IMG/VR virus record: IMGVR_UViG_3300011116_000574
Span: 36,658-100,657 of that record
Reading direction: 5' to 3' (one strand)
Length of the DNA: 64,000 nt
Source of the DNA: a virus
Shown here: positions 1-64,000 of the stretch, in pieces
Position numbering within the stretch: the first letter of the stretch is position 1
How the letters are laid out: every line of letters begins with the position of its first letter
Translations under genes and position numbers: made by a program
The notes under the pieces: generated by a model
Databases searched by the model: none
What the model was told of the DNA's origin: nothing
The model's input: only the letters and a program-made list of their open reading frames with translations

Positions 1-17
1 GAATTGGGGGGCGGGAA

Positions 18-125
18 TTAAAGTTCCTTATCGTGCTTTTCCCAAGCAATTATAGAACTAAAGATAAGACCTATCATTGAAAACACAAAGCCGACAACAC
101 ACACACCAATTAGAACATCTAACAT
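18..125 (-). CDS. small single-pass membrane protein (35 aa)
   Basis: The ATG is at 125-123 and the TAA at 20-18. The start overlaps the stop of the upstream gene as TAATG, which implies translational coupling. A hydrophobic helix fills about residues 3-26 (LDVLIGVCVVGFVF, then IGLIFSSIIAW) and a charged tail ends in EKHDKEL. It is the last gene I can see in a five-gene leftward operon that starts at 760. No family is recognised; a small inner-membrane host-takeover peptide is possible but unsupported. Confidence 0.6.
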   Translation of the reverse strand: MLDVLIGVCVVGFVFSMIGLIFSSIIAWEKHDKEL

Positions 126-322
126 TAAGACCCCAACTTTTCTACAAGCATTTCCTCATAGTCTACATAGTCTGCTTCCATTAGTTCATCATTGAAATGC
201 CATACCTGATGATTGGGGTCAAATGCAACACCTTCATTTTCAAATTTTACCATTGTGGTGTCAATGTCAATCTCAAACTTATCTGTGTCCTCATCATAAA
301 AAACTACAAAATGATACTGCAT
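125..322 (-). CDS. small acidic hypothetical protein (65 aa)
   Basis: This is a strongly acidic protein (runs such as DEDTDKFEIDID, then MEADYVDYEEM) with a likely N-terminal beta hairpin (MQYHFVVFYDED). It has no cysteines and no membrane segment. Both ends form TAATG overlaps with neighbours, so it is a middle gene of the 760-to-18 operon. I do not recognise the family. The acidity fits the small host-interaction proteins typical of phage early regions, but that is only inference. Confidence 0.7.
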   Translation of the reverse strand: MQYHFVVFYDEDTDKFEIDIDTTMVKFENEGVAFDPNHQVWHFNDELMEADYVDYEEMLVEKLGS

Positions 323-489
323 TATTCTACTTCCAATCCATAAACATCATACTCAAAATGCTGACTGACTATTTTTAGGTCGTCTGCCATAAGTTCGTCA
401 AAAATCTTTATGGCTTCCTCTTGTGTGTCGGCTTCTATGATGTCCTCAAACTCGGTTACTCGTTTAGATGAAAAATAATAATTTGGCAT
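322..489 (-). CDS. small acidic hypothetical protein (55 aa)
   Basis: The ATG is at 489-487 and the TAA at 324-322. The protein begins MPNYYFSSKRVTEFEDIIEA and has an amphipathic helix (about 20-37) and a C-terminal strand-like SQHFEYDVYGLEVE. The N-terminal layout (Y-Y-F, x, FEDIIEADTQEEAIKIF) resembles small beta-alpha-beta proteins often found in actinophages, with no known role. It is coupled by TAATG on both sides. Confidence 0.65.
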   Translation of the reverse strand: MPNYYFSSKRVTEFEDIIEADTQEEAIKIFDELMADDLKIVSQHFEYDVYGLEVE

Positions 490-587
490 TACACCACCTT
501 TTCCAAAATCTTAGTTAGTTGTTCTAGTGCTTCTGGCGATAGTTCATCTACCGCTTTCCAATCTATAACTGCTTCCCAATCTATCAT
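489..587 (-). CDS. very small helical protein (32 aa)
   Basis: The ATG is at 587-585 and the TAA at 491-489. The peptide (MIDWEAVIDWKAVDELSPEA, then LEQLTKILEKVV) has two short amphipathic helices and a repeated IDW motif. The last 13 residues resemble the LTPEQLANLID segment of the gene just upstream (587-760), so it may be a duplicated helix of that protein. The perfect TAATG couplings on both sides are the main reason to call it a gene. Confidence 0.55.
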   Translation of the reverse strand: MIDWEAVIDWKAVDELSPEALEQLTKILEKVV

Positions 588-760
588 TACTGCCCCACTC
601 CAAAATCTGTTGCTACAATTTCAACTGCTTCATCAAGACAGTCAATTAGATTTGCTAATTGTTCTGGGGTCAAATCCTCTACCATAAAACTAGGTAATTC
701 GGACTTCCACGCTATCTGTGAGCGGTAAGTATTGCCACACTCGGCACATTGTTCTGACAT
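587..760 (-). CDS. CxxC protein, first gene of operon (57 aa)
   Basis: The ATG at 760-758 follows an ACCGAAAGGA ribosome site shared by several early genes. The N-terminus has one half of a zinc knuckle (C5-x2-C8, MSEQCAECGNTY) and an extra Cys at 41. An LTPEQLANLID helix follows. It is the promoter-proximal gene of the five-gene operon 760-to-18. A single CxxC could bind metal as a dimer or be structural. The family is not recognised. Confidence 0.65.
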   Translation of the reverse strand: MSEQCAECGNTYRSQIAWKSELPSFMVEDLTPEQLANLIDCLDEAVEIVATDFGVGQ

Positions 761-790
761 TTGTTTTCCTTTCGGTAGGTTTATGTTTCA

Positions 791-820
791 ATGGTACACC
801 ATAGGTCAGACATAAATCAA
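791..820 (-). promoter_or_regulatory. early-type promoter for the 760-to-18 operon
   Basis: Read leftward: TTGATT (820-815), an 18-base spacer starting TATGTCTG, then TACCAT (796-791). The start codon of the first gene is 31 bases downstream. The TGTCnG just inside the spacer is shared by nearly all leftward promoters here. Confidence 0.6.
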
Positions 821-848
821 GGATAATCCAGAGAAATTTTAAGTGTTT

Positions 849-883
849 CGTAATTGACAACCCCGCAGCAGCGGGGTACCCCG
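849..883 (-). repeat. intergenic cassette: conserved box plus GC-rich double hairpin
   Basis: CCCCGC-agca-GCGGGG (861-876) runs directly into the palindrome CGGGGTACCCCG (872-883), so two alternative stems share one arm. A degenerate copy of the TTGTCAAGTTACGA box lies beside it (849-860). It follows the stop of the gene ending at 897. It may act as a factor-dependent terminator, because no T-run follows in the leftward direction. Confidence 0.6.
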
Positions 884-896
884 AAGGGTGGTAGAT

Positions 897-1100
897 CTAA
901 CTACCCCACTCTATGCTTACTTGGGCGGAACTACCAAATAGTGCCTGGACAAAACCATTAGCATAGTAACGGTGGTTCTCGTTATCTTTATCAAACTCAA
1001 ATGGAACCTTGCTCAAAAACTCTTGCCAATGGTGGTCTATGTCCTCTGAATAGACAGACCAGTTACCCTCGCGGTATTGGCGACTAATAGTTGCTCTCAT
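897..1100 (-). CDS. hypothetical protein (67 aa)
   Basis: I choose the ATG at 1100-1098 (MRATISRQYREGNW) rather than the TTG at 1112, because GGGGGAT sits just upstream and the upstream gene stops at 1102. The product has a basic N-terminus, aromatic patches (W14, W27, F30) and a C-terminal ALFGSSAQVSIEWGS strand. The family is not recognised. It is the last gene of the 1664-to-897 operon. Confidence 0.65.
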   Translation of the reverse strand: MRATISRQYREGNWSVYSEDIDHHWQEFLSKVPFEFDKDNENHRYYANGFVQALFGSSAQVSIEWGS

Positions 1101-1101
1101 C

Positions 1102-1428
1102 TTATCCCCCAAATAATTCGTTTAGTTTGTCAATGTCGTTGCCGTTCACAATTTCACGCACTTTTTCAGAAACACCGTCAAACTTGCGAACAAAGTAATC
1201 GCCTGTGTCACCGCTTATGCTGTATGTGACAGACTTGGCTTCTGTTGTGTGTTGTGTGTTGTTGTACATAACATCTGAACCAAACTCTAGACGACCAATA
1301 AAGTCAATCATACCTTCGGTAGTAATGTCAGAAAGACCAAAGCCGTATTCACCTGTTTCCAACATCATACGGATAATGTCTGTTTCATCATAGGTTGTTT
1401 CAATTCGGGCGGTAATTTGATAGGTCAT
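1102..1428 (-). CDS. hypothetical protein (108 aa)
   Basis: It starts MTYQITARIETTYDETDIIR and alternates charged and polar residues, with predicted strands around 3-12 and 68-85 and a C-terminal helix. There are no cysteines and no membrane segment. It is TAATG-coupled to the gene at 1428-1664. The family is not recognised. An IETTYDETDI pattern occurs in other small phage proteins of unknown role, but I cannot assign function. Confidence 0.7.
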   Translation of the reverse strand: MTYQITARIETTYDETDIIRMMLETGEYGFGLSDITTEGMIDFIGRLEFGSDVMYNNTQHTTEAKSVTYSISGDTGDYFVRKFDGVSEKVREIVNGNDIDKLNELFGG

Positions 1429-1664
1429 TAGTTTATTTCCTTTTCATAGTTGATGATTGTAAATGATTTTGTTTCCTCGTTGTAAATACACTTTACCATA
1501 AAAGTCATACAATGTAAAGAGATTTTGTAAGTTCTTACTTCTAGGTCATAAAAAAAGTTGTCGCCCTCCCATTCAATAGGGCAAGCGTTCCAAAGAAGTT
1601 CGTGCATAAAACTATCTTTGGATACAGGTTCTAATGTTTCTAGTAATCGTTTCATTTGGCTCAT
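1428..1664 (-). CDS. hypothetical protein, apparently leaderless mRNA (78 aa)
   Basis: The protein starts MSQMKRLLETLEPVSKDSF. It contains WNACPIEWEGDNFFYDLEVR and further strand-like segments with two more cysteines. The ATG at 1664 lies six bases after the -10 TATTCT (1676-1671) and has no Shine-Dalgarno sequence, so transcription should start at or next to the start codon. It is the first gene of a three-gene operon. The function is unknown. Confidence 0.65.
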   Translation of the reverse strand: MSQMKRLLETLEPVSKDSFMHELLWNACPIEWEGDNFFYDLEVRTYKISLHCMTFMVKCIYNEETKSFTIINYEKEIN

Positions 1665-1670
1665 ACATAA

Positions 1671-1699
1671 AGAATAGCAGGTACATCTGACAAAATCAA
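1671..1699 (-). promoter_or_regulatory. early-type promoter with leaderless start
   Basis: Leftward: TTGATT (1699-1694), a 17-base spacer starting TTGTCAG, extended -10 TGC-TATTCT (1676-1671). The start codon is six bases below the -10 box. Confidence 0.65.
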
Positions 1700-1764
1700 G
1701 AATAATTCCAGAGATTTTTTGGCAGCTTCGTAATTTACATTACGAAAGATCGGGTTATCCCGCA

Positions 1765-1782
1765 CCCACCCCAAAGGGTGGG
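1765..1782 (-). terminator. hairpin after the 2447-to-1790 operon
   Basis: CCCACCC-caaa-GGGTGGG is a perfect 7-bp stem just below the stop at 1790. No T-run follows leftward, only the ATAACCCG and degenerate box of the intergenic cassette. Confidence 0.5.
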
Positions 1783-1789
1783 CGGTGGA

Positions 1790-1933
1790 TTAGAGCCACT
1801 CTGTCAAATCACCATCACCATAGTAATCTTGCTTATGACCATCTGCTTCAGCAATTACTTCCCAAAGTTCATCTTCGGTAAAATCGCCATCTGGATACCA
1901 CTCTGCTAGTAATTCATAAACTGCTTTATCCAT
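1790..1933 (-). CDS. small acidic hypothetical protein (47 aa)
   Basis: The ATG at 1933-1931 overlaps the stop of the previous gene (TAATG). The sequence runs MDKAVYELLAEWYPDGDFTE, then DELWEVIAEADGHKQDYYGD. It has a net negative charge and two amphipathic helices. It is the last gene of the 2447-to-1790 operon. No family is recognised. Confidence 0.65.
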   Translation of the reverse strand: MDKAVYELLAEWYPDGDFTEDELWEVIAEADGHKQDYYGDGDLTEWL

Positions 1934-2118
1934 TAAAATAAATCCTCTACTTCCTCTACTGAATAGCCGTGAGCAAACCTATGAGCAATTACAATACGCA
2001 TACTGTCGGTTGCTTCGTCAATCGCTTCCCACATTTCCTCTGTCCAATCATTGGTGTCTAGCAAGAGAATGCCCTCGCCATCACCATAGTTTCCGTCTGT
2101 TGCGAAATAATGTCCCAT
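1933..2118 (-). CDS. small acidic hypothetical protein (61 aa)
   Basis: I start it at the ATG at 2118-2116 (MGHYFATDGNYGDGEG), which is TAATG-coupled to the gene upstream. A TTG further upstream would overlap that gene needlessly. The N-terminus is glycine-rich and the rest helical (WTEEMWEAIDEATDSM, then YSVEEVEDLF). There is no known domain. The N-terminal pattern GHYFATDGN...GEGILLLDTNDWTEEMWEAI is common in small actinophage proteins of unknown function. Confidence 0.7.
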   Translation of the reverse strand: MGHYFATDGNYGDGEGILLLDTNDWTEEMWEAIDEATDSMRIVIAHRFAHGYSVEEVEDLF

Positions 2119-2447
2119 TACACTTCCTGCCAAATCATCATACTCTCAAACGAGTAACCATTTACTGTATTTTTAGTTAGGTCAATCTCTACCCACTCTG
2201 ACCAATTATCAAATGTGACTTTAGGATTTACGGCAAAGATACCATAACCTGTTTCATCAAGGATTTCATTTTGGATTAGGTGTGAAATAACCATACGAGT
2301 CCAATAAGAGTGGTCGCCTATTCGTGGTTGTGCGTGGCGAATTGCTTGGGCTAAATCGTGTTCCCAACTGTCTGCCCCCCAATGTGAATAAAGTGCGACT
2401 GCGTGGTCAGTTCCGTCATTGAATACAAAGGTTACTCTAGCACCCAT
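2118..2447 (-). CDS. hypothetical protein (109 aa)
   Basis: The start is the ATG at 2447-2445 (MGARVTFVFNDGTDHAV), preceded by ACCGAAAGAGAGA. The longer reading frame would begin inside the promoter. The protein has an N-terminal strand, a region around HWGADSWEHDLAQAIRHA, and a C-terminal half rich in aromatic residues. It is the first gene of a three-gene operon. I recognise the shape from phage early regions but no function. Confidence 0.7.
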   Translation of the reverse strand: MGARVTFVFNDGTDHAVALYSHWGADSWEHDLAQAIRHAQPRIGDHSYWTRMVISHLIQNEILDETGYGIFAVNPKVTFDNWSEWVEIDLTKNTVNGYSFESMMIWQEV

Positions 2448-2479
2448 AATTTTCTCTCTTTCGGTAGGTTGATAAATCA

Positions 2480-2508
2480 AGTGTAGCAGTCTTGTCTGAC
2501 ATTTTCAA
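2480..2508 (-). promoter_or_regulatory. early-type promoter for 2447-to-1790 operon
   Basis: Leftward: TTGAAA (2508-2503), a 17-base spacer starting ATGTCAG, extended -10 TGC-TACACT (2485-2480). This is the clearest example of the early promoter class. Confidence 0.7.
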
Positions 2509-2549
2509 GGATAATTCCAGAGATTTTTGAACATCTTCGTACTTGACAA

Positions 2550-2584
2550 CCCCGCAGCAGCGGGGTATCCCGCCTTTCGGCGGG
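2550..2584 (-). terminator. tandem GC-rich hairpins after gene 2595-2864
   Basis: CCCCGC-agca-GCGGGG (2550-2565) is followed by CCCGCC-tttc-GGCGGG (2569-2584). The degenerate conserved box CTTCGTACTTGACAA lies beside it at 2536-2549. Confidence 0.55.
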
Positions 2585-2594
2585 GCTTTAATGG

Positions 2595-2864
2595 TTATTC
2601 CCAGAAGTCCTGTATTTCAGACAAGTCGTTGATACTTTCAATGTTGGCTCGCTCATAGCATAGGTAAAGCGTATTTAGTAAAGCGTGACCAATCATAGAA
2701 GCGGTGTCATAAGAAGCCAAATCTGCTTCTGTTAGATAATCAAAGTCAAATTCTTTTTCTGTTTCTGATAAAGCAAATAGGTATTGCTCTACAAGAGTTT
2801 CAAAGTCAATGAACATCTTGCCCTCGTGAACCATTGAATTTAGTTCGCCGTCTGCTATAAACAT
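2595..2864 (-). CDS. hypothetical helical protein (89 aa)
   Basis: The ATG at 2864 follows ACCGAAAGGAAAGAA. The protein is mostly helical and acidic (FETLVEQYLFALSETEKEFD, then TASMIGHALLNTLYLCYERA) and ends SINDLSEIQDFWE. It is a single-gene unit with its own promoter and terminator. No family is recognised. Confidence 0.7.
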   Translation of the reverse strand: MFIADGELNSMVHEGKMFIDFETLVEQYLFALSETEKEFDFDYLTEADLASYDTASMIGHALLNTLYLCYERANIESINDLSEIQDFWE

Positions 2865-2892
2865 TTCTTTCCTTTCGGTAGGTTATGTAATA

Positions 2893-2922
2893 ATCTTAGC
2901 ACACATTACCGACATTTTCCAG
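2893..2922 (-). promoter_or_regulatory. early-type promoter for gene 2595-2864
   Basis: Leftward: CTGGAA (2922-2917), an 18-base spacer starting AATGTCGG, extended -10 TGC-TAAGAT (2898-2893). Confidence 0.6.
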
Positions 2923-2973
2923 AGAAATTTTAACTAATCGTAAATAAGCTGAAAAAGATCGGGGTAGCCCGAA

Positions 2974-2996
2974 GACCCAGTTTGTCAAACTGGGTC
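2974..2996 (-). terminator. perfect 10-bp hairpin overlapping a stop codon
   Basis: GACCCAGTTT-gtc-AAACTGGGTC is perfect. The last codons and TGA stop of gene 2985-3191 lie inside the hairpin. The apex reads TTTGTCAAA, the same core that recurs in other hairpin loops of this region. Confidence 0.6.
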
Positions 2997-3191
2997 GCAG
3001 GTGGTGTAGAAAAATTGGATACTATCCGCAGGAACATAAATTATTTCATCACCTGTTTTTGTTTCAAAAGATAGTAATCCGTTTTCAATACGGAAAGCAT
3101 TGTCTGGGTGAACATCTGGGAACTCATAGGGGTTAGCAATTCCGTTTGGTTGTTCTTTGTAGACAATGTGTAAGTTAGTTTGAAATTCCAT
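2985..3191 (-). CDS. hypothetical beta-rich protein (68 aa)
   Basis: The sequence begins MEFQTNLHIVYKEQPNGIAN and continues with FRIENGLLSFETKTGDEIIY and VPADSIQFFYTTCDPV. Alternating hydrophobic residues suggest a small beta barrel that ends in an exposed Cys. It is the last gene of the WhiB operon; its ATG is two bases after the previous stop. No family is assigned. Confidence 0.7.
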   Translation of the reverse strand: MEFQTNLHIVYKEQPNGIANPYEFPDVHPDNAFRIENGLLSFETKTGDEIIYVPADSIQFFYTTCDPV

Positions 3192-3296
3192 TTAGTAGTC
3201 CTCTTTCGCTTCTGGTACACTAGCACCGCATAGCATACAGGTTGGGTTGGTTCTGTCTGTTACATTGACAATCGGGTGAACTTTACACTCTTTCAT
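3192..3296 (-). CDS. very small zinc-ribbon-like protein (34 aa)
   Basis: The ATG is at 3296-3294 and the TAA at 3194-3192. It has C4, H7 and a C20-x2-C23-G knuckle (TCMLCG), enough for one zinc site. It overlaps the end of whiB by 14 bases and is followed at once by the gene at 2985-3191, so the three are co-translated. No function is known. Confidence 0.6.
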   Translation of the reverse strand: MKECKVHPIVNVTDRTNPTCMLCGASVPEAKEDY

Positions 3297-3498
3297 TTTT
3301 CAATAACGCCTTTCGCTCGTCACCGAGTAGACCGCCATAAATACCGTCTACACTTTCATTTGAGAGTGCGAACTCTAAGCACTCTGATTTTACAGGGCAA
3401 GCGTTACACAATGACAACGCCAACGCCCTATCTTTTAGTTTGGCACTAAAAAAGATTTCTGGGTCTGCCTCTAAGCAATTTGCCTTATCCTGAAACAT
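3283..3498 (-). CDS. whiB: WhiB-family transcriptional regulator (71 aa)
   Basis: WhiB-like proteins bind a [4Fe-4S] cluster and the primary sigma factor, and occur in actinobacteria and their phages. The four ligand cysteines are at 8, 31, 34 and 40 (C-x22-C-x2-C-x5-C), followed by the diagnostic GIYGG turn (53-57) and a basic tail (ERKALLKNERV). At 71 aa it is at the short, phage-type end of the family. I start at the ATG at 3498 because an upstream extension would cross the promoter and the CGAAAGGCAGA ribosome site. It is a candidate switch for the repeated early promoters nearby; that link is inference. Confidence 0.93.
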   Translation of the reverse strand: MFQDKANCLEADPEIFFSAKLKDRALALSLCNACPVKSECLEFALSNESVDGIYGGLLGDERKALLKNERV

Positions 3499-3526
3499 AA
3501 TCTGCCTTTCGTTTGTTGGTAATACT

Positions 3527-3556
3527 ATTATGACACACGCCACCGACATTTTTGGT
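3527..3556 (-). promoter_or_regulatory. early-type promoter for whiB
   Basis: Leftward: AATGTCGG spacer start, extended -10 TGT-CATAAT (3532-3527). The -35 is weak (CCAAAA at 3555-3550). This promoter may depend more on the conserved spacer element than the others. Confidence 0.5.
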
Positions 3557-3614
3557 AGCGACACGCACAATTTCAGAGATTTTTTTGGGGCTTCGTAATT
3601 TGACAAACCCCGAA

Positions 3615-3648
3615 GATCGGGGTACCCCGATCCCCCACGAAGTGGGGG
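3615..3648 (-). terminator. palindrome plus hairpin after gene 3657-4124
   Basis: GATCGGGGTACCCCGATC (3615-3632) is an 18-base perfect palindrome. It abuts CCCCCAC-gaa-GTGGGGG (3632-3648). The TTTGTCAAATTACGAAG box follows leftward. Confidence 0.6.
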
Positions 3649-3656
3649 CGGGAAGG

Positions 3657-4124
3657 CTAAAGTCCCAACCCTTCGGCAAGAGAGTTAGCAATTGCTCTAA
3701 CCTCTATTGCCCAATGCTCTGATAAGTCATCTTCAAGCATCTTTTCTGATAAGTCAAAGAGTTGTTTTACATAGTCTGGAACGCTGTCAGGTTGTGTTAC
3801 TAGGTCTTCATCTTCATCAAGCCAAGCATCATCTACATAGTCTTCATCATAGCACCAAGCGGATAGGTGGTGTTGTTCAATGATTGCCCAAGCAGGTGCG
3901 GTTGATTTACCATTTTTGTAGAATACACCTTCAGGCAGTTCAATTTCTAGACTGCCATTGTCTTCATTGTAAGCGTTGATTGCTTCAATACAAGGCTGAA
4001 CCATAGTCAATGGGATTGGTGGATAGTGATTGCTTGTTAGTTGAATAGCAATTTGCTGTTCAAGGCTAATGTCAATACCGTATTCTGATAGACTTGCTAA
4101 GTCGTTTGCTGTGTTGTTACCCAT
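3657..4124 (-). CDS. acidic hypothetical protein (155 aa)
   Basis: I use the ATG at 4124-4122 (MGNNTANDLASLSEYGIDIS). A TTG at 4136 overlapping the upstream stop is possible. The protein is very acidic in the middle (YDEDYVDDAWLDEDEDLV) with helical ends. It has one WCYDEDY-type Cys but no zinc motif. The acidity and lack of a hydrophobic core segment would suit a DNA mimic or a nucleoid-protein antagonist, which is speculation. It is downstream of the leaderless gene 4130-4273. Confidence 0.7.
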   Translation of the reverse strand: MGNNTANDLASLSEYGIDISLEQQIAIQLTSNHYPPIPLTMVQPCIEAINAYNEDNGSLEIELPEGVFYKNGKSTAPAWAIIEQHHLSAWCYDEDYVDDAWLDEDEDLVTQPDSVPDYVKQLFDLSEKMLEDDLSEHWAIEVRAIANSLAEGLGL

Positions 4125-4129
4125 AAGAG

Positions 4130-4273
4130 TTACCAACCTTTCTTGTGTTTTAGTTTGCGAGTGTAGGCTTTCTTATTTTTATGACCACCGCTTGCGTTGG
4201 AACGGCGTAATTCCAAGCGAGCCTGTAACTGTTCAGGTGTTGCCTGTGTTGCTGTAATCATTTTCTTTTTCAT
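4130..4273 (-). CDS. very basic small protein, leaderless (47 aa)
   Basis: The chosen ATG at 4273 gives MKKKMITATQATPEQLQARL, followed by ELRRSNASGGHKNKKAYTRK and a KLKHKKGW end. The -10 TATTCT (4285-4280) ends six bases before this ATG with no ribosome site, so the mRNA should be leaderless. A downstream in-frame ATG (MITATQ) at 4261 is an alternative. About one third of the residues are K, R or H, suggesting nucleic-acid or ribosome binding; not proven. Confidence 0.65.
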   Translation of the reverse strand: MKKKMITATQATPEQLQARLELRRSNASGGHKNKKAYTRKLKHKKGW

Positions 4274-4279
4274 ACCTAA

Positions 4280-4308
4280 AGAATAGCACACCTCACCGAC
4301 AATTTCCA
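4280..4308 (-). promoter_or_regulatory. early-type promoter with leaderless start
   Basis: Leftward: TGGAAA (4308-4303), a 17-base spacer starting TTGTCGG, extended -10 TGC-TATTCT (4285-4280). Confidence 0.65.
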
Positions 4309-4332
4309 GCATAACCCAGAGATTTTTTTGGA

Positions 4333-4399
4333 GTGTCGTAATTTGACAACCCCGCTCTGGCGGGGTATCCCGATCAGCCAGCTTTGTCAAGTCGGCTGT
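4333..4399 (-). repeat. intergenic cassette: box plus two hairpins
   Basis: The box GTGTCGTAATTTGACAA (4333-4349, plus strand) is followed by CCCCGC-tctg-GCGGGG (4350-4365). A stem CAGCC...GGCTG (4376-4399) encloses a loop with TTTGTCAA. The last stem ends the transcript of genes 4996-to-4408. Confidence 0.55.
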
Positions 4400-4407
4400 C
4401 GGTGTGT

Positions 4408-4470
4408 CTAATCTTTTTCGCTAAGAATTATGGCGATAAATTGCAATAGCATATAAATTAGTCTATTCAT
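4408..4470 (-). CDS. possible 20-aa hydrophobic peptide
   Basis: The ATG at 4470-4468 overlaps the stop of the larger gene as ATGAATAG. The peptide MNRLIYMLLQFIAIILSEKD is a short transmembrane-like helix with charged ends. Support comes only from the coupling and the hydrophobic pattern shared with other tiny membrane peptides of the window. Confidence 0.4.
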   Translation of the reverse strand: MNRLIYMLLQFIAIILSEKD

Positions 4471-4996
4471 GTGAACCCCTGTAAATTATCCAGATTAGTG
4501 CTTGTGTTGTGCGAGGTGTTAGCCCCATTGCCTTAGCAACATCTTTAACCGCTTGTGCCATTTCGCGGTATTGTGTTTTATTTGGTGCATTGGTATCTAG
4601 TCCACCTGCGTAGCACATCCATACATCTATCGTTACCGCATTTTCATCGCCAGCAATTGCACGAGCGAACGCATTAGTTTTTAAGCCTTTAAGTGCATTG
4701 AACCCTAGCACTAAACTATTTTGTGCCATAACTAAATTGTTTTTTAGTCCTGTCGCTTTTCCTGTGTGTGCGAATTCTAACGCTTGCACAACATTTCTTG
4801 CCCAACGCTGACGAGGTGAGAATGATGAAACAACACTAGCACCATTTTCAATAGTTGCTTTTATGCCACGACTAGCAAGAATACGCACAACATCGTGTGC
4901 CACTAATTCTGCATCTGCATACCATTGCGTAGCCAATTCAATTTGGGTAGCGGTTGCCTTTTTTGCAATTGCGAGGTAGTGGTTGAAGTAATCCAT
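4463..4996 (-). CDS. conserved actinophage protein, DUF7178-like (177 aa)
   Basis: The pattern is YADAELVAHDVVRILASRGI, a central FSPRQRWARNVVQALEFA, then KTNAFARAIAGDENAVTIDV and a helical C-terminus (PRTTQALIWIIYRG). I associate the SPRQRW...N plus GDxxAVTID layout with a widespread all-helical actinophage family (DUF7178, from memory) whose helix-hairpin arrangement recalls base-excision glycosylases; no catalytic role is proven. It is the largest gene of the left array, with a ribosome site ACCGAAAAGAGC upstream. Confidence 0.8.
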   Translation of the reverse strand: MDYFNHYLAIAKKATATQIELATQWYADAELVAHDVVRILASRGIKATIENGASVVSSFSPRQRWARNVVQALEFAHTGKATGLKNNLVMAQNSLVLGFNALKGLKTNAFARAIAGDENAVTIDVWMCYAGGLDTNAPNKTQYREMAQAVKDVAKAMGLTPRTTQALIWIIYRGSHE

Positions 4997-5025
4997 TTTT
5001 GCTCTTTTCGGTAGGTTGTAGTAAT

Positions 5026-5055
5026 ACTGTACCAGATACCGCCGACATTTTCCAG
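5026..5055 (-). promoter_or_regulatory. early-type promoter for gene 4463-4996
   Basis: Leftward: CTGGAA (5055-5050), an 18-base spacer starting AATGTCGG, extended -10 TGG-TACAGT (5031-5026). Confidence 0.6.
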
Positions 5056-5068
5056 AGAAATTTTAGGC

Positions 5069-5109
5069 GTGTCGTAACTTGACAACCCCGCCTTGGCGGG
5101 GTACCCCGA
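5069..5109 (-). repeat. intergenic cassette: exact box copy plus double hairpin
   Basis: Exact plus-strand box GTGTCGTAACTTGACAA (5069-5085), then CCCCGCC-tt-GGCGGGG (5086-5101) merging into CGGGGTACCCCG. It lies between the stop at 5123 and the next promoter. Confidence 0.65.
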
Positions 5110-5122
5110 AGGGTGGTGGGAA

Positions 5123-5419
5123 TTAGTTTTCCCAACCAAACAAAGAGCCTTCCGCATAGTCATCAATCATGTAGTCCATGTCACCAGAACCAAAAATAGC
5201 GTTCCAACAGTCACCGCAAGTACCTGTAATAAAGCGTTCACGAACATCAACATCAAAATCAGATAGGACATCTTGAACATAAGCACCTTGATTGTATGCG
5301 TACAGTTTTTCAGGGGAAATCTGAATAGTGATAGTTTCATCACAGGTTGGGCAAACCTTAGAAGTAACTGAATAAGCGGATAGGTCGGCGGTCTTGACAA
5401 TGTTATTTAGAGTGAACAT
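5123..5419 (-). CDS. zinc-ribbon protein with LFGW tail (98 aa)
   Basis: Two CxxC knuckles (C23-x2-C26 in KVCPTCDE and C68-x2-C71 in GTCGDCWN) form a likely zinc ribbon with about 42 residues between. An acidic stretch (DMDYMIDDYAEGS) follows and the C-terminus is SLFGWEN. The same G-x-LFGW-(D/E) ending occurs in the next gene (5539-5760). The ATG at 5419 has an AAAGGAGA ribosome site. Family function is unknown; a small DNA- or RNA polymerase-binding zinc protein is a guess. Confidence 0.75.
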   Translation of the reverse strand: MFTLNNIVKTADLSAYSVTSKVCPTCDETITIQISPEKLYAYNQGAYVQDVLSDFDVDVRERFITGTCGDCWNAIFGSGDMDYMIDDYAEGSLFGWEN

Positions 5420-5445
5420 TTTTTCTCCTTTAGGTTAATAGTTTT

Positions 5446-5475
5446 ATTGTAGCATAACGCCCAGACATTTTCTAG
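5446..5475 (-). promoter_or_regulatory. early-type promoter for gene 5123-5419
   Basis: Leftward: CTAGAA (5475-5470), an 18-base spacer starting AATGTCTG, extended -10 TGC-TACAAT (5451-5446). Confidence 0.6.
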
Positions 5476-5538
5476 AGATTATTTTGTGGTGTCGTAACAA
5501 GGCGAAGCTTGGCGGGGTACCCCGCAGGGTGATTGGGA

Positions 5539-5760
5539 TTATGCATCCCAACCAAAAAGGTATCCCTCAAAGCCCCTGTCCTCGTCACCCTCGTCAACTT
5601 CACAGACACACTCGTCTGTGCCACCGCAACTTGGGCATTCGTTGTCGTAGTCGTAGTCAGAGTATGGGTCATAAGTGTCAAGCAAAGCCTGTGTCCTTTC
5701 ATCCTCAAATTGGTTATTCCAGATTTCCATCATTGTTTCGGCGGTGTAGAACTCATCCAT
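5539..5760 (-). CDS. acidic zinc-ribbon protein with LFGW tail (73 aa)
   Basis: A helical N-terminus (MDEFYTAETMMEIWNNQFED) leads into an acidic linker (YDPYSDYDYDNE), a CPSCGG...CVC cluster (C42, C45, C51, C53), a second acidic run and GYLFGWDA at the C-terminus. The ending matches gene 5123-5419. The ATG at 5760 has GAGGAG upstream. The DYD-rich middle is unusual and gives a very low isoelectric point. Confidence 0.75.
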   Translation of the reverse strand: MDEFYTAETMMEIWNNQFEDERTQALLDTYDPYSDYDYDNECPSCGGTDECVCEVDEGDEDRGFEGYLFGWDA

Positions 5761-5791
5761 AGGTACTCCTCAAGGTTAGGTTGATAAAATA

Positions 5792-5821
5792 ATTGTAGCA
5801 GGGTGCGGTGACATTTTTCAG
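5792..5821 (-). promoter_or_regulatory. early-type promoter for gene 5539-5760
   Basis: Leftward: CTGAAA (5821-5816), an 18-base spacer starting AATGTCAC, extended -10 TGC-TACAAT (5797-5792). Confidence 0.6.
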
Positions 5822-5897
5822 AGATTTTTAAGGGGTGTCGTAACAAGGGTTGGAGATCGGGGTACCCCGAAGGGCTGTGCTTGTCAAGCCGACACGC

Positions 5898-6083
5898 CTA
5901 CAAGACATTGTATGTTGCTAAAAAAACAAAAAGAGGGGAAAAACAAATAAGCAACATCAGAGGCAGGTCAAAACGGTATGCCTTGCCATTTGTTTTTTCA
6001 TAATTATCTAGTTCAATAGCACCTAACCAACTAAAACCAAAGGTAATAAGTGATAGTGCCGAAGCGATTAAGATTGTTTCCAT
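5898..6083 (-). CDS. two-helix membrane protein (61 aa)
   Basis: Hydrophobic segments lie at about 3-23 (TILIASALSLITFGFSWLGA) and 41-58 (LPLMLLICFSPLFVFLAT), joined by a polar loop with KTNGK. GGAGAAAAA precedes the ATG at 6083, nine bases after the stop of the zinc-ribbon gene upstream. No family is recognised; a membrane-active early protein is possible. Confidence 0.7.
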   Translation of the reverse strand: METILIASALSLITFGFSWLGAIELDNYEKTNGKAYRFDLPLMLLICFSPLFVFLATYNVL

Positions 6084-6092
6084 TTTTTCTCC

Positions 6093-6233
6093 TTATGAGT
6101 AGTAATCGGCTAGAGTGTCAAAGTCTGAATAATAGGCAGGGTCATCATAAGCACCATAGCATTCTGGGCAAAGTAGGTTGCCATTGTTTCCAACATAGTC
6201 CATTTCAATTTCGCAAAATACGCAAAGTTCCAT
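6093..6233 (-). CDS. small zinc-ribbon protein (46 aa)
   Basis: The ATG is at 6233-6231 and the TAA at 6095-6093. Two knuckles, C4-x2-C7 (LCVFCE) and C22-x2-C25 (LCPECY), give a compact zinc ribbon. An acidic tyrosine-rich tail (YGAYDDPAYYSDFD) follows. The ribosome site is CGGAGATAAAA. It is the first gene of a two-gene unit with the membrane protein at 5898-6083. Confidence 0.7.
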   Translation of the reverse strand: MELCVFCEIEMDYVGNNGNLLCPECYGAYDDPAYYSDFDTLADYYS

Positions 6234-6258
6234 TTTTATCTCCGTTCGTTATGCTTCA

Positions 6259-6288
6259 ATTTTAACACAGGCTACTGACATTTTTCCA
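6259..6288 (-). promoter_or_regulatory. early-type promoter for 6233-to-5898 unit
   Basis: Leftward: TGGAAA (6288-6283), an 18-base spacer starting AATGTCAG, extended -10 TGT-TAAAAT (6264-6259). Confidence 0.6.
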
Positions 6289-6302
6289 GAGATTTTTTGA
6301 GT

Positions 6303-6372
6303 GTGTCGTAACTTGACAAAGATCAAAAACGGGGTACCCCGCAGGGGTCGGCGTGTCAAGTCGACACGCCGA
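6303..6372 (-). repeat. long direct-repeat copy 1 plus terminator hairpin
   Basis: The box GTGTCGTAACTTGACAA (6303-6319), the linker AAGATCAAAAA and the palindrome CGGGGTACCCCG form a 40-base block (6303-6342) repeated without change at 7038-7077. A strong stem CGGCGTGTC-aagtc-GACACGCCG (6349-6371) then ends the transcript of the genes at 6797-to-6385. Confidence 0.65.
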
Positions 6373-6384
6373 GTGTCTTGTGAA

Positions 6385-6537
6385 TTACCGCAAGGTAATC
6401 CATTTTGTTTCGGTATCAGTTTCCACCAATACACGAACAATTTTATCGCCACTCTTGGTGGTCTGTTCTGCTACATCTAGGGCAACACCTGATGTGTTAC
6501 CGCTTGCTGATGTTACTAGGTCTCCGATTTTTACCAT
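6385..6537 (-). CDS. three-copy small family, member 1 (50 aa)
   Basis: The ATG is at 6537-6535 with AAAGGAGAACCAA upstream; the stop TAA is at 6387-6385. The protein runs MVKIGDLVTSASGNTSGVAL, then a short variable loop, KSGDKIVRVLVETDTE and KWITLR. It is about 70% identical by eye to genes 7487-7672 and 8171-8326. The G-D-L-V-T start and evenly spaced strands suggest a small SH3- or KOW-like barrel; this is an inference. It is coupled to the helical protein upstream (6549-6797). Confidence 0.75.
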   Translation of the reverse strand: MVKIGDLVTSASGNTSGVALDVAEQTTKSGDKIVRVLVETDTETKWITLR

Positions 6538-6548
6538 TTGGTTCTCCT

Positions 6549-6797
6549 TTAGTTTGATGTTGCTATTGTAGCGGATAGGTCTGACAATTCTTGATTTACT
6601 CCGTCAATTTCTCGCTGTAAAGTTTCGGTGAGTTGTCGCTTTCCAAAGCCATTATCTAAGCCAATGGATAAAAGATAACCAACCTTTATCCAACCGTGTA
6701 GGCGGTCAGCGGTTCTTGGGTATTTTATTTTATCCAATTCATACACAGCATTTACTAATTCCTCAGAAAGGTCTGCGAGTAATTTTTTGTCTGTCAT
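6549..6797 (-). CDS. helical hypothetical protein (82 aa)
   Basis: I start at MTDKKLLADLSEELVNAVYE (ATG 6797-6795), where GGAG sits five bases upstream; the ATG of MEKQ is inside the ribosome site. The product is almost all helix, ending in a heptad-like LTETLQREIDGVNQELSDLS coiled coil. It is the first gene of an operon with family member 1. No family is recognised. Confidence 0.7.
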   Translation of the reverse strand: MTDKKLLADLSEELVNAVYELDKIKYPRTADRLHGWIKVGYLLSIGLDNGFGKRQLTETLQREIDGVNQELSDLSATIATSN

Positions 6798-6825
6798 TTG
6801 TTTCTCCATTTCGTTTGATGTTTTA

Positions 6826-6849
6826 ATTTTAGCACGAGCCACCGACAAA
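6826..6849 (-). promoter_or_regulatory. early-type promoter, no terminator cassette
   Basis: Leftward: a spacer with TTTGTCGG, extended -10 TGC-TAAAAT (6831-6826); the -35 is poor. It overlaps the end of the gene at 6852, so this unit lacks the usual hairpin. Confidence 0.5.
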
Positions 6850-6851
6850 AA

Positions 6852-6956
6852 TTATTTTTGAGTTGCTTTTGCGATTTGTGCTATTTTTTTGGCATCTGCT
6901 TTACGCTGTTCGTCACGCTCTGCTTTTACCATTTTTTTCCAGTCATCAAAATTCAT
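6852..6956 (-). CDS. very small charged helical protein (34 aa)
   Basis: The ATG at 6956-6954 has TAGGAGAAAAA upstream; the stop is at 6854-6852. The sequence MNFDDWKKMVKAERDEQRKA then DAKKIAQIAKATQK is a single highly charged, Lys/Ala-rich helix. It has its own promoter (6984-7013). No function is known. Confidence 0.6.
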   Translation of the reverse strand: MNFDDWKKMVKAERDEQRKADAKKIAQIAKATQK

Positions 6957-6983
6957 TTTTTCTCCTATTGGGTTGGTAGTTCT

Positions 6984-7013
6984 ATTATGACAGACACCAC
7001 CGACATTTTTCAA
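6984..7013 (-). promoter_or_regulatory. early-type promoter for gene 6852-6956
   Basis: Leftward: TTGAAA (7013-7008), an 18-base spacer starting AATGTCGG, extended -10 TGT-CATAAT (6989-6984). Confidence 0.7.
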
Positions 7014-7037
7014 GGATAACTCAGAGATTTTTTGGGC

Positions 7038-7105
7038 GTGTCGTAACTTGACAAAGATCAAAAACGGGGTACCCCGCCCACCCCACTTTGTCAAGTAGGG
7101 TGGGG
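7038..7105 (-). repeat. long direct-repeat copy 2 plus hairpin
   Basis: 7038-7077 is an exact copy of 6303-6342. It is followed by an imperfect stem CCCACCCCACTT...AAGTAGGGTGGGG with a tgtc loop (core TTTGTCAA). The stem terminates gene 7114-7287. Confidence 0.65.
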
Positions 7106-7113
7106 TCTTTGGG

Positions 7114-7287
7114 TTAGAACGGAACTTCATCCCAAAGGCTTTCCTGCTCACGCATTTCATCATAGAAAAAATCAGGGTCGCACTCTGGACACATAATCAT
7201 CTCGCACTCGCAAGGGATGCCGTCAAACATCCAATCTGGAGATGAGGTCTTGAAACTGACAGGGGCGGTGAAATCAAAATCTGACAT
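7114..7287 (-). CDS. cysteine-cluster protein (57 aa)
   Basis: The ATG is at 7287-7285 (CGAAAGGCTCAAA upstream) and the TAA at 7116-7114. A polar N-terminus (MSDFDFTAPVSFKTSSPDWM) leads to C26-x-C28 and C33-x2-C36, close enough for one zinc site, then an acidic helix (YDEMREQESLWDEVPF). It is a single-gene unit with its own promoter. No family is recognised. Confidence 0.65.
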   Translation of the reverse strand: MSDFDFTAPVSFKTSSPDWMFDGIPCECEMIMCPECDPDFFYDEMREQESLWDEVPF

Positions 7288-7316
7288 TTTGAGCCTTTCG
7301 GTTGGTGAATACTAAA

Positions 7317-7346
7317 ATTGTAACACAGGGGGCAGACATAAATCCA
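7317..7346 (-). promoter_or_regulatory. early-type promoter for gene 7114-7287
   Basis: Leftward: TGGATT (7346-7341), an 18-base spacer starting TATGTCTG, extended -10 TGT-TACAAT (7322-7317). Confidence 0.6.
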
Positions 7347-7360
7347 GAGAAAAATAAGGT

Positions 7361-7462
7361 GTGTCGTAACTTGACAAAGATCAGAAAACGGGGTACCCCG
7401 ATCTAATCCAGAGATTTTATTTTATCATCGTAACTAGAAGAATAAGCTGCCCCGCCAGGGGC
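7361..7462 (-). repeat. long direct-repeat copy 3 and a remnant second cassette
   Basis: The box at 7361-7377 with CGGGGTACCCCG repeats the 6303 and 7038 copies with one extra base. A second CCAGAGATTTT...CGTAAC remnant and the stem GCCCC-gcca-GGGGC (7449-7462) follow before the next gene. The second cassette has no gene left between the two. Confidence 0.6.
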
Positions 7463-7486
7463 GAATTTTTTCGCTGTTGAAGTGGA

Positions 7487-7672
7487 TTACCGTAGGGTAA
7501 TCCATTTCATTTCGTTACTGTCAGTTTCCACTAACACGCGAACAATTTTTTCACCAGACTTAGTGGTGAAAGGTTGAACATCAACCGCCACGCCTGAAGT
7601 GTTGCCACTCGCAGAAGTGACGAAATCGCCAACAGTTACATTTTCCAATAATGCTTCAAGAATGTTACCCAT
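7487..7672 (-). CDS. three-copy small family, member 2 (61 aa)
   Basis: The ATG at 7672 follows AAAGGAGATAAAA. This member has an 11-residue N-terminal extension (MGNILEALLEN) before the shared core VGDFVTSASGNTSGVAVDVQ ... GEKIVRVLVETDSNEMKWIT-LR. The core is nearly invariant in TSASGNTSGVA and KIVRVLVET across the three copies. The extension looks like a short amphipathic helix. It is a single-gene unit with its own promoter. Confidence 0.75.
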   Translation of the reverse strand: MGNILEALLENVTVGDFVTSASGNTSGVAVDVQPFTTKSGEKIVRVLVETDSNEMKWITLR

Positions 7673-7697
7673 TTTTATCTCCTTTGTTTATGTTTCA

Positions 7698-7721
7698 ATT
7701 GTAGCAGGGGGGACTGACAAA
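7698..7721 (-). promoter_or_regulatory. early-type promoter for gene 7487-7672
   Basis: Leftward: a TTTTTGTCAG spacer start, extended -10 TGC-TACAAT (7703-7698). The -35 region overlaps the 3' end of gene 7727-7867. Confidence 0.5.
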
Positions 7722-7726
7722 AATTA

Positions 7727-7867
7727 CTAATGTAATTCTGAACAGTCTTTCATAGTACCGTCAAGCAGATACTCTACGCAATAACCGCAAACTGTGTTTA
7801 GGTCACATACAGGGCAAGATACCCACTCTGACCACTCATCACAAAACATTGAACAATAATCTAACAT
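7727..7867 (-). CDS. cysteine-rich small protein (46 aa)
   Basis: The ATG is at 7867-7865 (AGAGGTTCAA upstream) and the stop TAG at 7729-7727. Seven cysteines lie at 5, 9, 18, 21, 27, 30 and 42, with CPVC and CGYC knuckles and WSEW between. This could bind one or two zinc ions. No family is recognised. Confidence 0.65.
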   Translation of the reverse strand: MLDYCSMFCDEWSEWVSCPVCDLNTVCGYCVEYLLDGTMKDCSELH

Positions 7868-7892
7868 TTGAACCTCTTTTCTTTATACCAAA

Positions 7893-7916
7893 ATTGTACC
7901 ACGCACCACCGACAAA
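7893..7916 (-). promoter_or_regulatory. early-type promoter for gene 7727-7867
   Basis: Leftward: a TTTTTGTCGG spacer start and -10 TACAAT (7898-7893). The -35 match is weak. Confidence 0.5.
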
Positions 7917-7977
7917 AATTGAAACGACACGCCCAAACCCAGAGAATTTGACAAGGCTTCGTAACTGTGATAAAATT

Positions 7978-8008
7978 TTTGCCCCTGGCGGGGCGAAATT
8001 TTCGCCCC
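7978..8008 (-). terminator. hairpin pair after gene 8015-8104
   Basis: GGGGCGAAA-t-TTTCGCCCC (7990-8008) overlaps GCCCC-tggc-GGGGC (7981-7994). Read leftward, an AAAAATTTTATC tract follows the second stem. These are alternative stems sharing GGGGC. Confidence 0.55.
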
Positions 8009-8014
8009 ACTTTT

Positions 8015-8104
8015 TTATCGGTCTTTTAGAATTCCAAAAGCGATTACGAATAGGGCTAGGGGTACGAACATTACGAACTCTGAGTGAATAAAGTTGTGTA
8101 GCAT
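8015..8104 (-). CDS. tiny membrane protein (29 aa)
   Basis: The ATG is at 8104-8102 (AAAAGAGATAAA upstream) and the stop TAA at 8017-8015. MLHNFIHSEFVMFVPLALFV continues IAFGILKDR, a single transmembrane helix with a basic C-terminus. It has a dedicated promoter and terminator, which supports real expression. Confidence 0.55.
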   Translation of the reverse strand: MLHNFIHSEFVMFVPLALFVIAFGILKDR

Positions 8105-8134
8105 TTTATCTCTTTTCTTTTTGGTTATGGAATT

Positions 8135-8158
8135 AGTTTAGCGGATAGGTGTGACATT
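8135..8158 (-). promoter_or_regulatory. early-type promoter for gene 8015-8104
   Basis: Leftward: AAAATGTCAC then extended -10 (CGC-TAAACT, 8140-8135). The -35 is weak and lies against the stop of gene 8171-8326. Confidence 0.45.
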
Positions 8159-8170
8159 TTTTGAGGTGGA

Positions 8171-8326
8171 CTACCGTAGGGTAATCCACTTCAATTCGTT
8201 ATCTTTAGTTTCAACCAAAACTCTAACGATTTTTTCGCCAGCCTTAGTTGTCATAGGGTTCACCTCTACGGCTACGCCTGAAGTGTTGCCACTTGCCGAT
8301 GTTACCAAATCGCCGATGTTTGTCAT
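8171..8326 (-). CDS. three-copy small family, member 3 (51 aa)
   Basis: I start at the ATG at 8326-8324 (MTNIGDLVTSASGNTSGVAV) because AAAAGGAGTCGCAA lies just upstream; a longer frame would cross the promoter. The stop is TAG at 8173-8171. It differs from member 2 mainly in the loop NPMTTKAGE and KDNELKW. It has its own promoter. Confidence 0.75.
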   Translation of the reverse strand: MTNIGDLVTSASGNTSGVAVEVNPMTTKAGEKIVRVLVETKDNELKWITLR

Positions 8327-8358
8327 TTGCGACTCCTTTTCTTTTTGTTGATAAATCA

Positions 8359-8388
8359 ATAGTACCATACGCCACCGACATTTTTTGA
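8359..8388 (-). promoter_or_regulatory. early-type promoter for gene 8171-8326
   Basis: Leftward: TCAAAA, an 18-base spacer starting AATGTCGG, -10 TACTAT (8364-8359), preceded by TGG. Confidence 0.55.
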
Positions 8389-8532
8389 CAGACACGCCGA
8401 CAAAATAGATCCAAATTGTATACAATGTTTTTTGCGACACGCCGTCAGAGAATTTGACAACCGCTCGTAAATAAGCTAAAATTTTTGCCCCTGGCGGGGC
8501 GAAATTTTTTCGCTATTTTTTTCGGCGGGCGA
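8389..8532. other. gene-poor spacer with palindrome and hairpin
   Basis: It holds the 10-base palindrome TTGTATACAA (8416-8425), a degenerate box (TTGACAACCGCTCGTAA), and a GCCCC-tggc-GGGGC stem like that at 7981. I find no open reading frame with a ribosome site. A second unused promoter may lie here. Confidence 0.5.
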
Positions 8533-8649
8533 TTATGATTTTTCCTCGCTCTCTTTACTATCTGCACACGCAGAATAAATAAATACGAATGGCATTGATG
8601 CGAATACGATTACGGATACGGTTAGGGTTATGTTTAGTAGTGTTAGCAT
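8533..8649 (-). CDS. small membrane protein or lipoprotein-like peptide (38 aa)
   Basis: The ATG is at 8649-8647 (AAAAGAGAAAAA upstream) and the stop TAA at 8535-8533. A hydrophobic helix (LLNITLTVSVIVFASMPFVF) is followed by IYSAC and a charged tail (ADSKESEEKS). The I-Y-S-A-C could be read as a weak lipobox, but the N-terminus lacks basic residues. A plain single-pass protein is more likely. Confidence 0.55.
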   Translation of the reverse strand: MLTLLNITLTVSVIVFASMPFVFIYSACADSKESEEKS

Positions 8650-8679
8650 TTTTTCTCTTTTCGTTAGGTTGATGTTTCA

Positions 8680-8703
8680 ATTGTAGGGGATAGGTACGAC
8701 ATT
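8680..8703 (-). promoter_or_regulatory. early-type promoter for gene 8533-8649
   Basis: Leftward: AAAATGTCGT spacer start and -10 TACAAT (8685-8680). The -35 overlaps the end of gene 8705-8902. Confidence 0.45.
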
Positions 8704-8704
8704 T

Positions 8705-8902
8705 TTACCAATTAGGTTTCATACCCTTGTGAGTGTCGCAAGTGTTTCCTGTACCTTGTTGGATAGGGCAGAAACAAATTACACAAGCAATTTGAACGGC
8801 GTTAGGGGTAACTAGGGCTAGTTCCAATTCAACGCTATCGGCGAATGATAGTTCGCTACTGTCAATCTGATTTTCACCATTTACGATTTTGATGTATCCC
8901 AT
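8705..8902 (-). CDS. zinc-ribbon-like hypothetical protein (65 aa)
   Basis: I start at the ATG at 8902-8900 (MGYIKIVNGENQIDSSELSF), with AGAAAAGAGAAAAAA upstream. The N-terminal half is beta-like and acidic. The C-terminal half carries CVICFC, then C and H (TCDTHKG), fitting a zinc ribbon. It is the first leftward gene next to the divergent promoter region. Confidence 0.7.
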   Translation of the reverse strand: MGYIKIVNGENQIDSSELSFADSVELELALVTPNAVQIACVICFCPIQQGTGNTCDTHKGMKPNW

Positions 8903-8933
8903 TTTTTTCTCTTTTCTTTTTCTTGATGTTTCA

Positions 8934-8958
8934 ATTGTAGCGCATAGCACCGACATTT
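8934..8958 (-). promoter_or_regulatory. early-type promoter for gene 8705-8902
   Basis: Leftward: AAAATGTCGG spacer start and -10 TACAAT (8939-8934), followed by TGAAAC as in several sister promoters. Confidence 0.5.
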
Positions 8959-8995
8959 TTTGACAGACACGCCAGAGATTTTTGCGGGGCAAAAA

Positions 8996-9011
8996 TTGAA
9001 CAAATGTTCAA
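8996..9011. promoter_or_regulatory. palindromic operator resembling an SOS (LexA) box
   Basis: TTGAACAAATGTTCAA has 7-base arms around AA and contains GAAC-N4-GTTC, the core of Gram-positive LexA boxes. It lies between the divergent small-gene arrays. Known LexA sites usually have CGAAC...GTTCG, so this is a close but imperfect match. Confidence 0.4.
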
Positions 9012-9120
9012 ATTGGCGGGGCAAAAATTTTACCATAGGGGTATGACAAAAACGGTTAGCGACACGCCGAAAATAAAAAAACATTGGATACAATCTTTTT
9101 TCAAAACACTAGCCAAAATG

Positions 9121-9150
9121 CCCAAAAATGTCGGCGGTATGTGTTACCAT
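9121..9150 (+). promoter_or_regulatory. early-type promoter, rightward
   Basis: AAAATGTCGG spacer start and extended -10 TGT-TACCAT (9145-9150). It is the same architecture as the leftward promoters but points right. Confidence 0.55.
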
Positions 9151-9184
9151 TGATGTATCAACAAAAAATGAAAGTAGGTTCAAA

Positions 9185-9343
9185 ATGGACATTTTGGAAA
9201 AAGTAGTCAAGCAACGCCTAGCAAATGCTAAGGCAACCGCAACCAATTTTGATGAATTGGGTTATGACAGTAGTGCCGAATTTTGGCATAGTGTCGCTGG
9301 AATTCTTGAAGCAATTCTTGATGAGGCAGAGATTTGGGCATAG
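9185..9343 (+). CDS. small helical hypothetical protein (52 aa)
   Basis: I start at the ATG at 9185 (MDILEKVVKQRLANAKATAT), downstream of the promoter and an AAAGTAGGT site; an earlier frame would begin in the promoter. The sequence is all helix with an acidic end (LEAILDEAEIWA). There is no known family. Confidence 0.65.
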   Translation: MDILEKVVKQRLANAKATATNFDELGYDSSAEFWHSVAGILEAILDEAEIWA

Positions 9344-9373
9344 CCCAAAAATGTCTGCCCTATCCGCTACAAT
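9344..9373 (+). promoter_or_regulatory. early-type promoter for gene 9408-9707
   Basis: AAAATGTCTG spacer start and -10 TACAAT (9368-9373), in a 30-base block nearly identical to the promoter at 9121-9150. Confidence 0.55.
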
Positions 9374-9407
9374 TGACACATAAACAAAAAATGAAAGTTG
9401 GTAAAAA

Positions 9408-9707
9408 ATGTCATACTCTTACAATCCTAACGGCGAAAAGGTTCACGCCTACATTTTGGAACTAGACGCAATTTCGTTCGGCGTACTAATGGCGAATTTC
9501 GCGCATAGTATTTTTTCAAATGATAGTTGCGCCTACACAATTGAGAAATGGTGGAAATTCTGTGATGATGTAGCAGAATGGCTAATTTATGATGATGAGG
9601 AATTTGCGAATTCCCTAAACATTTATACGCCGACAGAATGCGCCGATTGTGGCGGAAAAGGTTGGTCATTGAACCCGATTGAACACGAATACTATTGCGG
9701 TTCATAA
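9408..9707 (+). CDS. hypothetical protein with C-terminal zinc knuckle (99 aa)
   Basis: The ATG at 9408 follows AAAGTTGGTAA. Residues 1-65 are helical and aromatic (EKWWKFCDDVAEWLIYDDEE). The end carries CADCGGKGW and CGS, a DnaJ-type CxxCxGxG half-knuckle followed by a third Cys. Function is unknown. Confidence 0.7.
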   Translation: MSYSYNPNGEKVHAYILELDAISFGVLMANFAHSIFSNDSCAYTIEKWWKFCDDVAEWLIYDDEEFANSLNIYTPTECADCGGKGWSLNPIEHEYYCGS

Positions 9708-9724
9708 AACGCTAATGCGTAATG

Positions 9725-9753
9725 GTGTGCCTATGGGCGCACTATTTTTTTTT
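9725..9753 (+). terminator. intrinsic terminator after gene 9408-9707
   Basis: GTGTGCC-tatg-GGCGCAC (one G-U pair) is followed by a run of ten T residues. It lies 17 bases after the stop. Confidence 0.75.
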
Positions 9754-9839
9754 GCCTACACGCAAAATTTTTGTATCATACAAAAAAAATAAATATTAAC
9801 ATTTTGATCAAACTGATTTATATGTGACCAATATCACAT
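9754..9839. other. convergent intergenic segment with palindromes
   Basis: It holds the inverted repeat TTTTTGTAT-c-ATACAAAAA (9768-9786), which could terminate either strand. It also has TGTGA-N6-TCACA (9823-9838), an exact CRP/GlxR-type consensus. The convergent position argues against a promoter role for the latter. No gene seen. Confidence 0.5.
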
Positions 9840-10013
9840 TTATAAGTTGGCGGGGTCTATAAAAGAGCTATAAACTAAAAGCAGGGCAGCTATAGTCAAT
9901 ACAATGGGAGCAAATATTCCCTTTTTGGGTAATTTGCCCTTAATAATGTCTCTTGACAGCAAACAGATCATAAAAATGAGTGAAGTCAGGTAGAATAAAT
10001 TCAAAATAATCAC
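9840..10013 (-). CDS. two-helix membrane protein, GTG start (57 aa)
   Basis: GTG at 10013-10011 follows TAGGAGAAAATT; the stop TAA is at 9842-9840. The first helix is residues 2-20 (IILNLFYLTSLIFMICLLS), then a basic loop (RDIIKGKLPKKG), and a second helix at 34-52 (FAPIVLTIAALLLVYSSF). Two helices with a positively charged turn is a holin- or antiholin-like topology, but the location in an early operon makes that uncertain. Not recognised. Confidence 0.65.
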   Translation of the reverse strand: MIILNLFYLTSLIFMICLLSRDIIKGKLPKKGIFAPIVLTIAALLLVYSSFIDPANL

Positions 10014-10059
10014 AATTTTCTCCTAAAAGGGGTTATATTATTAAATACTACTGTATTTA

Positions 10060-10257
10060 TTAGTTATATCCAAGGTTAACATTGTCCAAATTTGGAACAA
10101 CTTTATTCAAATTGGCGGGACTTGAAGAACAGTCCACAACATGTGCATCAAACTTATCCATTATACTCTTATCAAATGGAATAACCACTGACATCTTGTA
10201 ATTCTTACAAATTTTGCACTCTAAAAAGCCTACTTTTGTTCTTGAAACTCTATTCAT
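10060..10257 (-). CDS. C2HC zinc-finger protein, paralogue 1 (65 aa)
   Basis: C14-x2-C17, H39 and C43 (ECKICK ... FDAHVVDC) form a C2HC finger with the same spacing as the gene just upstream. The tail is asparagine-rich (LNKVVPNLDNVNLGYN). The ATG overlaps the previous stop as ATGAATAG. A DNA- or protein-binding role is likely from the fold; the target is unknown. Confidence 0.7.
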   Translation of the reverse strand: MNRVSRTKVGFLECKICKNYKMSVVIPFDKSIMDKFDAHVVDCSSSPANLNKVVPNLDNVNLGYN

Positions 10258-10468
10258 CTTTTAATTTCTCCAATAATTCTCTATTTTCGTCAATAACGAC
10301 ATTAATTGTATCATATAATCTATTTTTTCGTCTAACAGGACATTTATTTATGTGATCTTCAAATGATTTTTCTGCGTCAGGTGAAATTGGGAGCTGATAC
10401 ATCATTTTATAATCAAAACAGAAGGGACACACCATAATTCGGAGATTCGAACCATTAATTTGATCCAT
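10250..10468 (-). CDS. C2HC zinc-finger protein, paralogue 2 (72 aa)
   Basis: I use the ATG at 10468-10466 (MDQINGSNLRIMVCPFC); GTG 10480 is an alternative. The finger is C14-x2-C17, H39, C43 (CPFCFDYK ... FEDHINKC), identical in spacing to paralogue 1, followed by a basic patch and a helix (DENRELLEKLKDE). It overlaps paralogue 3 by 14 bases. Confidence 0.7.
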   Translation of the reverse strand: MDQINGSNLRIMVCPFCFDYKMMYQLPISPDAEKSFEDHINKCPVRRKNRLYDTINVVIDENRELLEKLKDE

Positions 10469-10622
10469 TATCTGCACCACATGTAGCTACATGCTCTTCA
10501 ACTTGTGCTATTGCAGCTCCACTAAAGAATCCTTCTCCAGAAATGTTCCAATTATTACATTCTTCACAAGAAAATACTACAGTTTTTGTGCCATCATCCA
10601 AAGATGTTAAAATTTTAATCAT
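10455..10622 (-). CDS. C2HC zinc-finger protein, paralogue 3 (55 aa)
   Basis: The ATG is at 10622-10620 and the stop TAA at 10457-10455. C19-x2-C22 (SCEECN) and H45, C49 (EEHVATC) repeat the finger of the two genes downstream with a longer N-terminal strand pair (MIKILTSLDDGTKTVVF). The start overlaps the acidic gene upstream by 8 bases. Three adjacent copies point to local duplication. Confidence 0.7.
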   Translation of the reverse strand: MIKILTSLDDGTKTVVFSCEECNNWNISGEGFFSGAAIAQVEEHVATCGADNGSN

Positions 10623-10851
10623 CCTCATCATCTATTATTAGGGCGGGATCTGGAGACAGGACCTTTCCTGACTCATGTAAAGAAATCAATTGCTCTACCT
10701 TAGTACTATTACTCTCACCTGATGCAATGAGTCCTAGTAGGTCATATATGCGAAGCAATTGGATATACATGCCCCCTAGAAGCTCATAGAGAGCCTCTGA
10801 ATTTATTTTGGCGGTATCTGGGGTATTTTCCCCTGACTTTAATTCAGACAT
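10615..10851 (-). CDS. acidic helical hypothetical protein (78 aa)
   Basis: Central amphipathic helices (SEALYELLGGMYIQLLRIYD) are flanked by a polar N-terminus and a very acidic C-terminus (PALIIDDEDD). The start overlaps the gene upstream and the stop overlaps paralogue 3, each by 8 bases. Many actinophages carry a short IYDLL-containing helical protein of unknown role; I can add no function. Confidence 0.7.
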   Translation of the reverse strand: MSELKSGENTPDTAKINSEALYELLGGMYIQLLRIYDLLGLIASGESNSTKVEQLISLHESGKVLSPDPALIIDDEDD

Positions 10852-11065
10852 TTTCTACCTCGTTTATCAAATTAGTTACTTGTTCATACATCTTTAATCC
10901 AGGTCTTAATTTATAATCACATGCATAACAACGAAGCGTCAATTCTTCTTTTTCATCAAAGAAGGGAACAAGTGTCATATGTTCCTCATCTACCTTACAT
11001 TTCAATTGTGGAACTTTTCCATCAAGAGATAAAAGATAGTATTTAACAAAAATCTTTTTGTTCAT
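10844..11065 (-). CDS. zinc-ribbon-like protein, first gene of operon (73 aa)
   Basis: It begins MNKKIFVKYYLLSLDGKVPQ. C23, then C46-x2-C49 (RCYACDYKLRPG) with H29 could complete a zinc site. The C-terminal helix is YEQVTNLINEV. It is the promoter-proximal gene of the 11065-to-10060 operon, next to an AT-rich divergent region. Confidence 0.7.
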   Translation of the reverse strand: MNKKIFVKYYLLSLDGKVPQLKCKVDEEHMTLVPFFDEKEELTLRCYACDYKLRPGLKMYEQVTNLINEVENV

Positions 11066-11214
11066 AATAATATATATACCTTAATATAGATTATATAATT
11101 CTATAACTTATATAATTTATATTATTTATATAGGTTATATTATCTTATATATAAGAAAGTATAATGATAAAATTCAAAATTGTCAAATTAGAAATTATAT
11201 TTTATAATTAAGCC
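11066..11214. promoter_or_regulatory. AT-rich divergent promoter region
   Basis: The segment is extremely AT-rich, with repeated TTATAT and ATATAA steps and the palindrome CTTATATATAAG. It separates the leftward zinc-finger operon from the rightward main block. One clear rightward promoter sits at 11180-11208; leftward -10 candidates are too many to choose between. The composition would suit DNA unwinding or a nucleoid-protein site. Confidence 0.5.
11180..11208 (+). promoter_or_regulatory. consensus promoter, leaderless start
   Basis: TTGTCA (11180-11185), a 17-base spacer, TATAAT (11203-11208). The ATG of the glycosyltransferase begins six bases after the -10 box and there is no ribosome site. 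Confidence 0.75.
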
Positions 11215-12186
11215 ATGAAGGTTTCTTTTACGGGTGCTCCCGAACATATGTATGTAGCTCTAGGCTATGGTAACGCATCTTGGCATATTTTTCAAAGTAT
11301 GAAGAAATTAGGTTTAGATCCCGTGGTTCGGGATAAAGAAGCAAAGGTTGGTATTTCTTTCTGTCAACCCGCTCATTATTCCTTCGGCGAAAATCAATAT
11401 AAAATTGGTTATACACCTTGGGAGTCTACAGAATTTCTTCCTAATTGGCAAGAGGGCTTAGAATTAGCAGATGAAATTTGGACTACATCGCATTGGAATA
11501 AGAAAATCTTTGAAGCTAAGTTAGATAAAGAAGTATTTGTCTACTTGCATGGTATAGACAAAGAGTTTATGCCTATGAAGCGTAAATGGGATAGATCAGA
11601 GCCATTTACCTTCTTACATATTGGCGAGCCATTTAATCGTAAAGATGGTCAACTTGTTGTAGATGTATTTGCAAGGCTCTATGGCAACGACCCCCGCTAC
11701 CGCCTGATTATGAAATGTACAAAGTCAAACATGCTAAGTCTGATGAATATGCCACCAAATCTAGTTTGCAACAACATTATCATCAGAAATGATGTTATTT
11801 CTCGTGAAGAACTCATCGACCTATACGCATCTGTTCAATGCTTTGTATATCCATCTTGGGGAGAAGGTTTTGGATTTAATCCACTTCAGGCACTAGCTAT
11901 GGGTATTCCAACTATTTGTACCGCAGAGTGGGCGGAGTACAAAGATAGAATTACACTACCTCTTGACTCTGAATCCGCATGGTCTCCTTGGCAAGAAGTT
12001 CACCCTGGATATATGGTAAAACCTAGTGCAGAACAACTTGCTCAACATATGGTAGAGGTTGTAGAAAACTATGATAAATATTGTGCAGTAGCATTTAAGA
12101 ACTCTGTAAAAGTTCATAGAGAATATGACTGGGATCTTGTTACAAGACCCGCTGCAGGTAGATTAAAAAAAATTATAAAAAACTAG
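11215..12186 (+). CDS. GT4-type glycosyltransferase (323 aa)
   Basis: This is a GT-B fold glycosyltransferase. The C-terminal half carries the sugar-nucleotide motif GEGFGFNPLQALAMG (about 219-233) plus YPSW before it and a conserved FLHIGEPFNRKDGQLVV start of the second Rossmann domain (about 136-152). The N-terminal acceptor domain has GYGNASWHI and GYTPWEST. Likely roles are DNA-base glycosylation or virion or cell-surface glycan modification; the sequence does not decide. It has a strong promoter and a leaderless start, and stands alone before nrdJ. Confidence 0.88.
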   Translation: MKVSFTGAPEHMYVALGYGNASWHIFQSMKKLGLDPVVRDKEAKVGISFCQPAHYSFGENQYKIGYTPWESTEFLPNWQEGLELADEIWTTSHWNKKIFEAKLDKEVFVYLHGIDKEFMPMKRKWDRSEPFTFLHIGEPFNRKDGQLVVDVFARLYGNDPRYRLIMKCTKSNMLSLMNMPPNLVCNNIIIRNDVISREELIDLYASVQCFVYPSWGEGFGFNPLQALAMGIPTICTAEWAEYKDRITLPLDSESAWSPWQEVHPGYMVKPSAEQLAQHMVEVVENYDKYCAVAFKNSVKVHREYDWDLVTRPAAGRLKKIIKN

Positions 12187-12212
12187 ATTTTAGAAAAAAA
12201 TAATGTTACACT
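12184..12212 (+). promoter_or_regulatory. promoter for nrdJ
   Basis: TAGATT, a 17-base spacer, extended -10 TGT-TACACT (12207-12212). AAAAGGTGTG serves as the ribosome site before the ATG at 12251. Confidence 0.5.
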
Positions 12213-12250
12213 AGAAACCTAATCAAAAAAATGAAAAGGTGTGTGTATAC

Positions 12251-14179
12251 ATGAGCGGGATAGAAAATCCTTATGAAAACTTTATTGCGCTTAGCCGTTA
12301 TGCTCGTTGGCTAAGCGAAGAAAATAGACGAGAAACTTGGTCAGAGACCGTAGATAGATATTTTGATTATATTCAAAAACATCTAAAGGACAAGCATGGC
12401 TATGTGCCAGATGAAAAGCTTGTTGCCGAATTAAAACAATTTGTATTCGATAGAAATGTAATGCCTAGCATGCGTTCAGTTATGACCGCAGGTACTGCGT
12501 TGGAAAGAGATAATGTTGCAGGATATAATTGCTCTTTTCTTCCTGTCGACTCACTTCGTTCATTCGATGAAGCAATGTATATTCTTATGTGTGGAACAGG
12601 GGTAGGTTTCTCAGTAGAGAGTATGTATGTGAATAAGCTTCCAGTAATTGCAGAGTCATTCGAAAAGACCGACACAATTATTGTTGTAGAAGATTCAAAG
12701 GCGGGCTGGTCAAAAGCACTGCGTGAACTTATTGCATTACTATATCAGGGTCAGATTCCTGCAATTGATGTTTCTAAGGTCCGACCTGCTGGTGCAAGAC
12801 TAAAAACTTTTGGTGGTCGTGCATCTGGTCCTCAGCCATTAATTAATCTTTTTGATTTTACTATCAAAACATTTAAGCATGCTGCTGGTCGTAAACTAAA
12901 GCCTATTGAAGCGCATGATGTCATGTGTAAGATCGGCGAGGTAGTTGTAGTCGGTGGTGTACGCCGTAGTGCTATGATTTCTCTTTCCGACCTCAGCGAT
13001 CACGATATGGCAACGGCAAAAACAGGTGCTTGGTGGGAGAATCATCCACAAAGAGCATTGTCTAACAACTCAGTTGCATTTGCTGGAAAGCCAGAAATGA
13101 ATGACTTTATTGCAGAATGGAAATCTGTTTATGACTCTAAGTCTGGTGAGCGTGGTATTTACAATGTAAAAGCTGCACAAACACAAGCAGCAAATTTTGG
13201 TCGCAGAGATTCAGAAATTCATTATGGAACTAATCCCTGCTCCGAAATCATTCTTAGACCATATCAGTTCTGTAATCTTTCAGAAGTTGTACTTCGTGAA
13301 GAAGACACAGTTGAGCATATTGCTCGTAAAGTAGAGTTGGCAACTATTCTTGGAACTTGGCAGTCAACCCTAACAGACTTTAAGTACTTGCGTAAAATTT
13401 GGAAAGATAATACAGAGGAAGAGCGTTTACTTGGAGTTTCACTTACTGGTCAGTTTGGTCATAAGTATATGTCTGGTCAACAGGGGCTTGAAAAGCTCGC
13501 TAACACCCTTGACTTTCTTAGAGAACTTGCAGTAACAACAAATGTTGAAGAGGCTGGCAAAATTGGAATTAATCCATCTGCAGCAATTACCTGCGTAAAG
13601 CCATCTGGAACTGTATCTCAGCTAGTTGGAGTTTCATCTGGCATGCATCCTTGGCACAGCGATTACTATATTCGCACTGTTCGTGGAGATAAAAAAGATC
13701 CACTAACTCAATTCCTAAAAGATTCTGGAATTCCCGCCGAAGATGATTTTATGAAGCCAAATGACACTACTGTTTTTTCATTCCCAATGAAAGCACCTAA
13801 AAATGCTATTAAGCGTAATGATCTTACAGCAATTGAACATTTAAATGTTTGGCTTACATACCAAAGACACTGGTGTGAGCATAAGCCATCAATTACAGTT
13901 TCTATTCGTGAAGACGAATGGATGGAAGTTGGTGCTTGGGTATACAAGCACTTTGATGAATTATCTGGAGTTTCGTTCCTGCCATATTCTGAACACACCT
14001 ATGTACAAGCACCTTATCAGGATGCTACAAAAGAAGAGTATGATGCTTTTGTAAAGAAAATGCCAAAGCATATTGCTTGGGAAAATCTTTCCCTTTACGA
14101 AACAGAAGATAATACTACTGGTTCTCAATCACTTGCCTGTACAAGTGGAGAATGTGAATTGGTAGATATTGGGGCATAA
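12251..14179 (+). CDS. nrdJ: class II (B12-dependent) ribonucleotide reductase (642 aa)
   Basis: It reduces ribonucleotides to deoxyribonucleotides with adenosylcobalamin, supplying dNTPs for phage replication. Visible motifs are GYNCSFLPV (redox Cys of the pair), GTGVGFSVE, RPAGARLKTFGG, NPCSEI (thiyl radical Cys), PSGTVSQLVGVSSGMHP (substrate phosphate loop) and a C-terminal CTSGEC pair that re-reduces the active site. It looks like the monomeric RTPR type but is shorter than the 739-residue Lactobacillus enzyme. I chose the ATG at 12251 over the GTG at 12239 for its ribosome-site spacing. It needs host B12 or B12 uptake. Confidence 0.92.
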   Translation: MSGIENPYENFIALSRYARWLSEENRRETWSETVDRYFDYIQKHLKDKHGYVPDEKLVAELKQFVFDRNVMPSMRSVMTAGTALERDNVAGYNCSFLPVDSLRSFDEAMYILMCGTGVGFSVESMYVNKLPVIAESFEKTDTIIVVEDSKAGWSKALRELIALLYQGQIPAIDVSKVRPAGARLKTFGGRASGPQPLINLFDFTIKTFKHAAGRKLKPIEAHDVMCKIGEVVVVGGVRRSAMISLSDLSDHDMATAKTGAWWENHPQRALSNNSVAFAGKPEMNDFIAEWKSVYDSKSGERGIYNVKAAQTQAANFGRRDSEIHYGTNPCSEIILRPYQFCNLSEVVLREEDTVEHIARKVELATILGTWQSTLTDFKYLRKIWKDNTEEERLLGVSLTGQFGHKYMSGQQGLEKLANTLDFLRELAVTTNVEEAGKIGINPSAAITCVKPSGTVSQLVGVSSGMHPWHSDYYIRTVRGDKKDPLTQFLKDSGIPAEDDFMKPNDTTVFSFPMKAPKNAIKRNDLTAIEHLNVWLTYQRHWCEHKPSITVSIREDEWMEVGAWVYKHFDELSGVSFLPYSEHTYVQAPYQDATKEEYDAFVKKMPKHIAWENLSLYETEDNTTGSQSLACTSGECELVDIGA

Positions 14180-14192
14180 CTAATGCTTCATT

Positions 14193-14218
14193 AAGACCCC
14201 GCCTTTTGGCGGGGTCTT
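14193..14218 (+). terminator. terminator after nrdJ
   Basis: AAGACCCCGCC-tttt-GGCGGGGTCTT is a perfect 11-bp stem followed by TGTATTTCT. It isolates nrdJ from the virion module. Confidence 0.8.
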
Positions 14219-14236
14219 TGTATTTCTACCTTAAAG

Positions 14237-14245
14237 TGGTATAAT
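14237..14245 (+). promoter_or_regulatory. extended -10 promoter (TGGTATAAT)
   Basis: TGG-TATAAT with TTGTAT 16 bases upstream (14218-14223). First of a series of TGGTATAAT elements that open transcription units in the rightward block. Confidence 0.6.
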
Positions 14246-14276
14246 TTTGTTATAAATCTTATGGAATGGTCGTGGC

Positions 14277-14657
14277 ATGGCAACTAAAGCAAATTTTGAA
14301 CATATTCAGGGAGATAATTTTCGCCTGAATATTACATATTATGATTCAAGCGGTAGCGTTGTAAATCTATCGGGTTACTCTGCCGTACTTGAGGTTAGAG
14401 ATCAGCCTGGTGGTCAACTTTTATGCACCACTGCCTCTATTGGTTCAATTCCATCAAGTGGATCTTATTCTGGACTATATATATCTACCCCAAGTGCTTC
14501 TAGTGGGGCTTTAATTATTAATCTTCCAGGAACTGAAACAGCTAATTTCAATTACCCACGATCATCATATCAGATTAGAGTTCAGAGTTCGGGTGGGATA
14601 AAAGATACCCTTGCTCATGGATGGATTTCTGTAGATGCGGGTACCATTGACATATGA
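14277..14657 (+). CDS. virion-associated beta-rich protein, BppU-N-like (126 aa)
   Basis: The opening pattern GDNFRLNITYYDSSGSVVNL, then YSAVLEVRDQPGGQLL and a closing YQIRVQSSGG...AHGWISV, is typical of short phage domains annotated as BppU N-terminal-like or tail-attachment domains that anchor fibres. It is coupled by ATGA to the fibre gene downstream, supporting a fibre-adaptor role. The upstream spacer has GGTCGTGGC as a weak ribosome site. Confidence 0.75.
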   Translation: MATKANFEHIQGDNFRLNITYYDSSGSVVNLSGYSAVLEVRDQPGGQLLCTTASIGSIPSSGSYSGLYISTPSASSGALIINLPGTETANFNYPRSSYQIRVQSSGGIKDTLAHGWISVDAGTIDI

Positions 14658-15925
14658 GCGATAACTATTCCATAATTGAACCAATAATACATACAGTTAG
14701 TGCTACACAAATAACCAACACTGTTGTTGTTTCATCTCCAGGTCCACAAGGTCCAATTGGAGAATTTCAGCCTTCAAGTATTCCAACTGCATATCCAATA
14801 ACAAATGCTTCTGGAACAATTGGATACAATACATCTTATATTCCAGCTAGTGCTACATATTCTTCAAGTGCTGGTATTTCATCATCTACTACTCAAACAA
14901 ATTTTAACTCCCTGACTATAAGTGGTTCGAATGTGGCAACACAACAATATGTTTTGGCAAACATTCCAGCTTCTGCCCAATATGCTGGAAGTTCACAGTA
15001 TGCTACAAATTCTGGAAGTTCAAGTTATGCGACATTATCATCTAGTGCAAATATATCATCAAGCACTAACTATATTTTAGGATCTAATGTATCTGGTGCA
15101 GTTGCTAGTGCTACAATTTCAGCAAGCGGAATTATATCATCTAGTGCTAATATTTCTTCAAGTGCCATAACATCTTCAAGTGCTACAATCTCTTCTAGTG
15201 CAAACATATCAGCATCAGCAAACTATGCTATTAACTCTGAAAGTTTAAATGGTCAACCAGGTTCTTATTATGCTCCCGCCACATCTAGTGTTGGAATTGG
15301 TTCTACCAGAATTACTTTAAATACAACAACATCATCTTTAGGCGGGGTTTTAATAAACAATAGCTCATCAGTATTATCTCCACTTTTAATTCTTAATAAT
15401 ACTAATACGCAACCTTCAACTACTCAAGGTACGCTGTATTATGAAACAAACACCTTTAGTCCGACAATTGTTACTGACACTACCAGCCCAATTCACATGC
15501 TTCAGCAAGTTATGATTAGAGCGGTAAATGATAGTAATGCAACAATATCTAAGGGTCATGCTGTATACTTAAGTGGAGCACAAGGAAATAGACCTGCAGT
15601 AAAGTTAGCAATTGCTTCAAGTTCCACAACACATGATGTTATTGGTCTTGTATATGACGATATTGCAGCTCATCAAGATGGTTGGATTATTATACAGGGT
15701 CTTATAGAAGGCGTTGACACAAGAGCTTATACAGAAGGTGAATACATTTACCTTTCTGCAGCAAGTGCTGGAGGAATAACTTCTACAGCACCTTCTTATC
15801 CAAACTACGCCTATGTTGTTGCACAAGCACTTAATTCAACTGTTCAAGGCAAACTCCTTGTTAAGGTATATGATGCTTATAATCAAGTTAATATACCAGG
15901 AGCAATTCAGTTCTCTGATGGATAG
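14654..15925 (+). CDS. tail fibre protein, Ser/Ala-repeat shaft (423 aa)
   Basis: After a PGPQGPIG collagen-like turn (about 30-37), residues 70-195 are low-complexity Ser/Ala/Thr with repeated SSSANIS, SSSATIS and SSSAIT units. They form the likely fibre shaft. The C-terminal part (about 285-415) has the pattern VNDSNATISKGHAVYL ... HDVIGLVYDDI ... GEYIYLSAASAGGITS, a common phage fibre domain. It ends PGAIQFSDG, exactly where the next gene takes up a fibre-like NAKLDINGNASV motif, so the two probably once formed one protein. Confidence 0.82.
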   Translation: MSDNYSIIEPIIHTVSATQITNTVVVSSPGPQGPIGEFQPSSIPTAYPITNASGTIGYNTSYIPASATYSSSAGISSSTTQTNFNSLTISGSNVATQQYVLANIPASAQYAGSSQYATNSGSSSYATLSSSANISSSTNYILGSNVSGAVASATISASGIISSSANISSSAITSSSATISSSANISASANYAINSESLNGQPGSYYAPATSSVGIGSTRITLNTTTSSLGGVLINNSSSVLSPLLILNNTNTQPSTTQGTLYYETNTFSPTIVTDTTSPIHMLQQVMIRAVNDSNATISKGHAVYLSGAQGNRPAVKLAIASSSTTHDVIGLVYDDIAAHQDGWIIIQGLIEGVDTRAYTEGEYIYLSAASAGGITSTAPSYPNYAYVVAQALNSTVQGKLLVKVYDAYNQVNIPGAIQFSDG

Positions 15926-17282
15926 AGCTGTTGGTTCTGAAAATGCCAAACTTGACATAAACGGAAATGCTTCCGTAACAACTTTAAATATTACTGCATC
16001 TACATTATCTACAAGTTCAACAACAGGAGCCTTAGTCGTTAAAGGTGGTATTGCTACAGGAGATGGAGTTACTGTAGGTGGAAATTTAACAGTCATTGGA
16101 AATATTAATGGATCAGCAACATTTGCAAATAATTCTGCAAGTTTAGACGGGATTATAAGTAGTTCTTATGCTCTTAAATCATATGTCGACTCTGCATCTT
16201 TAAATGCATATAATGCAGCAAGTGCTTATACGCAAAGCGGGTCCTGGAGTAATGCTAATGCTTCTGTTTCATACTCATCAAGTGTTGGCGGTAATTTAGT
16301 GGGTGGACTATTTAATACTTCTAGTGGGCAAGCAACATTATTCTCAACACCATCTTCAATTAATATTGGAATTGCGAATGCCAATGGTTTTCAAACTATT
16401 AATATTGGAAATTCAAGGGTCACAAGCAATAGATTAATAAATATTGGAGGAACTGATGTATTTACAGCAGTAGAAACAATTAATATTGGTACAGGTTCTG
16501 TAACTGTTGGTGGAAGAACAATAAATATTGGTACGGGAACCGCATCCAATAGCATTGTTATTGGAAGTCTGCTGACCGCATCAATTAATGCTAATACCTA
16601 TATAAATGGAGCTTTAACTGTTACAAACCTTATTTCTGGAACATCTGCCTCTGCCACCACATCTTCAAGTGCTAGATACTCATCAAGTGCCACAACTTCA
16701 TTAAATTCAGCAAGTTTGGGTGGTATTGTAGCAAGCGAGTACGCAACAGAAACAGATGTTTATACTGCACAATTAACTCCAACAACATCTATAGATCTTT
16801 TTCCAAGAACATCTATTGCGGGAGTAAGAACACTTGCTGCTGGCACAATTTATGCTACTGGATTTGTACCAATTAAAAACTTTACACTGAATACAGTTAC
16901 AGTAGTTTTAACATCTGCGGGAACATCATCAATACAGTTTGGTCTTATTTCTACATCTGGCTCTACACTAACGGTTGTTGCAAGTACCGTTGCAGTGGTT
17001 CCTGGAGGAGCTGGTATTTTTACTGGGTCTTTTTCTACTCCTCAAACATTAACCGCTGGTCAAAGCTATGCAATTGGATTTTTGGCGGTGGGCGGAACAA
17101 ACCCAACACTTGTTGGTCAAGCTTTTGCGACAACTAATGCGGGAATAAGTTATGGGCTATCTCCGTTTATGGCAGCAAATTCATCTACCACAACATACAC
17201 ATCAATTCCTGCTGCTGGAAACACTATTGCACTTAATACTGCAACACCAACAGTTGCAATGGCTTGGGCTAGGTTATCTTAA
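15918..17282 (+). CDS. tail fibre protein, distal part (454 aa)
   Basis: I start at the ATG at 15918, which overlaps the stop of the preceding fibre gene as ATGGATAG. A motif common in fibres (NAKLDINGNASVTTLNI, GGIATGDGVTVGGNLTV) comes first. A series of INIG repeats (INIGIAN, INIGNSR, INIGGTD, INIGTGS, INIGTGT) about residues 150-215 suggests a beta-helix. A compact C-terminal domain (about 300-454) is probably the receptor-binding tip. Confidence 0.8.
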   Translation: MDRAVGSENAKLDINGNASVTTLNITASTLSTSSTTGALVVKGGIATGDGVTVGGNLTVIGNINGSATFANNSASLDGIISSSYALKSYVDSASLNAYNAASAYTQSGSWSNANASVSYSSSVGGNLVGGLFNTSSGQATLFSTPSSINIGIANANGFQTINIGNSRVTSNRLINIGGTDVFTAVETINIGTGSVTVGGRTINIGTGTASNSIVIGSLLTASINANTYINGALTVTNLISGTSASATTSSSARYSSSATTSLNSASLGGIVASEYATETDVYTAQLTPTTSIDLFPRTSIAGVRTLAAGTIYATGFVPIKNFTLNTVTVVLTSAGTSSIQFGLISTSGSTLTVVASTVAVVPGGAGIFTGSFSTPQTLTAGQSYAIGFLAVGGTNPTLVGQAFATTNAGISYGLSPFMAANSSTTTYTSIPAAGNTIALNTATPTVAMAWARLS

Positions 17283-17312
17283 TGACTGGCTTTAATAAAA
17301 ATCAAGAAAAGG

Positions 17313-17318
17313 TATAAT
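17313..17318 (+). promoter_or_regulatory. -10 element with leaderless start
   Basis: AGG-TATAAT ends seven bases before the ATG at 17326. No ribosome site is present, so the fibre mRNA from this promoter would be leaderless. Confidence 0.5.
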
Positions 17319-17325
17319 AGATAGT

Positions 17326-20300
17326 ATGTCATATGATTTACAAGTACTAAGAGATAATCCAATTGGTTATTGGTCATTCAATAATACCAATAAGGATATT
17401 ACTAGATATGCTAATACGGCTACTGTTAGTGGGTCTTATACAACCCCGCCGATTATTGCAAATGGCGGATATTCGCTAAAAGTAAATAGTTCTACTACTG
17501 CTACTATAACTAACACTGCTGGTAAATATGAATGCTTTTCCAATAACTATCAAAATAGAACCTTTACGATTGCTTTTTGGCTTAGCCTTAATAACCAATT
17601 AAATGGTTCTGGTGCTGGAACTTATACAAACGATCAACTTACCCTACTATCAATTAAAAACGGTGCCACAGTAATTGGTAAAATTGTATACGATTATAAG
17701 TCGAATACGGTTAGGTATACTTTTCCAGGAACAAATAACAAAGATTCTTATGCGGTCATTGATGATTTTGACAAGCAATATTACATAGTTGCAACATATT
17801 CTAATGGAAGTCATTCTATAAAAATTAATGGTAGAAATGGGTTTATTGGTTTGGTTAGCGATTTTTCAAATATGACATCAGCAACAAAAAGCAATATCTC
17901 CTTTGTCATTGCTGATACAAGTACCACATCAAACTTTCTTACAAATAGTTTAGCTTTTTACGACTATCAAATTTCAGATGAGCAAATAAAAAGACATATT
18001 CTTTGGGCAGGAAATGATGAAAAACCAAACTTTCAAGGCTCAATTTCTGCAAGCACATCCATCTTTACATTCTTAGAAGAAAATCAAGATTTAGGTTATG
18101 CAAAAACTATTTCTGGTCAAGATTTCCTAATATTGGGAGAGTTGGATAAATTAAATGTGACGGATTCTGGATTAACTCCATTAAAGTTAGACACCCCAAC
18201 ATTTAATACCAACTACGATAGTACCGCATCCTATACAATAAATAGTTCTTCTGGAATAAATTGGTCGGGATCTGCGGGAGTAGACATTAATTTCTTTCCA
18301 AATTATTTTAATATGACAACTGGATTTACTTTATATATGACAGTAAATAGAACTTCTACTGGAAGTTATAACGAATATTTATTTGGACTATCAAATGTAA
18401 ACGGACAAAGCATGTTCCTTGAGTATAATGTTCCAGATGGAAATACAAACTATTATTTAAAAATGTATGATTCTTATACTGGCTCTACCACAACCATTGT
18501 TAGTCTAGCTAGTGGTCAATCAGCATCTACCGCAAAAATTTCAAATGTTGCCGTACAATTTTCTGGAAGCCTAATTAATCTTTACACATCTGACAATTCT
18601 GGAGTAACAGCATCGTCTACATCTGGTTTACCCCTTAATATGAATCAGAATTCAATATTAACCTTGGGAAATAGTTATAATTCTCCAAAAAATTTATATT
18701 CTTATATAGAAGATTTTGGGGTAACAGATCAGTATTTTGCTAGTGTTACATCAATCCCCTTTGGCAGTGTTTCTAACTTTATCATGCCATTAACAGCATC
18801 AGCTAGTCCATTTCTTATTAAACAAAGAGGAACCTGGATACATCAAGTACCATCCGTAGTTATACCTTTTTATAATTTTTACGGAACCGTTTTTGACTGG
18901 AAAACAATGGATAACTGTCAGGTTCTTTACTCTGTTGATAATGGAAGCACCTACAACATTGTAAATAGGCATCAAACTGCAAGTTTATATAATACGCTTG
19001 GTGTTGCGGGTAATATTGCAGTAAAAGTTCAAATTGATACAGACTATGTGTTAGATCAAAAAAATCAATCCTTTAATAATTTTTATTACAATGTTTATGG
19101 TCCGATGAGTTTAATTTCTGATAATGAAATGTATACTCTGTCATCATCAACATCTAGCGTTAGCCCAAACCTAAGAATATCTAATGGAACTAATAATATT
19201 TTAGCAAGACAAAAAAACTTTGGCGTTAAATTTGGAGGAGAGTTGCCAACAAATGCTCTTATTACTGTTCCAACATCATCTTCTTATTCCGCCATTGAAA
19301 TGTGGTATAGACCAGATTTTATTCCAACTCAAACATTAAGAACAAATATCATTAAAAATCCATCTTTTGAAGTTACCCCAACTGCGAGTATGTTTATAAC
19401 TTATAATACAAATTATCCAGTAAGCACATCAACAGCATCCCCACTATTTAGAACTAGAAGCGTAACTCAAAATACAGGAACATTCCTAAATGCACAGATT
19501 AGAATTGGTTTTCATAGAACTAACTCAGTAGCCCTTCCAATATATTATTCTTGTGATCCTGGTCAAGCATATACTTTTTCTTTCTATATGTCAGACATAT
19601 TAATGCCATCTCCATCTATTACTGCAAGAATAAGATTTTATAATTCTGCTGCATCAGCAACAGTTCTTTCAACAACAACTTCAACTAGCACTATATCAAC
19701 AGCATCTTACACAAGGGTTTCTGTGACCGCAACTGCACCCACATCTATAACAGCGTCTTTAAACGGAAATTTAATATTTCCAGACTTTTTTTGTCCTACA
19801 AACACTACATCAAGTTATAGTGGTGGTAGATTCCAGGCAGATGGAATTTTATTAGAGGCAAGTCCAGCACTAAATGAATATTTTGACGGTTCGTTTACAG
19901 GTGCTTCTTGGTCGGGAACTGCAGACATTTCATCATCAAGCTTGCTATACGCCAGTCCAGTTCATATAATAAATAATACAATAGATCAAAAAATTAGCTC
20001 TAGTTCTATTGCAACCGCCCCAGCTATATACATAGATAATTTGGGTAAATTTAGATCTTTGGGTGGAACCTTATATATAAACGGTGCATCCGTAGTTGAC
20101 GGGTCATATTCTGCTAGTCAAAATGAGCTGTATCATTTAACTTTGGTTTTATCATCACCAACATCATCGGCTTTGTATTTAAATGGTGGTAATTTAGTAA
20201 TGAACTCTACAAGAAGTAAAGGTACATATGGATATCTACAATTTTGGAATAGTACCCCAACTGCAGCAGATATTTTAGATAGATATTCCCAGTTTGTTGG

Positions 20301-20391
20301 TAAAACAATAGTGTCAATTACCGACACAAATACAACTAAATTATACTCTGCCTTGTCGCCAGAATTATATATTATCACCAGTCTTGGCTAA
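17326..20391 (+). CDS. LamG-containing tail or receptor-binding protein (1,021 aa)
   Basis: The N-terminal ~220 residues have the concanavalin/LamG pattern (NPIGYWSFNN ... FTIAFWLSLNN ... ATYSNGSHSIKINGRNG). A second LamG-like block follows (about 290-470). A carbohydrate-module-like segment starts IIKNPSFEVTPTA (about 685-850), and a last LamG-like block has IEMWYRPDF and LYINGASVVDG. Tandem sugar-binding domains fit recognition of host surface glycans. No catalytic residues are seen. It is AT-rich and Asn/Ser/Thr-rich like the other fibre genes. Confidence 0.8.
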   Translation: MSYDLQVLRDNPIGYWSFNNTNKDITRYANTATVSGSYTTPPIIANGGYSLKVNSSTTATITNTAGKYECFSNNYQNRTFTIAFWLSLNNQLNGSGAGTYTNDQLTLLSIKNGATVIGKIVYDYKSNTVRYTFPGTNNKDSYAVIDDFDKQYYIVATYSNGSHSIKINGRNGFIGLVSDFSNMTSATKSNISFVIADTSTTSNFLTNSLAFYDYQISDEQIKRHILWAGNDEKPNFQGSISASTSIFTFLEENQDLGYAKTISGQDFLILGELDKLNVTDSGLTPLKLDTPTFNTNYDSTASYTINSSSGINWSGSAGVDINFFPNYFNMTTGFTLYMTVNRTSTGSYNEYLFGLSNVNGQSMFLEYNVPDGNTNYYLKMYDSYTGSTTTIVSLASGQSASTAKISNVAVQFSGSLINLYTSDNSGVTASSTSGLPLNMNQNSILTLGNSYNSPKNLYSYIEDFGVTDQYFASVTSIPFGSVSNFIMPLTASASPFLIKQRGTWIHQVPSVVIPFYNFYGTVFDWKTMDNCQVLYSVDNGSTYNIVNRHQTASLYNTLGVAGNIAVKVQIDTDYVLDQKNQSFNNFYYNVYGPMSLISDNEMYTLSSSTSSVSPNLRISNGTNNILARQKNFGVKFGGELPTNALITVPTSSSYSAIEMWYRPDFIPTQTLRTNIIKNPSFEVTPTASMFITYNTNYPVSTSTASPLFRTRSVTQNTGTFLNAQIRIGFHRTNSVALPIYYSCDPGQAYTFSFYMSDILMPSPSITARIRFYNSAASATVLSTTTSTSTISTASYTRVSVTATAPTSITASLNGNLIFPDFFCPTNTTSSYSGGRFQADGILLEASPALNEYFDGSFTGASWSGTADISSSSLLYASPVHIINNTIDQKISSSSIATAPAIYIDNLGKFRSLGGTLYINGASVVDGSYSASQNELYHLTLVLSSPTSSALYLNGGNLVMNSTRSKGTYGYLQFWNSTPTAADILDRYSQFVGKTIVSITDTNTTKLYSALSPELYIITSLG

Positions 20392-20429
20392 TATATGTCA
20401 CTAAATTTCGTTTTCATAAGTAAAAATGG

Positions 20430-20435
20430 TAAAAT
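20430..20435 (+). promoter_or_regulatory. -10 element TGG-TAAAAT, leaderless start
   Basis: The -10 ends six bases before the ATG at 20442. It opens the head gene operon (portal and following). Confidence 0.5.
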
Positions 20436-20441
20436 CTATTT

Positions 20442-20780
20442 ATGGGAAGAATGAATATAACAGAAGTAGAAGAAGTTTCTTATGGACTTTATCTCTGGGA
20501 AACTCCAGATGGCAAGTTGTTAATGGATGAAGACGGAAACTATCTTAATGTTGCTGCTATAAAGGGCGACATATCTAGAATCAATAGTATTAAGCAGGTA
20601 GCAAAATCTTTAGGTATAGAAGGTCAACCAGTATGGTTTTCTGGTCATAGAAGAGTGACCGAGGAAGAATATGAATACCAGAAGCAGAGAATGGATTTGG
20701 GTCTTATTCCAGATGAATTAGATGTTCCTGCAATCAAAGAGGATATTGAACAAAAGAGAAAGATGGGTCTTTACAAATAA
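20442..20780 (+). CDS. conserved hypothetical protein upstream of portal (112 aa)
   Basis: The product starts MGRMNITEVEEVSYGLYLWE, then TPDGKLLMDEDGNYLNVAAI, with a charged helical C-terminus (EYEYQKQRMDLGL, KEDIEQKRKMGLYK). Small proteins of this type sit just before portal genes in many actinophages. The stop overlaps the portal start (TAATG), supporting a head-assembly role. No catalytic motif. Confidence 0.75.
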   Translation: MGRMNITEVEEVSYGLYLWETPDGKLLMDEDGNYLNVAAIKGDISRINSIKQVAKSLGIEGQPVWFSGHRRVTEEEYEYQKQRMDLGLIPDELDVPAIKEDIEQKRKMGLYK

Positions 20781-22366
20781 TGGCTAATTTAACACCAATG
20801 GATGATGATGACTTTGACTTCAGTCAAACAATCAATATTGTTTCCGATAGAGATCGTGTTGCAAAATCTCAAGAATCAGAATATGATGACCCATTTGCAA
20901 AAAGCTGGGATGACTTAAAAAAGATTGATGGTCTTAGTGAAAACTTTAAGCGTAGAGCAAATAGACTAGAAAAGTCATTTACTGGTATTGATGATGCAAA
21001 GTCAAAGAAACTAGACCCACTTGACCTAACAGGATACTCTCTGTTTATGATTGTTCAGCCACCATACAATGTAATGTATTTGGCTCAACTTTTTGACCTT
21101 TCCCCATTTCATCATGCTGCAGTTGAAGCAAAGGTAGCAAATGTTATTGGTCTTGGTTATGAATTTCAAGAGACACAAAAAACTTTAGATAAGGTTGCCG
21201 ATGTAATGGACAACCCCGCAAGACTTGATAAAATTCGTAGAAATATTGCTCGTGGGCGGGTAGAGTTAAAAAATTATCTAGAAGATATGAACTCTGATGA
21301 CGGCTTCCTTGAGACACTAAAAAAGGCATATACAGACTTAGAAGTTACTGGAAATGCCTATATTGAAATTGGTAGAACATCATCTGGAAAGATTGGATAT
21401 ATTGGTCATATCCCTGCCATTACAATGCGTATTCGCCGTCATCGTGATGGCTTTGTTCAGGTTGTTTATAACCGCTATACATTCTTTAGAAATTATGGAG
21501 ACACGACAACAGAAGACCAAATTGGCACAGACCCAAGACCAAATGAAGTAATTCATTTAAAGAAGTACTCACCAACAAATACTTATTATGGAATTCCAGA
21601 TATTATGTCTGCAAAAAATGCTGTGGCGGGTGACGAATTTGCTCAAAGATTTAACCTTGACTATTTTGAAAACAAAGCTGTTCCAAGATACATTATTACC
21701 GTAAAGGGTGCTCGCCTTAATGCAGAGTCAGAAAGAAAACTTTTAGAATTTTTCCAGACAGGTCTAAAAGGTCGTAATCATAGAACCCTTTATATCCCAC
21801 TTCCTTCAGATGGAGAGAACGCTCGTGTAGAATTTAACATGGAGCCAATTGAAGCAGGTATTCAAGATTCTTCATTTACAAACTACGCCGTTGAAAGTCG
21901 TGACCGTATTCTTTTGGCGCACCGAGTTCCAATTAGCAAATTGGGAACACCGCAGGGAACATCTTTAGCAGGTGCAAGAGATGCAGATAAAACCTTTAAA
22001 GAGCAGGTATGTCGCCCGATGCAAGACTATATTGAAAAGAAACTAAGTGGAGTAATTGCCGAAATCACAGACGCATTTACTATACAACTAAACGAACTTA
22101 CCCTTACTGATGAAGAGACACAGGCAAGAATTGATGATGTTTATCTTAAAGATCAAGTTATTGTCCCTAATGATGTTAGACTTCGCAAGGGAATGCCACC
22201 TAGAGCGGGTGGTGACGATCCTCTAGTAATTGGTGCGAAAGATGCAGCAGAAGCCACAGCACAAGCTAATGGAACAAGACAAAGGGATCAGAAAAGAAAA
22301 ATAAATGCTCCCGATACTCAGGGCGAGGCTCGCAGTCCAAAAGGTCAGGGAAGAACACAGGAGTAA
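20780..22366 (+). CDS. portal protein (528 aa)
   Basis: The portal forms the dodecameric ring at the head vertex through which DNA is packaged and ejected. Evidence: length, position before protease and capsid genes, and family patterns LSPFHHAAVEAKVANVIGLG, LEVTGNAYIEIGR, EVIHLKKYSPTNTYYGIPDI and LAHRVPISKLGTPQGTSLAG (PBSX/HK97-type portals). The C-terminus is charged and disordered-looking. The start is TAATG-coupled to the upstream gene. Confidence 0.93.
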   Translation: MANLTPMDDDDFDFSQTINIVSDRDRVAKSQESEYDDPFAKSWDDLKKIDGLSENFKRRANRLEKSFTGIDDAKSKKLDPLDLTGYSLFMIVQPPYNVMYLAQLFDLSPFHHAAVEAKVANVIGLGYEFQETQKTLDKVADVMDNPARLDKIRRNIARGRVELKNYLEDMNSDDGFLETLKKAYTDLEVTGNAYIEIGRTSSGKIGYIGHIPAITMRIRRHRDGFVQVVYNRYTFFRNYGDTTTEDQIGTDPRPNEVIHLKKYSPTNTYYGIPDIMSAKNAVAGDEFAQRFNLDYFENKAVPRYIITVKGARLNAESERKLLEFFQTGLKGRNHRTLYIPLPSDGENARVEFNMEPIEAGIQDSSFTNYAVESRDRILLAHRVPISKLGTPQGTSLAGARDADKTFKEQVCRPMQDYIEKKLSGVIAEITDAFTIQLNELTLTDEETQARIDDVYLKDQVIVPNDVRLRKGMPPRAGGDDPLVIGAKDAAEATAQANGTRQRDQKRKINAPDTQGEARSPKGQGRTQE

Positions 22367-22380
22367 TATGATACCGTAAA

Positions 22381-22410
22381 TTTTGTATTGCATACAAAAC
22401 TTGGTATCAT
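22381..22410 (+). promoter_or_regulatory. hairpin and -10 element before protease gene
   Basis: TTTTGTAT-tgc-ATACAAAA (22381-22399) is an inverted repeat, followed by TTGG-TATCAT (22405-22410). The ATG is nine bases after the -10. The hairpin could terminate the portal transcript or bind a regulator. Confidence 0.45.
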
Positions 22411-22419
22411 TTAAGTAAT

Positions 22420-24039
22420 ATGAATATTCAAAAAGCCACATGGCAAAATGGAGATCGCAAGATGAGTCTTGCATTCCCATTTGCTAAAGTAGATAAAGAA
22501 AATCGCACAGTATCTGGCTTTGCTACATTGGATAATGTAGACAAGCATGGTGATATTGTTACTTCAGATGCAAGTAAAGCTGCATTTGAAAGATTTCGCG
22601 GAAACATTCGTGAAATGCATCAACCAATTGCGGTAGGTAAAATCCTTTCTTTTAACGAAGAAGATTACTACGATGCTAATGAAGGTAAAAATTACAAAGG
22701 TGTATTTGTACAAGCATATATTTCAAAGGGTGCTCAGGATACTTGGGAAAAGGTTCTAGATGGCACCCTTACAGGTTTTTCAATAGGCGGAAATATTGTC
22801 ACAGCCTCTATGGAAAAGGGTGACGATGAGGCAGACGAAGAGCGTAGAGTTATTAAAGAGTATGACCTACACGAATTAAGTCTAGTTGACAATCCCGCAA
22901 ACCCACTTGCAAATGTTTTTTCAATTCAAAAGAGTGGTGATAGTTTAATTTTTAAAGGAATGGCAACAGAAATTGAAACAGAAAATGTCTTCTGGTGCGG
23001 AACAGACCAGGTTGCTACAGCTTATTCGGGTGAGACAAAGGACTGCAGCATTTGCGGTGACACGATGGACACCATTGGCTGGGTTGAAAAAAGCGATACA
23101 GAAAAGAATCTATCTATTCAAAAAGTAATCAATGGTTACTTTAAGAAAGACGATGCTCCAGGTTCAGTACATGGTCCAAATGGAACACTAGATTCAAGTT
23201 CAACACCACTTAATCCCGTTATTGATTCAGAGGAAACAATTAACTTGTATCCAGATCAGAACAACATTAGTACAACAAAGGCTGCTGTTGGAGTTGGAAG
23301 TTTTGTTACATGGAAATCTAGCGGTGGAAAAGCATATGGTAAAATTATAAGTATTAAATCAAAAGGAACAATTAAGGTTCCAGATAGCTCGTTTGAGATC
23401 ACAGCAGAAAAGGATGATCCAGCAGCACTAATTAGAATTTATGAGAAAACAGCCGATGGTTTCAAAGAAACCGACAAAAAGGTTGGTCATAAAGTAAGTA
23501 CCCTTAAGCCAGCAAAAGGCTCAAAGGCTAAAAATAAAATCAGCAAAGGAGGTAGTATCGTGACAGAAGAAAATCTAGAAACTCAGGAAGCTGAAGAAAT
23601 TAATGAAGTAGTTGAAGAAAGTGATGATGCAGCAATTGAGAAGGCTGCAGATGTTTCGGAAATAGAAGTCGATGAATTAGACTTTACTAAGATGGTTACA
23701 GACCTCAAAGACTTTGTTGGTGAAAAGCTTGAGAAGAGCGCAGAAAGCGCAAAAGATAGCACAACAGAATTTAAGAAAGCTCTAGAAGCAGAAACATCAG
23801 GTTTGATAAAGAAATTTGATGAACTTTCTGCTGAAAAAAATGAGCTGGCTAAATCTATTGATGCTCTAAATAACCTTGTTACAGAACTACAAAAGTCTCT
23901 TACAGAGACAAACGAAAGGGTCGCATCTTATGAGAGCGACACCGCAATTAAAAAGTCTGGTGAAGTTGACAAAACAACATCAGTAACAAGAGAAGATAAA
24001 TTTTGGCAAGGATCCTTCCTCGGAGTAAATGCCCTATAA
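22420..24039 (+). CDS. prohead protease fused to scaffold domain (539 aa)
   Basis: Residues about 10-170 match HK97/XkdF-type prohead serine proteases: VSGFATLDNVDKHGDIV, catalytic His in REMHQPIAVG, nucleophile Ser in GTLTGFSIGG and ELSLVDNPANP. The middle (about 170-375) has a CxxC pair (CSICGD) and a KOW/SH3-like stretch (GSFVTWKSSGGKAYGKIISI). The C-terminal ~155 residues are acidic coiled coil, a typical scaffold (delta) domain. Protease and scaffold in one chain is known in HK97-like phages, but 539 aa is long. Confidence 0.88.
   Translation: MNIQKATWQNGDRKMSLAFPFAKVDKENRTVSGFATLDNVDKHGDIVTSDASKAAFERFRGNIREMHQPIAVGKILSFNEEDYYDANEGKNYKGVFVQAYISKGAQDTWEKVLDGTLTGFSIGGNIVTASMEKGDDEADEERRVIKEYDLHELSLVDNPANPLANVFSIQKSGDSLIFKGMATEIETENVFWCGTDQVATAYSGETKDCSICGDTMDTIGWVEKSDTEKNLSIQKVINGYFKKDDAPGSVHGPNGTLDSSSTPLNPVIDSEETINLYPDQNNISTTKAAVGVGSFVTWKSSGGKAYGKIISIKSKGTIKVPDSSFEITAEKDDPAALIRIYEKTADGFKETDKKVGHKVSTLKPAKGSKAKNKISKGGSIVTEENLETQEAEEINEVVEESDDAAIEKAADVSEIEVDELDFTKMVTDLKDFVGEKLEKSAESAKDSTTEFKKALEAETSGLIKKFDELSAEKNELAKSIDALNNLVTELQKSLTETNERVASYESDTAIKKSGEVDKTTSVTREDKFWQGSFLGVNAL
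23560..24039 (+). CDS. nested scaffold protein from internal GTG start (159 aa)
   Basis: Inside the protease frame, AAAGGAGGT (23545-23553), a near-perfect Shine-Dalgarno, sits six bases before GTG 23560 in the same frame. The product would be the acidic coiled-coil tail alone (MTEENLETQEAEEINEVVEE and a long Glu/Lys/Ser coil ending in LGVNAL). A nested scaffold is well known in lambda (Nu3 inside C). No other gene in the head module looks like a scaffold. Confidence 0.65.
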   Translation: MTEENLETQEAEEINEVVEESDDAAIEKAADVSEIEVDELDFTKMVTDLKDFVGEKLEKSAESAKDSTTEFKKALEAETSGLIKKFDELSAEKNELAKSIDALNNLVTELQKSLTETNERVASYESDTAIKKSGEVDKTTSVTREDKFWQGSFLGVNAL

Positions 24040-24069
24040 AAAACCACTATGAAAGGTAGGTGAAAAAAT

Positions 24070-25254
24070 ATGAGTAACGAACTTTTACAGAAAGTAATTG
24101 ATACAAGCAATCTTGGCGCAAACAGCCCATTGACCTCAACAGGTGACAATGGACCTACAGCACAGGGTGGTGCTGGTCTCCTTTACCCAGATCAGGCTAA
24201 TCGTTTCTTGGACTACATGTGGGATGCAACAATCTTGGCTAAGTCAGCTCGTACAATCCGTATGCGCTCAAACACAACCGAAATTGACCGTCTTGCAGTT
24301 GGTCAGAGAATTATGACAGTTGCAACAGAAGATAATCCTCGTGATTACACAAATAGCACAGGCGCAGGTTTTACTGCTGCAGGTGCTGTATTCTCAAAGA
24401 TCTCTTTGACAACCCGCAAGCTTCGTCTAGACTGGGAACTTTCAGCTGAAGCTCTTGAGGATAACCTTGAGGGTCCAGATTTGGAAGATCACATCGCTCG
24501 TCTGATGGCAACACAGGCTGGTAACGATGTCGAAGATGTTCTGATTAATGGTGATGGTTCTTCAGCAGGTCTGATGGGTGCTTTCAAAGGCTTCCGCACA
24601 CTTGCTAATACGAATGCACATGTCGTTGATGCACAGGGTTACGGTCTAGATAAGGCTGTATTCAACCTTGCAATCAAGACCTTGCCTCGTAAGTACAAGC
24701 AACGCCGTAATCAGCTAAGATTCTTCGCTGGTTCTAACTTGGTACAGGACTATTTGTATAACTTGACTAACACAGTTGGCAACTTCCTCCCATTTGATAT
24801 CTCTTCAGGTATCATCCGTGGCGATGTAGCAGCTAACGATGGTGGTCCAGGTACCACAACGCCATTTGCGTTTGGTATCCCAGTTATCAATGTTCCGCTA
24901 ATCGATGAGACTCGTGCTGGCACATACGCTGGTGCGAATGGTCTGCATGGTGATGTCCACTTGACATTCCCACAGAACTTTATCGTTGGTATCAAGCGTG
25001 ATGTTGTTGTTTACCGTCAGTTCGTGGCAAAGAAAGATACAATTGAATACACTCTATTCATTCGTGTCGGCTGTGCCCTAGAGAACTACGATGCACATGT
25101 TCTTGTTAAGAACATTAAGGTTGCAGGTACAACCGTACCACAAGGTTCAACATTCGGCTCTTTTGCAAATGGGTCTGGTCTAACAGACGACACTGCAGTA
25201 AGAGGTTCAAATGTAAACTTGAATCCAGGTACTGGAGGAGTTTCAACCTTCTAA
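24070..25254 (+). CDS. major capsid protein, HK97 fold (394 aa)
   Basis: This is the main head shell subunit. Features: an N-terminal delta-like region, GLLYPDQANRFLDYMWDATI, KISLTTRKLRLDWELSAEAL, then LMATQAGNDVEDVLINGDGS (the conserved loop of actinophage capsids) and VYRQFVAKKDTIEYTLFIR near the end. It has better codon quality and higher GC than neighbours, as expected for high expression. A GGTAGGTG ribosome site precedes the ATG. Confidence 0.95.
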   Translation: MSNELLQKVIDTSNLGANSPLTSTGDNGPTAQGGAGLLYPDQANRFLDYMWDATILAKSARTIRMRSNTTEIDRLAVGQRIMTVATEDNPRDYTNSTGAGFTAAGAVFSKISLTTRKLRLDWELSAEALEDNLEGPDLEDHIARLMATQAGNDVEDVLINGDGSSAGLMGAFKGFRTLANTNAHVVDAQGYGLDKAVFNLAIKTLPRKYKQRRNQLRFFAGSNLVQDYLYNLTNTVGNFLPFDISSGIIRGDVAANDGGPGTTTPFAFGIPVINVPLIDETRAGTYAGANGLHGDVHLTFPQNFIVGIKRDVVVYRQFVAKKDTIEYTLFIRVGCALENYDAHVLVKNIKVAGTTVPQGSTFGSFANGSGLTDDTAVRGSNVNLNPGTGGVSTF

Positions 25255-25273
25255 CATTAAGCGTGTTGTGGGT

Positions 25274-25299
25274 AAAGGGAGCATATATTGGCTCCCTTT
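25274..25299 (+). terminator. intrinsic terminator after the capsid gene
   Basis: AAAGGGAGC-atatattg-GCTCCCTTT, then ATTCATTTTT. Confidence 0.85.
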
Positions 25300-25318
25300 A
25301 TTCATTTTTAATATTATT

Positions 25319-25327
25319 TGGTATAAT
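25319..25327 (+). promoter_or_regulatory. extended -10 promoter (TGGTATAAT)
   Basis: TGG-TATAAT just past the capsid terminator; gene 25354 follows with GAAAGAGGAA as ribosome site. Confidence 0.65.
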
Positions 25328-25353
25328 AATTCTATAAGAGAAAGAGGAATCAA

Positions 25354-25746
25354 ATGTCTTTTGATACTTTAAAAGTACAAGAATTGCGAGATATCGCAGA
25401 ATCATTTGCCGTAGATTTGCCAGCAAAGATTTCAAAGCAGCAACTAATAATGCTACTTGAAGAAGAGGGCGTAACCTACGACACATACCAAAGATTTTTT
25501 GAGAGTGAAAAACTTGAACCACAGCCAGATCCAAGCCCAAGAGCACAAAATCTGGATGTATCTTCACCAAATGTTGTTTTGGTAAAGATGGAAAGAGGCA
25601 ATATGTCTTATCAAGTTGGAAACTATGTTTTCAGTTATGAACATCCATTTGTTCCAATGACGGAATCAGATGCTCAAAGAATCTTTGACACCTATGAAGG
25701 TTTTAGATTAGCTACACCTAGAGAAGTCCAGGAATTCTACGGCTAG
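25354..25746 (+). CDS. head protein with SAP/HeH-like start (130 aa)
   Basis: The N-terminal ~40 residues form a short helix-extended-helix motif (LKVQELRDIAESFAVDLPAK ISKQQLIMLLEEEG) like SAP or HeH domains. A linker rich in Pro/Gln follows, then a beta segment (VLVKMERGNMSYQVGNYVFS) and a helix ending RLATPREVQEFYG. Proteins ending with this FRxATPxEVxEFY pattern follow the capsid gene in many actinophages. The role is probably head or head-tail structure. Confidence 0.75.
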   Translation: MSFDTLKVQELRDIAESFAVDLPAKISKQQLIMLLEEEGVTYDTYQRFFESEKLEPQPDPSPRAQNLDVSSPNVVLVKMERGNMSYQVGNYVFSYEHPFVPMTESDAQRIFDTYEGFRLATPREVQEFYG

Positions 25747-25765
25747 TCTTATTGGAGGAATTTAA

Positions 25766-26707
25766 TTGCAACAGATCCACAATGGAACTCAGGAAACAGT
25801 TTCATTAGAAATTTATAAGCAAGGACAATTAACAAATGCTGACGGAGCAGTATTAGTAAAAATTAAAGATGCAGATGACGGTACTATCCTATTGTCATCT
25901 GCATCTGCTACTAATGAACAGCCAGAAGGTCAGTATTCGTTTGAAATCACCCCAGATTTAACATCTGAAAATCGGGTACTTCAAATTATTTGGTCCTATA
26001 CACTAAGTGGAAAAGCCACATCACAAACACAATATGCTCAAATAGTTACACCATACGCTTTAGTTAGTGATATTGTAGACTACTATAATATTGGAACTAA
26101 GCCATCAGAAATTAACTATTATTCACAGTCACAAATATTATCTGCAGAACAAATTGCAAGAACTATGATTAACAACTACACAAGCCTTGATTTTGGTAAA
26201 AGGTATGGTTTTCAAGAAATCTTTGGTTCTGGTAGCGATGCTTTAGAATTAACTGAAAAAATGCTATATGTAGACAAAGTTTATGAAAATGAAACTTTGC
26301 AGGTAGATTACACTGCAAGTCCCGCCTATAATGTTTTTGGGTATGATGTAGAACTAAGTCCTACAGGAAAAGTTGTTAGAATTTTAAATACATTTAACAA
26401 TGTTAGATACGACAATCAGGTAGATCCAACAATTCTGTACTACGGCAAATTCCGCGATAACGCCCGCTATAAAATTTATGGAGAAATTGGGTATAATTAT
26501 GTACCCCAAGATATTAAACTTTGCTCTCTGTTGCTTGTAGGGGATTTATTAAGCAATGACGCAGCATGGCGAACCAAATATTTGAAGAAAGTAAATCTTG
26601 CTGAAGTAACCTTTGAGTTAGCAGCGGGGGCTTTCAATGGTACAGGCAATGTCATTGTAGATGGAATCTTAGATCAATACCGTAATTACAACATTGTGGT
26701 GATTTAA
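25766..26707 (+). CDS. head-to-tail connector, TTG start (313 aa)
   Basis: TTG 25766 follows a strong TTGGAGGAATTTAA site. The N-terminal third is an immunoglobulin-like fold (TVSLEIYKQGQLTNADGAVL), often seen as a decoration domain. Residues about 110-313 match gp6/gp15-type adaptors: a helix (SAEQIARTMINNYTSLDFG) and a C-terminal helix bundle (IKLCSLLLVGDLLSND). Position between capsid and tail genes supports the call. Confidence 0.78.
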   Translation: MQQIHNGTQETVSLEIYKQGQLTNADGAVLVKIKDADDGTILLSSASATNEQPEGQYSFEITPDLTSENRVLQIIWSYTLSGKATSQTQYAQIVTPYALVSDIVDYYNIGTKPSEINYYSQSQILSAEQIARTMINNYTSLDFGKRYGFQEIFGSGSDALELTEKMLYVDKVYENETLQVDYTASPAYNVFGYDVELSPTGKVVRILNTFNNVRYDNQVDPTILYYGKFRDNARYKIYGEIGYNYVPQDIKLCSLLLVGDLLSNDAAWRTKYLKKVNLAEVTFELAAGAFNGTGNVIVDGILDQYRNYNIVVI

Positions 26708-27163
26708 ATGTCTGTGTTTCAACTTAACTCATATGTAAATACATTTATGAATATGTCTGCCGATATATTTGTTCAGAAAAATATACAATCTGAAAGTGGT
26801 GCCATGACTCGTCAATGGGTATATGATCAGACAATTCATTGCAAAGTTATGTCAGTCCAAGACAAAGGTGGTCGTGGAGCATCAGATGACAAACAGTATA
26901 GTACTGGTGCTACAGGATATATCGAGGATGTTCATGTTAAAATGCAATCTCCAATTAGGCTAAGCAAGCGTTGGCGGGTTGGAAATGTTATTTCTGCAAA
27001 TGGAGAAAGAATATTTATTGAACCAGATAGACTAGACCTTGAAGATACAGTCTTTGATATTGTTTCTAATCACCCAGTTTTAGACCCATTTGGGCAAATT
27101 GCATACTACGCTATTAACTTACGAAGGGCACAGGTTCAAAATAATGATATCGTTACAGTTTAA
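26708..27163 (+). CDS. head closure (stopper) protein (151 aa)
   Basis: Beta-rich, with RQWVYDQTIHCKVMSVQDKG, HVKMQSPIRLSKRWRVGNVI and a C-terminal strand (IAYYAINLRRAQVQ). Order and size fit the stopper that seals the connector after packaging. Assignment rests on synteny more than motif. Its ATG directly follows the previous stop. Confidence 0.7.
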   Translation: MSVFQLNSYVNTFMNMSADIFVQKNIQSESGAMTRQWVYDQTIHCKVMSVQDKGGRGASDDKQYSTGATGYIEDVHVKMQSPIRLSKRWRVGNVISANGERIFIEPDRLDLEDTVFDIVSNHPVLDPFGQIAYYAINLRRAQVQNNDIVTV

Positions 27164-27851
27164 AAATATAGATTCTTTATATAAAGAATTAGAAAAAAAG
27201 GTTGCTGGGATAAACGAACTTATGAAACCAGCCACAAAAAACGAAGTTTCCAAAGCTCTTTTTACAATTACTGGAAAAAAGTTTTTAAAAGATATTGGCA
27301 TAGCAGCAAGACTAGATCCACAGAAATTTTTTCATGTTTTTGAATGGGGTCAATTAGGCAGTCCATCTGGAAAACTTTTTTTAATTAAAAGAACAAGGGT
27401 TGTTAACGGAAACCTTAGCATTAATTTTGCTTTTACCAAGTCTAAGAAAAATGTTCCTGTTCCAGCAAAACTTAGATCAAAAGTTAAAAAAAGAAGTGTT
27501 TTTGCAAATAAGGCAGAGGTTATGGAATCTGGAAAACCTGTATCATTTACTACAAAACAAACAATTGTTTTTTTAAGTCAAAAGGATGGTAATGTTCATT
27601 TTGTTGGACCTCGTGTTTTAATAAACATAAAAAATCCTGGAGGCAGGAAAACAACTGGTGCCTTTGAAAAATATGCGAATACTTGGTATTTAAAAAAATC
27701 TAACATTACTCTAAGTTCTTCAGGTTTAGTAAATGCTATAGGAAAGTCAGTTTCATCAACATTAAATAAAAAGGGTGCGGGACCAGCAGAAGCAAGAATG
27801 GCTATTTCTAATACTGCTCAAAAATACTCACAAGGAGTTACTGAATTTTAA
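27144..27851 (+). CDS. tail completion protein, HK97 gp10-like (235 aa)
   Basis: I start at the ATG at 27144 (MISLQFKNIDSLYKELEKKV), which overlaps the stopper gene by 20 bases. Lysine-rich, with an early helix, RLDPQKFFHVFEWGQLGSPS and a later HFVGPRVLINIKNPGGR. This shape and place match gp10/neck-type proteins that join head and tail. The very basic character is normal for that group. Confidence 0.72.
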   Translation: MISLQFKNIDSLYKELEKKVAGINELMKPATKNEVSKALFTITGKKFLKDIGIAARLDPQKFFHVFEWGQLGSPSGKLFLIKRTRVVNGNLSINFAFTKSKKNVPVPAKLRSKVKKRSVFANKAEVMESGKPVSFTTKQTIVFLSQKDGNVHFVGPRVLINIKNPGGRKTTGAFEKYANTWYLKKSNITLSSSGLVNAIGKSVSSTLNKKGAGPAEARMAISNTAQKYSQGVTEF

Positions 27852-28360
27852 TGTCTAATTATACAACCTTACCAATCTTTGAAATAAACAAATACATTTG
27901 GGATCAACTCAAGACTAATCAAATACTTGATGAGAACAAATACTATACAGATGAGTTTATGGATATTCTTATTCCAATTGTTCCAGCCCAGCAAATTCCA
28001 GAATTTAACAATTTGCTCCCAGGTCAGACCTATTTGATTTATGACTATGAAGACAAGCCAAATCCAGAAAATTGGTGGATATCAGAACAAGTACTTACTT
28101 ACTCTATTGTTTCACCAAATTACGACACAATTAATCAAATTATGAATATGCTAAAAGATACATTTCGTAGATATGATGATTCAGCAAAAGATTTAAATAC
28201 ATGGTCTGGAAAATCTGGATATTACAATTTCCACTTTATATATGTAGATAGCGTTATTTCTCCCCAACACTTTGCCAACGAGGGTGGCTTTATGATGGGT
28301 GAAGTTCAAATATGTGTATCTTATGCAAGAAATTTAGATCAAAACGGTAGATTTTCATAA
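27851..28360 (+). CDS. tail terminator protein (169 aa)
   Basis: Coupled by TAATG. The pattern FEINKYIWDQLKTNQILDEN, LPGQTYLIYDYEDKPNPENW, a beta core, then NYDTINQIMNMLKDTFRRYD is typical of gpU-like tail terminators (ring at the tail top that stops tube growth). Immediately upstream of the major tail protein. Confidence 0.75.
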   Translation: MSNYTTLPIFEINKYIWDQLKTNQILDENKYYTDEFMDILIPIVPAQQIPEFNNLLPGQTYLIYDYEDKPNPENWWISEQVLTYSIVSPNYDTINQIMNMLKDTFRRYDDSAKDLNTWSGKSGYYNFHFIYVDSVISPQHFANEGGFMMGEVQICVSYARNLDQNGRFS

Positions 28361-28450
28361 TTCGCATTTAATACCTTGTGTGATAGAATTAAATTGAGGA
28401 AGTGAAAATTGCCAATATTCTATAAAATGAATAGAGGTGAAAAATAAATT

Positions 28451-29194
28451 ATGGCAGATGTAAAAAATATTATCGTTGGTGCCGCCCAGATTTTTATATC
28501 TACAGGCACTGGCGCAAACCGCCCATTAACAACAGCAAGTGCTCTTGGCTTTGGCGCATCAGTTAGTGCTAGAACAGCACTCGCTGCATCAGCATCTTGG
28601 AGAGATGTTGGTTACACAAATGCTGGTCTTGAGGTTTCTTACGAACCAGGTTACAATGATGTAATGGTTGATCAGCTACTTGATGCAGCTCGTTTGTTCA
28701 AGTCAACAATTAAAGTTATGCTTAAGACAGAATTGACTGAAGGTACACTTCAGAATATCAACCTTGTCTTTGGTCAGCAAGAGCAGGTTACAGCATACTC
28801 AGGTTCAGTAGCTTCAACATTCAATACTGTATCTGGTACATACAATGGTTCCGTTGGATCAGCAGGTTCTGCAACCTTGAGTATCTCTGGTGGTGCACTA
28901 GGTGATGCTCCTGTAGAGCGTTCACTTGTTGCCGTTGGCAATGCCCCTGGTGCCCTATCACTATCGGCATCAGCAAGAGATGCTGATACCGCTGTTGCAG
29001 CAGGTGCTAAGACAGAGCGTGTCTATGTAGCTCGCCGTGTTGTACAAATTGAAGCATCATCCCATGGTTTGAAGCGTGATTCTGCAACTGTATTCCCAGT
29101 TCAGTTCCGTTGCTTACCAGACGATGCAAATGTGTACGATGGTGCAGAATATGGTCTAATCATTGATCGTGTTCTTCCAAGTACTTGGAGCTAA
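28451..29194 (+). CDS. major tail (tube) protein (247 aa)
   Basis: The tube subunit: MADVKNIIVGAAQIFISTGT, then VGYTNAGLEVSYEPGYNDVM and VMLKTELTEGTLQNINLVFG. These are patterns I associate with actinophage tube proteins. A ribosome site AGAGGTGAAAAA precedes the ATG, a strong terminator follows the stop, and codons are of high-expression type. It has a run of Gly/Ser/Ala in the middle (about 120-170), possibly an exposed loop. Confidence 0.9.
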   Translation: MADVKNIIVGAAQIFISTGTGANRPLTTASALGFGASVSARTALAASASWRDVGYTNAGLEVSYEPGYNDVMVDQLLDAARLFKSTIKVMLKTELTEGTLQNINLVFGQQEQVTAYSGSVASTFNTVSGTYNGSVGSAGSATLSISGGALGDAPVERSLVAVGNAPGALSLSASARDADTAVAAGAKTERVYVARRVVQIEASSHGLKRDSATVFPVQFRCLPDDANVYDGAEYGLIIDRVLPSTWS

Positions 29195-29210
29195 TATTTA
29201 AAAGCTTAAT

Positions 29211-29242
29211 AAACACCCCCCCAAATTTTTGGGGGGGTGTTT
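29211..29242 (+). terminator. strong terminator after major tail protein
   Basis: AAACACCCCCCC-aaattttt-GGGGGGGTGTTT, a perfect 12-bp stem. Confidence 0.85.
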
Positions 29243-29261
29243 ATGTATTAAACAATACTTT

Positions 29262-29270
29262 TGGTATAAT
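29262..29270 (+). promoter_or_regulatory. extended -10 promoter (TGGTATAAT)
   Basis: TGG-TATAAT directly after the tail-protein terminator; AAAGGAGG precedes the GTG start of the chaperone. Confidence 0.65.
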
Positions 29271-29297
29271 TCTAGTATACAAATAAAGGAGGTTGCT

Positions 29298-29633
29298 GTG
29301 GCAACAACAGTATACGATGTTGAGGAAATTCAACTATCAAATGGGGAGACATTAGTTATCAAACCACTTACAATTAAACACTTAAAGAAATTCTTAAAAG
29401 TAATGAAGAAAATGGAAGATCCTAAGATCGAATCCGAAGAGCAAGTTATGGAAATCTTTGTTGAAGGTGCAATGGTTTGTCTAGAACAGTTAAAGCCAGA
29501 ACTTTCAGAAGACCTTGAAGCATTTGAAGAGGTTATCGAAGTTCCTACACTTATGAAAATTTTAGAAGTTGCTGGAGGCTTAAAACTGAATGACCCAAAC
29601 CTAAGCGCAGCGAGTCTAGCTGGGATCAACTAG
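29298..29633 (+). CDS. tail assembly chaperone, G-like (111 aa)
   Basis: GTG 29298 follows AAAGGAGGTTGCT. Pattern ETLVIKPLTIKHLKKFLKVM, PKIESEEQVMEIFVEGAMVC, then VPTLMKILEVAGGLKLNDPN matches actinophage G proteins. It acts with its frameshifted form to guide tape-measure folding and tube assembly. A slippery CCCAAAC lies 11 codons before its stop. An upstream reading-frame extension has no ribosome site and runs into the terminator. Confidence 0.88.
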   Translation: MATTVYDVEEIQLSNGETLVIKPLTIKHLKKFLKVMKKMEDPKIESEEQVMEIFVEGAMVCLEQLKPELSEDLEAFEEVIEVPTLMKILEVAGGLKLNDPNLSAASLAGIN

Positions 29634-29914
29634 ACCTCGCTGATTTAGAATCGGAAGTCTTTCTTCTGGGTCATTGGAAAAATTATGATGACTTGGAAGC
29701 CAGTTTATCTGTCGAAGAATTGCTTGCTACACTTAAAGCAATTTATAATCGTGAAGACAGAAATAATAGATTCCAAGCTGCGTTACAAGGGGTGGATCTT
29801 GATGAGAAATCAAATGATGAGGAACTTGTATCGGATGTTAAGACCCTTACAGGGTACAGTGCTTCAAAGGCAGGATTTGGCATTGGTCTCGGTTTGGGAT
29901 ATGTGGAGGAATAA
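29298..29914 (+). CDS. tail assembly chaperone, GT fusion by -1 frameshift (205 aa)
   Basis: Ribosomes slip at C-CCA-AAC (29594-29600) into the -1 frame and read PKRSESSWDQLDLADLESEV, then FLLGHWKNYDDLEASLSVEE and so on to the TAA at 29912-29914. The T part shows the family hallmark WDQLDLADLE...F-LGHWKN-D-LEA. The frame is open from the slip site to the stop with no start of its own except a TTG. This matches the conserved G/GT arrangement of long-tailed phages. Confidence 0.88.
29594..29600 (+). promoter_or_regulatory. -1 ribosomal frameshift site CCCAAAC
   Basis: Canonical X-XXY-YYZ heptamer in the correct phase (C-CCA-AAC) near the end of the G frame and followed by the open T frame. Confidence 0.85.
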
Positions 29915-29917
29915 TAA

Positions 29918-32900
29918 GTGGTAAATCGTATTGACATTCAAGTTAATGCCACGGGAAACTTTGGTCAACTTCATGCTCAAATAGCGGAGTTAAAGGCTGC
30001 AGTTGCACAACTGCAGTCTAAACCACTTTTAGGAGATACTGGTAGGGCTACTGCTGCTCAACTTTCTCAAATACAAACACAGTTTGACAAGATGCTTTTG
30101 GCAACAAGAGCATTTAATGTTGAAACTGTAAAGATGTCAAACTCTATAGATAACTTTGGAAATAGATTACAGGCAGGAAAACTACACTTCTCTGAGTATG
30201 CAAGAATGTACCGTCAGACAATGAAGGGCATGCGTAACGAACTTGACGCACTTGCAGATTCACAAGCAAGAGTTGCAAAATCGGTTGTTCTTCCAGATGC
30301 ATTAAGAACTGGTTACGCTAGAGTAATTACAAATCTTACATCCGACCTTAAATCACTTAATGCTGCAGAAGAAGCAGCAATAATAAAAACAAAAGCTTTA
30401 AACTCTGTTATCCATGGAATGGGAACATCTTTGGTTAATATGGGTAAAAATACACAGTGGGCTGGTCGCCAGCTTACTGTTGGTCTTACCGTTCCAGTTG
30501 CAGCATTTGGCGCAATGGCTGCAAAAGTATTTAAAGATGTAAATACAGAACTTACAAGAATGCAGAGAATGTATGGTACTGGTTTATCTCTGCCTAGCGA
30601 ACAAGAAATAGCAAAAGTATCTACCGCAATTATAGATCTAAGTAAAAAAGTTGCAGAAAATATGGGTATTGCCCAAAAAGAAACTGTTACTGCTGCTGCT
30701 AATTTTGCTGCTGTTGGTACAACTGGAGATGCACTTATTGTAGCAACAGAACAGGCTATGCGACTTTCAAAACTTGGTGCCGTTAATGCTGACACCGCAC
30801 AAAAAACAATTACATCTTTGCAGACAACATTTAGGGTAGGCACTAAAGATGTTGCTGAAGCAGTAAACTTTTTGAATGATATTCAAAAACAGACATCCAC
30901 AGACTTACAAGATCTAACCGATGCAATTCCTCGTGTTGGTCCAATTGTATCTCAACTTGGTGGAACATATAAAGACACCGCAGTTATGATGGTTGCCATG
31001 AAAGAAGCTGGTGTTCCAGCAGCACAATCTGCAAACGCAATCAAATCCGCAGTTGCGTCTATGATTGGTCCAACTCGTCAAGCCAGGGATGAGTTTGAAA
31101 AGTATGGAATTAGTCTAACAAAAATTAAAGATGATACTCAGGGTAATCCAATTAAAATGATTGAAGCACTTCAGACTTCTTTGCAAAAATTATCACCACT
31201 TGTTCAAGCTCAGTTAATTGAAAAACTATTTGGTAAGTTTCAGTTTGCTCGTGTGACTGCACTTATTAACAATCTTGGTGCTGCAGGAAGTCAGACACAA
31301 AATGCTTTTCTAGTAGCAAAAGCTAGTGTTTCAGAACTTGCAAGACTAGCAGACTCAGAAATGAAAATTGCTACTGAATCAACAACAGCAAAGTGGTCTA
31401 GAGCACTAGAAGGATTTAAATCAACCTTGCTTCCTTTGGGTGAAAAGTTTATGAAATTTGGAACCAAAATCTTAGACTTCTTCTCTAAAGTAATGCATTT
31501 CTTAGATAGATTTAAACCTTTAGAAAACCTCTTAGTTAATGTTTTGGGTGGAGCAGCAATAGTTGGTCCTATTCTTATGCTAGTTGGTTTGTTTGGAAAC
31601 CTTGCTGGTAACATAATTAAGGGTGTAAACTACTTCAGAATGTTTGCTCAAGGGGCTAAAGATGGCGGAATTTTAGCTGGCTTTAAGAGCATGGCTAACT
31701 TCTTTGAAATGATTAACATTGAAACACTTGCATCTTCAAAAAATATGGATGGTCTTACAACATCTACTCAAAAAACCGTAGAGGCTTTTGCTGTACTTAA
31801 TCAAGAAATTGGAATTATGACCAGAAGTCTTAATGAAGTATTTGCTCGTAGCACTAGAATGCCAATAGTTGCATCTCCATATGCACAACAAACATTGGCA
31901 CAATTACAGACAATAAATCCCGAATATGTTGGCGGAGTAACAAAGGGACTAGAAAGACCACACATGTTCCCTGCTGCAAGACTTTGGGAAGGTTGGGCTG
32001 CAAATGAAGGAAACATACAGGGCAGAGTGCCAACGCTAAACGCCTTTTTACAAAATAGAGCACTTAATCCAACAATGGAGGCTCAGGAAAACTTTATGAG
32101 AGGTGGAATGCCAGAACAATGGGGTGCTCCAGTTCCATCAGGTGGTTTAGCTGCTCAACTTCAAAAAGAATACGGAACCGAAGATGTTATTCACGGTCCA
32201 AAATTTGGTCTTTCAAAAGAAGATGTTTACTCAAGAGGTTTTCAAAAAATAGAAAACATTAGGAGTAAAATACTTGACGAAAGAATAGCTGCAGATAGTA
32301 AAGTAGCAATAGAGCTTGCAAAAATTGACGCATTGCCAGAAGAACAAAAAGTTCAAGCTTTAACACAAATTATTCAGAAAGTTACATTTACTGAAGAACA
32401 ATATTTCAACAACCTAATTGAATCATTAGTTCAAACTCAAGCTTTACTTACCGCTCCAGAAGAAATGCTAAAGGCTGTAGACACAAAGGTTAAAACAGTC
32501 CTTGCTGACCCAACAATTGAAAATAAGTCTGTTGCTATTCAAGCAATACTAACCGAGTTTAACGCAGACTTTAAACTTCTTGGAGGAACAGTAGTTGAAG
32601 AAATAACTAAATATAGAACTTTAGTTCAACAGACAATACTCAGTACCACATCCACTTTTGAAACTGCCATAGCAGCAGCTAATTTTAGGGCTGGTATAGT
32701 TGCTAGTGCCGAAATGTTTGGCGGGGTAAGAAAAGGTGCTTTAGGAAGATTTGTCAGTATGGACAAACAAGCTTTATCACAATCAATATTAATGGCAAGA
32801 GATATTCCAAAAGGTTTCCAAACTGGTGGAGCAATTCATGCACAAGACGGTGTTTGGGTTCCAGGAACTGGCTCTGGAGATAGAGTTCCTGCAATGCTTG

Positions 32901-35900
32901 AGCCAGGAGAATTTGTTGTTAATCGTAATGCTGCTAAACAATATGGCGGGTTACTAGAACATTTAAACTGGAATGCTGCTCCAAGATTTGGAACTGGTGG
33001 AACTCCTAGTCCTACATCTGTTGGAATTAGAGGATATCAAAATGCTGGAGATGTAGAAAAGCCTAGGGTTAAAGCTTGGGTACCAAAAGATTTACTTGGC
33101 TTATCTAAAGGAGAAAACTTTTTTGCTCGCGACATGTATTCTCCAGGAAGCCAATTTCGAAGAATATTGTATGGTCCGATTTTAGATCAATTAAGAAATC
33201 AAGGCTATAAAGATGATGTTATTGAAAGAATTAAAAAAAGTTTTGACTCAGACAGAAATTTAAGATTATATGAGGATAGGTCTGCTTTATCAGAAGCACT
33301 TTCATCAGTAATTAGAAGAGGTAATCCATATGGAATAGACATAAGGGCTTTTTCAGAGGATGCTCGTGGAAGAATTATGGCAACAATTGAAAACGAAAGA
33401 CTTAGAACACACGAAGTTCATGATTTCAAATACTTTGACCCTAATGCACCAGTAAGGTTTTCACCAACAAGAGGCATGCCATCAATATTTAAACCTCTAA
33501 GAAAATTGAGTTTTGATGAAGCATATGGAGGAGATATAGGTTGGGTTAGAAAGCTAGTCCCAAGTCTAGCTGAAACATATATGTTAGCCCCATGGAAAGC
33601 CGATGATTATTTATTAGAAAAGCATGGGGCGCATATACTCTCTACAGCTCGTACACCACGCATAACTGTTGCTCAAAAAGGCGGTGGAATTCCAGGATAT
33701 CAAAGCGGATTAACAGTCCCAAGTATGGCATCTTTAAATAGAGAAGAACAGCAAGCTTTGATGGAAGAATATATTCAAAAAGCCCTACGCCCATCAAGTG
33801 CATTAAGTTTGTTACAAGAAGAAATTTTTTCTGCTGTTAGCCCATCTCAATTAGAATTGATACAAAAAGGTTATGGACATGAAGTTTTGCAATACAATTC
33901 AAATCTTGCAAAAATATTAGAACAGTACACTTTTAATGAAAAATCATTTGTTCTTCGACCAGGATATACTCCGCAAAGAGAGAGCTTTAACCTTTTCAAT
34001 ACATTGGGTAAAAATGAAAGATTCCATATGGGCATGAGCAAAACTCAATTTGAAACTTGGCAACCAACATCAATGTTTTCTACTAGCGAAAGGTCTCCTT
34101 TATTTACTAGAACTTTGGCTCAGGCTATCAAAGAGCAGGGCAAGGGAATTGGAAGTATTGGAGTTGTTCCAGAAGAACTAAGTTTAAGTCCTTTTAGTGA
34201 AAAAATGTATCAGAATTTAAGAAGACGGGGAATGGGAATAGAAGTTACAGGTAACGAGCCAGACTTTAGATCAACCCTATACGAAACAAATGATATTGAT
34301 TTAGAAGAATCAAGAAATACAACAAGACATATTTTGGATAGATTGTTGAGAAGAATAACAACTGACAAACTTTACAATAACTCTTTTACTTATAATTCTC
34401 AAAAACCTATTAGTGGTCAGCCTGGTGCTTATAGCATTAGTCGTGGTTTTGTGGATCAAATGGATGTTCAACATAGAATTCCAGAATTAGAAGCAAGAAC
34501 AACCATGATGAGATTCTTGAGACAAGGTATGTTTAAGCAAAAGGGTGGTGGAATTCCAGGATATGAGCAAGGTGGTGGTCCTACATGGATGGCTAGAGGC
34601 AATCCATATACAGAAGCACAGTTCCAACAATCTTTAGAATCTTGGATTAGACCAGTTCTTCACGGAATGGCTCCTTGGAATAATCCAGAAAAAGAAACTT
34701 ATCGACCAATGGGAGAATTATACAAAGGTTTCTACAGAGACATATTTAATGATCAGATGAGAAATATTGGTAGACAAGATCTTCTAAGAGCAATGGTTGT
34801 AGATAATGTTAAGGGCGGAGCAAACATGCACCCTTGGCTTACAAATATGGTAAATGCAGCAGAAGATCGCTATTACCCACCAGGCTTTCAGGGAATTAGG
34901 GTTCCAGCTATGGAAAATATTCAAGGTCCATGGGTAGCAAAAACAACAAGACCATTTACATCCTTTACTGACATTAAGGATACCAGCTTCTTGAAGAAAA
35001 GATTTATGCCAGACTTTGGAGATAAAAGATTCTGGAATGCAATGAATCGCGGAAACAAACTTCCATTTTTCTTGCATGCAATGACTGGACCAGAAACTAT
35101 GGGTCTGCCAGTTTCAAAATTATTTGCTGGACAAACTTACTATGGAAATGAAGGCGAGTATGTTTTACCACAAGGTCAAAAATTCCCAATGACGGGATAC
35201 AGTAGTGACCTTGCTACTAGATTACCAATAGTCCATTCTATTGCTCCAGGCTCAACTAAGATGATTGGCGGGATGAGAATTCCTGTTGCTCAAACTGGCG
35301 GTATGATTCCAGGATTCCAAGAGGGATACACAGATTATCTTGGCTCTAAAATTACAGGTCCGCTAGGATATGCTGTTCAGAGCGGAATTACGGGGACATA
35401 TAATCTAGAAACTAGCACAGGACCACAAACAGCTTATCTGAAGCAAATGTTTGAGCCTGGAATGTTTGATTATGGCGAAGCTCCAGTTAATAAAAGAGAG
35501 ATGGTTATGGAAGCATTCCTTAACCAATTACAAAGAGGCTTGGGTGGGTCTCAGGCTGCTATAGATCAAGTGTATTCAAGATTAATTGATCCATCTGGCG
35601 AAGGAGCATTAAGAGAAACCTCTGTTCTAAGGTCAAAGTTTTTGGAAGGTTTTGAAACTTACAAGAGTTCTGGATTATCAACAGCAGTTGGCGTAGAAGA
35701 TTTTAAGGGCAGAATAGATCCTCAACAAACATTCAAAAGGTTTATGGAGTCAGCACTTATTGGTAATGAAGATCTCCATGATGAAAACTTTGGCTATGTA
35801 GGCAAAACACCAACTGTTGTTGATAGTGGTATAACCGCTATACACAAACTATTAAAGGGTTATAGTGGATTTGATAATACTATATCTGAGCATGTAAACC

Positions 35901-38900
35901 TTGGAAATATGCACGATATGCGTAAAGCTGCAATGGTGGCAAAAACTTTACTTCAAGAGCAGGGAATCAGTATTGAAGAATTTAGTAAAACTCATATTGA
36001 TAGTTTAAGGTCAAAACTTTCAGAGGAACTTATTCATAACGCATTATTAAAAGCAACTGGCGGAGTCCCCGAATTAATGACCGTGTTTGATGAACTTACG
36101 CAAAAAAGCTATGGAGCAAATTTTGTTCCATCAATCACTAAAGTTTTGCACAAAAGACTTGATAGTTTAGCAAGGTTTGCAGATCCCACAAATCCTATGT
36201 CTGGAGCATTACCAAAATCAACTACACCACCACTTGCATCTAACATTATGAAAGGTTTTATGACCACTAGACTTCAAACTGGTGGAAGTGCTTGGGTTCC
36301 AGGATTTGGCGAGGGCGATAGGGTTCCAGCCATGCTTGAACCTGGTGAGTATGTAATTAATAAAAAAGCTGCTAAAGCATATGGCGGTTTACTAGAAGAT
36401 ATTAACTGGAATCAAGCCCCTAGATTTGAAACTGGAAATGAAGTTGGCAATAGACAAACTAGAAGAGGAAATGTTCCAATTGCTGTTACAAAAAACCAAG
36501 TTGGGGCAAATATTAAAGAATTTAATAATATGATGGCGGGTGTTCCAAGAATTGGATCAACATTAATTGCTGCAGGACAATCATTAAAAGTTTCAATTCT
36601 TAATGGAGCGCAAGCCTTAAAACAATCTGCAATAGCAACCAGAGAAGCCAACATGACTAGAGGAATGATTGCAAAAAATGAACTTAGAGGATTAAAGGAT
36701 AGTGTTGTTAATGGTGTAAGAAGTGGTGTTCTTGGTGCCGCTAAAGCTCCTGGAGCAATGATGAGAGGAATTGGAAGCTTTGGATATAATTCAATAGCAT
36801 CAATTAAAGAGGGTGGTAGAAACTTTGGTACGGGCTTTATGGGAGCAAGGCAAATGCAACCGATCCTTGGCGCAGACGGAAAGCAAGTATTTGATGAAAA
36901 AGGAAATCCTCAAAGCCGTTATGCAAAATTTAGTGAAGCAAAAGGTGTCGGTGGAAAGCTTGGCTATGCTTTAGGAAGACAATCTAGACCAGGAATGGGT
37001 TCTATGATTGGTGGTCAAATGCTTGGTATGGCTGCCATGCAAATGGCTGGAGGAATGCAGGAGGGTACTGCAAAATCTGCACTGTCTGGTGCAGGAATGG
37101 GTGCAATGCTTGGCGGTATGACCCCACTTGGTCCAATTGGTGGTGCTGCTATAGGAGCAATTGCATCGGGCGCATATAGCATGTATAAGCAGCATGAACA
37201 AAAACTTAAAAATGCAGCAACTCTAGTCAAAGACTCTTTAAATATGAGTGCTATTGCAATGCAACACTTAGGTGTTCAGGCTAGAGATTTTTCAAATATT
37301 ATGATTGATTCTTCTGGAAAAGCAACAAAAGCTACATCAGAATTTCAAGTTCAGGTTAATGATTATAAAAATGCTCAAGATGAAGAAACAAAAACTGCCG
37401 TTCAAGGAATGAAAGAAAAATTAGAATCGGGAGATATTTCTGGACTAAAAGAAATTATAAAAACAAGAGTTGCAACACAAATGAGCAGCCTTGTCAATCC
37501 AAATGATCCAGAAGCTAGAAAGAAAGTAATTCAAGACAACAAGGCTTTTGTTGCTTCATCTGGAGCAGGAATTGCAACACAAAGAGAAATTTTTTCTGGA
37601 ATTTCTTCAAAAACAACTCCAGAGTCAGCTATAAAACAACAACTAAAGCAGCTAGGTCTTTTTGACTTTAATTCTGTACAGAAAACTCAAATGATATTAC
37701 CAGCAGGAGTAAACAGGAAAAAATATCTTGAAGAGCATCCTTTAGCTGGACAAGATTTAACTATTGCAAATTTAGCAGCGGGTACAAATATGGGTGCTAA
37801 TACTACTCAAAAAATACAAATGACTAAAACCGCTAGTTCAATAACTTTTGACGAATCAAAAATGCAAGCTTTAATTACACAACTTCAAACAAAAACAGAT
37901 CCAATGCAACTTGGGAAAATGCTTGGACCATTAAATAAAGCAAGCGGAGATGTAAAATTGTTTAAAGAATCTATGAGCACTGTTGGTGTTGGTGGTGCTG
38001 GTTGGCAAAAACTTTTAGAAAGTGTAAAGAAGATGGATCCAGCTTTAGCAAAACTAGATCAACAATACGGAAGATATATTACAGATGGTACTCAAATAAT
38101 TAGAATAAATAATCTTATGTCTGCTGGAATGACACAATTAAATATTTCTCAACAAAGGCAAATTAATACTAATCCCAACTTAATTTCTGGATTAGAAGCT
38201 CAGTATAGTGCACAAAGTGCCGTAAGTGGCGGAATAGCAGATTGGATTTCAAATGCAGCACAGTATGACGCACAACAAAATGATCAAGCAGATGCTGCAA
38301 ATAAAGCAGCAGAAGCTTTACAAAGTCAAAAGGATCACATAAACAATTTAATTGATGGTCAAAACAATTATATTAAGTGGCAAAATAAAGCTATTGATGG
38401 TGTGCAAAAAGAAATGGATGCAAGAAACAAACTTGCAGATACACAAAATAAAGAAATCGAAAGAGAAAGAACACTAGCAGACCTAAAAGACTCTGTAACG
38501 GCTGCAAGAGCTTCTGGAAACTTACTTCAAATGGCAAGTGCTCAAAGCAAGTATAACGAAGAATTAGCTAAACAAGAAGAAGCTAAGAAAAAAGAAGCAG
38601 CTGATGCAGCCGATGAAAAGAAAATTGCAGCCTATAAAGCAAATATTGATAAAGCAAGTGCTCAAATTGAAAAGTATAATAAAAAACTTGAAGATCTGGA
38701 TAAAGCTTCAAATGACACTACAAAAACACAATCTAAGAACTGGAACACTGTTTCTGGAAAAGCGCATAAAGCAGAAAACGCAGTTAATGATGTTGGCACA
38801 GCCATTAAAGATGTTGGAAGTGGTGGGACATGGACTAGCCTAAAAGATTTCCAAGAAAAAGTTCTTGGTCAAAAAGGTATGAAGGGTAAATTAGAGGCTG

Positions 38901-39763
38901 CTGGATTATCTTCAGATCAAGTAAGAGATAAGATAAAAGAGCTATACACAAGTTTTGGGGGAAGTAAACAGGCAAAAGCAAATGAAGCGTTAGTTTCTAC
39001 TAAAAATGCAATCCTTGATATTAAAGATGCATCAGAAAAAGCTTTAGCTGTTCAACTTTTCACCAATATGTACACAGCAGACCCAACTGGAAATGTTAAA
39101 GACATGTCAAAGAGAGCAATGGCTGCTGCACATCAATTTACAGCTGCTACAAGTAATATGCCAACATCTCCTCCCACCCCAACACAAGACATGAAAAATG
39201 GTGCTGGTGACGGAAATTGGTATCAAGATCCAAAAGAAAAAGATTATTACTGGTTGTGGAAAGCAAAGGATAAAAAATTCTTTGAGACTCCTTCAGACAA
39301 AGCTGAGATGAAAGAAAAGGAAAGATTTGGATGGCACGACTATAGCGGTGGTAAATGGGGCGCAACAATTGAAGGAAAAGCTTTTGGTGGAATAATACAT
39401 GCAGCTACTGGTATAGGACCAGTTATGGGTCCAGGTGGACCAAGAGATGATTTAATTCCCGCCATGCTTTCAAATGGTGAGTATGTAATTCAAGCATCAT
39501 CTGTAAATAAATACGGAAAGACTATGATGGATGCAATTAATGGAGGAAACTTTTCTCCTAGATACGCAACTGGTGGTATAATGAGATCATATAGTGTTGG
39601 CGGGGATATTAATAACAATAGTGTTCTTCCAGCCCCACAGTACAATGTTAACATTGTTGTAAATGGCGCAAATGCAAGCGCAGATGATATAGCCGATATG
39701 GTTGCAACTAGATTTAGAAGAGAGACAGAAAGTATGTCTTCAGGTAGGAGTTTGAGAGCATAA
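29918..39763 (+). CDS. tape measure protein with embedded enzyme-like domains (3,281 aa)
   Basis: GTG 29918 follows GTGGAGGAATAATAA. Residues about 1-460 are a TP901-type tape measure core (AAKVFKDVNTELTRMQRMYG), with a hydrophobic stretch near 535-565. Residues about 965-1030 carry a GDRVPAMLEPGEFVVNR hinge found again near 2119-2175 and, variant, near 3175-3230. Between the first two hinges lie four segments separated by GG-x-IPG linkers at about 1253, 1540 and 1791: A unknown (1031-1250), B possibly STS-containing (1265-1535), C ADP-ribosyltransferase-like (about 1555-1787: R1661, S1682, E1745, E1747), D kinase-like (1805-2115: K1842, E1865, D1952, H1954, N1957, D1969). Hydrophobic Gly/Ala/Met helices at about 2360-2425 and a coiled coil (about 2815-2920) follow. 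If all residues were helical tape, the tail would be near 490 nm; the globular inserts make a shorter tail likely. Confidence 0.93.
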   Translation: MVNRIDIQVNATGNFGQLHAQIAELKAAVAQLQSKPLLGDTGRATAAQLSQIQTQFDKMLLATRAFNVETVKMSNSIDNFGNRLQAGKLHFSEYARMYRQTMKGMRNELDALADSQARVAKSVVLPDALRTGYARVITNLTSDLKSLNAAEEAAIIKTKALNSVIHGMGTSLVNMGKNTQWAGRQLTVGLTVPVAAFGAMAAKVFKDVNTELTRMQRMYGTGLSLPSEQEIAKVSTAIIDLSKKVAENMGIAQKETVTAAANFAAVGTTGDALIVATEQAMRLSKLGAVNADTAQKTITSLQTTFRVGTKDVAEAVNFLNDIQKQTSTDLQDLTDAIPRVGPIVSQLGGTYKDTAVMMVAMKEAGVPAAQSANAIKSAVASMIGPTRQARDEFEKYGISLTKIKDDTQGNPIKMIEALQTSLQKLSPLVQAQLIEKLFGKFQFARVTALINNLGAAGSQTQNAFLVAKASVSELARLADSEMKIATESTTAKWSRALEGFKSTLLPLGEKFMKFGTKILDFFSKVMHFLDRFKPLENLLVNVLGGAAIVGPILMLVGLFGNLAGNIIKGVNYFRMFAQGAKDGGILAGFKSMANFFEMINIETLASSKNMDGLTTSTQKTVEAFAVLNQEIGIMTRSLNEVFARSTRMPIVASPYAQQTLAQLQTINPEYVGGVTKGLERPHMFPAARLWEGWAANEGNIQGRVPTLNAFLQNRALNPTMEAQENFMRGGMPEQWGAPVPSGGLAAQLQKEYGTEDVIHGPKFGLSKEDVYSRGFQKIENIRSKILDERIAADSKVAIELAKIDALPEEQKVQALTQIIQKVTFTEEQYFNNLIESLVQTQALLTAPEEMLKAVDTKVKTVLADPTIENKSVAIQAILTEFNADFKLLGGTVVEEITKYRTLVQQTILSTTSTFETAIAAANFRAGIVASAEMFGGVRKGALGRFVSMDKQALSQSILMARDIPKGFQTGGAIHAQDGVWVPGTGSGDRVPAMLEPGEFVVNRNAAKQYGGLLEHLNWNAAPRFGTGGTPSPTSVGIRGYQNAGDVEKPRVKAWVPKDLLGLSKGENFFARDMYSPGSQFRRILYGPILDQLRNQGYKDDVIERIKKSFDSDRNLRLYEDRSALSEALSSVIRRGNPYGIDIRAFSEDARGRIMATIENERLRTHEVHDFKYFDPNAPVRFSPTRGMPSIFKPLRKLSFDEAYGGDIGWVRKLVPSLAETYMLAPWKADDYLLEKHGAHILSTARTPRITVAQKGGGIPGYQSGLTVPSMASLNREEQQALMEEYIQKALRPSSALSLLQEEIFSAVSPSQLELIQKGYGHEVLQYNSNLAKILEQYTFNEKSFVLRPGYTPQRESFNLFNTLGKNERFHMGMSKTQFETWQPTSMFSTSERSPLFTRTLAQAIKEQGKGIGSIGVVPEELSLSPFSEKMYQNLRRRGMGIEVTGNEPDFRSTLYETNDIDLEESRNTTRHILDRLLRRITTDKLYNNSFTYNSQKPISGQPGAYSISRGFVDQMDVQHRIPELEARTTMMRFLRQGMFKQKGGGIPGYEQGGGPTWMARGNPYTEAQFQQSLESWIRPVLHGMAPWNNPEKETYRPMGELYKGFYRDIFNDQMRNIGRQDLLRAMVVDNVKGGANMHPWLTNMVNAAEDRYYPPGFQGIRVPAMENIQGPWVAKTTRPFTSFTDIKDTSFLKKRFMPDFGDKRFWNAMNRGNKLPFFLHAMTGPETMGLPVSKLFAGQTYYGNEGEYVLPQGQKFPMTGYSSDLATRLPIVHSIAPGSTKMIGGMRIPVAQTGGMIPGFQEGYTDYLGSKITGPLGYAVQSGITGTYNLETSTGPQTAYLKQMFEPGMFDYGEAPVNKREMVMEAFLNQLQRGLGGSQAAIDQVYSRLIDPSGEGALRETSVLRSKFLEGFETYKSSGLSTAVGVEDFKGRIDPQQTFKRFMESALIGNEDLHDENFGYVGKTPTVVDSGITAIHKLLKGYSGFDNTISEHVNLGNMHDMRKAAMVAKTLLQEQGISIEEFSKTHIDSLRSKLSEELIHNALLKATGGVPELMTVFDELTQKSYGANFVPSITKVLHKRLDSLARFADPTNPMSGALPKSTTPPLASNIMKGFMTTRLQTGGSAWVPGFGEGDRVPAMLEPGEYVINKKAAKAYGGLLEDINWNQAPRFETGNEVGNRQTRRGNVPIAVTKNQVGANIKEFNNMMAGVPRIGSTLIAAGQSLKVSILNGAQALKQSAIATREANMTRGMIAKNELRGLKDSVVNGVRSGVLGAAKAPGAMMRGIGSFGYNSIASIKEGGRNFGTGFMGARQMQPILGADGKQVFDEKGNPQSRYAKFSEAKGVGGKLGYALGRQSRPGMGSMIGGQMLGMAAMQMAGGMQEGTAKSALSGAGMGAMLGGMTPLGPIGGAAIGAIASGAYSMYKQHEQKLKNAATLVKDSLNMSAIAMQHLGVQARDFSNIMIDSSGKATKATSEFQVQVNDYKNAQDEETKTAVQGMKEKLESGDISGLKEIIKTRVATQMSSLVNPNDPEARKKVIQDNKAFVASSGAGIATQREIFSGISSKTTPESAIKQQLKQLGLFDFNSVQKTQMILPAGVNRKKYLEEHPLAGQDLTIANLAAGTNMGANTTQKIQMTKTASSITFDESKMQALITQLQTKTDPMQLGKMLGPLNKASGDVKLFKESMSTVGVGGAGWQKLLESVKKMDPALAKLDQQYGRYITDGTQIIRINNLMSAGMTQLNISQQRQINTNPNLISGLEAQYSAQSAVSGGIADWISNAAQYDAQQNDQADAANKAAEALQSQKDHINNLIDGQNNYIKWQNKAIDGVQKEMDARNKLADTQNKEIERERTLADLKDSVTAARASGNLLQMASAQSKYNEELAKQEEAKKKEAADAADEKKIAAYKANIDKASAQIEKYNKKLEDLDKASNDTTKTQSKNWNTVSGKAHKAENAVNDVGTAIKDVGSGGTWTSLKDFQEKVLGQKGMKGKLEAAGLSSDQVRDKIKELYTSFGGSKQAKANEALVSTKNAILDIKDASEKALAVQLFTNMYTADPTGNVKDMSKRAMAAAHQFTAATSNMPTSPPTPTQDMKNGAGDGNWYQDPKEKDYYWLWKAKDKKFFETPSDKAEMKEKERFGWHDYSGGKWGATIEGKAFGGIIHAATGIGPVMGPGGPRDDLIPAMLSNGEYVIQASSVNKYGKTMMDAINGGNFSPRYATGGIMRSYSVGGDINNNSVLPAPQYNVNIVVNGANASADDIADMVATRFRRETESMSSGRSLRA

Positions 39764-40269
39764 TGCCATATAATGCAAGTGCGGGTATCGCAATAGCAAC
39801 ACAGTCTGCTTCAAATGTATTTTATCCACTAACCGATCATAATCGTCAACCCATAAATTTTGACTATGAAATCATAGAAAGATCAGCAAGAATGGCTGAC
39901 GGAACAATGCGTAAATTTGTTGTTGCTAAAAAAATGAAAATTGGTACATCTTGGAGAGATCTTCCATCTGGAACATTTGCGCCAACAACTGGGTCAAGTC
40001 AAGGCTACACGATGACTGTTGACGGATATAAGGGCGGGGCTTGGATTAAAGACTTTTATGAAACTAACCTATTTAAGCCAGTATATGTAAGAATAACACA
40101 TTCTCAAGATACCGCTAGTGCTAATGCAGCAAGTGCTTTTTACCCATCTCCAACCGCATCAGCATATGAAACTATTCAAGCATTTATGACAGGTTTGTCA
40201 TACGAAGTAACAAAACGCTATACCTTTACAGACTTAGTAAATATATCAATAGATTTTACGGAGATATAA
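39763..40269 (+). CDS. distal tail or minor tail protein (168 aa)
   Basis: Coupled to the tape measure by TAATG. Beta-rich, with NFDYEIIERSARMADGTMRK FVVAKKMKIGTSWRDLPSG, DGYKGGAWIKDFYETN and a final strand NISIDFTEI. It falls where distal tail proteins sit (directly after the tape measure). Sequence motif support is modest. Confidence 0.72.
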   Translation: MPYNASAGIAIATQSASNVFYPLTDHNRQPINFDYEIIERSARMADGTMRKFVVAKKMKIGTSWRDLPSGTFAPTTGSSQGYTMTVDGYKGGAWIKDFYETNLFKPVYVRITHSQDTASANAASAFYPSPTASAYETIQAFMTGLSYEVTKRYTFTDLVNISIDFTEI

Positions 40270-43200
40270 TGTTAGGAAGTTCGACAACACAAGCACTTTT
40301 TGCTTCTGCAAATTCAATAGCAATTATTCCAAAATTGTGGGCGGAATGGAATTATAATTCATTTGTTCAGCCATATGTTGTAACATCTTCTAGTGCATCT
40401 AAAATAACAACTAGCTATAATACTGCTGGGTCATGGACATCAGACACAAATGGTTATGTTCAAACAGGAACACTTGGAGACAATGTAAGTTCTAAAATTA
40501 CCCCATCAACACCGCTTGTATTTACTATAATGAGAAAAATAAACACCGATGGTCCGTATAAAGGTCAGATTACATCTGTTTTTTCTGGACCCGTTAAAAG
40601 CTTAAATAATACCGTTGCAGGAAAATTTTATAAGTTTGTTTTTTATGTAAAAGCCTATGATGTTGGAGAAGACTACAATACCCCTAAAAAAGTTAATTTT
40701 ATTTCAGCAAGTAGCAATATAGCTGGATCAACTAGCGTGACTTACAGAATTGCTGGAGTCAATTCTAATAATCAACACATTCAAAATCCTTTAGCGTTGC
40801 CATCAAAAACTGTTACAACTACATCTGGGGCTTCTGTCACTTTAAAATTTCAACCTGGTGGCTATAATACCAGTTCTTTTAAAGTTTATAAAACAATTGG
40901 TACAAATAATACTACACACTATTTAACTACTGTTAAAAACATTCTTGGTAGTACAGCAAGCTATGTAGATGAAACCCCTACAGTTTATGCACAATCATAT
41001 ACCCCTTCAACATACACAAATAATGTTTTTGTTTGTCCAGAATTGACTGCAGTAAATACTGGCGGTAAATCAATTAGTTTAGACTCTTTTACAAGAACAA
41101 CAGATCTTGTTAACGGAGAACTCTCTGGAGTAGAAGGGTCTATAGAAGCGTTACCAGATATTTGGAGACGGGTAGAAGTATGGTTTGGAACCCCACTTGA
41201 CGGACAAAATGAAATAAATAACATAAGATTATCAATTACCGCTATGGCAGAATATGAGTACGCAAAGTTCCTAGTATCTGACATTGAATTGTATCCTATA
41301 ACCGAACACGATTTTTATTTAAACAACTATTACCCAACAGAATCTGCATTTAAACCATTTAGACCTGGAGAAGCTTTATTGCATCCACTTTTACCTAGTG
41401 CAGATCGATGGGTTAAAACAAACACATTTACTGCAAGTTATGCTAAGCCAGCAACATTTGCCGTAAAAACTCCGCAAACTATTTTTACAAAAGAACTTTT
41501 ATCTCCAGAAATTGCAATGCTTCCATCAACATATGATAAGTTTAAGTATTATATTTCATCTTCTAATGAAAGATCTATTCAGGCAAAGTATAATCAATAT
41601 ATTTCTATCAACAAGTTGGTACTAAAATATACCAACAGGGTTTCAAAAATGACATCTGGTAGCGTCATTATATATTCTGGTTCAGGTACAGCGTCTACAG
41701 CAGTAGCCTTGTCATCATCAGATTTTAATGATAATGGAATTACAGTGTTATATTATGATGGGTCAAACTGGTCTACAAGCTCTTGGGTATCTCCCCCCAC
41801 TTTATCTTCAAGCGGGACTTTTCAAAATGTTGCAGCCAGTGTACAGGGAATAACATTTACTGTTCCATCATCAGCAATGAATATCTATAATAGACCAAAC
41901 GGAACATCAACTGAAGATAAGCAGAAAATTCATATAGTAGAAATATCACCTAGATTAGAAATTGATTTATCTCCGTTATTACAAGATTACAATATTAGAA
42001 CAGATTTCACATCCCCAAACACCAATGGTTTTCCAATCTCATACATTAACTCAAATTCTGGTCAGGCTACACTAAGCAATATCCCTGTCTATCAAACTGA
42101 TACTATTGGGGCAACAGTTTTTGAAAATCAATCAGAAAAATCATCATTTTATAATTTGTTGAGACAAGGCGTAAAATTTTATGGTTTCTTGGAATCACCG
42201 TCTTTCCAACCAGACCTGACTGAAAAAATTCCACAATATGTCATGTATGTAAACAACTGGAACATAAATGACTTTAACAATGTTTCGGTAGAAATGTTTG
42301 ATATAACCAAGGTTCATAATGGACTAGAATCACCACACTTTGCTTGTGAAAGAAGTAACCTTTTTGATATTATAACCACATTACTAAACATTATTGGATT
42401 CAGTGACTACGACTACGATGACTTGTGGCAAATTTGTGATTCATCAACTAACACTCCAAGTTTTTGGTATGATGAGTCAAAAAGCGTAATGGACAACTTA
42501 CAAGATCTTTTAGTTTCACATCAAATTAGTGCTTCTATGGATGAGTATGGGGTTATGAGATTTAAGAGCTTAAAAAATCTTTTGCAACAAGTTTCATCTT
42601 TAGAATATATTCCAGACTTTTCAATTACTGATGTTACTAGAACAAATGTTGGATCATCCAGCATTACATATATACCAAATATTATTCCAGACTCATATGC
42701 AGAATCAGTTGGAGACAAAGTTGGAAAAATTCAAATTAAATATAGAATTCCTAAAAATTACAATAGTGCAGATAATGATGAAAAAAACAATACATCTAAT
42801 AACAAACAATGGTCTTTGGATTCAGAATCATCGACAACGGTTTGGGCAGAAGAAGAAGATTTTGCCCTATCAAGCTTTGACCTAGGCTCATCACTTCATT
42901 CTGGTGACAACTACATATCTTTCGATGTTCAGAAGAATTTTTCAGACCCTAGAAAAACAATAACACAGTATCATGGAGACCTCATGATCGGATCTGAAAT
43001 CGTAGGTTATTCTGGAATAGAATATGTATTTTATCCAGTTGGAATACCATATGTCTATCTATCTAGAATAGTTCAAGAGCCAGCCGACATAGCAAGATGT
43101 ATAGAAGAAATAAAAGATGTTTATACATCTAGCGGATTACCGCTATCTAAAGTAGAGTATATTCCTACTGGAAAACTTGTAGGAGTTCAAAGAGGAAAAT

Positions 43201-44768
43201 ATGGAACTTCAATAGAAAACCATGTTATTGCTACAAGTGATTCACTAACAAATTTTGACAAGTATACATATAATATAAGTAGCACAAGTGCAGTTGCTGC
43301 AACAAAAAAGGTAAGTGTTGGCTCAAAAGGAGTAACTTTATCAACAAGTCAAGCAAATGAATATGTTATGCTTTCTCCAAAAAATGATAAAAATGCTGGA
43401 TATAACCTGTTTTCTTTGGACTTTACTGTTCCAATGGAGTCAGACAAAGTAAAAGCAAGAACAGTAACAAATCATTATAAAAAAGTTAATAAAAAGCTGG
43501 TAAAAGATAAAAATGGAACCATTGTGAAAACAAAAAAGGTAAGTGCTTATAGCGACTACCATAATCTTTCAGTAGGAATATTTTTTAATTTAGATGAAAC
43601 AGTTGTTAGCGGTTCGTCAGAATCTTCTGCTACCCACTTCTTAGAGATAAAATCTGCACAATCTGAATTTGGTAAAAGAGAAGTATTATACTATCTATAT
43701 TTTTATAGAATAAAAAATAATAAAAAACAGCTTCTAACAGGTACTATGAAAATAGATAATGTTTTTGATGGACAGCCCCACAGACTTTCTCTATACATGA
43801 ACGATAAAGATATTGCAATATCTATTGACGGAAAAAGAATCATAAATACTAGAAAAACAAAAATTGATGAACCTTTTTATAATAGAAAAGACTCAAGTTT
43901 TGGAGTGTATGTAAGGGCGGAAGAAAAAAATCAATCCGTAAGCATGATTGTTAACGAAATATATGCCGATAAGGTAGATGGAGATTTAACAGGTTGCATT
44001 CCATCCGCACAAAGATACCCAATTGAAAACAAATATTATTTCTCATCTGAGTATGCTTTAAATAATATAGTTGGCGGATTTGCCCAAAGAAAAACATCTT
44101 ACTTATTTCAATCTAAACCAAAAGCATACGGATTAAAACTTTACGATGTAAAGCATAGTCTTAGTCCAATTAGACCTGCCACAGCAAAAATACTTCCAGT
44201 TCAATATGGCTCCAAAGCAACAGCAAGCAAAACAAATGATCAGGCAAATATATTGGGTCCTATAACATCAAAAGATGTGTCTTATTCATCTCTTTATTCA
44301 ACACCCTTTATGTCTAGATTTATTGCCGTCAACAACTCAGACGAAAATGTAATTCTTGCATCTTCTGGAGATTCAGAATCTCACAATCCGCTACAAATAT
44401 TGTCAAACTATCAATTGCTTTCAGAAGAAAGAATCGTAGAGCGAGTCATAGATCCAAACTATACATTAACAATTGATTTGACTACAGATTGGGTGGCATC
44501 AAAAGCTGAGGCAGAGAGTCTGGCAAAACTTTTGGCTAAAGCAACAAACACATTTTATTCAGATATAAATGTTTCAATATTTGGAAACCCATTGGTTCAA
44601 GTTGGAGACTTTGTTGAAGTTACTTATGGACTCAAAAGAATTGGTTATGACCCAACTAATCCATCATTTAATAATACATTGAATTGTATGGTAGTTTCTG
44701 TAGATCAGGGATTTAGCAATAGTTTGGCAGACACCAGATTAGTATTAAAACCCTTGATAATCTCATAA
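40269..44768 (+). CDS. large minor tail (tip) protein (1,499 aa)
   Basis: Overlaps the previous stop. The first ~400 residues are fibre-like beta domains. The part from about 640 to 960 (NNWNINDFNNVSVEMFDITK, then SVMDNLQDLLVSHQISASMD) fits the hub/baseplate fold of tail-associated proteins. A LamG-like segment lies near 1080-1240 (LYMNDKDIAISIDGKRII). The end (GNPLVQVGDFVEVTYGL ... VVSVDQGFSNSLADTRLVL) is typical for tail-hub C-termini. No lysozyme or peptidase motif is visible. Confidence 0.78.
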   Translation: MLGSSTTQALFASANSIAIIPKLWAEWNYNSFVQPYVVTSSSASKITTSYNTAGSWTSDTNGYVQTGTLGDNVSSKITPSTPLVFTIMRKINTDGPYKGQITSVFSGPVKSLNNTVAGKFYKFVFYVKAYDVGEDYNTPKKVNFISASSNIAGSTSVTYRIAGVNSNNQHIQNPLALPSKTVTTTSGASVTLKFQPGGYNTSSFKVYKTIGTNNTTHYLTTVKNILGSTASYVDETPTVYAQSYTPSTYTNNVFVCPELTAVNTGGKSISLDSFTRTTDLVNGELSGVEGSIEALPDIWRRVEVWFGTPLDGQNEINNIRLSITAMAEYEYAKFLVSDIELYPITEHDFYLNNYYPTESAFKPFRPGEALLHPLLPSADRWVKTNTFTASYAKPATFAVKTPQTIFTKELLSPEIAMLPSTYDKFKYYISSSNERSIQAKYNQYISINKLVLKYTNRVSKMTSGSVIIYSGSGTASTAVALSSSDFNDNGITVLYYDGSNWSTSSWVSPPTLSSSGTFQNVAASVQGITFTVPSSAMNIYNRPNGTSTEDKQKIHIVEISPRLEIDLSPLLQDYNIRTDFTSPNTNGFPISYINSNSGQATLSNIPVYQTDTIGATVFENQSEKSSFYNLLRQGVKFYGFLESPSFQPDLTEKIPQYVMYVNNWNINDFNNVSVEMFDITKVHNGLESPHFACERSNLFDIITTLLNIIGFSDYDYDDLWQICDSSTNTPSFWYDESKSVMDNLQDLLVSHQISASMDEYGVMRFKSLKNLLQQVSSLEYIPDFSITDVTRTNVGSSSITYIPNIIPDSYAESVGDKVGKIQIKYRIPKNYNSADNDEKNNTSNNKQWSLDSESSTTVWAEEEDFALSSFDLGSSLHSGDNYISFDVQKNFSDPRKTITQYHGDLMIGSEIVGYSGIEYVFYPVGIPYVYLSRIVQEPADIARCIEEIKDVYTSSGLPLSKVEYIPTGKLVGVQRGKYGTSIENHVIATSDSLTNFDKYTYNISSTSAVAATKKVSVGSKGVTLSTSQANEYVMLSPKNDKNAGYNLFSLDFTVPMESDKVKARTVTNHYKKVNKKLVKDKNGTIVKTKKVSAYSDYHNLSVGIFFNLDETVVSGSSESSATHFLEIKSAQSEFGKREVLYYLYFYRIKNNKKQLLTGTMKIDNVFDGQPHRLSLYMNDKDIAISIDGKRIINTRKTKIDEPFYNRKDSSFGVYVRAEEKNQSVSMIVNEIYADKVDGDLTGCIPSAQRYPIENKYYFSSEYALNNIVGGFAQRKTSYLFQSKPKAYGLKLYDVKHSLSPIRPATAKILPVQYGSKATASKTNDQANILGPITSKDVSYSSLYSTPFMSRFIAVNNSDENVILASSGDSESHNPLQILSNYQLLSEERIVERVIDPNYTLTIDLTTDWVASKAEAESLAKLLAKATNTFYSDINVSIFGNPLVQVGDFVEVTYGLKRIGYDPTNPSFNNTLNCMVVSVDQGFSNSLADTRLVLKPLIIS

Positions 44769-44769
44769 A

Positions 44770-44778
44770 TGGTATAAT
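44770..44778 (+). promoter_or_regulatory. extended -10 promoter (TGGTATAAT)
   Basis: TGG-TATAAT follows the tip protein stop by two bases. GGTCGGAGGAAAA leads to the ATG at 44797. Confidence 0.65.
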
Positions 44779-44796
44779 ATAAGGGTCGGAGGAAAA

Positions 44797-45267
44797 ATGG
44801 CAAAAGCTCATCAAAAGAAAAAAAACAAAAAGGTTAATAAGTATACTAACCCAGTATCCGTTCCTGCAAAAAATAAAATAAAGATAAATCAGGATGACCC
44901 AAGAAATAACAAGTCTTACAAGAACAAAATTGGCGAAATCTATGAAGTTATAGATGAGAATGATTTAGATTTATTAGATGACATAGACACTTATGATTAT
45001 CTATGGGATGAAGATATTGACCCATCTGCATACCTTGAAGATAACGAAGATATGGAAATTCCGACTCCATCAGATACTATGCAAGATTTTTCTTTAGACT
45101 TTTCACTATCTGCCCCAAAAAACTTGTATATAGATCCAAATAGCTTTATGCTGGAGGATAAAAATTCAAATTCAGACGGGGTTGTCAGGTGGACAGCCTA
45201 CCTATATTTTGACGATGTTGCGGGTGCAGAATCTTACGAATACACAATTAATGCGAGGACCACATGA
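44797..45267 (+). CDS. tail protein with basic start and partial FnIII-like end (156 aa)
   Basis: A Lys/Asn-rich N-terminus (AKAHQKKKNKKVNKY) is followed by a very acidic middle (ENDLDLLDDIDTYDYLWDED). The last ~35 residues (GVVRWTAYLYFDDVAGAESY-EYTINA) read like the first half of a fibronectin type III domain and stop abruptly at ARTT. The matching second half appears at the start of gene 46202-48523. The stop overlaps the next ATG (ATGA). Confidence 0.75.
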   Translation: MAKAHQKKKNKKVNKYTNPVSVPAKNKIKINQDDPRNNKSYKNKIGEIYEVIDENDLDLLDDIDTYDYLWDEDIDPSAYLEDNEDMEIPTPSDTMQDFSLDFSLSAPKNLYIDPNSFMLEDKNSNSDGVVRWTAYLYFDDVAGAESYEYTINARTT

Positions 45268-46202
45268 TAAAAGGTAAATATGTTTTTAAAGTAAATGGAG
45301 AAGTAGTTTTTGAAAAAGAAAATGTTATTACTCAAAATGGCATAGATATGATTAATCGCTATTTAGCTCAAAGTGTTCAGGATTGGGCGGGAACCGTAGT
45401 AGTTGGTGCATTAGGAACTACATCTGCATCTACAGATACATCTCTTGCCTATGAGATTAGTAGGTCTCCCGTCATATTGAGAACATACTCTCCATCTGGA
45501 ACATATGTAAACGGTGCTGTTAGTGGATCAAATCAAATAGTTATAAAAGCTAGTTTAGATCCACTTTTAATTGGTTCAATTTATGAAATTGGTATTATTC
45601 CTCAAAATTTCACACAAACATCTACCAAAAACAATTTTTACTTAACAGAATTTGATGAGATTTATGGTACATCTGGATTAAGTGATTGGATATCTAGTGG
45701 TGCAAGTGCTAATAAAACTTTATACGCTAGTTCTAGATTTGGAAACTATAACATAACATTGACCGCAGGAAGCGTTGTTTCTAGATCGAACTTTGATTTA
45801 GATTTTACCGATTATAATACAAATGACTTTTTACAATTACTTTATTTTGCAACTGGAGCAGCTCCATCCGCATCAGTAATATTTTCATTTACAGATACAT
45901 CTGGAAATTCTTGGGTTGCTCCAACAATAACTTTAAATCCAGGAGCAAGTGGATATTTTACGGCATCAACATTACTGTCTAATAGTCCAGCTTCAGCTTT
46001 TAATTACAGTGTTAGCACAATTAGTGCCAGTGCTGGAAGTGCTATATCGGGGGTCATTTATTTAGACTCCTTGAAACTGATGGCGGGAGATGCAAAAACT
46101 ACAGAAGAACAATTAGTTAGTAGAACATCTTCTTCTGCAGGACTTGTCACAACAAAGTATGGTCAGCCAACAGAAATTGAATACTACCTAACGGTGACAT
46201 AA
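45264..46202 (+). CDS. minor tail protein inserted between two fibre genes (312 aa)
   Basis: The opening GKYVFKVNGEVVFEKENVIT and QNGIDMINRYLAQ is a common start of phage baseplate or fibre proteins with a free end loop. The middle is beta-rich with Ser/Thr (FSFTDTSGNSWVAPTITLNP). It begins and ends in exact overlaps (ATGA and TAATG). It has no homing nuclease motif. It sits between two genes that look like halves of one FnIII domain. Confidence 0.72.
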   Translation: MIKGKYVFKVNGEVVFEKENVITQNGIDMINRYLAQSVQDWAGTVVVGALGTTSASTDTSLAYEISRSPVILRTYSPSGTYVNGAVSGSNQIVIKASLDPLLIGSIYEIGIIPQNFTQTSTKNNFYLTEFDEIYGTSGLSDWISSGASANKTLYASSRFGNYNITLTAGSVVSRSNFDLDFTDYNTNDFLQLLYFATGAAPSASVIFSFTDTSGNSWVAPTITLNPGASGYFTASTLLSNSPASAFNYSVSTISASAGSAISGVIYLDSLKLMAGDAKTTEEQLVSRTSSSAGLVTTKYGQPTEIEYYLTVT

Positions 46203-48523
46203 TGGCTGCTGTTTTATTAAATAAATTACAACCAGGAAAAACATACACCGTAGCTGTAAAAGCAATCGACTCAGACGGTAATGTTTCTCCCAACTCTCTT
46301 ACATATACCTTTACCACTCCAACAACAAACCTTGATGGAACTGCACTTGTTGGATACAATAGCGCAGTAAATGTTGCTGTGGGCGCATCTGGGGCTATGA
46401 CTGCTGGAACATTAAGTCAAACTGGATTACAAGCAGCTGGAACTTTAGATTTATATGATGTTTGGAGTAAAACAGTTAATACTGGTTCTGGATACACAAA
46501 TTTAACTGGATCAATTGGCGGAACCATAATAATAAACAAAAATGGTATTCTTGGCTACTCTATTACATCTAGTGCAACAAGTGGATCATCTCAGGGAACA
46601 GCAAAATTTCTTTTAGATAATAAAAATGGAGATGCATATTTTAATGGTACCATTTGGACTACATCTAAAGTAGGAACGCTCCCAATTGCTGACTGGACTG
46701 CTAGTCAAATTAATAATAGTCCACTTGTTGGTTCCGCATATAATGTTGCAGCAAGTGCACTTCTTTCAGCCGACTCTGCAAGCACTAATGCTTTAAATTA
46801 TTTAGGAGTAAAAAATACTTCAATTTCTGGAAGCGCACTTATTTCATCAGCAAATACAATCACAAATGCTTCAAATCAACTTACCACTATATCTTCAAAC
46901 GGAATAACAATTACTACTGCTTCTGGAGCGTCAGCATCTACAGCATCTGGAGCAAGAATTGTTTTGAATTCGGTTGGCTTTGCTTCTTATAACGCATCTG
47001 GAAGTCCTACTGTTACTATTACTGCAGCAGATGGAACAGCAAGATTTACAGGTTCTGTTATTGCTACTGCTGGATTAATTGGTGGATTTAATTTAACTGC
47101 ATCTAATCAAAATGGTGATGCTCAAATGTATATTGGTACAGCAAGTCAACAAAATTGGACTGGAATGATTCCAGGAACGCAATGGTCTTTCTTTTCAGGA
47201 GCTTTAGACAACACAGGGTCTGCTGCTTTATTTAGAGTAAGTAATGCGGGTCTTTTATATGCACAAAATGCTGTTATTACAGGATCAATAACGGCACAAT
47301 ACGGAGTAATAGGTAACTGGAATATTGGTTCACAAAGTTTATGGGCGGGAGATGTTGGTGTTCAAAATTTTGCGGGAATGATTCCAGGAACAACAAATGT
47401 ATTTTTTGGTGGAGCAACATCTTCTGCTGCCGACAATGCTACATTTAGAGTTACAAATACAGGTTCTGTACTTGCAACTGCTGGACAGATTGGTGGGTGG
47501 TCTTTGGGACAAACATCATTATCTTCAAGAAATACAAAAAATATATTCTCTCAGTATGACCCATCATTTGAAAGCGGAGATTATGTAAATTATTGGAAAT
47601 CTAGTTTTTATTCAGTTGCAGGTTTTTCATCCTATATTTTATCAGACTCTTCCAAAGTAGACGGACTAAAAAGCATTGTTGTTGGCAGAATTGCTACCAG
47701 TGGAATATTAGGAAATTTTTATACCTATCCTTTTGCTAAAATGTATAAAAACCCAACAACACTTCAAAGATTTTCTATTGCAGATTTAAATCTTACACCT
47801 GGAAATACTTATGTTTTTTCAGCATATGTTAATTCTGGTACAAACTGGAGTACTGCTCAAGTTGGTGTCTATGTAGATCAATATACTGCTTCAAGTGGTG
47901 GAACTTTAAAAGGATCAAGTACCGCTGGAAATACCGTACCATCAGGAACTTGGACAAGAGTTTCATCTTCATTTACAGCAAGTTCTAATAGTTATTTTGA
48001 GTTTATTGTTTGGTCAGATGCAGCCGATACTTGGTATGCAGGATACCCAACAACAGCAGATGATATATTTTATGTGGATGCTGTTCAATTAGAATCTGGA
48101 AACACCGCAACAACCTATCAAATAAATAATGCAATTGTCATGTCTTCAAGTGCTGGAAGCTCTCCAATGCAATTTGGAACTCCAACAAATGATGGTGGAA
48201 TTATTTCCAATTTATCAGTTTCTCCAGAAGGAGTGCTAAATACAAAAGGATTAACATTGTATGGAACCCAACCATTTAATATTGCAACTGGTGTTGCTAC
48301 ATCATCTTCAGCAGCATTTACAACCATAACTTTACCAGCAGGAAGATTTTCCGCAACACCAAGAGTAACAGCAACAATTAGAAGCAATGTCTTTAGTGCT
48401 CTTTCTGGATATTATTCAATATATGTCGGTAATGAATCAAAGTCAAGTTTTACTGTTTATACAGCATCTGGCTCTACAAGTACAACAGGAAATTCTTTTA
48501 GCTGGATTGCTGTTCAAATATAG
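46202..48523 (+). CDS. tail fibre with FnIII-half start and repeat shaft (773 aa)
   Basis: Residues 5-40 (LNKLQPGKTYTVAVKAIDSD, GNVSPNSLTYTFTTP) match the second half of a fibronectin III domain. A Ser/Ala-rich coil region follows (about 160-250). Two repeats with GVIGNWNIGSQSLWAGD and AGQIGGWSLGQTSL mark a beta-prism shaft; the phrases GMIPGTQWSFFSGA and GMIPGTTNVFFGGA recur. A carbohydrate-module-like segment (about 455-640) and a C-terminal tip (TPRVTATIRSNVFSALSGYY) similar to H-type lectin tips end the protein. Confidence 0.8.
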   Translation: MAAVLLNKLQPGKTYTVAVKAIDSDGNVSPNSLTYTFTTPTTNLDGTALVGYNSAVNVAVGASGAMTAGTLSQTGLQAAGTLDLYDVWSKTVNTGSGYTNLTGSIGGTIIINKNGILGYSITSSATSGSSQGTAKFLLDNKNGDAYFNGTIWTTSKVGTLPIADWTASQINNSPLVGSAYNVAASALLSADSASTNALNYLGVKNTSISGSALISSANTITNASNQLTTISSNGITITTASGASASTASGARIVLNSVGFASYNASGSPTVTITAADGTARFTGSVIATAGLIGGFNLTASNQNGDAQMYIGTASQQNWTGMIPGTQWSFFSGALDNTGSAALFRVSNAGLLYAQNAVITGSITAQYGVIGNWNIGSQSLWAGDVGVQNFAGMIPGTTNVFFGGATSSAADNATFRVTNTGSVLATAGQIGGWSLGQTSLSSRNTKNIFSQYDPSFESGDYVNYWKSSFYSVAGFSSYILSDSSKVDGLKSIVVGRIATSGILGNFYTYPFAKMYKNPTTLQRFSIADLNLTPGNTYVFSAYVNSGTNWSTAQVGVYVDQYTASSGGTLKGSSTAGNTVPSGTWTRVSSSFTASSNSYFEFIVWSDAADTWYAGYPTTADDIFYVDAVQLESGNTATTYQINNAIVMSSSAGSSPMQFGTPTNDGGIISNLSVSPEGVLNTKGLTLYGTQPFNIATGVATSSSAAFTTITLPAGRFSATPRVTATIRSNVFSALSGYYSIYVGNESKSSFTVYTASGSTSTTGNSFSWIAVQI

Positions 48524-48535
48524 AAAGGATAGAGA

Positions 48536-48691
48536 ATGGAAAATATAGAGTTTGAGGGATATTCAGTTACTTGTAATAATTCCAAATGTGAAAATTATGA
48601 AATAATTATTGTTGTCCTTGCAGAAAAAAATAATCCACAAGTAATATGTGGACCATGTGGGCAAAATTTAAATCCAGAAAAACTTATATAG
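48536..48691 (+). CDS. small zinc-ribbon protein (51 aa)
   Basis: The ATG at 48536 follows AGAAAGGATAGAGA; the stop TAG is at 48689. C13, C18, C38 and C41 (TCNNSKC ... ICGPCG) form a compact zinc ribbon, with FEGYSV at the N-terminus and a beta strand (IIIVVLAEKN) between. It lies between the last fibre gene and a strong promoter. Related in style to the 61-aa ribbon gene at 51188. Function unknown. Confidence 0.7.
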   Translation: MENIEFEGYSVTCNNSKCENYEIIIVVLAEKNNPQVICGPCGQNLNPEKLI

Positions 48692-48693
48692 AC

Positions 48694-48722
48694 TTGCACT
48701 ATTAGAAAATAAATAGTATACT
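48694..48722 (+). promoter_or_regulatory. sigma70-like promoter
   Basis: TTGCAC, a 17-base spacer, TATACT. It drives the accessory and lysis genes. AAGGAGATATAA is the ribosome site of the first gene (48747). Confidence 0.75.
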
Positions 48723-48746
48723 TACATAGACAATAAGGAGATATAA

Positions 48747-48980
48747 ATGTCAGAACAGAATGAATTTGTTCCAGATCCCCGCTATGTGGCTCCACAGCCA
48801 TCTTTGCAGGATTTTCGCACACTAGAAATGTTGGTGCAGGAACTACAAAATCGTATTGGTCAGATTACAAGTCAGTATGAAGTCCAACTAGCACAACTAA
48901 AAGCACAGGCTACGCATGAAATTCAGTCCCGTGAACAGCGTATTCAGGAGCTTCAGGTAAATGCTCAGAAGGCAAATTAA
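48747..48980 (+). CDS. coiled-coil protein (77 aa)
   Basis: Pro-rich N-terminus (VPDPRYVAPQPSLQDF), then an unbroken Gln/Glu-rich coiled coil (about 24-75: MLVQELQNRIGQITSQYEVQ, LAQLKAQATHEIQSREQRIQ). This layout is common in actinophages near lysis or tail genes. It has a strong promoter. Function unknown. Confidence 0.75.
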   Translation: MSEQNEFVPDPRYVAPQPSLQDFRTLEMLVQELQNRIGQITSQYEVQLAQLKAQATHEIQSREQRIQELQVNAQKAN

Positions 48981-49347
48981 ATATACCCCTCGTGTTCCTA
49001 GTGGAATGATTGCCAAGACAGAAAAAGGTTACTTTTATGTCAAGGGGGAAAAACGATTCCGTTTTATTTCAGATAGGGCACGAGATTCCTGGAATCTTCG
49101 TATTGTGCCCACATCTGAATTAGCCATGACAAATATAAAAGTGGTGGGAATTGTGGGATTTAGAGATGGAACTTTGATAAGAGACATATCTAATGGTAAA
49201 ATATATCTTATAGTAGATAACAAAAGAAGTCTGATTACAGACCCAGATGATTTAAAATCGCTGGGATTTAAAAAACAAGATATTATTCTTGTCAGTAAAA
49301 AAGAAGCAGACTTTCAAAAAGAAGGAGAAGCACTAAATGCCAGATAA
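48961..49347 (+). CDS. possible surface or tail accessory protein (128 aa)
   Basis: Overlaps the coiled-coil gene by 20 bases. The second half (FRDGTLIRDISNGKIYLIVD NKRSLITDPDDLKSLGFKKQ) resembles a short repeat domain found in actinobacterial surface proteins and phage tails (D-G-T-L-I ... YLI-x-KR ... LGF). The N-terminal half is basic (MLRRQIKYTPRVPSGMIAKT). The exact role is unknown. Confidence 0.65.
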   Translation: MLRRQIKYTPRVPSGMIAKTEKGYFYVKGEKRFRFISDRARDSWNLRIVPTSELAMTNIKVVGIVGFRDGTLIRDISNGKIYLIVDNKRSLITDPDDLKSLGFKKQDIILVSKKEADFQKEGEALNAR

Positions 49348-49777
49348 TGTTAGCTTAACAGTATCAGAAATTAACCAAATGAAACAAACATCTAATAGTT
49401 TAATTAGTAGACTAAAAGATAAAACATTTACTTTTTCATCAAGTAAAGAAAAAGATACTGCAAAATCTTACCCGATCATATCGGATGATGAAGGTGGCTT
49501 GATGATATACGCAGCCAGAGAGACATTGAAGTTGTCAAAGACTACAAACAATACTGTTGTTTTTACCTTGCCAACTATAGATTTTTCGGGAACGCCCATA
49601 ATACAAGTTACGCTTACAGCCGTGACTGACAAAAGTAAATACTTACTTAGCACTTCGGCAACATGGGAACCTTCTGGTAAAATTACGGTTCATGTTTCTT
49701 CGGGAGTAGATTCAAAAACTTTAACAAAAGACAAACCTTCAGTTTATGTCAATGTTTTGGCTATAGGTCTTGGCTAG
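49337..49777 (+). CDS. beta-rich structural-type protein (146 aa)
   Basis: It overlaps the upstream gene by 11 bases. A polar helical start (SEINQMKQTSNSLISRLKDK) is followed by strands (VVFTLPTIDFSGTPIIQVTL, SATWEPSGKITVHVSSG), like a small tail-surface or decoration protein. No catalytic motif. Confidence 0.65.
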   Translation: MPDNVSLTVSEINQMKQTSNSLISRLKDKTFTFSSSKEKDTAKSYPIISDDEGGLMIYAARETLKLSKTTNNTVVFTLPTIDFSGTPIIQVTLTAVTDKSKYLLSTSATWEPSGKITVHVSSGVDSKTLTKDKPSVYVNVLAIGLG

Positions 49778-50033
49778 TTATAAAGTTTTGAAATCTTGGT
49801 CCAAAAGAGATAAAAAAGTTTCAAAAGAAGGGTATGTTCTGATAAAAATTCCAGAACATCCAAAATCATTTGGTGGTTGGTATTACGAACACCGACTGGT
49901 AATTGAAAAAACACTTGACAGAATACTAGAAGTATGGGAAACTATACATCATATCAATGAAGATAAAACAGACAATAGAATAGAAAATCTATTTCTATGT
50001 ACAAGAGAGCAACATAATAAAGCTCATAAATAG
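49770..50033 (+). CDS. HNH homing-type endonuclease (87 aa)
   Basis: The motif is clear: YYEHRLVIEKTLDRILEVWE, HHINEDKTDNRIENLFLCTR, EQHNKAH (H-N-H/HNH_3 type). The first residues (KSWSKRDKKVSKEGYVLIKI) are the usual strand pair. I keep the TTG at 49770, which overlaps the upstream stop, though no good ribosome site is seen. Single-gene HNH inserts are common mobile passengers in phage genomes. It could also nick at the cos or pac site, but the terminase is not near. Confidence 0.85.
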   Translation: MASYKVLKSWSKRDKKVSKEGYVLIKIPEHPKSFGGWYYEHRLVIEKTLDRILEVWETIHHINEDKTDNRIENLFLCTREQHNKAHK

Positions 50034-50045
50034 AAAGTAATATAA

Positions 50046-50855
50046 ATGACAAACGATCTTAAGTGGATGTTATCGTCTGACCAGCAATTCCCTTATCAGG
50101 ATGATAAGATGATTGAATTGTGGTTTAAGGTTATGAAGTGGTTTAAGCCAGATGTTGTAGATTATCTTGGCGACACGGATGACCAGGCTTGCTATAGCAA
50201 GTATTCAGAGGGCAGATCTGCAGAATTTCTTAAAATGTATAAAGACAACAATGGAGACCAAATTGTCCCATTGATACAGCATGAGGCAAAATTAGCAAGA
50301 GATTTTTATACTAAAACTAGAAAAATTGCTAAAAATGCTCAACTGTTTTCTGCGTTGGGTAATCACGATATTCGTATCTTTGATTATATTGATGCAAAAC
50401 TTCCAGAGTATATTCAGGTTGTTGACCCAGAAAAACTTTGGGGACTTGATTCTTTGGGTTATGATTACATTTATTATAACGAGCCACCTAAGTTAAGATT
50501 TGGCGATATCCATGTTCATCATGGAAATGCTATTTCACAAAACGCTGGTGAGTCAGTTCGTAAAGATGTAGATAACTTTGGGGTATCACTTATTCGTGGT
50601 CACTCCCATAGAGCTGGTGTGTATTTTAATACATACGAGTTAAGAAACGGCGGGAAAGGTGAAACACTTCGTGGCTATGAAATTGGTCATATGTGTGATG
50701 AAAAGTCTAAAGGTATGATGTATACAAATAATCATAATTGGCAAAAAGCATTTGCTATTGCTCATATTGAAAATGGCGTATACCCACATATTCAACTTAT
50801 TCATGTATCACCTGATTATTCCTGCTTTGTTGATGGAAAAAAGATTTCTATCTAA
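50046..50855 (+). CDS. calcineurin-like metallophosphoesterase (269 aa)
   Basis: Two-metal phosphoesterase. Ligand motifs are SSDQQ (D12; Gln replaces His at 14), YLGDTDD (D43), GNHD (N106, H107), HVHHG (H156, H158, H159) and GHSH (H186, H188). Gln in the first motif is seen in a number of phage members. Substrate unknown; possible roles are nucleotide second messenger or nucleic-acid end processing. The next gene encodes the holin-like protein. Confidence 0.85.
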   Translation: MTNDLKWMLSSDQQFPYQDDKMIELWFKVMKWFKPDVVDYLGDTDDQACYSKYSEGRSAEFLKMYKDNNGDQIVPLIQHEAKLARDFYTKTRKIAKNAQLFSALGNHDIRIFDYIDAKLPEYIQVVDPEKLWGLDSLGYDYIYYNEPPKLRFGDIHVHHGNAISQNAGESVRKDVDNFGVSLIRGHSHRAGVYFNTYELRNGGKGETLRGYEIGHMCDEKSKGMMYTNNHNWQKAFAIAHIENGVYPHIQLIHVSPDYSCFVDGKKISI

Positions 50856-50873
50856 TTATAAAAGGAGAATAAG

Positions 50874-51185
50874 ATGAATTTAACAGATTCACAAACCACA
50901 TCTTTAGCGGTGTTGGGACTAGGAGCATTAGTTGTTCTAGGTTCATCATTTCTAAAGACAGTAAACCTTTCATCTAAGGTTTCACATGCAATTGCAATTG
51001 TGCTAAGTATTGCAACTGGCTTTGTTAGTGATTATTTTGCTAACAATGGCACCACCGATCTAACCACAATTGCTCAGCAATCTACCTATATTTACACAGC
51101 ATCACAGTTGATTTACGCCTACGCACTCAAAGGCACCACCTTTGATGTATGGCTAACAAAATTTAATTTGTTTACTACTAAGTAA
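50874..51185 (+). CDS. holin-like membrane protein (103 aa)
   Basis: The ATG at 50874 follows AAAGGAGAATAAG. Hydrophobic stretches lie at about 10-27 (SLAVLGLGALVVLGSSFL), 37-57 (VSHAIAIVLSIATGFVSDYF) and 70-85. Size, number of helices and a polar C-terminus fit a class I or II holin. I see no endolysin nearby, so lysis assignment is by shape only. Confidence 0.68.
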   Translation: MNLTDSQTTSLAVLGLGALVVLGSSFLKTVNLSSKVSHAIAIVLSIATGFVSDYFANNGTTDLTTIAQQSTYIYTASQLIYAYALKGTTFDVWLTKFNLFTTK

Positions 51186-51187
51186 AT

Positions 51188-51373
51188 ATGCACTGTAAAT
51201 CGTGCGGGGGTAGAACTTTTATAGACAGAGTATTTTCTCAGAAGATGCGAATTGAGTTATTCTGTATAATGTGTGGAAAAAGATGGGTTATTAAAAAAGA
51301 TGGGAATGTGTTTGGAGAATGGCTAGTAAACCAAGAAAGAAAACTAGCGAAAAGATCTTGTATTTCTACCTAA
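51188..51373 (+). CDS. zinc-ribbon protein (61 aa)
   Basis: C3-x2-C6-G (HCKSCGG) and C26-x2-C29-G (FCIMCGK) form a zinc ribbon with a basic tail (NQERKLAKRSCIST). It overlaps the next gene by 55 bases in a different frame, so its C-terminus may be shorter in practice. Zinc-ribbon proteins of this kind often bind transcription or replication proteins. Confidence 0.65.
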   Translation: MHCKSCGGRTFIDRVFSQKMRIELFCIMCGKRWVIKKDGNVFGEWLVNQERKLAKRSCIST

Positions 51374-51834
51374 ATGGTAGTTTACATAAAGCTTTGCATA
51401 AAAACAGGGCGGAAGACCTTTTGATTGCTTGGAATTACATAGAGCATAAGCGTATGGCTTATTCTCTAGTTGATGTTGTTCGAAATAAAACAAATGCGTA
51501 TACTATCACCCAAGTTGGAAAGATGATTGGTAGAAGTCCAGATACCATTAAAAGACATTGGCGAGCTGGGGAAATTAGAAAACCCCAGCAAACCTACTCT
51601 CTTGACGGACAAGAAAGACCAAATAAATTCTTTTTTAGCGAAGACGATGTTAGATCCCTGCAAGATTTTTTTAAAACAGTTCATCGGGGTAGACCAAGAA
51701 AAGATGGTCTTATTACCCCAAGTAATATTCCGAGTAAAGCAGAATTAGAAGCACTTATGAGAAACGAAAAAGTTCTTTATACAAAAAATGAAGATGGGGA
51801 ATTTGTCCCTGTCTGGAAACAACCAGAGTGGTAA
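51319..51834 (+). CDS. DNA-binding protein with MerR-like HTH and AT-hook (171 aa)
   Basis: The helix-turn-helix is at about 58-85 (AYTITQVGKMIGRSPDTIKR HWRAGEI), followed by a KFFFSEDDVRSL segment as in excisionase/MerR HTH proteins. The AT-hook-like HRGRPRKDG is at about 122-130. It opens the replication module and is a candidate origin-binding or regulatory protein. The overlap with the preceding gene is large but the ATG is the only good start. Confidence 0.8.
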   Translation: MASKPRKKTSEKILYFYLNGSLHKALHKNRAEDLLIAWNYIEHKRMAYSLVDVVRNKTNAYTITQVGKMIGRSPDTIKRHWRAGEIRKPQQTYSLDGQERPNKFFFSEDDVRSLQDFFKTVHRGRPRKDGLITPSNIPSKAELEALMRNEKVLYTKNEDGEFVPVWKQPEW

Positions 51835-51835
51835 T

Positions 51836-52051
51836 ATGAGTAACCTTGAAAAAGACCCAACAAAAATTTTAAAATCTTCCCTAGAAATACTTCAAAAATC
51901 TTATAGGGTAGCAAAGAAAAAAGACGATATTGAAAATATGCTTGCCATATCAGACCGACTTATGCTATTATATGAATTGTTAAAGAATGGTGCCGAAAGC
52001 AAAAAGCCACCATCATTAGGATTTTTAGGAGTATTAGAAGATGACGAATAA
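51836..52051 (+). CDS. small helical protein (71 aa)
   Basis: I start at the ATG at 51836 (MSNLEKDPTKILKSSLEILQ), one base after the upstream stop. All helix with Lys/Glu (SYRVAKKKDDIENMLAISDR) and an acidic end (GFLGVLEDDE). Fits a replication accessory place; not recognised. Confidence 0.7.
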   Translation: MSNLEKDPTKILKSSLEILQKSYRVAKKKDDIENMLAISDRLMLLYELLKNGAESKKPPSLGFLGVLEDDE

Positions 52052-52253
52052 TACAAGCGTTAGAGTAGCATTAGAATTTGTTCGCAATTTAGGCAATTAC
52101 GAAAGTATCCGAATTTCAATCGGAGTAGAAGACTCTCTCAGACAAAGTGAAACAGTAGATCAGGCAACAGAGCGTGTCTACGCATTTGTTGAAAATAAGC
52201 TTATTGAAAAAGCAAATGAAATAGAAGCCGAACTTAAGGGCAACAAAAAGTAA
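52041..52253 (+). CDS. conserved actinophage replication-module protein (70 aa)
   Basis: The pattern VRVALEFVRNLGNYESIRIS IGVEDSLRQSETVDQATERV YAFVENKLIEK is widely conserved in actinophages near helicase and primase genes (recognised by pattern, no function known). Strand-strand-helix fold likely. It overlaps both neighbours. Confidence 0.75.
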   Translation: MTNNTSVRVALEFVRNLGNYESIRISIGVEDSLRQSETVDQATERVYAFVENKLIEKANEIEAELKGNKK

Positions 52254-52576
52254 TGACCAAAGATTCCGCAAAACTTGCTCACGCATTAGTGACCAAGTAT
52301 TCAAACATGTATGAATTAAAATATAATAAAAAGCCCACAATGAATCGTCACAGAGAAAAATGGGCAATGCAAGATGTTCTAGATAGTGTTGGATATGATA
52401 GGGCTTTAGAAATACTAGAGTATTATTTTTCTGTAACTAAACCAGGGCATCCATTATCTTGGTTTTATTTTAACTTTGACAAGCTTGACGAAGTTATGGT
52501 AAAGTTAGACCAAGACAAAGAACGCCGACAAAAGTTGCGGGAACAAACAAAGAGAATGGTAGAAGAGAATGAATAG
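52253..52576 (+). CDS. hypothetical protein upstream of helicase (107 aa)
   Basis: All-helical, aromatic and basic (MYELKYNKKPTMNRHREKWA, MQDVLDSVGYDRALEILEYY FSVTKPGHPLSWFYFNFDKL) with a charged coil at the end. Its last codons overlap the DnaB-type helicase by 8 bases. Position and shape suit a helicase loader or replication adaptor; inference only. Confidence 0.72.
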   Translation: MTKDSAKLAHALVTKYSNMYELKYNKKPTMNRHREKWAMQDVLDSVGYDRALEILEYYFSVTKPGHPLSWFYFNFDKLDEVMVKLDQDKERRQKLREQTKRMVEENE

Positions 52577-53795
52577 TGAAGCAGAGTTAATTTCATCAAT
52601 ATGTAGTACAAAAGATATTTCAACAGTTTTGGCAAGTAACATAGATGAAATTTTTGTTTCTCACAAAGATGTTTGGGATGGGTTAAAATCCTATTACAAC
52701 AAATTTCGCTCTGTTCCAGATGCAGAAGTTTTGCAGGAAAAGTTTAAAGATTTTGAGCCTGTGCAAGTAAAAGGTGAAACTGCTTATTATTTAGATAAAG
52801 CTAAAAATGATTACCTTACATCCCGAATTAGAAATATTCTTTTAGACTCTGGTAATAGTCTAAAGACAAATGCTGCATCAAGAGTGATTGCAGATTTACA
52901 AGCACAAGTATCTAATCTTTCTCGCATTACAACCAATGTCCGAGATGTAGACCTAACAGACTTTGAAATGGCTGAAAAGCACTATGAAGCTGTTCGTGAG
53001 CGAGCAGCAACTATGGGCGGTAGTCCAGGAATTATGACTGGATTCAAGGCTATTGATTATGCTTACCCAACAGGTATGGCTGCAGGTCACTTAATTGTTA
53101 TGATTGGTTGGGCTGGTCGTGGTAAAACATGGATGAGTTCCTATCTTGCTTGTAAAGCATGGGAACAAGGATTTAAGCCAATGATTATTTCGCTTGAAAT
53201 GACCCCAGAAAATATGCGAGATCGCATATATACAATGCTTGGTTCTGGCTTATTTAAAGCCTCAGACTTTTCTCGGGGAAGTGTGAACACTGATGATTTT
53301 GGAAACTGGGCTAAAAAGAAGTTTGACGACACAAATGGATTTATTCTTGTGTCAAATGAAGGTTCTAGTCAAGTCACTCCACAAACAGTTCAGGCTAAAA
53401 TTGATCAGCATAAGCCAGATATTGTAATCCTTGACTATCATCAATTGTTTGCAGACTCAAATAACTCAAAGTCTACAACAGAACGCAACATGAATATCTC
53501 TCGTGAGTTTAAGAATTTGGCGGTACGCAATAACATCCCCGTTATTGATATTGTTTCTGCCACCATGGAAGATATTTCTAGTCAGGATTCACCGCCATTA
53601 CTTTCACAAGTAGCATGGTCAAAACAAATTGAATATGATGCAGATATGGCTATGGCTGTGCATCGCACACCAGATACCAATATTATTGAAGTTGTAAGTC
53701 GAAAAAATCGACACGGTACGGACTTTGACTTCTTTTTAGATTGGGATATTAATCGGGGTATTGTAAAAGAAGTTTACGAAAACCCATTCGATTAG
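52569..53795 (+). CDS. DnaB-type replicative helicase (408 aa)
   Basis: RecA-fold hexameric helicase. Walker A is MIGWAGRGKTW (about 178-188). H1a-like SLEMTPENMRDRI and Walker B PDIVILDYHQLF follow, with a sensor segment SATMEDISSQDSPPLLSQVA and a C-terminal VVSRKNRHGTDFDFFLDWD. The N-terminal domain (about 1-120) is shorter than in DnaB. It unwinds DNA at the fork with the primase (54127). Confidence 0.9.
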   Translation: MNSEAELISSICSTKDISTVLASNIDEIFVSHKDVWDGLKSYYNKFRSVPDAEVLQEKFKDFEPVQVKGETAYYLDKAKNDYLTSRIRNILLDSGNSLKTNAASRVIADLQAQVSNLSRITTNVRDVDLTDFEMAEKHYEAVRERAATMGGSPGIMTGFKAIDYAYPTGMAAGHLIVMIGWAGRGKTWMSSYLACKAWEQGFKPMIISLEMTPENMRDRIYTMLGSGLFKASDFSRGSVNTDDFGNWAKKKFDDTNGFILVSNEGSSQVTPQTVQAKIDQHKPDIVILDYHQLFADSNNSKSTTERNMNISREFKNLAVRNNIPVIDIVSATMEDISSQDSPPLLSQVAWSKQIEYDADMAMAVHRTPDTNIIEVVSRKNRHGTDFDFFLDWDINRGIVKEVYENPFD

Positions 53796-53816
53796 TTATG
53801 TAAAAGCCTTAATTCC

Positions 53817-53825
53817 TGGTAAAAT
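53817..53825 (+). promoter_or_regulatory. extended -10 element TGG-TAAAAT
   Basis: It follows the helicase stop; GAAGAGAGGTGG leads to the ATG at 53845. Confidence 0.5.
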
Positions 53826-53844
53826 ATTAGGAAGAGAGGTGGAA

Positions 53845-54123
53845 ATGTTAAATAGAAATATAAAAAGTTTCTACATGAATGGAACTATAAAGAGCGATTC
53901 TGATATCGTAAGGCTTAGAGAAATGTATGAAAAGCTATTACTTGATGAAATGCGTACAAAAGGATATGTTCCAGTTCTTGACATTGACCCCCAATTTGCG
54001 ATAAAATATAACCATGAAAAAGATAACTACAGCTTCCATCTAGAAATGCATGGGGTTTTTGTAGGTAAGCGTAAGGCTTGGGAAATCGAAGGATTCTCAG
54101 GTCAGAATTACATTAAAAGGTAG
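53845..54123 (+). CDS. hypothetical protein between helicase and primase (92 aa)
   Basis: I start at the ATG at 53845 (MLNRNIKSFYMNGTIKSDSD); the GTG two codons upstream lies inside the ribosome site. Helix-rich first half (VRLREMYEKLLLDEMRTKGY), then strands (NYSFHLEMHGVFVGKRKAWE IEGFSG). No family recognised. Confidence 0.7.
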   Translation: MLNRNIKSFYMNGTIKSDSDIVRLREMYEKLLLDEMRTKGYVPVLDIDPQFAIKYNHEKDNYSFHLEMHGVFVGKRKAWEIEGFSGQNYIKR

Positions 54124-54126
54124 AAA

Positions 54127-55083
54127 ATGAACGAAGTATATACTAAATCGGATATCCGATCAATTCTTAATGCCATAAATCTAAAAATTGAATCAGAAAC
54201 TGGACAACATTTCCTATGCCTGTGTCCATTTCATGCCAATAGAAATACCGCATCTTTTGAAATTGACTATAACAAAGGGTTGTATTTTTGCTTTAACCCA
54301 TCGTGTGGAGCAAGAGGCACATTAAATGATCTTATTAAAGAAACTACGCATCGTAACGACTTTGAAACAATTAGGTTTATTTTGGCTAACAAACAGTCTA
54401 GTTCAAATATTGATTCCGAACTTGCAGAAATATTAGACGAAGTTCCAGACTTTGTAGAGTTTCCACCAGACACCGCAGAAAAGCTGCACAATGATTTATT
54501 AAATAATAAAACAGCTCTGGAATATTTTTATTCTAGGGGCATATCTCAGGACTCCATTGTAGATTTTTATTTAGGGTATTCGTCTGTGCAGGATTTAGTG
54601 ACAGTTCCTCTGCGTTCCCCAGATGGAATGCTGGTGGGTGTTATTGGCAGATCAATTGAGGGTAAGACATTTAAAAATAGTCACAACCTGCCAAGAAACA
54701 AAACCCTATTTAATATTAATCGTGCCAAAAAGCATGGTGGAAAGATTATTGTTTGTGAGTCGTCATTTGATGCTATTCTAATTGCACAGGCGGGATTTCC
54801 AAATGTGGTTGCTACGCTAGGTGCACACTTGTCTAAAGAGCAAATTCAATTACTAAATAGATATTCATCTACAATTATAATTATGACGGACAATGATGAA
54901 GCTGGTAGAAAATTGGGCACCAATATTGCTCAAAGACTAAATAATAAAAATATCTTGTGGGGGTCGTATGATTATGGTACAATATATCCACATGAAGCAA
55001 AAGATGCAGGTGAATTAACACCAGAAGAAATTCGTCAATGTATAATCAATGCAATTCCGCATTATGAATATGCCTTGACATAA
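54127..55083 (+). CDS. DNA primase, CHC2 zinc finger and TOPRIM (318 aa)
   Basis: The zinc finger is C33-x2-H36 (CPFH) with C55 and C60 (YFCFNPSCGARG). The TOPRIM domain has IVCESSFDA (catalytic Glu, about 213) and MTDNDEAGRKLG (metal-binding Asp pair). Shorter than DnaG and without a helicase domain, so it works with the separate DnaB-type protein. The last codons contain the -35 box of the SSB promoter. Confidence 0.9.
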   Translation: MNEVYTKSDIRSILNAINLKIESETGQHFLCLCPFHANRNTASFEIDYNKGLYFCFNPSCGARGTLNDLIKETTHRNDFETIRFILANKQSSSNIDSELAEILDEVPDFVEFPPDTAEKLHNDLLNNKTALEYFYSRGISQDSIVDFYLGYSSVQDLVTVPLRSPDGMLVGVIGRSIEGKTFKNSHNLPRNKTLFNINRAKKHGGKIIVCESSFDAILIAQAGFPNVVATLGAHLSKEQIQLLNRYSSTIIIMTDNDEAGRKLGTNIAQRLNNKNILWGSYDYGTIYPHEAKDAGELTPEEIRQCIINAIPHYEYALT

Positions 55084-55104
55084 ATTACCTAAGTCTGATA
55101 TAAT
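55075..55104 (+). promoter_or_regulatory. consensus sigma70-like promoter for SSB gene
   Basis: TTGACA (overlapping the primase stop), an 18-base spacer ending AAGTCTGA, TATAAT. Strong promoter for a highly needed protein; CAAAGGAGATAT is the ribosome site. Confidence 0.85.
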
Positions 55105-55152
55105 AATAAAACAAGGGCACAGTATAGCCCATTACACAAAGGAGATATACAA

Positions 55153-55821
55153 ATGGGATTAGTTAAAGGTTTATCCGCTATGAACAAGGCTTTGGACAAG
55201 CCGTCTTATTCAGAAGATAGTCCAAAAGGTCGTTGGCTAAAGCTTAACGATGGTCAGAGTGTTAAGATTCGTTTCCTGCAGGAACTTGACCCAGACTCAA
55301 AGAGTTATGTTGCAGATGCAGGTCTTGGCTTTATTGCCGTAGAACACACAAATCCAACAGATTACCGCCGTAAGGCTCTGTGCTCTATTGAAGATCAGGG
55401 GCGTTGTTATGGCTGTGAGCAGCATCGCCGTGATCCAAAGGCTGGCTGGAAGGGTCGTAGTCGTTTGTACATTAATGTACTTGTAGATGATGGCACAGAA
55501 GAGCCATATGTTGCAATTTTCTCGCAGGGTGCAGGTCCTAAATCTGCTACCCCAGAAATTATTCAGTATGCTGGTGAAACAGGAAGTATCTCGGATGTAA
55601 TCTGGCGTTTGAAGCGCACAGGTGAAAAGACAGATACCAATTACAGCATCATTCCACTTCCAACTGCAGACATTCAGCCAGTTGATGTTACTAAGTACGA
55701 AATCATCGATCTTGAAAAGGTTGCTGTTCGTGATGTAACTTATGATGAACAAGAAGATTTTTATCTTGGTCGTTCATCCACCAATGATGATTCATCTTCA
55801 TCCTCTTCCGTAGAGTGGTAA
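55153..55821 (+). CDS. gp32-like single-stranded DNA-binding protein (222 aa)
   Basis: OB-fold pattern as in T4 gp32-type proteins: RWLKLNDGQSVKIRFLQELD at the start, an inserted zinc knuckle (C77, C84, C87, H90 in LCSIEDQGRCYGCEQH), KGRSRLYINVLVDDG, then DVIWRLKRTGEKTDTNYSII. The acidic tail (DDSSSSSSVEW) is the usual partner-binding end. It has its own strong promoter. Better codon bias than neighbours. Confidence 0.82.
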   Translation: MGLVKGLSAMNKALDKPSYSEDSPKGRWLKLNDGQSVKIRFLQELDPDSKSYVADAGLGFIAVEHTNPTDYRRKALCSIEDQGRCYGCEQHRRDPKAGWKGRSRLYINVLVDDGTEEPYVAIFSQGAGPKSATPEIIQYAGETGSISDVIWRLKRTGEKTDTNYSIIPLPTADIQPVDVTKYEIIDLEKVAVRDVTYDEQEDFYLGRSSTNDDSSSSSSVEW

Positions 55822-55828
55822 AAAACTA

Positions 55829-55858
55829 TTGACAAGTCTGGGGGACTGGTGTTATACT
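55829..55858 (+). promoter_or_regulatory. promoter with embedded repeats (glycosylase/DnaE)
   Basis: TTGACA, an 18-base spacer, extended -10 TGT-TATACT. Direct repeats ACTGGT-gttat-ACTGGT flank the -10, and GGGAC...GTCCC forms an inverted repeat around it, so a regulator could act here. Confidence 0.75.
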
Positions 55859-55888
55859 GGTCCCTCAGCACAATAGATTGGAATTAAT

Positions 55889-56383
55889 ATGCAAACTTTT
55901 TTACCTTATGTTTATAACTTTGACCTATCCGCAAAAGCTCTAGACAATAAACGACTTAACAAGCAACTGCTTGAGGGTCGTCAAATTTATGCAGCATTAC
56001 TTGGTCGCACAAAAGGTTGGGTAAATCACCCAGCAACTCGTATGTGGCGCAATCACGAAAACATGTTATATAAGTATCTTTATGCCATTATGCGTGAATG
56101 CAAACGGCGTGGCATTGCTACAGAAAAAAATTGGACTGCAATTGAAGAGCTACATGAATCTAATTGGAATCGTGGAGACAATTTAACTGTACCTGCATGG
56201 ATGGTAGATGAATCAATTGCTAACAAGATTGAGATTACTCATCGTGGCAATTTGTACAATAAGGATCCAGAGTACTACTTTGAATTTTATCGGGAATCTA
56301 AAAAGTTCCACAACTATGTATGCTGCGATAAATGTAACTATTATTGGTTTACACATAAATTAATTAACAACGAGGAGTTTTAA
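55889..56383 (+). CDS. pyrimidine-dimer DNA glycosylase-like protein (164 aa)
   Basis: The family signature is strong: MQTFLPYVYNFDLSAKALDN, KRLNKQLLEGRQIYAALLG, GWVNHPATRMWRNHENMLYK YLYAI. It is like the actinobacterial MSMEG_6728 family and distantly like T4 endonuclease V (DenV). Such enzymes excise UV photoproducts. Extra C-terminal CCDKC knuckle. Repair of sunlight damage would fit a surface-water phage. Activity is inferred from family only. Confidence 0.82.
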   Translation: MQTFLPYVYNFDLSAKALDNKRLNKQLLEGRQIYAALLGRTKGWVNHPATRMWRNHENMLYKYLYAIMRECKRRGIATEKNWTAIEELHESNWNRGDNLTVPAWMVDESIANKIEITHRGNLYNKDPEYYFEFYRESKKFHNYVCCDKCNYYWFTHKLINNEEF

Positions 56384-59300
56384 TGTCAGACTTTGTACAC
56401 TTACATGTGCATTCACACTATAGCCTTATGGATGGTCTTTGTACCCCACAAGAACTTTTAGTTGCTGGTAAAGCACTTGGTCAAAAAACTATGGCTATTA
56501 CCGATCATGGAACATTGTCATCACATAGAGATATGCAAATTGCTGCAAAAGAATTGGATATGAAACCAATTCTAGGACTTGAAGCATATATTTCTGCAAC
56601 GGATCGTTTTGACAAGCGTGATGTTAAAAAGCGTGATGATAATACTCAGGTGTACAATCACATTATTCTATTAGCAAAGGACCAAAATGGACTCAAAAAT
56701 TTACAGGCTATGTCTGAGATTGCTTGGACAGAGGGTTACTATCATAAGCCACGCATTGATCTTGAAATTCTTAACGACTTTGGTGACGGCATTATTGTAC
56801 TTTCTGGATGTATGAATGGGCTTATCTCAAAAGCCATTGACCGTGATGACATGGAAAAAGCTAGAGAGTATATGCGTTGGTTTAAAAACAGATTTGCCGA
56901 TGATTTTTATATTGAAATTCAAGCACACAATCCTGCAGATTTAAATTATAAACTACTAGAACTTGCAGACGAATTTGATGTTAAGCCAGTTGTAACATCG
57001 GATGCACACTTTGATTCCCCAGAGCAAAGGGCTTTGGAGGAAATCCTACTTATTATTTCTACCAAACCTAAAATGGACAGCGAAGCCAACTACGAGTCTG
57101 GTAAAAAGATTAAAAATATTTTTGAGCGACTTAACCACCTATACCCTGAACGACCAATCTCCTTTGAGGAAATTGATGTTTATATTCAGAGTCGTGATGA
57201 AATTAAAAAGTCTATGCTTAAGCAGGGCATTGATCGTCAAGATATTTATGACAGCACCTTAGAGATTGAATCTAAGATTGGTGAGTATGAATTTTATGAA
57301 GGTTTGGAGTTATTGCCTAAGCCTAAAAACGATGCTAATGATGAACTGCGTAAGTTGTGTGAAGAAGCATTAGATAATCTTGCTGTGCTAGATACAGCAT
57401 ATGGAACAGATTATTCTGTTAGATTGGAAGAAGAACTTGAAGTTATTAAAGATAAAGACTTTGCATCATACTTTCTTGTTGTTGCCGACATGGTTGGTTG
57501 GGCTAAAGATCAAGATATTATGGTCGGTCCTGGGCGTGGTTCTGCTGCTGGCAGCCTTGTTTGCTACCTATTGGGAATTACGGATGTCGATCCAATAATC
57601 CATGACCTTTTGTTTTTCCGTTTTATTAACCCAGAGCGTAATGACTTTCCAGACATTGATACTGACTTTATGGATAGACGGCGGGGAGAGGTAAAGGAAT
57701 ACCTTAGAACTAAGTTTAAGAATGTTGCTTCTATCTCTACATTCCAATATTTTAAAGATAAAGGTGTTGTACGAGATGTTGGTAGAACATTTGGTGTACC
57801 TCTAGGTGAAATAAATAAAGCTCTAAAAGGCATTGAAACATTTGAAGACTTGGAATCAAATCCTAATGCATCATGGTTTAGGGATAAGTATCCAGAAGTT
57901 ATGCAATATGCATCACTACTTCGTGGTAAAATTCGTGGTGTTGGTATGCATGCTGCTGGTGTGGTTGTGGCTAATCAACCAATTTCTAATTATGTGCCAA
58001 TTGAAACCCGAAAAGATCCAGATGATTCAGTATCTGGGCGTATTCCAGTAGTTGGTTATGATATGGAGCAAGCTGCCGATATTGGTCTTATTAAGCTGGA
58101 TGCTCTTGGTCTAAAGTCTTTATCTGTAATTAAAGATACATTGGACACAATCAAGGCTAGAGAGGGCGTAGAAATTAATTTAAAAACCCTGCCTCTAGAT
58201 GACCCAGAAGTATTTAAAGACCTCTCAGAGGGCTTTACAAGGGGCGTATTCCAGGCTGAGGCGACCCCATACACCAATTTGCTCATAAAAATGGGTGTGG
58301 ATAACTTTGAGGACCTTGTAGCATCCAACGCCCTAGTTCGACCAGGTGCTATGAATACCGTGGGTGGGGCTTATGTAGGTCGTAAAAGAGGCACTGAGAT
58401 GGTGGAATATGTTCATCCAATTATGCAGGACTTTACAAGAAACACATATGGTGTTATTATTTATCAGGAGCAGGTTATGCAAGCCTGTGTCCATCTTGGC
58501 GGTATGACTTGGGCGGAAGCAGATAAGGTTCGCAAGATTATTGGAAAGAAAAAGGATGCTCGTGAATTTGATTTATTTAGAGACAAGTTTGTTAATGGTG
58601 CAAGTAAGCACATTTCTAAAGAAAGTGCAGAAGATCTGTGGCATGACTTTGAGGCTCATGCTGGTTATTCTTTTAATCGTTCCCACGCTGTTGCTTATTC
58701 TATGCTTTCCTATTGGACTGCTTGGCTTAAACACTATCATCCGTTGGAGTTCATCTATTCCATTCTTAAAAATGAAAAGGATAAAGATGCCCGAACAGAA
58801 TACTTACTGGAAGCCAAAAGACTTGGAATCAAAGTTCTTTTGCCACATGTTAATGAATCAGAGTCGGGATTCAGCATCCAAGGAAACTCTATCCGATTTG
58901 GACTAGGTGACATTAAATACATCTCCGACAACATTGCATCAAAATTGATTGCAAATAGACCATACAAAAACTATGAGCATTTGCTAGAGATATCTCGTTC
59001 TAAGGGTAGTGGCATTAACGCTAGAGCAATTGAATCATTAAACATGATTGGCGGAGCAGCTTTTACAGATAATCCCCGAAAAGGAAACGAGTCAGAAAAC
59101 CTATATGAATATCTTACAATTCCAAAATTTGATATCCAGGGACTTGAGCCAAAAATTAAAGCACAAATTCAACCGCTTGAAGAATTTCTTGAAGAGGGTT
59201 GCTATGTTCTTATGGCTATGGTTCGTTCAATTAAAAAGGGTAAAGGCTGGAGTCGCGTAGAACTTGTGGATGATACAGGTGCTATTGGTATCTTCCATTC

Positions 59301-59667
59301 TGAAAATACCCAAATTGAAACTGGCAATATGTATTTCTTTTTAGTAGGAGATAATCGTATTCATCGGTATGTTAATATTGAAGATGTTATTAATAAGAAA
59401 GATGATCCATTTATTAACTGGCTCTATGCAGATAAATTAGATGTGCCAGATGAAAAATACTTAGTAGTTGATTTTACACACTACAAAACAAAAACAAACA
59501 AGATGATGGCTCACATTATTTTGTCTAATAATGAAAAAGAACTTTTGCGAGTTCTTGTGTTCCCAACACTCTATGCCAAAGCATTAGGCAAGATGAAAGC
59601 GGGTTCAGTTTGTGAGCCAATAATTAAATATGATGATAAAACTATATTCGTAAAGGAAGTAATATAA
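56383..59667 (+). CDS. dnaE: DNA polymerase III alpha subunit, DnaE type (1,094 aa)
   Basis: PHP domain at the start (FVHLHVHSHYSLMDGL, ITDHGTLSSH, AHFDSPEQR). Polymerase motifs: GPGRGSAAGSLVCYLLGITD (about 383-402), catalytic PDIDTDF (about 423-429), then YGVIIYQEQVMQ and HAVAYSMLSYWTAWLK. A helix-hairpin region (GINARAIESLNMIGGAAF) and a C-terminal OB-fold (VLMAMVRSIKKGKGWSRVEL) follow. Close to bacterial length, with no separate exonuclease domain. Coupled to the previous gene by TAATG. Confidence 0.95.
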   Translation: MSDFVHLHVHSHYSLMDGLCTPQELLVAGKALGQKTMAITDHGTLSSHRDMQIAAKELDMKPILGLEAYISATDRFDKRDVKKRDDNTQVYNHIILLAKDQNGLKNLQAMSEIAWTEGYYHKPRIDLEILNDFGDGIIVLSGCMNGLISKAIDRDDMEKAREYMRWFKNRFADDFYIEIQAHNPADLNYKLLELADEFDVKPVVTSDAHFDSPEQRALEEILLIISTKPKMDSEANYESGKKIKNIFERLNHLYPERPISFEEIDVYIQSRDEIKKSMLKQGIDRQDIYDSTLEIESKIGEYEFYEGLELLPKPKNDANDELRKLCEEALDNLAVLDTAYGTDYSVRLEEELEVIKDKDFASYFLVVADMVGWAKDQDIMVGPGRGSAAGSLVCYLLGITDVDPIIHDLLFFRFINPERNDFPDIDTDFMDRRRGEVKEYLRTKFKNVASISTFQYFKDKGVVRDVGRTFGVPLGEINKALKGIETFEDLESNPNASWFRDKYPEVMQYASLLRGKIRGVGMHAAGVVVANQPISNYVPIETRKDPDDSVSGRIPVVGYDMEQAADIGLIKLDALGLKSLSVIKDTLDTIKAREGVEINLKTLPLDDPEVFKDLSEGFTRGVFQAEATPYTNLLIKMGVDNFEDLVASNALVRPGAMNTVGGAYVGRKRGTEMVEYVHPIMQDFTRNTYGVIIYQEQVMQACVHLGGMTWAEADKVRKIIGKKKDAREFDLFRDKFVNGASKHISKESAEDLWHDFEAHAGYSFNRSHAVAYSMLSYWTAWLKHYHPLEFIYSILKNEKDKDARTEYLLEAKRLGIKVLLPHVNESESGFSIQGNSIRFGLGDIKYISDNIASKLIANRPYKNYEHLLEISRSKGSGINARAIESLNMIGGAAFTDNPRKGNESENLYEYLTIPKFDIQGLEPKIKAQIQPLEEFLEEGCYVLMAMVRSIKKGKGWSRVELVDDTGAIGIFHSENTQIETGNMYFFLVGDNRIHRYVNIEDVINKKDDPFINWLYADKLDVPDEKYLVVDFTHYKTKTNKMMAHIILSNNEKELLRVLVFPTLYAKALGKMKAGSVCEPIIKYDDKTIFVKEVI

Positions 59668-59864
59668 TGAGTGAAGAAGTACAAAATGTACAATTAACAG
59701 TAGAGCAAATTCTTGCTGCAATTTTAAATAAAATTGGTAAAACAGATTTGACGGAAGCAGAATTGTTAGCAGATTACTCCAACTATGTTGTTGCAGTAGA
59801 TCCAGTAGATGAAAAAACAGTTAGTTTTCAACTTGTAGAAGAAGGTGCTGCAGAAAATGAATAA
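59667..59864 (+). CDS. small acidic protein (65 aa)
   Basis: TAATG-coupled to DnaE. Sequence VQLTVEQILAAILNKIGKTD, LTEAELLADYSNYVVAVDPV shows helix-turn-helix spacing without basic residues and an acidic tail. It overlaps the MazG-like gene by 8 bases. Role unknown. Confidence 0.7.
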   Translation: MSEEVQNVQLTVEQILAAILNKIGKTDLTEAELLADYSNYVVAVDPVDEKTVSFQLVEEGAAENE

Positions 59865-60210
59865 TTATTTAGATAGTATTGCAAAAGATATCCATGATGT
59901 TTCTATGGACAAAGGTTTTTGGCGTAAAGTTTATATTGACGGCAGATCATATCCAGCTAAAGATATTGATTTTATGCTTGCAAAACTTGCTCTAGTTCAT
60001 TCTGAGGTTAGTGAAGTTTTAGAAGCAATGCGTAAACAGATGGATGAAGAAAAAATTGTAGAAGAGCTTGTAGATATTTTTATTAGGCTTATGGACTTTT
60101 ATCAGGGCGCAAAAAATTGCGGTTGGGTAGAGTCTTCTTTTGACAAAGTTTATGAAAAGAAAATGGGAGTAAATAAATCCCGCCCTAAAATGCATGGTAA
60201 TTTAGCCTAA
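59857..60210 (+). CDS. MazG-like nucleotide pyrophosphohydrolase (117 aa)
   Basis: All-alpha NTP-PPase motifs are present: LALVHSEVSEVLEAMRK (ExxE) and EELVDIFIRLMDFYQG (ExxD). Such enzymes hydrolyse NTPs or (d)NTP analogues, or alarmones in phages. I start at the ATG at 59857 (MNNYLDSIAKDIHD); upstream extension lies in the previous gene. Confidence 0.85.
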   Translation: MNNYLDSIAKDIHDVSMDKGFWRKVYIDGRSYPAKDIDFMLAKLALVHSEVSEVLEAMRKQMDEEKIVEELVDIFIRLMDFYQGAKNCGWVESSFDKVYEKKMGVNKSRPKMHGNLA

Positions 60211-60239
60211 AAGACAAAAATCGTTTTTTATTGTATAAT
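60211..60239 (+). promoter_or_regulatory. promoter before gene 60248 and recA
   Basis: AAGACA, a 17-base spacer, TATAAT. The ATG is eight bases after the -10, so the leader is at most a few bases. Confidence 0.55.
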
Positions 60240-60247
60240 ATAGGTAT

Positions 60248-60532
60248 ATGAGTGATGCCTACATCCTAGAGGGTATCGAAGACGATTACCTTTTAGTAAT
60301 AAAAGCGGAAGATCAAGAAACTATCTTGAGTATTATAGATAGGTTGAGCACCAGTCGCTCAAAATGGATTAAAGAACTGGCATCAATATTAGAAGAGAGT
60401 TTACATGACACTGGTCGCAGAAGAGATTCTAGCAAAACTAGACCCAAAGACACGCCAAAGAGTACAAATGGCAACAAGCGTAGACGCACAAAAACAGCAA
60501 ACACCAAGCATCGGTCTAAACCTCGCACTTAA
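60248..60532 (+). CDS. hypothetical protein with basic tail overlapping recA (94 aa)
   Basis: The first ~55 residues (ILEGIEDDYLLVIKAEDQET, ILSIIDRLSTSRSKWIKELA) look like a real folded domain. The last ~40 residues are Arg/Lys/Thr-rich and lie entirely over the start of recA in another frame (128-base overlap). The near-leaderless promoter and the coupled recA start support the gene. The tail could be real nucleic-acid binding sequence or a chance open stretch. Confidence 0.6.
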   Translation: MSDAYILEGIEDDYLLVIKAEDQETILSIIDRLSTSRSKWIKELASILEESLHDTGRRRDSSKTRPKDTPKSTNGNKRRRTKTANTKHRSKPRT

Positions 60533-61409
60533 AGGCGGGTTTGGATACGGAAGACAAATTTTAGTTTGGGGAAATAAATCAGCAGGTAAGTCATCATTTT
60601 GTTTGCAAATGATTGCTGATGCACAAAAAAATGGAAAGACCTGTGCCTGGATTGATTCTGAGGCATCATATTCTGCTGATTGGGCAGAATTGCTGGGAGT
60701 TAATTCAAGTGAATTGATTTATTCTCCAGCTAAATCAATCAACGATATGGTTGATGTTGCAGTTCAGTTAATGGATGCTGGAGTAGATATCATTGTTGTA
60801 GATTCAATTTCAGCACTACTACCAGCAATTTACTTTGAAAAAGATGGCAATGAATTAAAAGATTTACAAGACACCAAACAGATTGGTGCAGAAGCAAAGG
60901 ATATGACCCATGCGGTCAAGATGTTAAATTATGCAAACAAAAACACATTACTGGTTCTTATCTCTCAGCAAAGAAATCAATTTGGCTCTATGCATGCAAG
61001 CCACATCCCAACAGGAGGAATGGCGGTCAAGTTTTTCAGTAGTACCATTATCAAGTTATGGGCTTCGGAAGCCGAAGCTAATGCTATTAAGTCTGGTGTT
61101 CAGGTTGGCGACAAAATTATTGAACAAAAAGTTGGAAGACCAGTCAATTGGATTATTGATTACAACAAACTCGGACCACCCAATTTATCTGGACAGTACG
61201 ATTTCTATTACCAAGGAGACCATGTAGGTGTAGATGGTGTTGGAGAAGTACTTGATGTTGCAGAAATGATGGGAATTGTTCAGCGTGGCGGATCTTGGTA
61301 TACAGTAGAGGAAGAGCGTTTTCAGGGTCGTGCAAAGACTGTAGATTATTTACGGGAAAATCCTAAAGTAGTAGAAGTATTAAGGAAAAAGATTTATGAC
61401 AAAATTTGA
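60405..61409 (+). CDS. recA: RecA-family recombinase (334 aa)
   Basis: Strand-exchange ATPase: Walker A GNKSAGKSS (56-64), CAWIDSEASYSADWAELLGV, Walker B IIVVDSISALLPA, and NQFGSMHASHIPTGGMAVKF in the L2 region. Phage-type short C-terminus. The chosen start MTLVAEEILAKLDPKTRQRV fits actinophage RecA N-termini. An internal ATG at 60468 would remove a helix but reduce the overlap with gene 60248. Confidence 0.9.
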   Translation: MTLVAEEILAKLDPKTRQRVQMATSVDAQKQQTPSIGLNLALKGGFGYGRQILVWGNKSAGKSSFCLQMIADAQKNGKTCAWIDSEASYSADWAELLGVNSSELIYSPAKSINDMVDVAVQLMDAGVDIIVVDSISALLPAIYFEKDGNELKDLQDTKQIGAEAKDMTHAVKMLNYANKNTLLVLISQQRNQFGSMHASHIPTGGMAVKFFSSTIIKLWASEAEANAIKSGVQVGDKIIEQKVGRPVNWIIDYNKLGPPNLSGQYDFYYQGDHVGVDGVGEVLDVAEMMGIVQRGGSWYTVEEERFQGRAKTVDYLRENPKVVEVLRKKIYDKI

Positions 61410-61581
61410 CGATTTTATGAAAGGTTCTTTAAAAGAAGTAAAAGATTTGCAAGAACTTTTCGGAGATTATGGATGTCAAAGCTGTGAGAAGCAGACACCA
61501 AAGGCTTATTTTAATGAAAAAGATTTAGAAATTATTTGGTTCTGTGAAGATGAGCATCGTTCATCAATTAAGCTGGGCTAA
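61396..61581 (+). CDS. small zinc-binding-like protein (61 aa)
   Basis: Overlaps recA by 14 bases. Helical start, then CQSCEK, a strand pair (KDLEIIWFCEDEH) with Cys and His completing a possible C2-C-H site. Coupled by TAATG to the next gene. Role unknown. Confidence 0.7.
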   Translation: MTKFDDFMKGSLKEVKDLQELFGDYGCQSCEKQTPKAYFNEKDLEIIWFCEDEHRSSIKLG

Positions 61582-61895
61582 TGTCTGAAAGAGGAGAAGC
61601 AAAGCGTGATGGAGCAAAACTCCAAAAAAATTCTGGTCGGGGGCAATATCAAAAGGGTGATGCTACTTGGCGTAGTTTTCTTGTTGACTATAAAGAGTAT
61701 GAAAAGTCGATTTCGATTACCAAAGAAATCTGGGCAAAAGTTTGCACAGACACTTTTAAGGTCAGCAGAGAAAAATTTCCAGTACTCAAACTTATACTTG
61801 GAAGAGACAACAGCAAAACAAGATTAGCCGTAATTGAATGGGCACTGCTAGAAGAACTTATAGAATGTTGGGAAAAAAATAATGTTGATAATTGA
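61581..61895 (+). CDS. possible nuclease, PDDEXK-like (104 aa)
   Basis: The start SERGEAKRDGAKLQKNSGRG is basic. Then WRSFLVDYKEYEKSISITKE IWAKVCTDTF has the D-x-K and strand-helix order seen in small Holliday-junction-resolvase-type PDDEXK folds, and ends with helices. The neighbourhood (RecA, Cas4-like, RuvC-like) supports a DNA-processing role. Weak motif; may instead be a DNA-binding accessory. Confidence 0.6.
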   Translation: MSERGEAKRDGAKLQKNSGRGQYQKGDATWRSFLVDYKEYEKSISITKEIWAKVCTDTFKVSREKFPVLKLILGRDNSKTRLAVIEWALLEELIECWEKNNVDN

Positions 61896-61974
61896 AATTA
61901 TAATAATGTTTGGCGTTACCATAAATTGTTATGTCAATGTAAAAAAATATCTGGAGGACAAGCGTGGCGGATAA
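61882..61974 (+). CDS. possible 30-aa membrane peptide
   Basis: MLIIEIIIMFGVTINCYVNV continues KKYLEDKRGG. One hydrophobic helix and a charged tail; it overlaps both neighbours by about 11-14 bases. The ribosome site is poor, so this is tentative. Confidence 0.35.
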   Translation: MLIIEIIIMFGVTINCYVNVKKYLEDKRGG

Positions 61975-62287
61975 CATACTTGAATCGGTAAGCAATGTTA
62001 CCGAATTTAATGAAATGAAAGAGTTTATGAATGATCCAGAATTGGATGAAGCCCTAGACCTAATCATTAAATTAATTATGAAGCCAGATGTACCTGCTGG
62101 TAAATCTCCAGAACTTATTGTCAGGCTGCAAGCCCTGAGTGCAAAGTTTGCCATGTTGTCTAGATATTACACAACATTTGAAAAAGGTGGGGACTCTTCA
62201 AAAAAGAAGAATGTTTACTACACCGTATCTGATGCGTTAGATAAATTAGTAGACAGTGTAAAATATTTAGCGAGGTATGGTCTTTAA
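61964..62287 (+). CDS. helical hypothetical protein, GTG start (107 aa)
   Basis: GTG 61964 has GGAGGACAAGC upstream. Helical and acidic with a conserved-looking LDEALDLIIKLIMKPDVPAG and ELIVRLQALSAKFAMLSRYY. Small proteins of this shape precede the Cas4-like nuclease in many actinophages. Coupled to it by TAATG. Possible nuclease partner. Confidence 0.72.
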   Translation: MADNILESVSNVTEFNEMKEFMNDPELDEALDLIIKLIMKPDVPAGKSPELIVRLQALSAKFAMLSRYYTTFEKGGDSSKKKNVYYTVSDALDKLVDSVKYLARYGL

Positions 62288-63069
62288 TGGCAAGAAATAT
62301 TGTTGGAAATTTAAAATTTAGAAAGACACAAGACGGCGGGTTCGACCCAGATGTACTTGCTGAAGAAATTGAAGCTGCTTATCTTGCAGATAATAGAGCG
62401 GGATTTACACAAAAGAAAACTTTTGCCCCTTCAACTGTAGGCTATGGTCATGGTAATTGTCCCAGATACTGGTACATAGCATTTGATGGAGCAGACTTTG
62501 AAGATAATTCTGACGCTTTAGCAAAAGCAAATATGCTTAATGGAACTTATGTACATGAAAGACTACAGGCAATTATGCAAAAAATTCCTGGAAATAGAAT
62601 TAAAGAAGTAGAACGGGAGATTGTTAGTCAAGATCCACCAATCCGTGGCTTTGCAGATCTTATTGTTAATTGGGAAGATAAAGAAGTTCTTGGAGAAATT
62701 AAGTCGGCTAAAGAAGAAAACTATTCAATTAGAAAATCTGCGATGAAAGGTTCTGGAAACCACCAGCTACAATTGCTACTCTATATGTACATTGAAAAAA
62801 TTGATCAAGGATTCTTTTTGTATGAAAACAAAAACGATAACGAAATGCTTATTATTCCTATCAACATGACCGACTCAAACAAGAAACTAATTGAAGATAC
62901 ATTAGATTGGTTACGCAAGGTTTATGCTAATTGGGAAAATCAAACATTACCAACAAGAGCATTTACTAAAACTCAGTCTGCTTGTAAATACTGCCCTGTT
63001 AAAAAGGTGTGCTGGAAACAACTTGACGAGGGTGAAGTTGAAATAGAAGCGATGGTGCCACCTAAATGA
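62287..63069 (+). CDS. Cas4/RecB-like exonuclease (260 aa)
   Basis: PDDEXK nuclease with H90 (GTYVHE), D124 (GFADLI), E137-x-K139 (GEIKSA) and Q160 (HQLQLL). Four cysteines C58, C233, C236 and C242 (GNCPRYW, CKYCPVKKVC) fit the [4Fe-4S] cluster of Cas4-type enzymes. It probably resects DNA ends for RecA. There is no CRISPR array or Cas1/2 here. Confidence 0.9.
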   Translation: MARNIVGNLKFRKTQDGGFDPDVLAEEIEAAYLADNRAGFTQKKTFAPSTVGYGHGNCPRYWYIAFDGADFEDNSDALAKANMLNGTYVHERLQAIMQKIPGNRIKEVEREIVSQDPPIRGFADLIVNWEDKEVLGEIKSAKEENYSIRKSAMKGSGNHQLQLLLYMYIEKIDQGFFLYENKNDNEMLIIPINMTDSNKKLIEDTLDWLRKVYANWENQTLPTRAFTKTQSACKYCPVKKVCWKQLDEGEVEIEAMVPPK

Positions 63070-63353
63070 TATGTGCAAATGAAGGTTGCGAAAACGAATT
63101 CGATCCAAAAACTCATAACATGAAATACTGTGGCGATGAGTGTTGCCGTGAAGCGACTAATGCAAAAATTAAACAAAAGTATTATGATAAAAAGGCAAGG
63201 TTGGCTGGTCAAAAAAGAACTTGCTCTAACAAAGGCTGCACCACCACACTCAACAGATATAACCCATCTAATGTTTGTGAAAACTGTGTTGCTAATGAAA
63301 AGCTAGAACAACAAAAAAAATTATTGGGGATGATTAAGAATGTCTCTCGCTGA
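63066..63353 (+). CDS. double zinc-finger protein (95 aa)
   Basis: The first finger is C3, C8, C22, C26/C27 (CANEGCENEF ... YCGDECC), similar to HNH/GcrA-associated zinc fingers. The second is C53, C58, C71, C74 (TCSNKGCTTTLN ... VCENC), with a charged linker helix between. Overlaps both neighbours. Likely nucleic-acid binding. Confidence 0.75.
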   Translation: MICANEGCENEFDPKTHNMKYCGDECCREATNAKIKQKYYDKKARLAGQKRTCSNKGCTTTLNRYNPSNVCENCVANEKLEQQKKLLGMIKNVSR

Positions 63354-63894
63354 GTTAAAAAAGCAACATCATAAAGTCTTGGCTATTGATGCAAGCACTA
63401 ATACTGTTGCGTTTTGTTTAATGAATGGAAAAGAGCCAGTTAAGTGGGGAGAAATAACCTTTACGGGCTCCGATGTTTATGATAGAATATTAGATGCAAA
63501 GAAAAAATTGCGGGCGTTTAAAGACCTGTTAGACTATGACTATGTAGTTCTTGAGGCAGCAGTAATGGTTAGATCCGCTAATACTGGATTAAAGATGGCT
63601 TATGTATTTGGTGCAATTCTTGGAGAATTACTTAAAGACGGAATTGATGTAATTGAAGTCCATCCAATCACTTGGCAGTCTTATATTGGAAACAAAAACT
63701 TTACAAAGGTTGAAAAAGAAGCGGTAAGAAAAGAGTTTCCAGGCAAGTCGGATAACTGGTATAAAGCCAAGATCAGAGAAAAGAGAAAACAAAAAACTAT
63801 GGATTTTGCAAAAAGCATTGGCGTTGCTACCGTTAATGACAATGTTGGTGATGCTGTTGGTATTGCTTGGTATGCAGTAAATGAGTTGGTGTAA
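63340..63894 (+). CDS. RuvC-like Holliday-junction resolvase (184 aa)
   Basis: RNase H fold nuclease with D17 (LAIDAST), E72 (VVLEAAVM), and D167/D171 (VNDNVGDAVGIAW) at the expected spacing, plus EVHPITWQSYIG typical for phage RuvC-like proteins. Resolves branches before packaging. TAATG-coupled to the next gene. Confidence 0.88.
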   Translation: MSLAELKKQHHKVLAIDASTNTVAFCLMNGKEPVKWGEITFTGSDVYDRILDAKKKLRAFKDLLDYDYVVLEAAVMVRSANTGLKMAYVFGAILGELLKDGIDVIEVHPITWQSYIGNKNFTKVEKEAVRKEFPGKSDNWYKAKIREKRKQKTMDFAKSIGVATVNDNVGDAVGIAWYAVNELV

Positions 63895-64000
63895 TGTCTA
63901 AGCTTTATGAGTCCCGCGATTGGTTATATAATCGATACATAATTAAAAAAATGAACATTGTAGATATGGCTAAAGAGGATGGATGCAGCCACATGACTAT
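63894..64000 (+). CDS. HTH-domain protein, cut by window end (partial)
   Basis: Starts MSKLYESRDWLYNRYIIKKM, then NIVDMAKEDGCSHMT. The W-L-Y-x(2)-Y-I ... I-x(2)-MAKEDG-C-S pattern is the homeodomain-like helix-turn-helix seen at the start of many phage HNH or regulator proteins. The rest is outside the window. Confidence 0.7.
   Translation, partial: MSKLYESRDWLYNRYIIKKMNIVDMAKEDGCSHMT

Follow-up and report, generated by a model that had tools for sequence, protein, structure and literature searches.

A linker-separated array of exchangeable modules, including a probable kinase-like domain, in a phage tape measure protein

Introduction

The tape measure protein (TMP) of a siphophage leaves the tail tube ahead of the DNA, and the locus described here raises the question of whether such a protein may also carry a set of functional modules into the host. 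The locus belongs to a virus record of 100,657 bases, of which bases 36658–100657 (hereafter the window, i.e., the whole stretch of 64,000 nucleotides that was analyzed) include a TMP gene. In a preliminary description, four globular domains separated by repeated linkers were recognized in the middle of this protein and were read as protein cargo delivered into the host in the manner of T4 Alt. Here, we have analyzed the architecture of this array, its exchange and conservation among related TMPs, and the probable nature of its modules, and we weigh alternative explanations for its presence.

A tape measure gene in a relative of Stanwilliamsviridae

In a comparison with PHROGs, the open reading frame (ORF) matched the tape measure family phrog_10030 (E=1.2e-99) and many further tape-measure families; it contains the PhageMin_Tail domain and is flanked by the genes for the tail assembly chaperone and for minor tail proteins. 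The gene order of the window (portal, protease, capsid protein, head-tail proteins, tail protein, chaperone-like overlapping frames upstream of the TMP, TMP, and minor tail proteins) matches that of Streptomyces phage Coruscant, and the capsid protein is ~54% identical to Stanwilliamsviridae capsid proteins. The phage is a siphovirus-like relative of Stanwilliamsviridae, and its host is likely actinobacterial because of the Coruscant-like gene order and this capsid identity. The presence of portal, head protease, and capsid genes indicates a phage. A Pfam scan found no DUF4157 in the TMP, and a PHROGs scan of 18 window proteins found no sheath.

Linkers, hinges, and DNA repeats of the array

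Residues ~1031–2121 of the TMP comprise four non-tape segments separated by GGx(I)PG[YF] linkers, namely GGGIPGY at residue 1255 (nt 33680), GGGIPGY at residue 1543 (nt 34544), and GGMIPGF at residue 1794 (nt 35297). The linker-separated array of four segments proposed in the preliminary description was borne out, with linkers and hinges found in place within one ORF and with the linker motif exceeding its frequency in shuffled sequences. The linkers are not the product of chance, since GG..[IVLM]PG[YF] occurs three times in the TMP versus 0.005 expected (5000 residue shuffles, maximum 1); the motif is absent elsewhere in all six frames of the window. Degenerate DNA encoding QKGGGIPG[YF] was detected in only four stretches among 2.9 million viral contigs, and all four contigs encode TMPs related to that of the window.

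The array is bracketed by copies A and B of a 148-nt direct repeat, which are 78% identical to each other. The corresponding GDRVPAMLEPGE hinges are found at residues 987 and 2133, and a related third hinge, DLIPAMLSNGEY, is found at residue 3178. A shorter repeat of 27 nt has five copies at module edges (32843, 33011, 33674, 34538, and 35291), so that a degenerate linker can also be placed ahead of segment 1; the three linkers listed originally were all confirmed, and this additional copy (at 33011) had been missed. The coordinates of all features are given in Table 1.

Segments 1–4 are 224, 288, 251, and 328 aa in length, respectively. They contain 8–12% aromatic residues and 4.6–8.8% proline, compared with 5.5–6.4% and 2.8% in the tape, and their composition and conservation suggest that they are globular.

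Table 1. Features of the tape measure protein gene and its array (window coordinates)
Feature	Coordinates	Strand	Remarks
TMP ORF	29918..39763	+	single unbroken frame, 3281 aa, GTG start
PhageMin_Tail core (residues 241-439)	30638..31234	+	PF10145, E=8.3e-29
Hinge 1 (GDRVPAMLEPGE region), 148-nt direct repeat copy A	32850..32997	+	sequence and DNA repeat
Degenerate linker preceding segment 1 (PTSVGIRGY)	33011..33037	+	repeat family D2, 67% to reference
Segment 1	33038..33673	+	replaced by unrelated sequence in L003, L002, and L006
Linker 1, QKGGGIPGY	33674..33700	+	27-nt repeat copy
Segment 2	33680..34543	+	in L003 (71%), L006 (44-45%), and L002 (40-42%)
Linker 2, QKGGGIPGY	34538..34564	+	27-nt repeat copy; DNA 93% identical to linker 1
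Segment 3	34544..35296	+	in L003 (90%); cleanly missing from L002
Linker 3, QTGGMIPGF	35291..35317	+	27-nt repeat copy
Segment 4, probable kinase-like module	35297..36280	+	in L003 (78%) and L002 (about 72-73%)
Putative glycine-rich loop QSGITGTYN and lysine K49 (YLK), segment 4	35378..35443	+	(nearly) invariant in three relatives; by eye
HipA_C-like catalytic-loop stretch including GNEDLHDENFG, segment 4	35711..35800	+	PF07804, E=0.013, 11 bits
Putative metal-binding DSG, segment 4	35822..35830	+	invariant in three relatives; by eye
Hinge 2, 148-nt direct repeat copy B	36288..36435	+	sequence and DNA repeat
Third, C-terminal hinge (GPGGPRDDLIPAMLSNGEYV)	39386..39592	+	sequence

The array relative to ordinary tape measure proteins

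The window TMP aligns with the Coruscant TMP (2133 aa) only at residues 5–564 and 2783–3220 and with that of another Streptomyces phage, TunaTartare (2107 aa), only at residues 173–568; the array is missing from both. The claim that the segments are distinct from ordinary tape therefore holds, in that nothing aligns with these ordinary TMPs across the array. Judging from protein lengths, the array seems to have been added to the ruler and to lie outside it, because the TMP minus segments 1–4 (2190 aa) is close in length to the TMPs of the Streptomyces relatives.

Module exchange and selection

Modules are shared between the window and three contigs (loci L001/L003, L002, and L006), the only three close relatives available for comparison. 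Between the window and L003, the N-core, segments 2–4, and the C-core are homologous, whereas segment 1 is not, except for ~41 residues adjoining the hinge; the segment 1 type of L003 is shared with L002 (blastp 2e-24). L002 lacks segment 3, the only one of segments 2–4 that is missing there, and the edges of the join are 9 and 6 residues away from linkers. Another relative, L032, has the linker in common with the window but not the modules, except for a distant likeness between one of its modules and the C-terminal half of segment 3. These comparisons show a turnover of modules at the linkers, by gain, loss, and replacement. A swapping of segments across related TMPs had been put forward beforehand as a check on the array, and it came out positive with the replacement of segment 1 in L003 and the loss of segment 3 in L002.

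Synonymous divergence fits separate histories of the modules, because dS between the window and L003 (a simple NG86 estimate for this single pair) is 0.43 for segment 2 and 0.39 for segment 3, about half of that for the N-core (0.90), segment 4 (0.75), and the C-core (0.89).

The dN/dS ratio was 0.185 for segment 3 and 0.18–0.21 for segment 4 (window versus L003 and L002; 0.30 for L003 versus L002), compared with 0.18–0.28 for the N-core and 0.40–0.61 for the C-core; segment 2 is looser than segments 3 and 4 (0.43–0.50). Such ratios indicate purifying selection on these modules. Segment 4, in particular, is a constrained domain and not filler, because its dN/dS is ~0.2 and its identity between the window and L002 is 73%, compared with 34% for the C-terminal tape (C-core).

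Segment 4 as a probable kinase-like domain

Segment 4 probably adopts a kinase-like fold, as judged from motif order and profile similarity. A lysine, a glutamate, a catalytic aspartate, an asparagine, and a metal-binding aspartate occur in the order expected of the kinase fold (K49, E72, D159, N164, and D176, of which K49, E72, and D176 were assigned by eye), and all five are invariant in the three segment 4 copies. The QSGITGTY stretch, the GN[EQ]DLHDENFG loop, and the DSG motif are likewise retained in all three copies, and the codons at these motifs vary by silent changes. Invariant columns amount to 93% in the N-terminal motif region (positions 20–60) and 81% at positions 155–180, compared with 64% overall.

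When loop fragments were compared with 24,736 Pfam families, only HipA_C (window E=0.05, L003 0.13) and DUF4135 (L002 0.08) were matched. HipA is a kinase; DUF4135 is the LanM dehydratase domain, which likewise has a kinase-like fold. The segment 4 stretch listed in Table 1 was the sole match to PF07804 in a six-frame search of the 100,657-base record; at E≤10, this family was unmatched in the L003 and L002 records. The fragment falls outside the HipA family as Pfam defines it (13.7 bits versus a cut-off of 30.5), and full-length segment 4 had no kinase match in Pfam, nor segment 4 in NCBIfam. In a profile–profile comparison with nine HipA proteins, segment 4 scored 32.0, versus 24.3 for the best of 200 column-shuffled controls, 18.0 for the reversed profile, and 16.5–20.4 for the other segments. 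This alignment, which covers only 31 residues, places D159 and N164 on the catalytic D and N of HipA. Taken together, the comparisons support a HipA/PI-kinase type for segment 4, in which every predicted active-site position is kept. Compared with the HipA, ABC1, and APH families of the kinase fold, segment 4 agrees in the catalytic-loop motif (DxHxxN type) and in its spacing, but it scores under the family cut-offs, and similarity beyond the loop was not detected.

AlphaFold predictions from three-row alignments had a pLDDT of 35 for segment 4 and 34 for segment 3. Profiles of these two segments found nothing useful among PDB sequences. Segments 1–4 were unmatched in the phage collection, segment 4 alone giving only chance-level matches at E≤10, and neither segment 4 nor the TMP N-terminus had a relative in 84,980 prokaryote species (one genome each).

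Other segments and other related tape measure proteins

Searches of Pfam, PHROGs, and NCBIfam returned no enzymatic match for segments 1–3 and no hydrolase match for any of segments 1–4. Two candidate assignments were rejected: segment 3 as an ADP-ribosyltransferase (YKG, FTSFT, and ExE motifs), for which the Pfam scan of the segment was empty and PF18760 and PF03496 gave nothing, and segment 2 as an acetyltransferase (by eye), which was dropped for want of support. Pfam matches to AnfO, Rad54_N, and Trans_coact (E 0.01–0.3) were judged to be chance. The two ADP-ribosyltransferase families, PF18760 and PF03496, were unmatched in the whole record. Of the original reading of the array as enzymatic cargo, the part that stands is that the modules are real and that one has kinase-fold motifs; an ADP-ribosyltransferase of the T4 Alt type was not matched by either Pfam family.

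A different kinase-like module was detected in the TMPs of L045 and L048 (ABC1 E=2e-4, APH 1.3e-3, UbiB 9e-5). This ABC1/APH-like module occurs in six contigs, each time downstream of a DSIPAYLSNGE hinge in a long frame. Two further TMPs, L104 and L106, are 98% identical over 1558 residues, through the kinase-like module and up to the linker KGGAVGH, past which they are unrelated for ~780 and 508 residues, respectively, and then similar again. Because this swap begins right after a linker, linker-bounded replacement is not peculiar to the clade of the window. In a survey of mosaicism among phage proteins, TMPs often gave mosaic signals at the sequence level, but no genuine recent case could be confirmed in its data (PMC10684548). 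Clean, linker-bounded module replacement is found here in two TMP clades. A kinase regular expression matched five real TMPs, from two unrelated modules, and none of the shuffled TMPs.

A Pfam scan of 20 long related TMPs revealed OmpA, NlpC/P60, phage lysozyme, and M23 domains. HExxH motifs were present in L032 (two), L059, and L051, all of them motif-level calls only, and hydrophobic-HExGH motifs occurred three times in related TMPs versus 0.15 expected. By eye, the end of the Coruscant TMP resembles a peptidase.

Proposed function and alternative explanations

We favor, as the reading that is probably though by no means certainly correct, that the TMP is a carrier of an array of exchangeable cassettes, that module 4 is kinase-like, and that the modules are delivered to the host. 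What is known of siphophages and of TMP-related effectors suggests that the TMP would exit the tail before the DNA; the modules would traverse the tube in an extended form and regain their fold inside the host cell or at its surface. An argument against this reading is that folded domains may be too large for the tail lumen. The kinase-like module would then use host ATP and modify host molecules early in infection, and it presumably acts in the host cytoplasm because ATP is needed. Module sets may vary between phages because hosts and targets vary. On a broader view, which we put forward tentatively as having somewhat less than an even chance, TMPs would be, similar to polymorphic toxins, a general vehicle for exchangeable effector modules bounded by linkers, such as kinases and possibly proteases. 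These modules would reach the bacterial cytoplasm ahead of the DNA or together with it, and there reprogram the host or counter its defenses.

It is unlikely, by comparison, that the modules are structural, serving as spacers or as domains that bind the tail lumen or tip and varying because insertions into TMPs are tolerated, with no enzymatic role and with kinase motifs that are remnants or chance. The wide range of TMP lengths among relatives (from about 1570 aa to more than 4295 aa) and the lack of enzymatic matches for segments 1–3 agree with such a role, but segment 4 is under stronger constraint and better conserved than the C-terminal tape, the kinase expression recurs in two unrelated modules and in no shuffled TMP, and the TMP already has the length of its Streptomyces relatives when the array is left out. 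We are more doubtful still that the modules work while virions are being assembled in the producing cell, with phosphorylation of phage or host proteins as one example, and that they are removed from the TMP by cleavage before or during tail assembly. ATP would be present there for a kinase, the hinges are rich in Gly and Pro as flexible or cleavage sites would be, and some phage TMPs, such as lambda gpH, are processed; excision from the middle of the protein would, however, split the tape in two unless the parts were spliced. Action at the cell envelope instead of the cytoplasm, like that of the peptidoglycan hydrolases and HExxH proteins among related TMPs, would suit the domains and motifs of those relatives, the peptidase-like end of the Coruscant TMP (by eye), and the known use of TMP enzymes, but it is quite improbable given that a kinase-like module needs ATP, which is missing outside the membrane, and that none of the four segments has a hydrolase match.

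If the modules of the carrier are indeed delivered, TMPs would represent a large and overlooked reservoir of phage enzymes that act on the host, carried by siphoviruses, in which such enzymes are less expected, and the linker motif offers a handle for finding further TMPs of this kind.

Comparison with known systems

Taken singly, the elements of this arrangement have precedents: TMPs may contain enzymes, some virion proteins with multiple domains are injected, and TMP-like effectors can have domains that are exchanged. A phage TMP in which exchangeable modules form a linker-separated array was not found in the open-access literature searched, which misses most subscription papers. The TMP of mycobacteriophage TM4 has a peptidoglycan hydrolase motif (as cited in PMC13277306). 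Such enzyme-bearing phage TMPs resemble the one described here in having an enzyme domain within a TMP that is tail-delivered (as we infer here), but theirs target peptidoglycan, whereas the window TMP has serial modules between repeated linkers, one of them probably kinase-like, that are exchanged between relatives. T4 Alt is likewise a virion-carried enzyme acting early on the host, and its likeness to the modules goes no further, since it is a separate head protein and an ADP-ribosyltransferase. Polyvalent proteins and MuF-fused effectors are large phage virion proteins that combine predicted host-injected domains (PMC9503650, PMC7824862), comparable to the four modules, one with enzyme motifs, in a single large protein here; in both reports, however, head proteins carry these domains, and tape measure proteins are not mentioned in PMC9503650.

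Further parallels come from bacterial contractile injection systems. Tme of Streptomyces davawensis is a TMP-related effector with an endonuclease domain that is loaded in a tail-like particle (PMC11126660); in combining a tape-measure-like protein with an enzymatic domain, it resembles the window TMP with its probable kinase-like module. Tme differs in belonging to a bacterial contractile system and in having a DUF4157 core and a C-terminal enzyme, whereas the protein encoded in the window is a true TMP of a phage, and its modules lie in the middle of the chain. In actinobacteria, the Sle1-type effectors of contractile injection systems are TMP-like and have exchangeable functional domains (PMC13277306), but the exchange concerns a C-terminal domain only, in a protein that is not a phage ruler and has no linker-separated array. 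If the proposed delivery is true, the array would be the phage-side counterpart to the TMP-derived effectors of actinobacterial injection systems.

Modules in related tape measure proteins

The tape measure proteins (TMPs) of a second clade (L045 and L104-L109, loci from other viral contigs) contain an internal kinase-like module of the ABC1/APH type, which is not related to segment 4, the kinase-like module of the window's TMP; modules are exchanged after it, at the linker KGGAVGH. HExxH motifs, which resemble those of zinc peptidases, occur in inserts of the related TMPs of L032, L059, and L051.

Kinase-like module and HExxH motifs in related TMPs
Feature	TMP	Residues	Nucleotides	Remark
ABC1/APH-type kinase-like module	L045	~3021-3306	L045:16855-17712	
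HExxH motifs	L032	~2961 and ~3257		Both between hinges
HExxH motif	L059	~2666		
HExxH motif	L051	~3196		

The C-terminal half of segment 3 is distantly similar to residues ~1580-1700 of the L032 TMP (blastp, 8e-4). By eye, the TMPs of L063 and L067 have a module in common (ILKSTAFKN..., residues ~1150-1350), one copy of which lies directly after the first insert and the other after a GGMVPGY linker.

Other genes in the window

Glycosyltransferase and ribonucleotide reductase genes (11215-14179) adjoin the structural genes, and the portal gene is preceded by a 1021-aa ORF (17326-20391) whose sole match is phrog_11584, a PHROG of unknown function. Upstream of the TMP, two overlapping frames (29297-29917) resemble the tail assembly chaperone pair that related phages produce via a -1 frameshift.

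Follow-up and report, generated by a model that had tools for sequence, protein, structure and literature searches.

A predicted ADP-ribosyltransferase of the R-S-E class carried as a cassette inside a phage tail tape measure protein

Introduction

A virus contig of 100,657 bases (IMG/VR record IMGVR_UViG_3300011116_000574) encodes a tail tape measure protein in which an initial annotation pointed to a residue pattern resembling that of R-S-E mono-ADP-ribosyltransferases (ARTs). Does this pattern mark a genuine enzyme domain, and what would such a domain be doing inside the ruler of a phage tail? The stretch of DNA analysed here, called the window, comprises 64,000 nucleotides of the record (positions 36,658 to 100,657), and the tape measure gene and its parts lie on its plus strand. 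By predicted fold and motifs, the segment in question, cassette C, appears to be a genuine R-S-E ART, and it lies with three other cargo cassettes in the central part of the tape measure. Because the protein contains swappable domains, including one with a predicted ART fold and catalytic residues, the tail ruler probably also serves to carry host-modifying enzymes and deliver them at infection.

The tape measure gene and its cargo region

The cassettes are carried by a 3281-aa open reading frame with a GTG start (29918..39763). A Pfam search detected PF10145 (PhageMin_Tail) with an E-value of 8.3e-29, the core of the match covering residues 241-439 (30638..31234), and comparison with PHROG returned a series of tape-measure families with E-values down to 1e-99. 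On these sequence matches the ORF is a genuine tape measure; genes for phage structural proteins (portal, major head and minor tail) are found close by. The nearest annotated phages to its N-terminal region are Streptomyces phages, whose tape measures are 30-32% identical, and an actinobacterial host is therefore plausible. Elsewhere in the window, ORFs 14654-15925 and 15813-17282 overlap in different frames and represent either a frameshift pair or two genes; neither had PHROG or Pfam matches.

Three copies of a bead of about 55 aa, with the consensus WVPGxGxGDxVPAMLEPGEFVVNxxAAxxYG, were located in the tape measure by bead alignment and HMM. Bead 1 (WVPG..GDRVPAMLEPGEFVVN..AA..YG; residues 972-1028, 32831..33001) comes after the N-terminal region and forms the left edge of the cargo region, bead 2 (residues 2120-2173, 36275..36436) forms its right edge, and bead 3 (residues 3169-3220, 39422..39577) lies close to the C-terminus. 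The LEPGE bead is very widespread in tape measures, with at least 536 confirmed matches in viral contigs, and also occurs in Gordonia and Streptomyces phages. Beads are common to cargo-bearing and cargo-free tape measures.

Beads 1 and 2 enclose about 1150 aa of cargo, divided into four segments (A-D) with GGGIPGY or GGMIPGF linkers (GG-x-PG) between them. Cassette A comprises residues 1040-1264 including the trailing linker GGGIPGYQSG (33035..33709), and cassette B comprises residues 1265-1553 including the trailing linker GGGIPGYEQGG (33710..34576). Cassette C, the predicted ART domain, occupies residues 1554-1793 (34577..35296), with an ART core at residues 1606-1774 (34733..35239) as bounded by the family HMM. 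Cassette D, residues 1794-2121 (35297..36280), starts with the linker GGMIPGFQEG.

Predicted fold of cassette C

Cassette C was modelled twice with AlphaFold2. An alignment of 15 sequences gave a model with pLDDT 59.6 and pTM 0.60, and an alignment of 24 sequences, from which the L007/L097/L099-type branch was excluded, gave pLDDT 63.1 and pTM 0.62. Both models are of moderate confidence, with weak stretches at C positions 30-51 and 92-117. The modelled strands at C positions 68-76 (with R1624), 127-131 (with S1682) and 194-198 (beginning at E1747) follow the R, S, ExE order of ARTs, R1624 being on the first core strand.

When each model was searched against the PDB with Foldseek, all 50 of the 50 matches listed had an ART or ART-like fold. 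Those listed include C3, C2-I, iota Ia, CDTa, Vis, Certhrax, XopAI and VIP2 and, for the second model, lethal factor, which contains an ART-like fold domain. Against a library of predicted viral structures, most functionally named matches of the second model are ARTs, Alt/ModB/VIP2-type proteins among them; they include a Gordonia phage ART, ADP-ribosylases of Aeromonas, Acinetobacter and Serratia phages, VIP2 proteins and head-morphogenesis fusions. The exceptions are an entry annotated as ADP-ribosyl-(dinitrogen reductase) hydrolase and the first-ranked match, a medusavirus protein whose name refers to a Rho N-terminal domain and which superposes poorly. TM-scores of the fold matches were low, at 0.36-0.45. 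The structure prediction suggested with the initial annotation thus returned an ART-like fold, and the assignment to the R-S-E class is borne out by the two models and their Foldseek matches. From these models cassette C almost certainly has an ART fold; its fold class is clear, but not its subfamily.

Profile searches and the family of cassette C

No ART match came from searches of Pfam, PHROG and PDB sequence profiles, whether the query was C by itself, the complete tape measure or the family profile. The ART-PolyVal family PF18760 matched none of 48 related records, this genome included. A tblastn search of annotated phages with C yielded no accepted relative, the sole weak match (E 0.5) being the same phage twice; a pattern scan of genome contigs returned matches with no relative among them; and the family profile detected no ART in the tape measures of Enygma, Bunnybear, JustBecause and Coruscant. 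Comparison of the C-type profile with T4 Alt by hhalign gave a probability of 5% (E 0.0078, score 28), unrelated control segments scoring 18 or less, and this weak match is located at the ExE strand (CT 183-214 against Alt 596-633).

Relatives of C were found in the tape measures of other uncultured phages, as copies between beads at differing positions. With a profile built from the window and one close relative (L004), L104 proved to contain a relative of full length (E 6e-44), and other long tape measures gave weaker matches. The iterated family profile matched 31 ORFs of the loci compared, a count in which several loci repeat the same contig, and all 31 are tape-measure ORFs or fragments. 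Each tape measure carries one to three copies (L104, L110, L174 and L178 are multi-copy, with up to three). Further scans added the C-type members L166, L167 and L168, and L110-type members likewise. Built from separate sequences, the C-type and L110-type profiles matched each other with an hhalign probability of 97% (E 8e-11), and a held-out profile made without the window, L004 and L104 still matched C at residues 1703-1774 (E 0.0022). The L007/L097/L099-type branch was joined to the family through intermediates by iteration; direct hhalign comparison with the C-type profile gave no match, and its membership is less certain.

That C is not an ART at all, with a coincidental R/S/E match and an artefactual model match, is very improbable. 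The moderate model confidence and the lack of matches to curated families would fit such a reading. Against it, two models from different alignments found ART-fold proteins in all PDB matches listed, the separate viral library was concordant, and the motif recurs in independent branches of the family.

Segment B had been proposed as a decayed ART relative on the strength of TSMFSTSE, which is indeed present at residues 1384-1391. That proposal found no support: hhalign comparison of B with ART profiles remained at background (probability <1%), and no relationship was detectable. More ART-like R-S-E patterns were noted in the C-terminal parts of the L123 (ORF residues 1150-1384), L039 and L019 tape measures. 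These include MLHRGTS..SSFSQS..EAEHLL and EMWRG..SWTTDKDIA..NEAES, are weakly matched by the family profile, and may represent separate ART lineages.

Catalytic residues

The motifs quoted for cassette C are all present as described: FQGIRVP at residues 1657-1663 (34886-34906), TRPFTSFTD at 1677-1685 (34946-34972) and GNEGEYVLPQGQKF at 1743-1756 (35144-35185). The numbering of R1661, S1682, E1745 and E1747, with spacings of 21 and 63 residues, is likewise right. The 24-sequence alignment against which these residues were assessed includes near copies and represents about six to eight branches. S1682 (34961..34963), the serine of the S motif (FTSFT), is kept in 24 of 24 members, its surrounding motif reading TSF in cassette C versus the canonical STS. 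The E1745-x-E1747 motif (35150..35158) supplies the catalytic glutamate position at E1747, where Glu is found in all 24 members, nine of them allowing a one-column alignment slip. The serine and ExE assignments therefore stand. The choice of R1661 as catalytic arginine does not, since only 3 of 24 aligned members have arginine there; R1624 (LLRAMVV; 34787..34789) is invariant instead, in 24 of 24. In other C-type members a gapped local alignment might put an arginine close to R1661, but the L110-type has none.

Among 15 members, which apart from L004 are 13-41% identical to C, the only invariant columns are R1624 and E1747, and in the six C-type sequences R1624, S1682, E1745 and E1747 are all invariant. 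The first acid of ExE is replaced in several relatives, and the catalytic Glu is kept in all members. A bare R..S..E pattern is by itself weak evidence for an ART. Here the pattern is more than chance, because it is kept in 24 aligned members and accompanies a predicted ART fold, and R1624-S1682-E1747 is the best-supported triad from the alignments.

Exchange, length and selection

Three relatives sharing the tape-measure N-terminal region (L003, L004 and L005) were compared with the window. Cassette A is swapped for unrelated segments in all three. In L004, B, C and D are retained (71, 88 and 77% identity) beside a different A. L005 has B and D but not C, again with a different A, and in L003, whose contig ends early, B follows a further, distinct A. 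C comes first after the bead in L104, L166, L167 and L168 but third in the window, and cassettes are therefore reordered as well as exchanged. From these comparisons, the tape-measure segments behave as swappable cassettes.

Many relatives of the tape measure have about 1600-2000 aa, and cargo-bearing ones reach 4584 and 4698 aa. Among close relatives (L003, L004, L005, L007 and the window) the tape measure varies in length by more than 1000 aa. Under the ruler model, these phages would have tails of different lengths, or else cargo is not counted in the tape.

Between the window and L004, cassette C has a dN of 0.073 and a dS of 0.385 (ratio about 0.19). The corresponding ratios are 0.12 for the tape-measure N-terminus, 0.19 for D and 0.44 for B. 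By this comparison, cassette C is evidently under purifying selection.

These data bear on whether C is catalytic. It is unlikely that C keeps the ART fold without catalysis, serving a structural or binding role such as that of a spacer or channel element, even though catalytically dead ART-fold domains exist elsewhere and the first E of ExE is missing in several relatives. Invariance is centred on R, S and E across members at about 20% identity, the dN/dS ratio is 0.19, and C is present or absent among close relatives, unlike an essential structural element. Overall, cassette C is probably an active enzyme.

Other cargo

Pfam searches of 13 tape-measure interiors detected HAD_PNKP (in one of the 13), Amidase_2, SLT_3, DUF2786 and DUF6287. 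Cassette D, common to L004 and L005 and with weak profile matches in L114 and L173, contains motifs that look kinase-like by eye, HDEN and VVDSG (LIGNEDLHDENFGYV ... TVVDSG). It had no Pfam or PDB match, and a kinase assignment was set aside, since it relied on motif only and profile searches gave no support. Of the window's cassettes, the ART is the one enzyme fold with support, D being kinase-like by motif only; relatives add HAD_PNKP, Amidase_2 and SLT_3.

Motif-level observations were made in other tape measures. A kinase-like cassette was noted in L006, L007 and L168. The 4698-aa tape measure of the L007 contig (L087, minus strand) has a HAD phosphatase cassette (IVYDIDKTL), a kinase-like cassette, two copies of a Cys/His-rich segment (RCGEFGG..SGMPC..RCYLH) and an ART-like C-terminal segment (LYHGSPGD...TTTRPDIAKQYA). 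The 4584-aa tape measure L086, of the L031 contig, has two HExxH metallopeptidase-like segments (IPHEMGHW and LHETGHAL) near its third and fourth beads, which possibly process the polypeptide.

Proposed delivery and function

In siphophages the tape measure occupies the tail channel, and work on phage JBD30 proposes that it is ejected ahead of the genome to build a DNA channel (PMC11445458). Cassette C, carried by the tape measure, is likely delivered at infection as a host-modifying effector. The tape measure, with its cargo extended or compact, would run through the tail and, on tail opening, would exit ahead of the DNA; the cassettes would then arrive in the cell envelope or cytoplasm and fold. 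Wall-hydrolase cargo (Amidase_2, SLT_3) would act outside the cytoplasm, and therefore not every cassette need reach it. The ART would use NAD+, with R1624 and S1682 shaping the NAD site and E1747 acting as the catalytic residue, and the E-x-E motif suggests arginine as acceptor. ADP-ribosylation of one or more host proteins early in infection, as Alt does for T4, would favour takeover or blunt defence; host RNA polymerase, raised in the initial annotation, would be a possible target by analogy with T4 Alt only. A folded 240-aa globular domain would be hard to accommodate in a lumen holding several tape-measure copies, and this tight fit counts against delivery; passage in an unfolded or partly helical state, with refolding after ejection, would be the simplest idea.

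Alternatively, the ART might act in the producing cell, its cassette being cut out or separately translated during assembly and never delivered by the virion. The HExxH peptidase-like cassettes of some relatives (L086) could process the chain, a peptidase-like region has been reported in the tape measure of phage T5 (in PMC11445458), and about 1150 aa of cargo is awkward for a tail ruler. Yet the tape measure is encoded by a single uninterrupted ORF, the bounding beads are common to cargo-free tape measures, and an enzyme meant to act late would hardly be expected to be fused to a virion protein that exits with the DNA. Activity in the producing cell is quite improbable.

Returning to delivery at infection, we lean slightly towards a broader reading in which the tape measure of some environmental siphophages is a cargo rail, its exchangeable cassettes being joined by GG-x-PG linkers and injected before the genome follows. 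On balance, these cassettes, namely ARTs in one to three copies, HAD_PNKP-like phosphatases, and kinase-like and zincin-like domains, would form a mixture of early-infection effectors, and the linker grammar seems somewhat more apt than not to permit whole cassettes to be swapped in frame between phages. If this is true, it helps to explain tape measures of 3000-4700 aa beside relatives of about 1600-2100 aa, and makes the tape measure a place to seek early effectors. It also bears on the ruler model, in that inserted cargo would either lengthen the tail or be excluded from the measured tape.

Comparison with known systems

The Streptomyces phages of the Stanwilliamsviridae (e.g. Enygma and Coruscant) share with this phage a tape-measure N-terminal region of about 30% identity and the gene order of major tail protein, chaperones, tape measure and minor tail proteins. 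Their tape measures, in contrast, have about 2100 aa, with no ART detected. In a survey of protein mosaicism, no genuine recent case could be confirmed for tape measures (PMC10684548); the cassettes described here are clear candidates. In a survey of jumbo phages the tape measure is mentioned only as a conduit (PMC7824862).

The closest solved folds to C are the R-S-E ARTs C3 exoenzyme, C2-I, iota Ia, CDTa and VIP2. They differ from C in having identities of only about 7-16%, no detectable profile relation, another carrier and presumably another host. A fold match tells nothing of shared targets.

T4 Alt, like ModA and ModB, is an R-S-ExE ART in the context of a phage virion. Alt is a separate protein, packaged in the head and injected, whereas C is an internal cassette of the tape measure; C may be likened to Alt by mode of action, riding the tail ruler instead of the head. 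Fusions of ARTs to MuF or portal proteins likewise join a phage structural protein to an ART, and head-morphogenesis fusions are among the fold matches of C. These are head proteins, whereas here the carrier is a tail protein and the ART is internal, in exchangeable arrays.

In polyvalent proteins, a single polypeptide combines several disparate domains, probably enzymatic (Iyer et al., 2017; PMC5512222), as this tape measure may do. Their entry into the host together with the DNA has been predicted, and ARTs, kinases and zincin-like peptidases recur among them (PMC5512222). The carrier here is instead a tape measure, and the word 'tape' has 0 occurrences in that text. Their ARTs are of the H-Y-D type, whereas C is of the R-S-E type and is not matched by PF18760 (ART-PolyVal). 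The cassette array most likely works like a polyvalent protein in tape-measure form, delivering its enzymes with the DNA; we infer such delivery from the place of the cassettes in a tape measure (PMC11445458).

A survey of viral NAD and ADP-ribose enzymes lists phage ARTs as polyvalent, head-packaged or MuF/portal-fused and does not mention tape measures (PMC9503650). No tape-measure ART was described in the open-access literature searched, and reports elsewhere could exist. By modelled fold and motifs, cassette C is classed here as an R-S-E ART on a new carrier, the tail tape measure, and enzymes inside the tail ruler, if this is true, would constitute another delivery route beside that of head-packaged or head/portal-fused ARTs.
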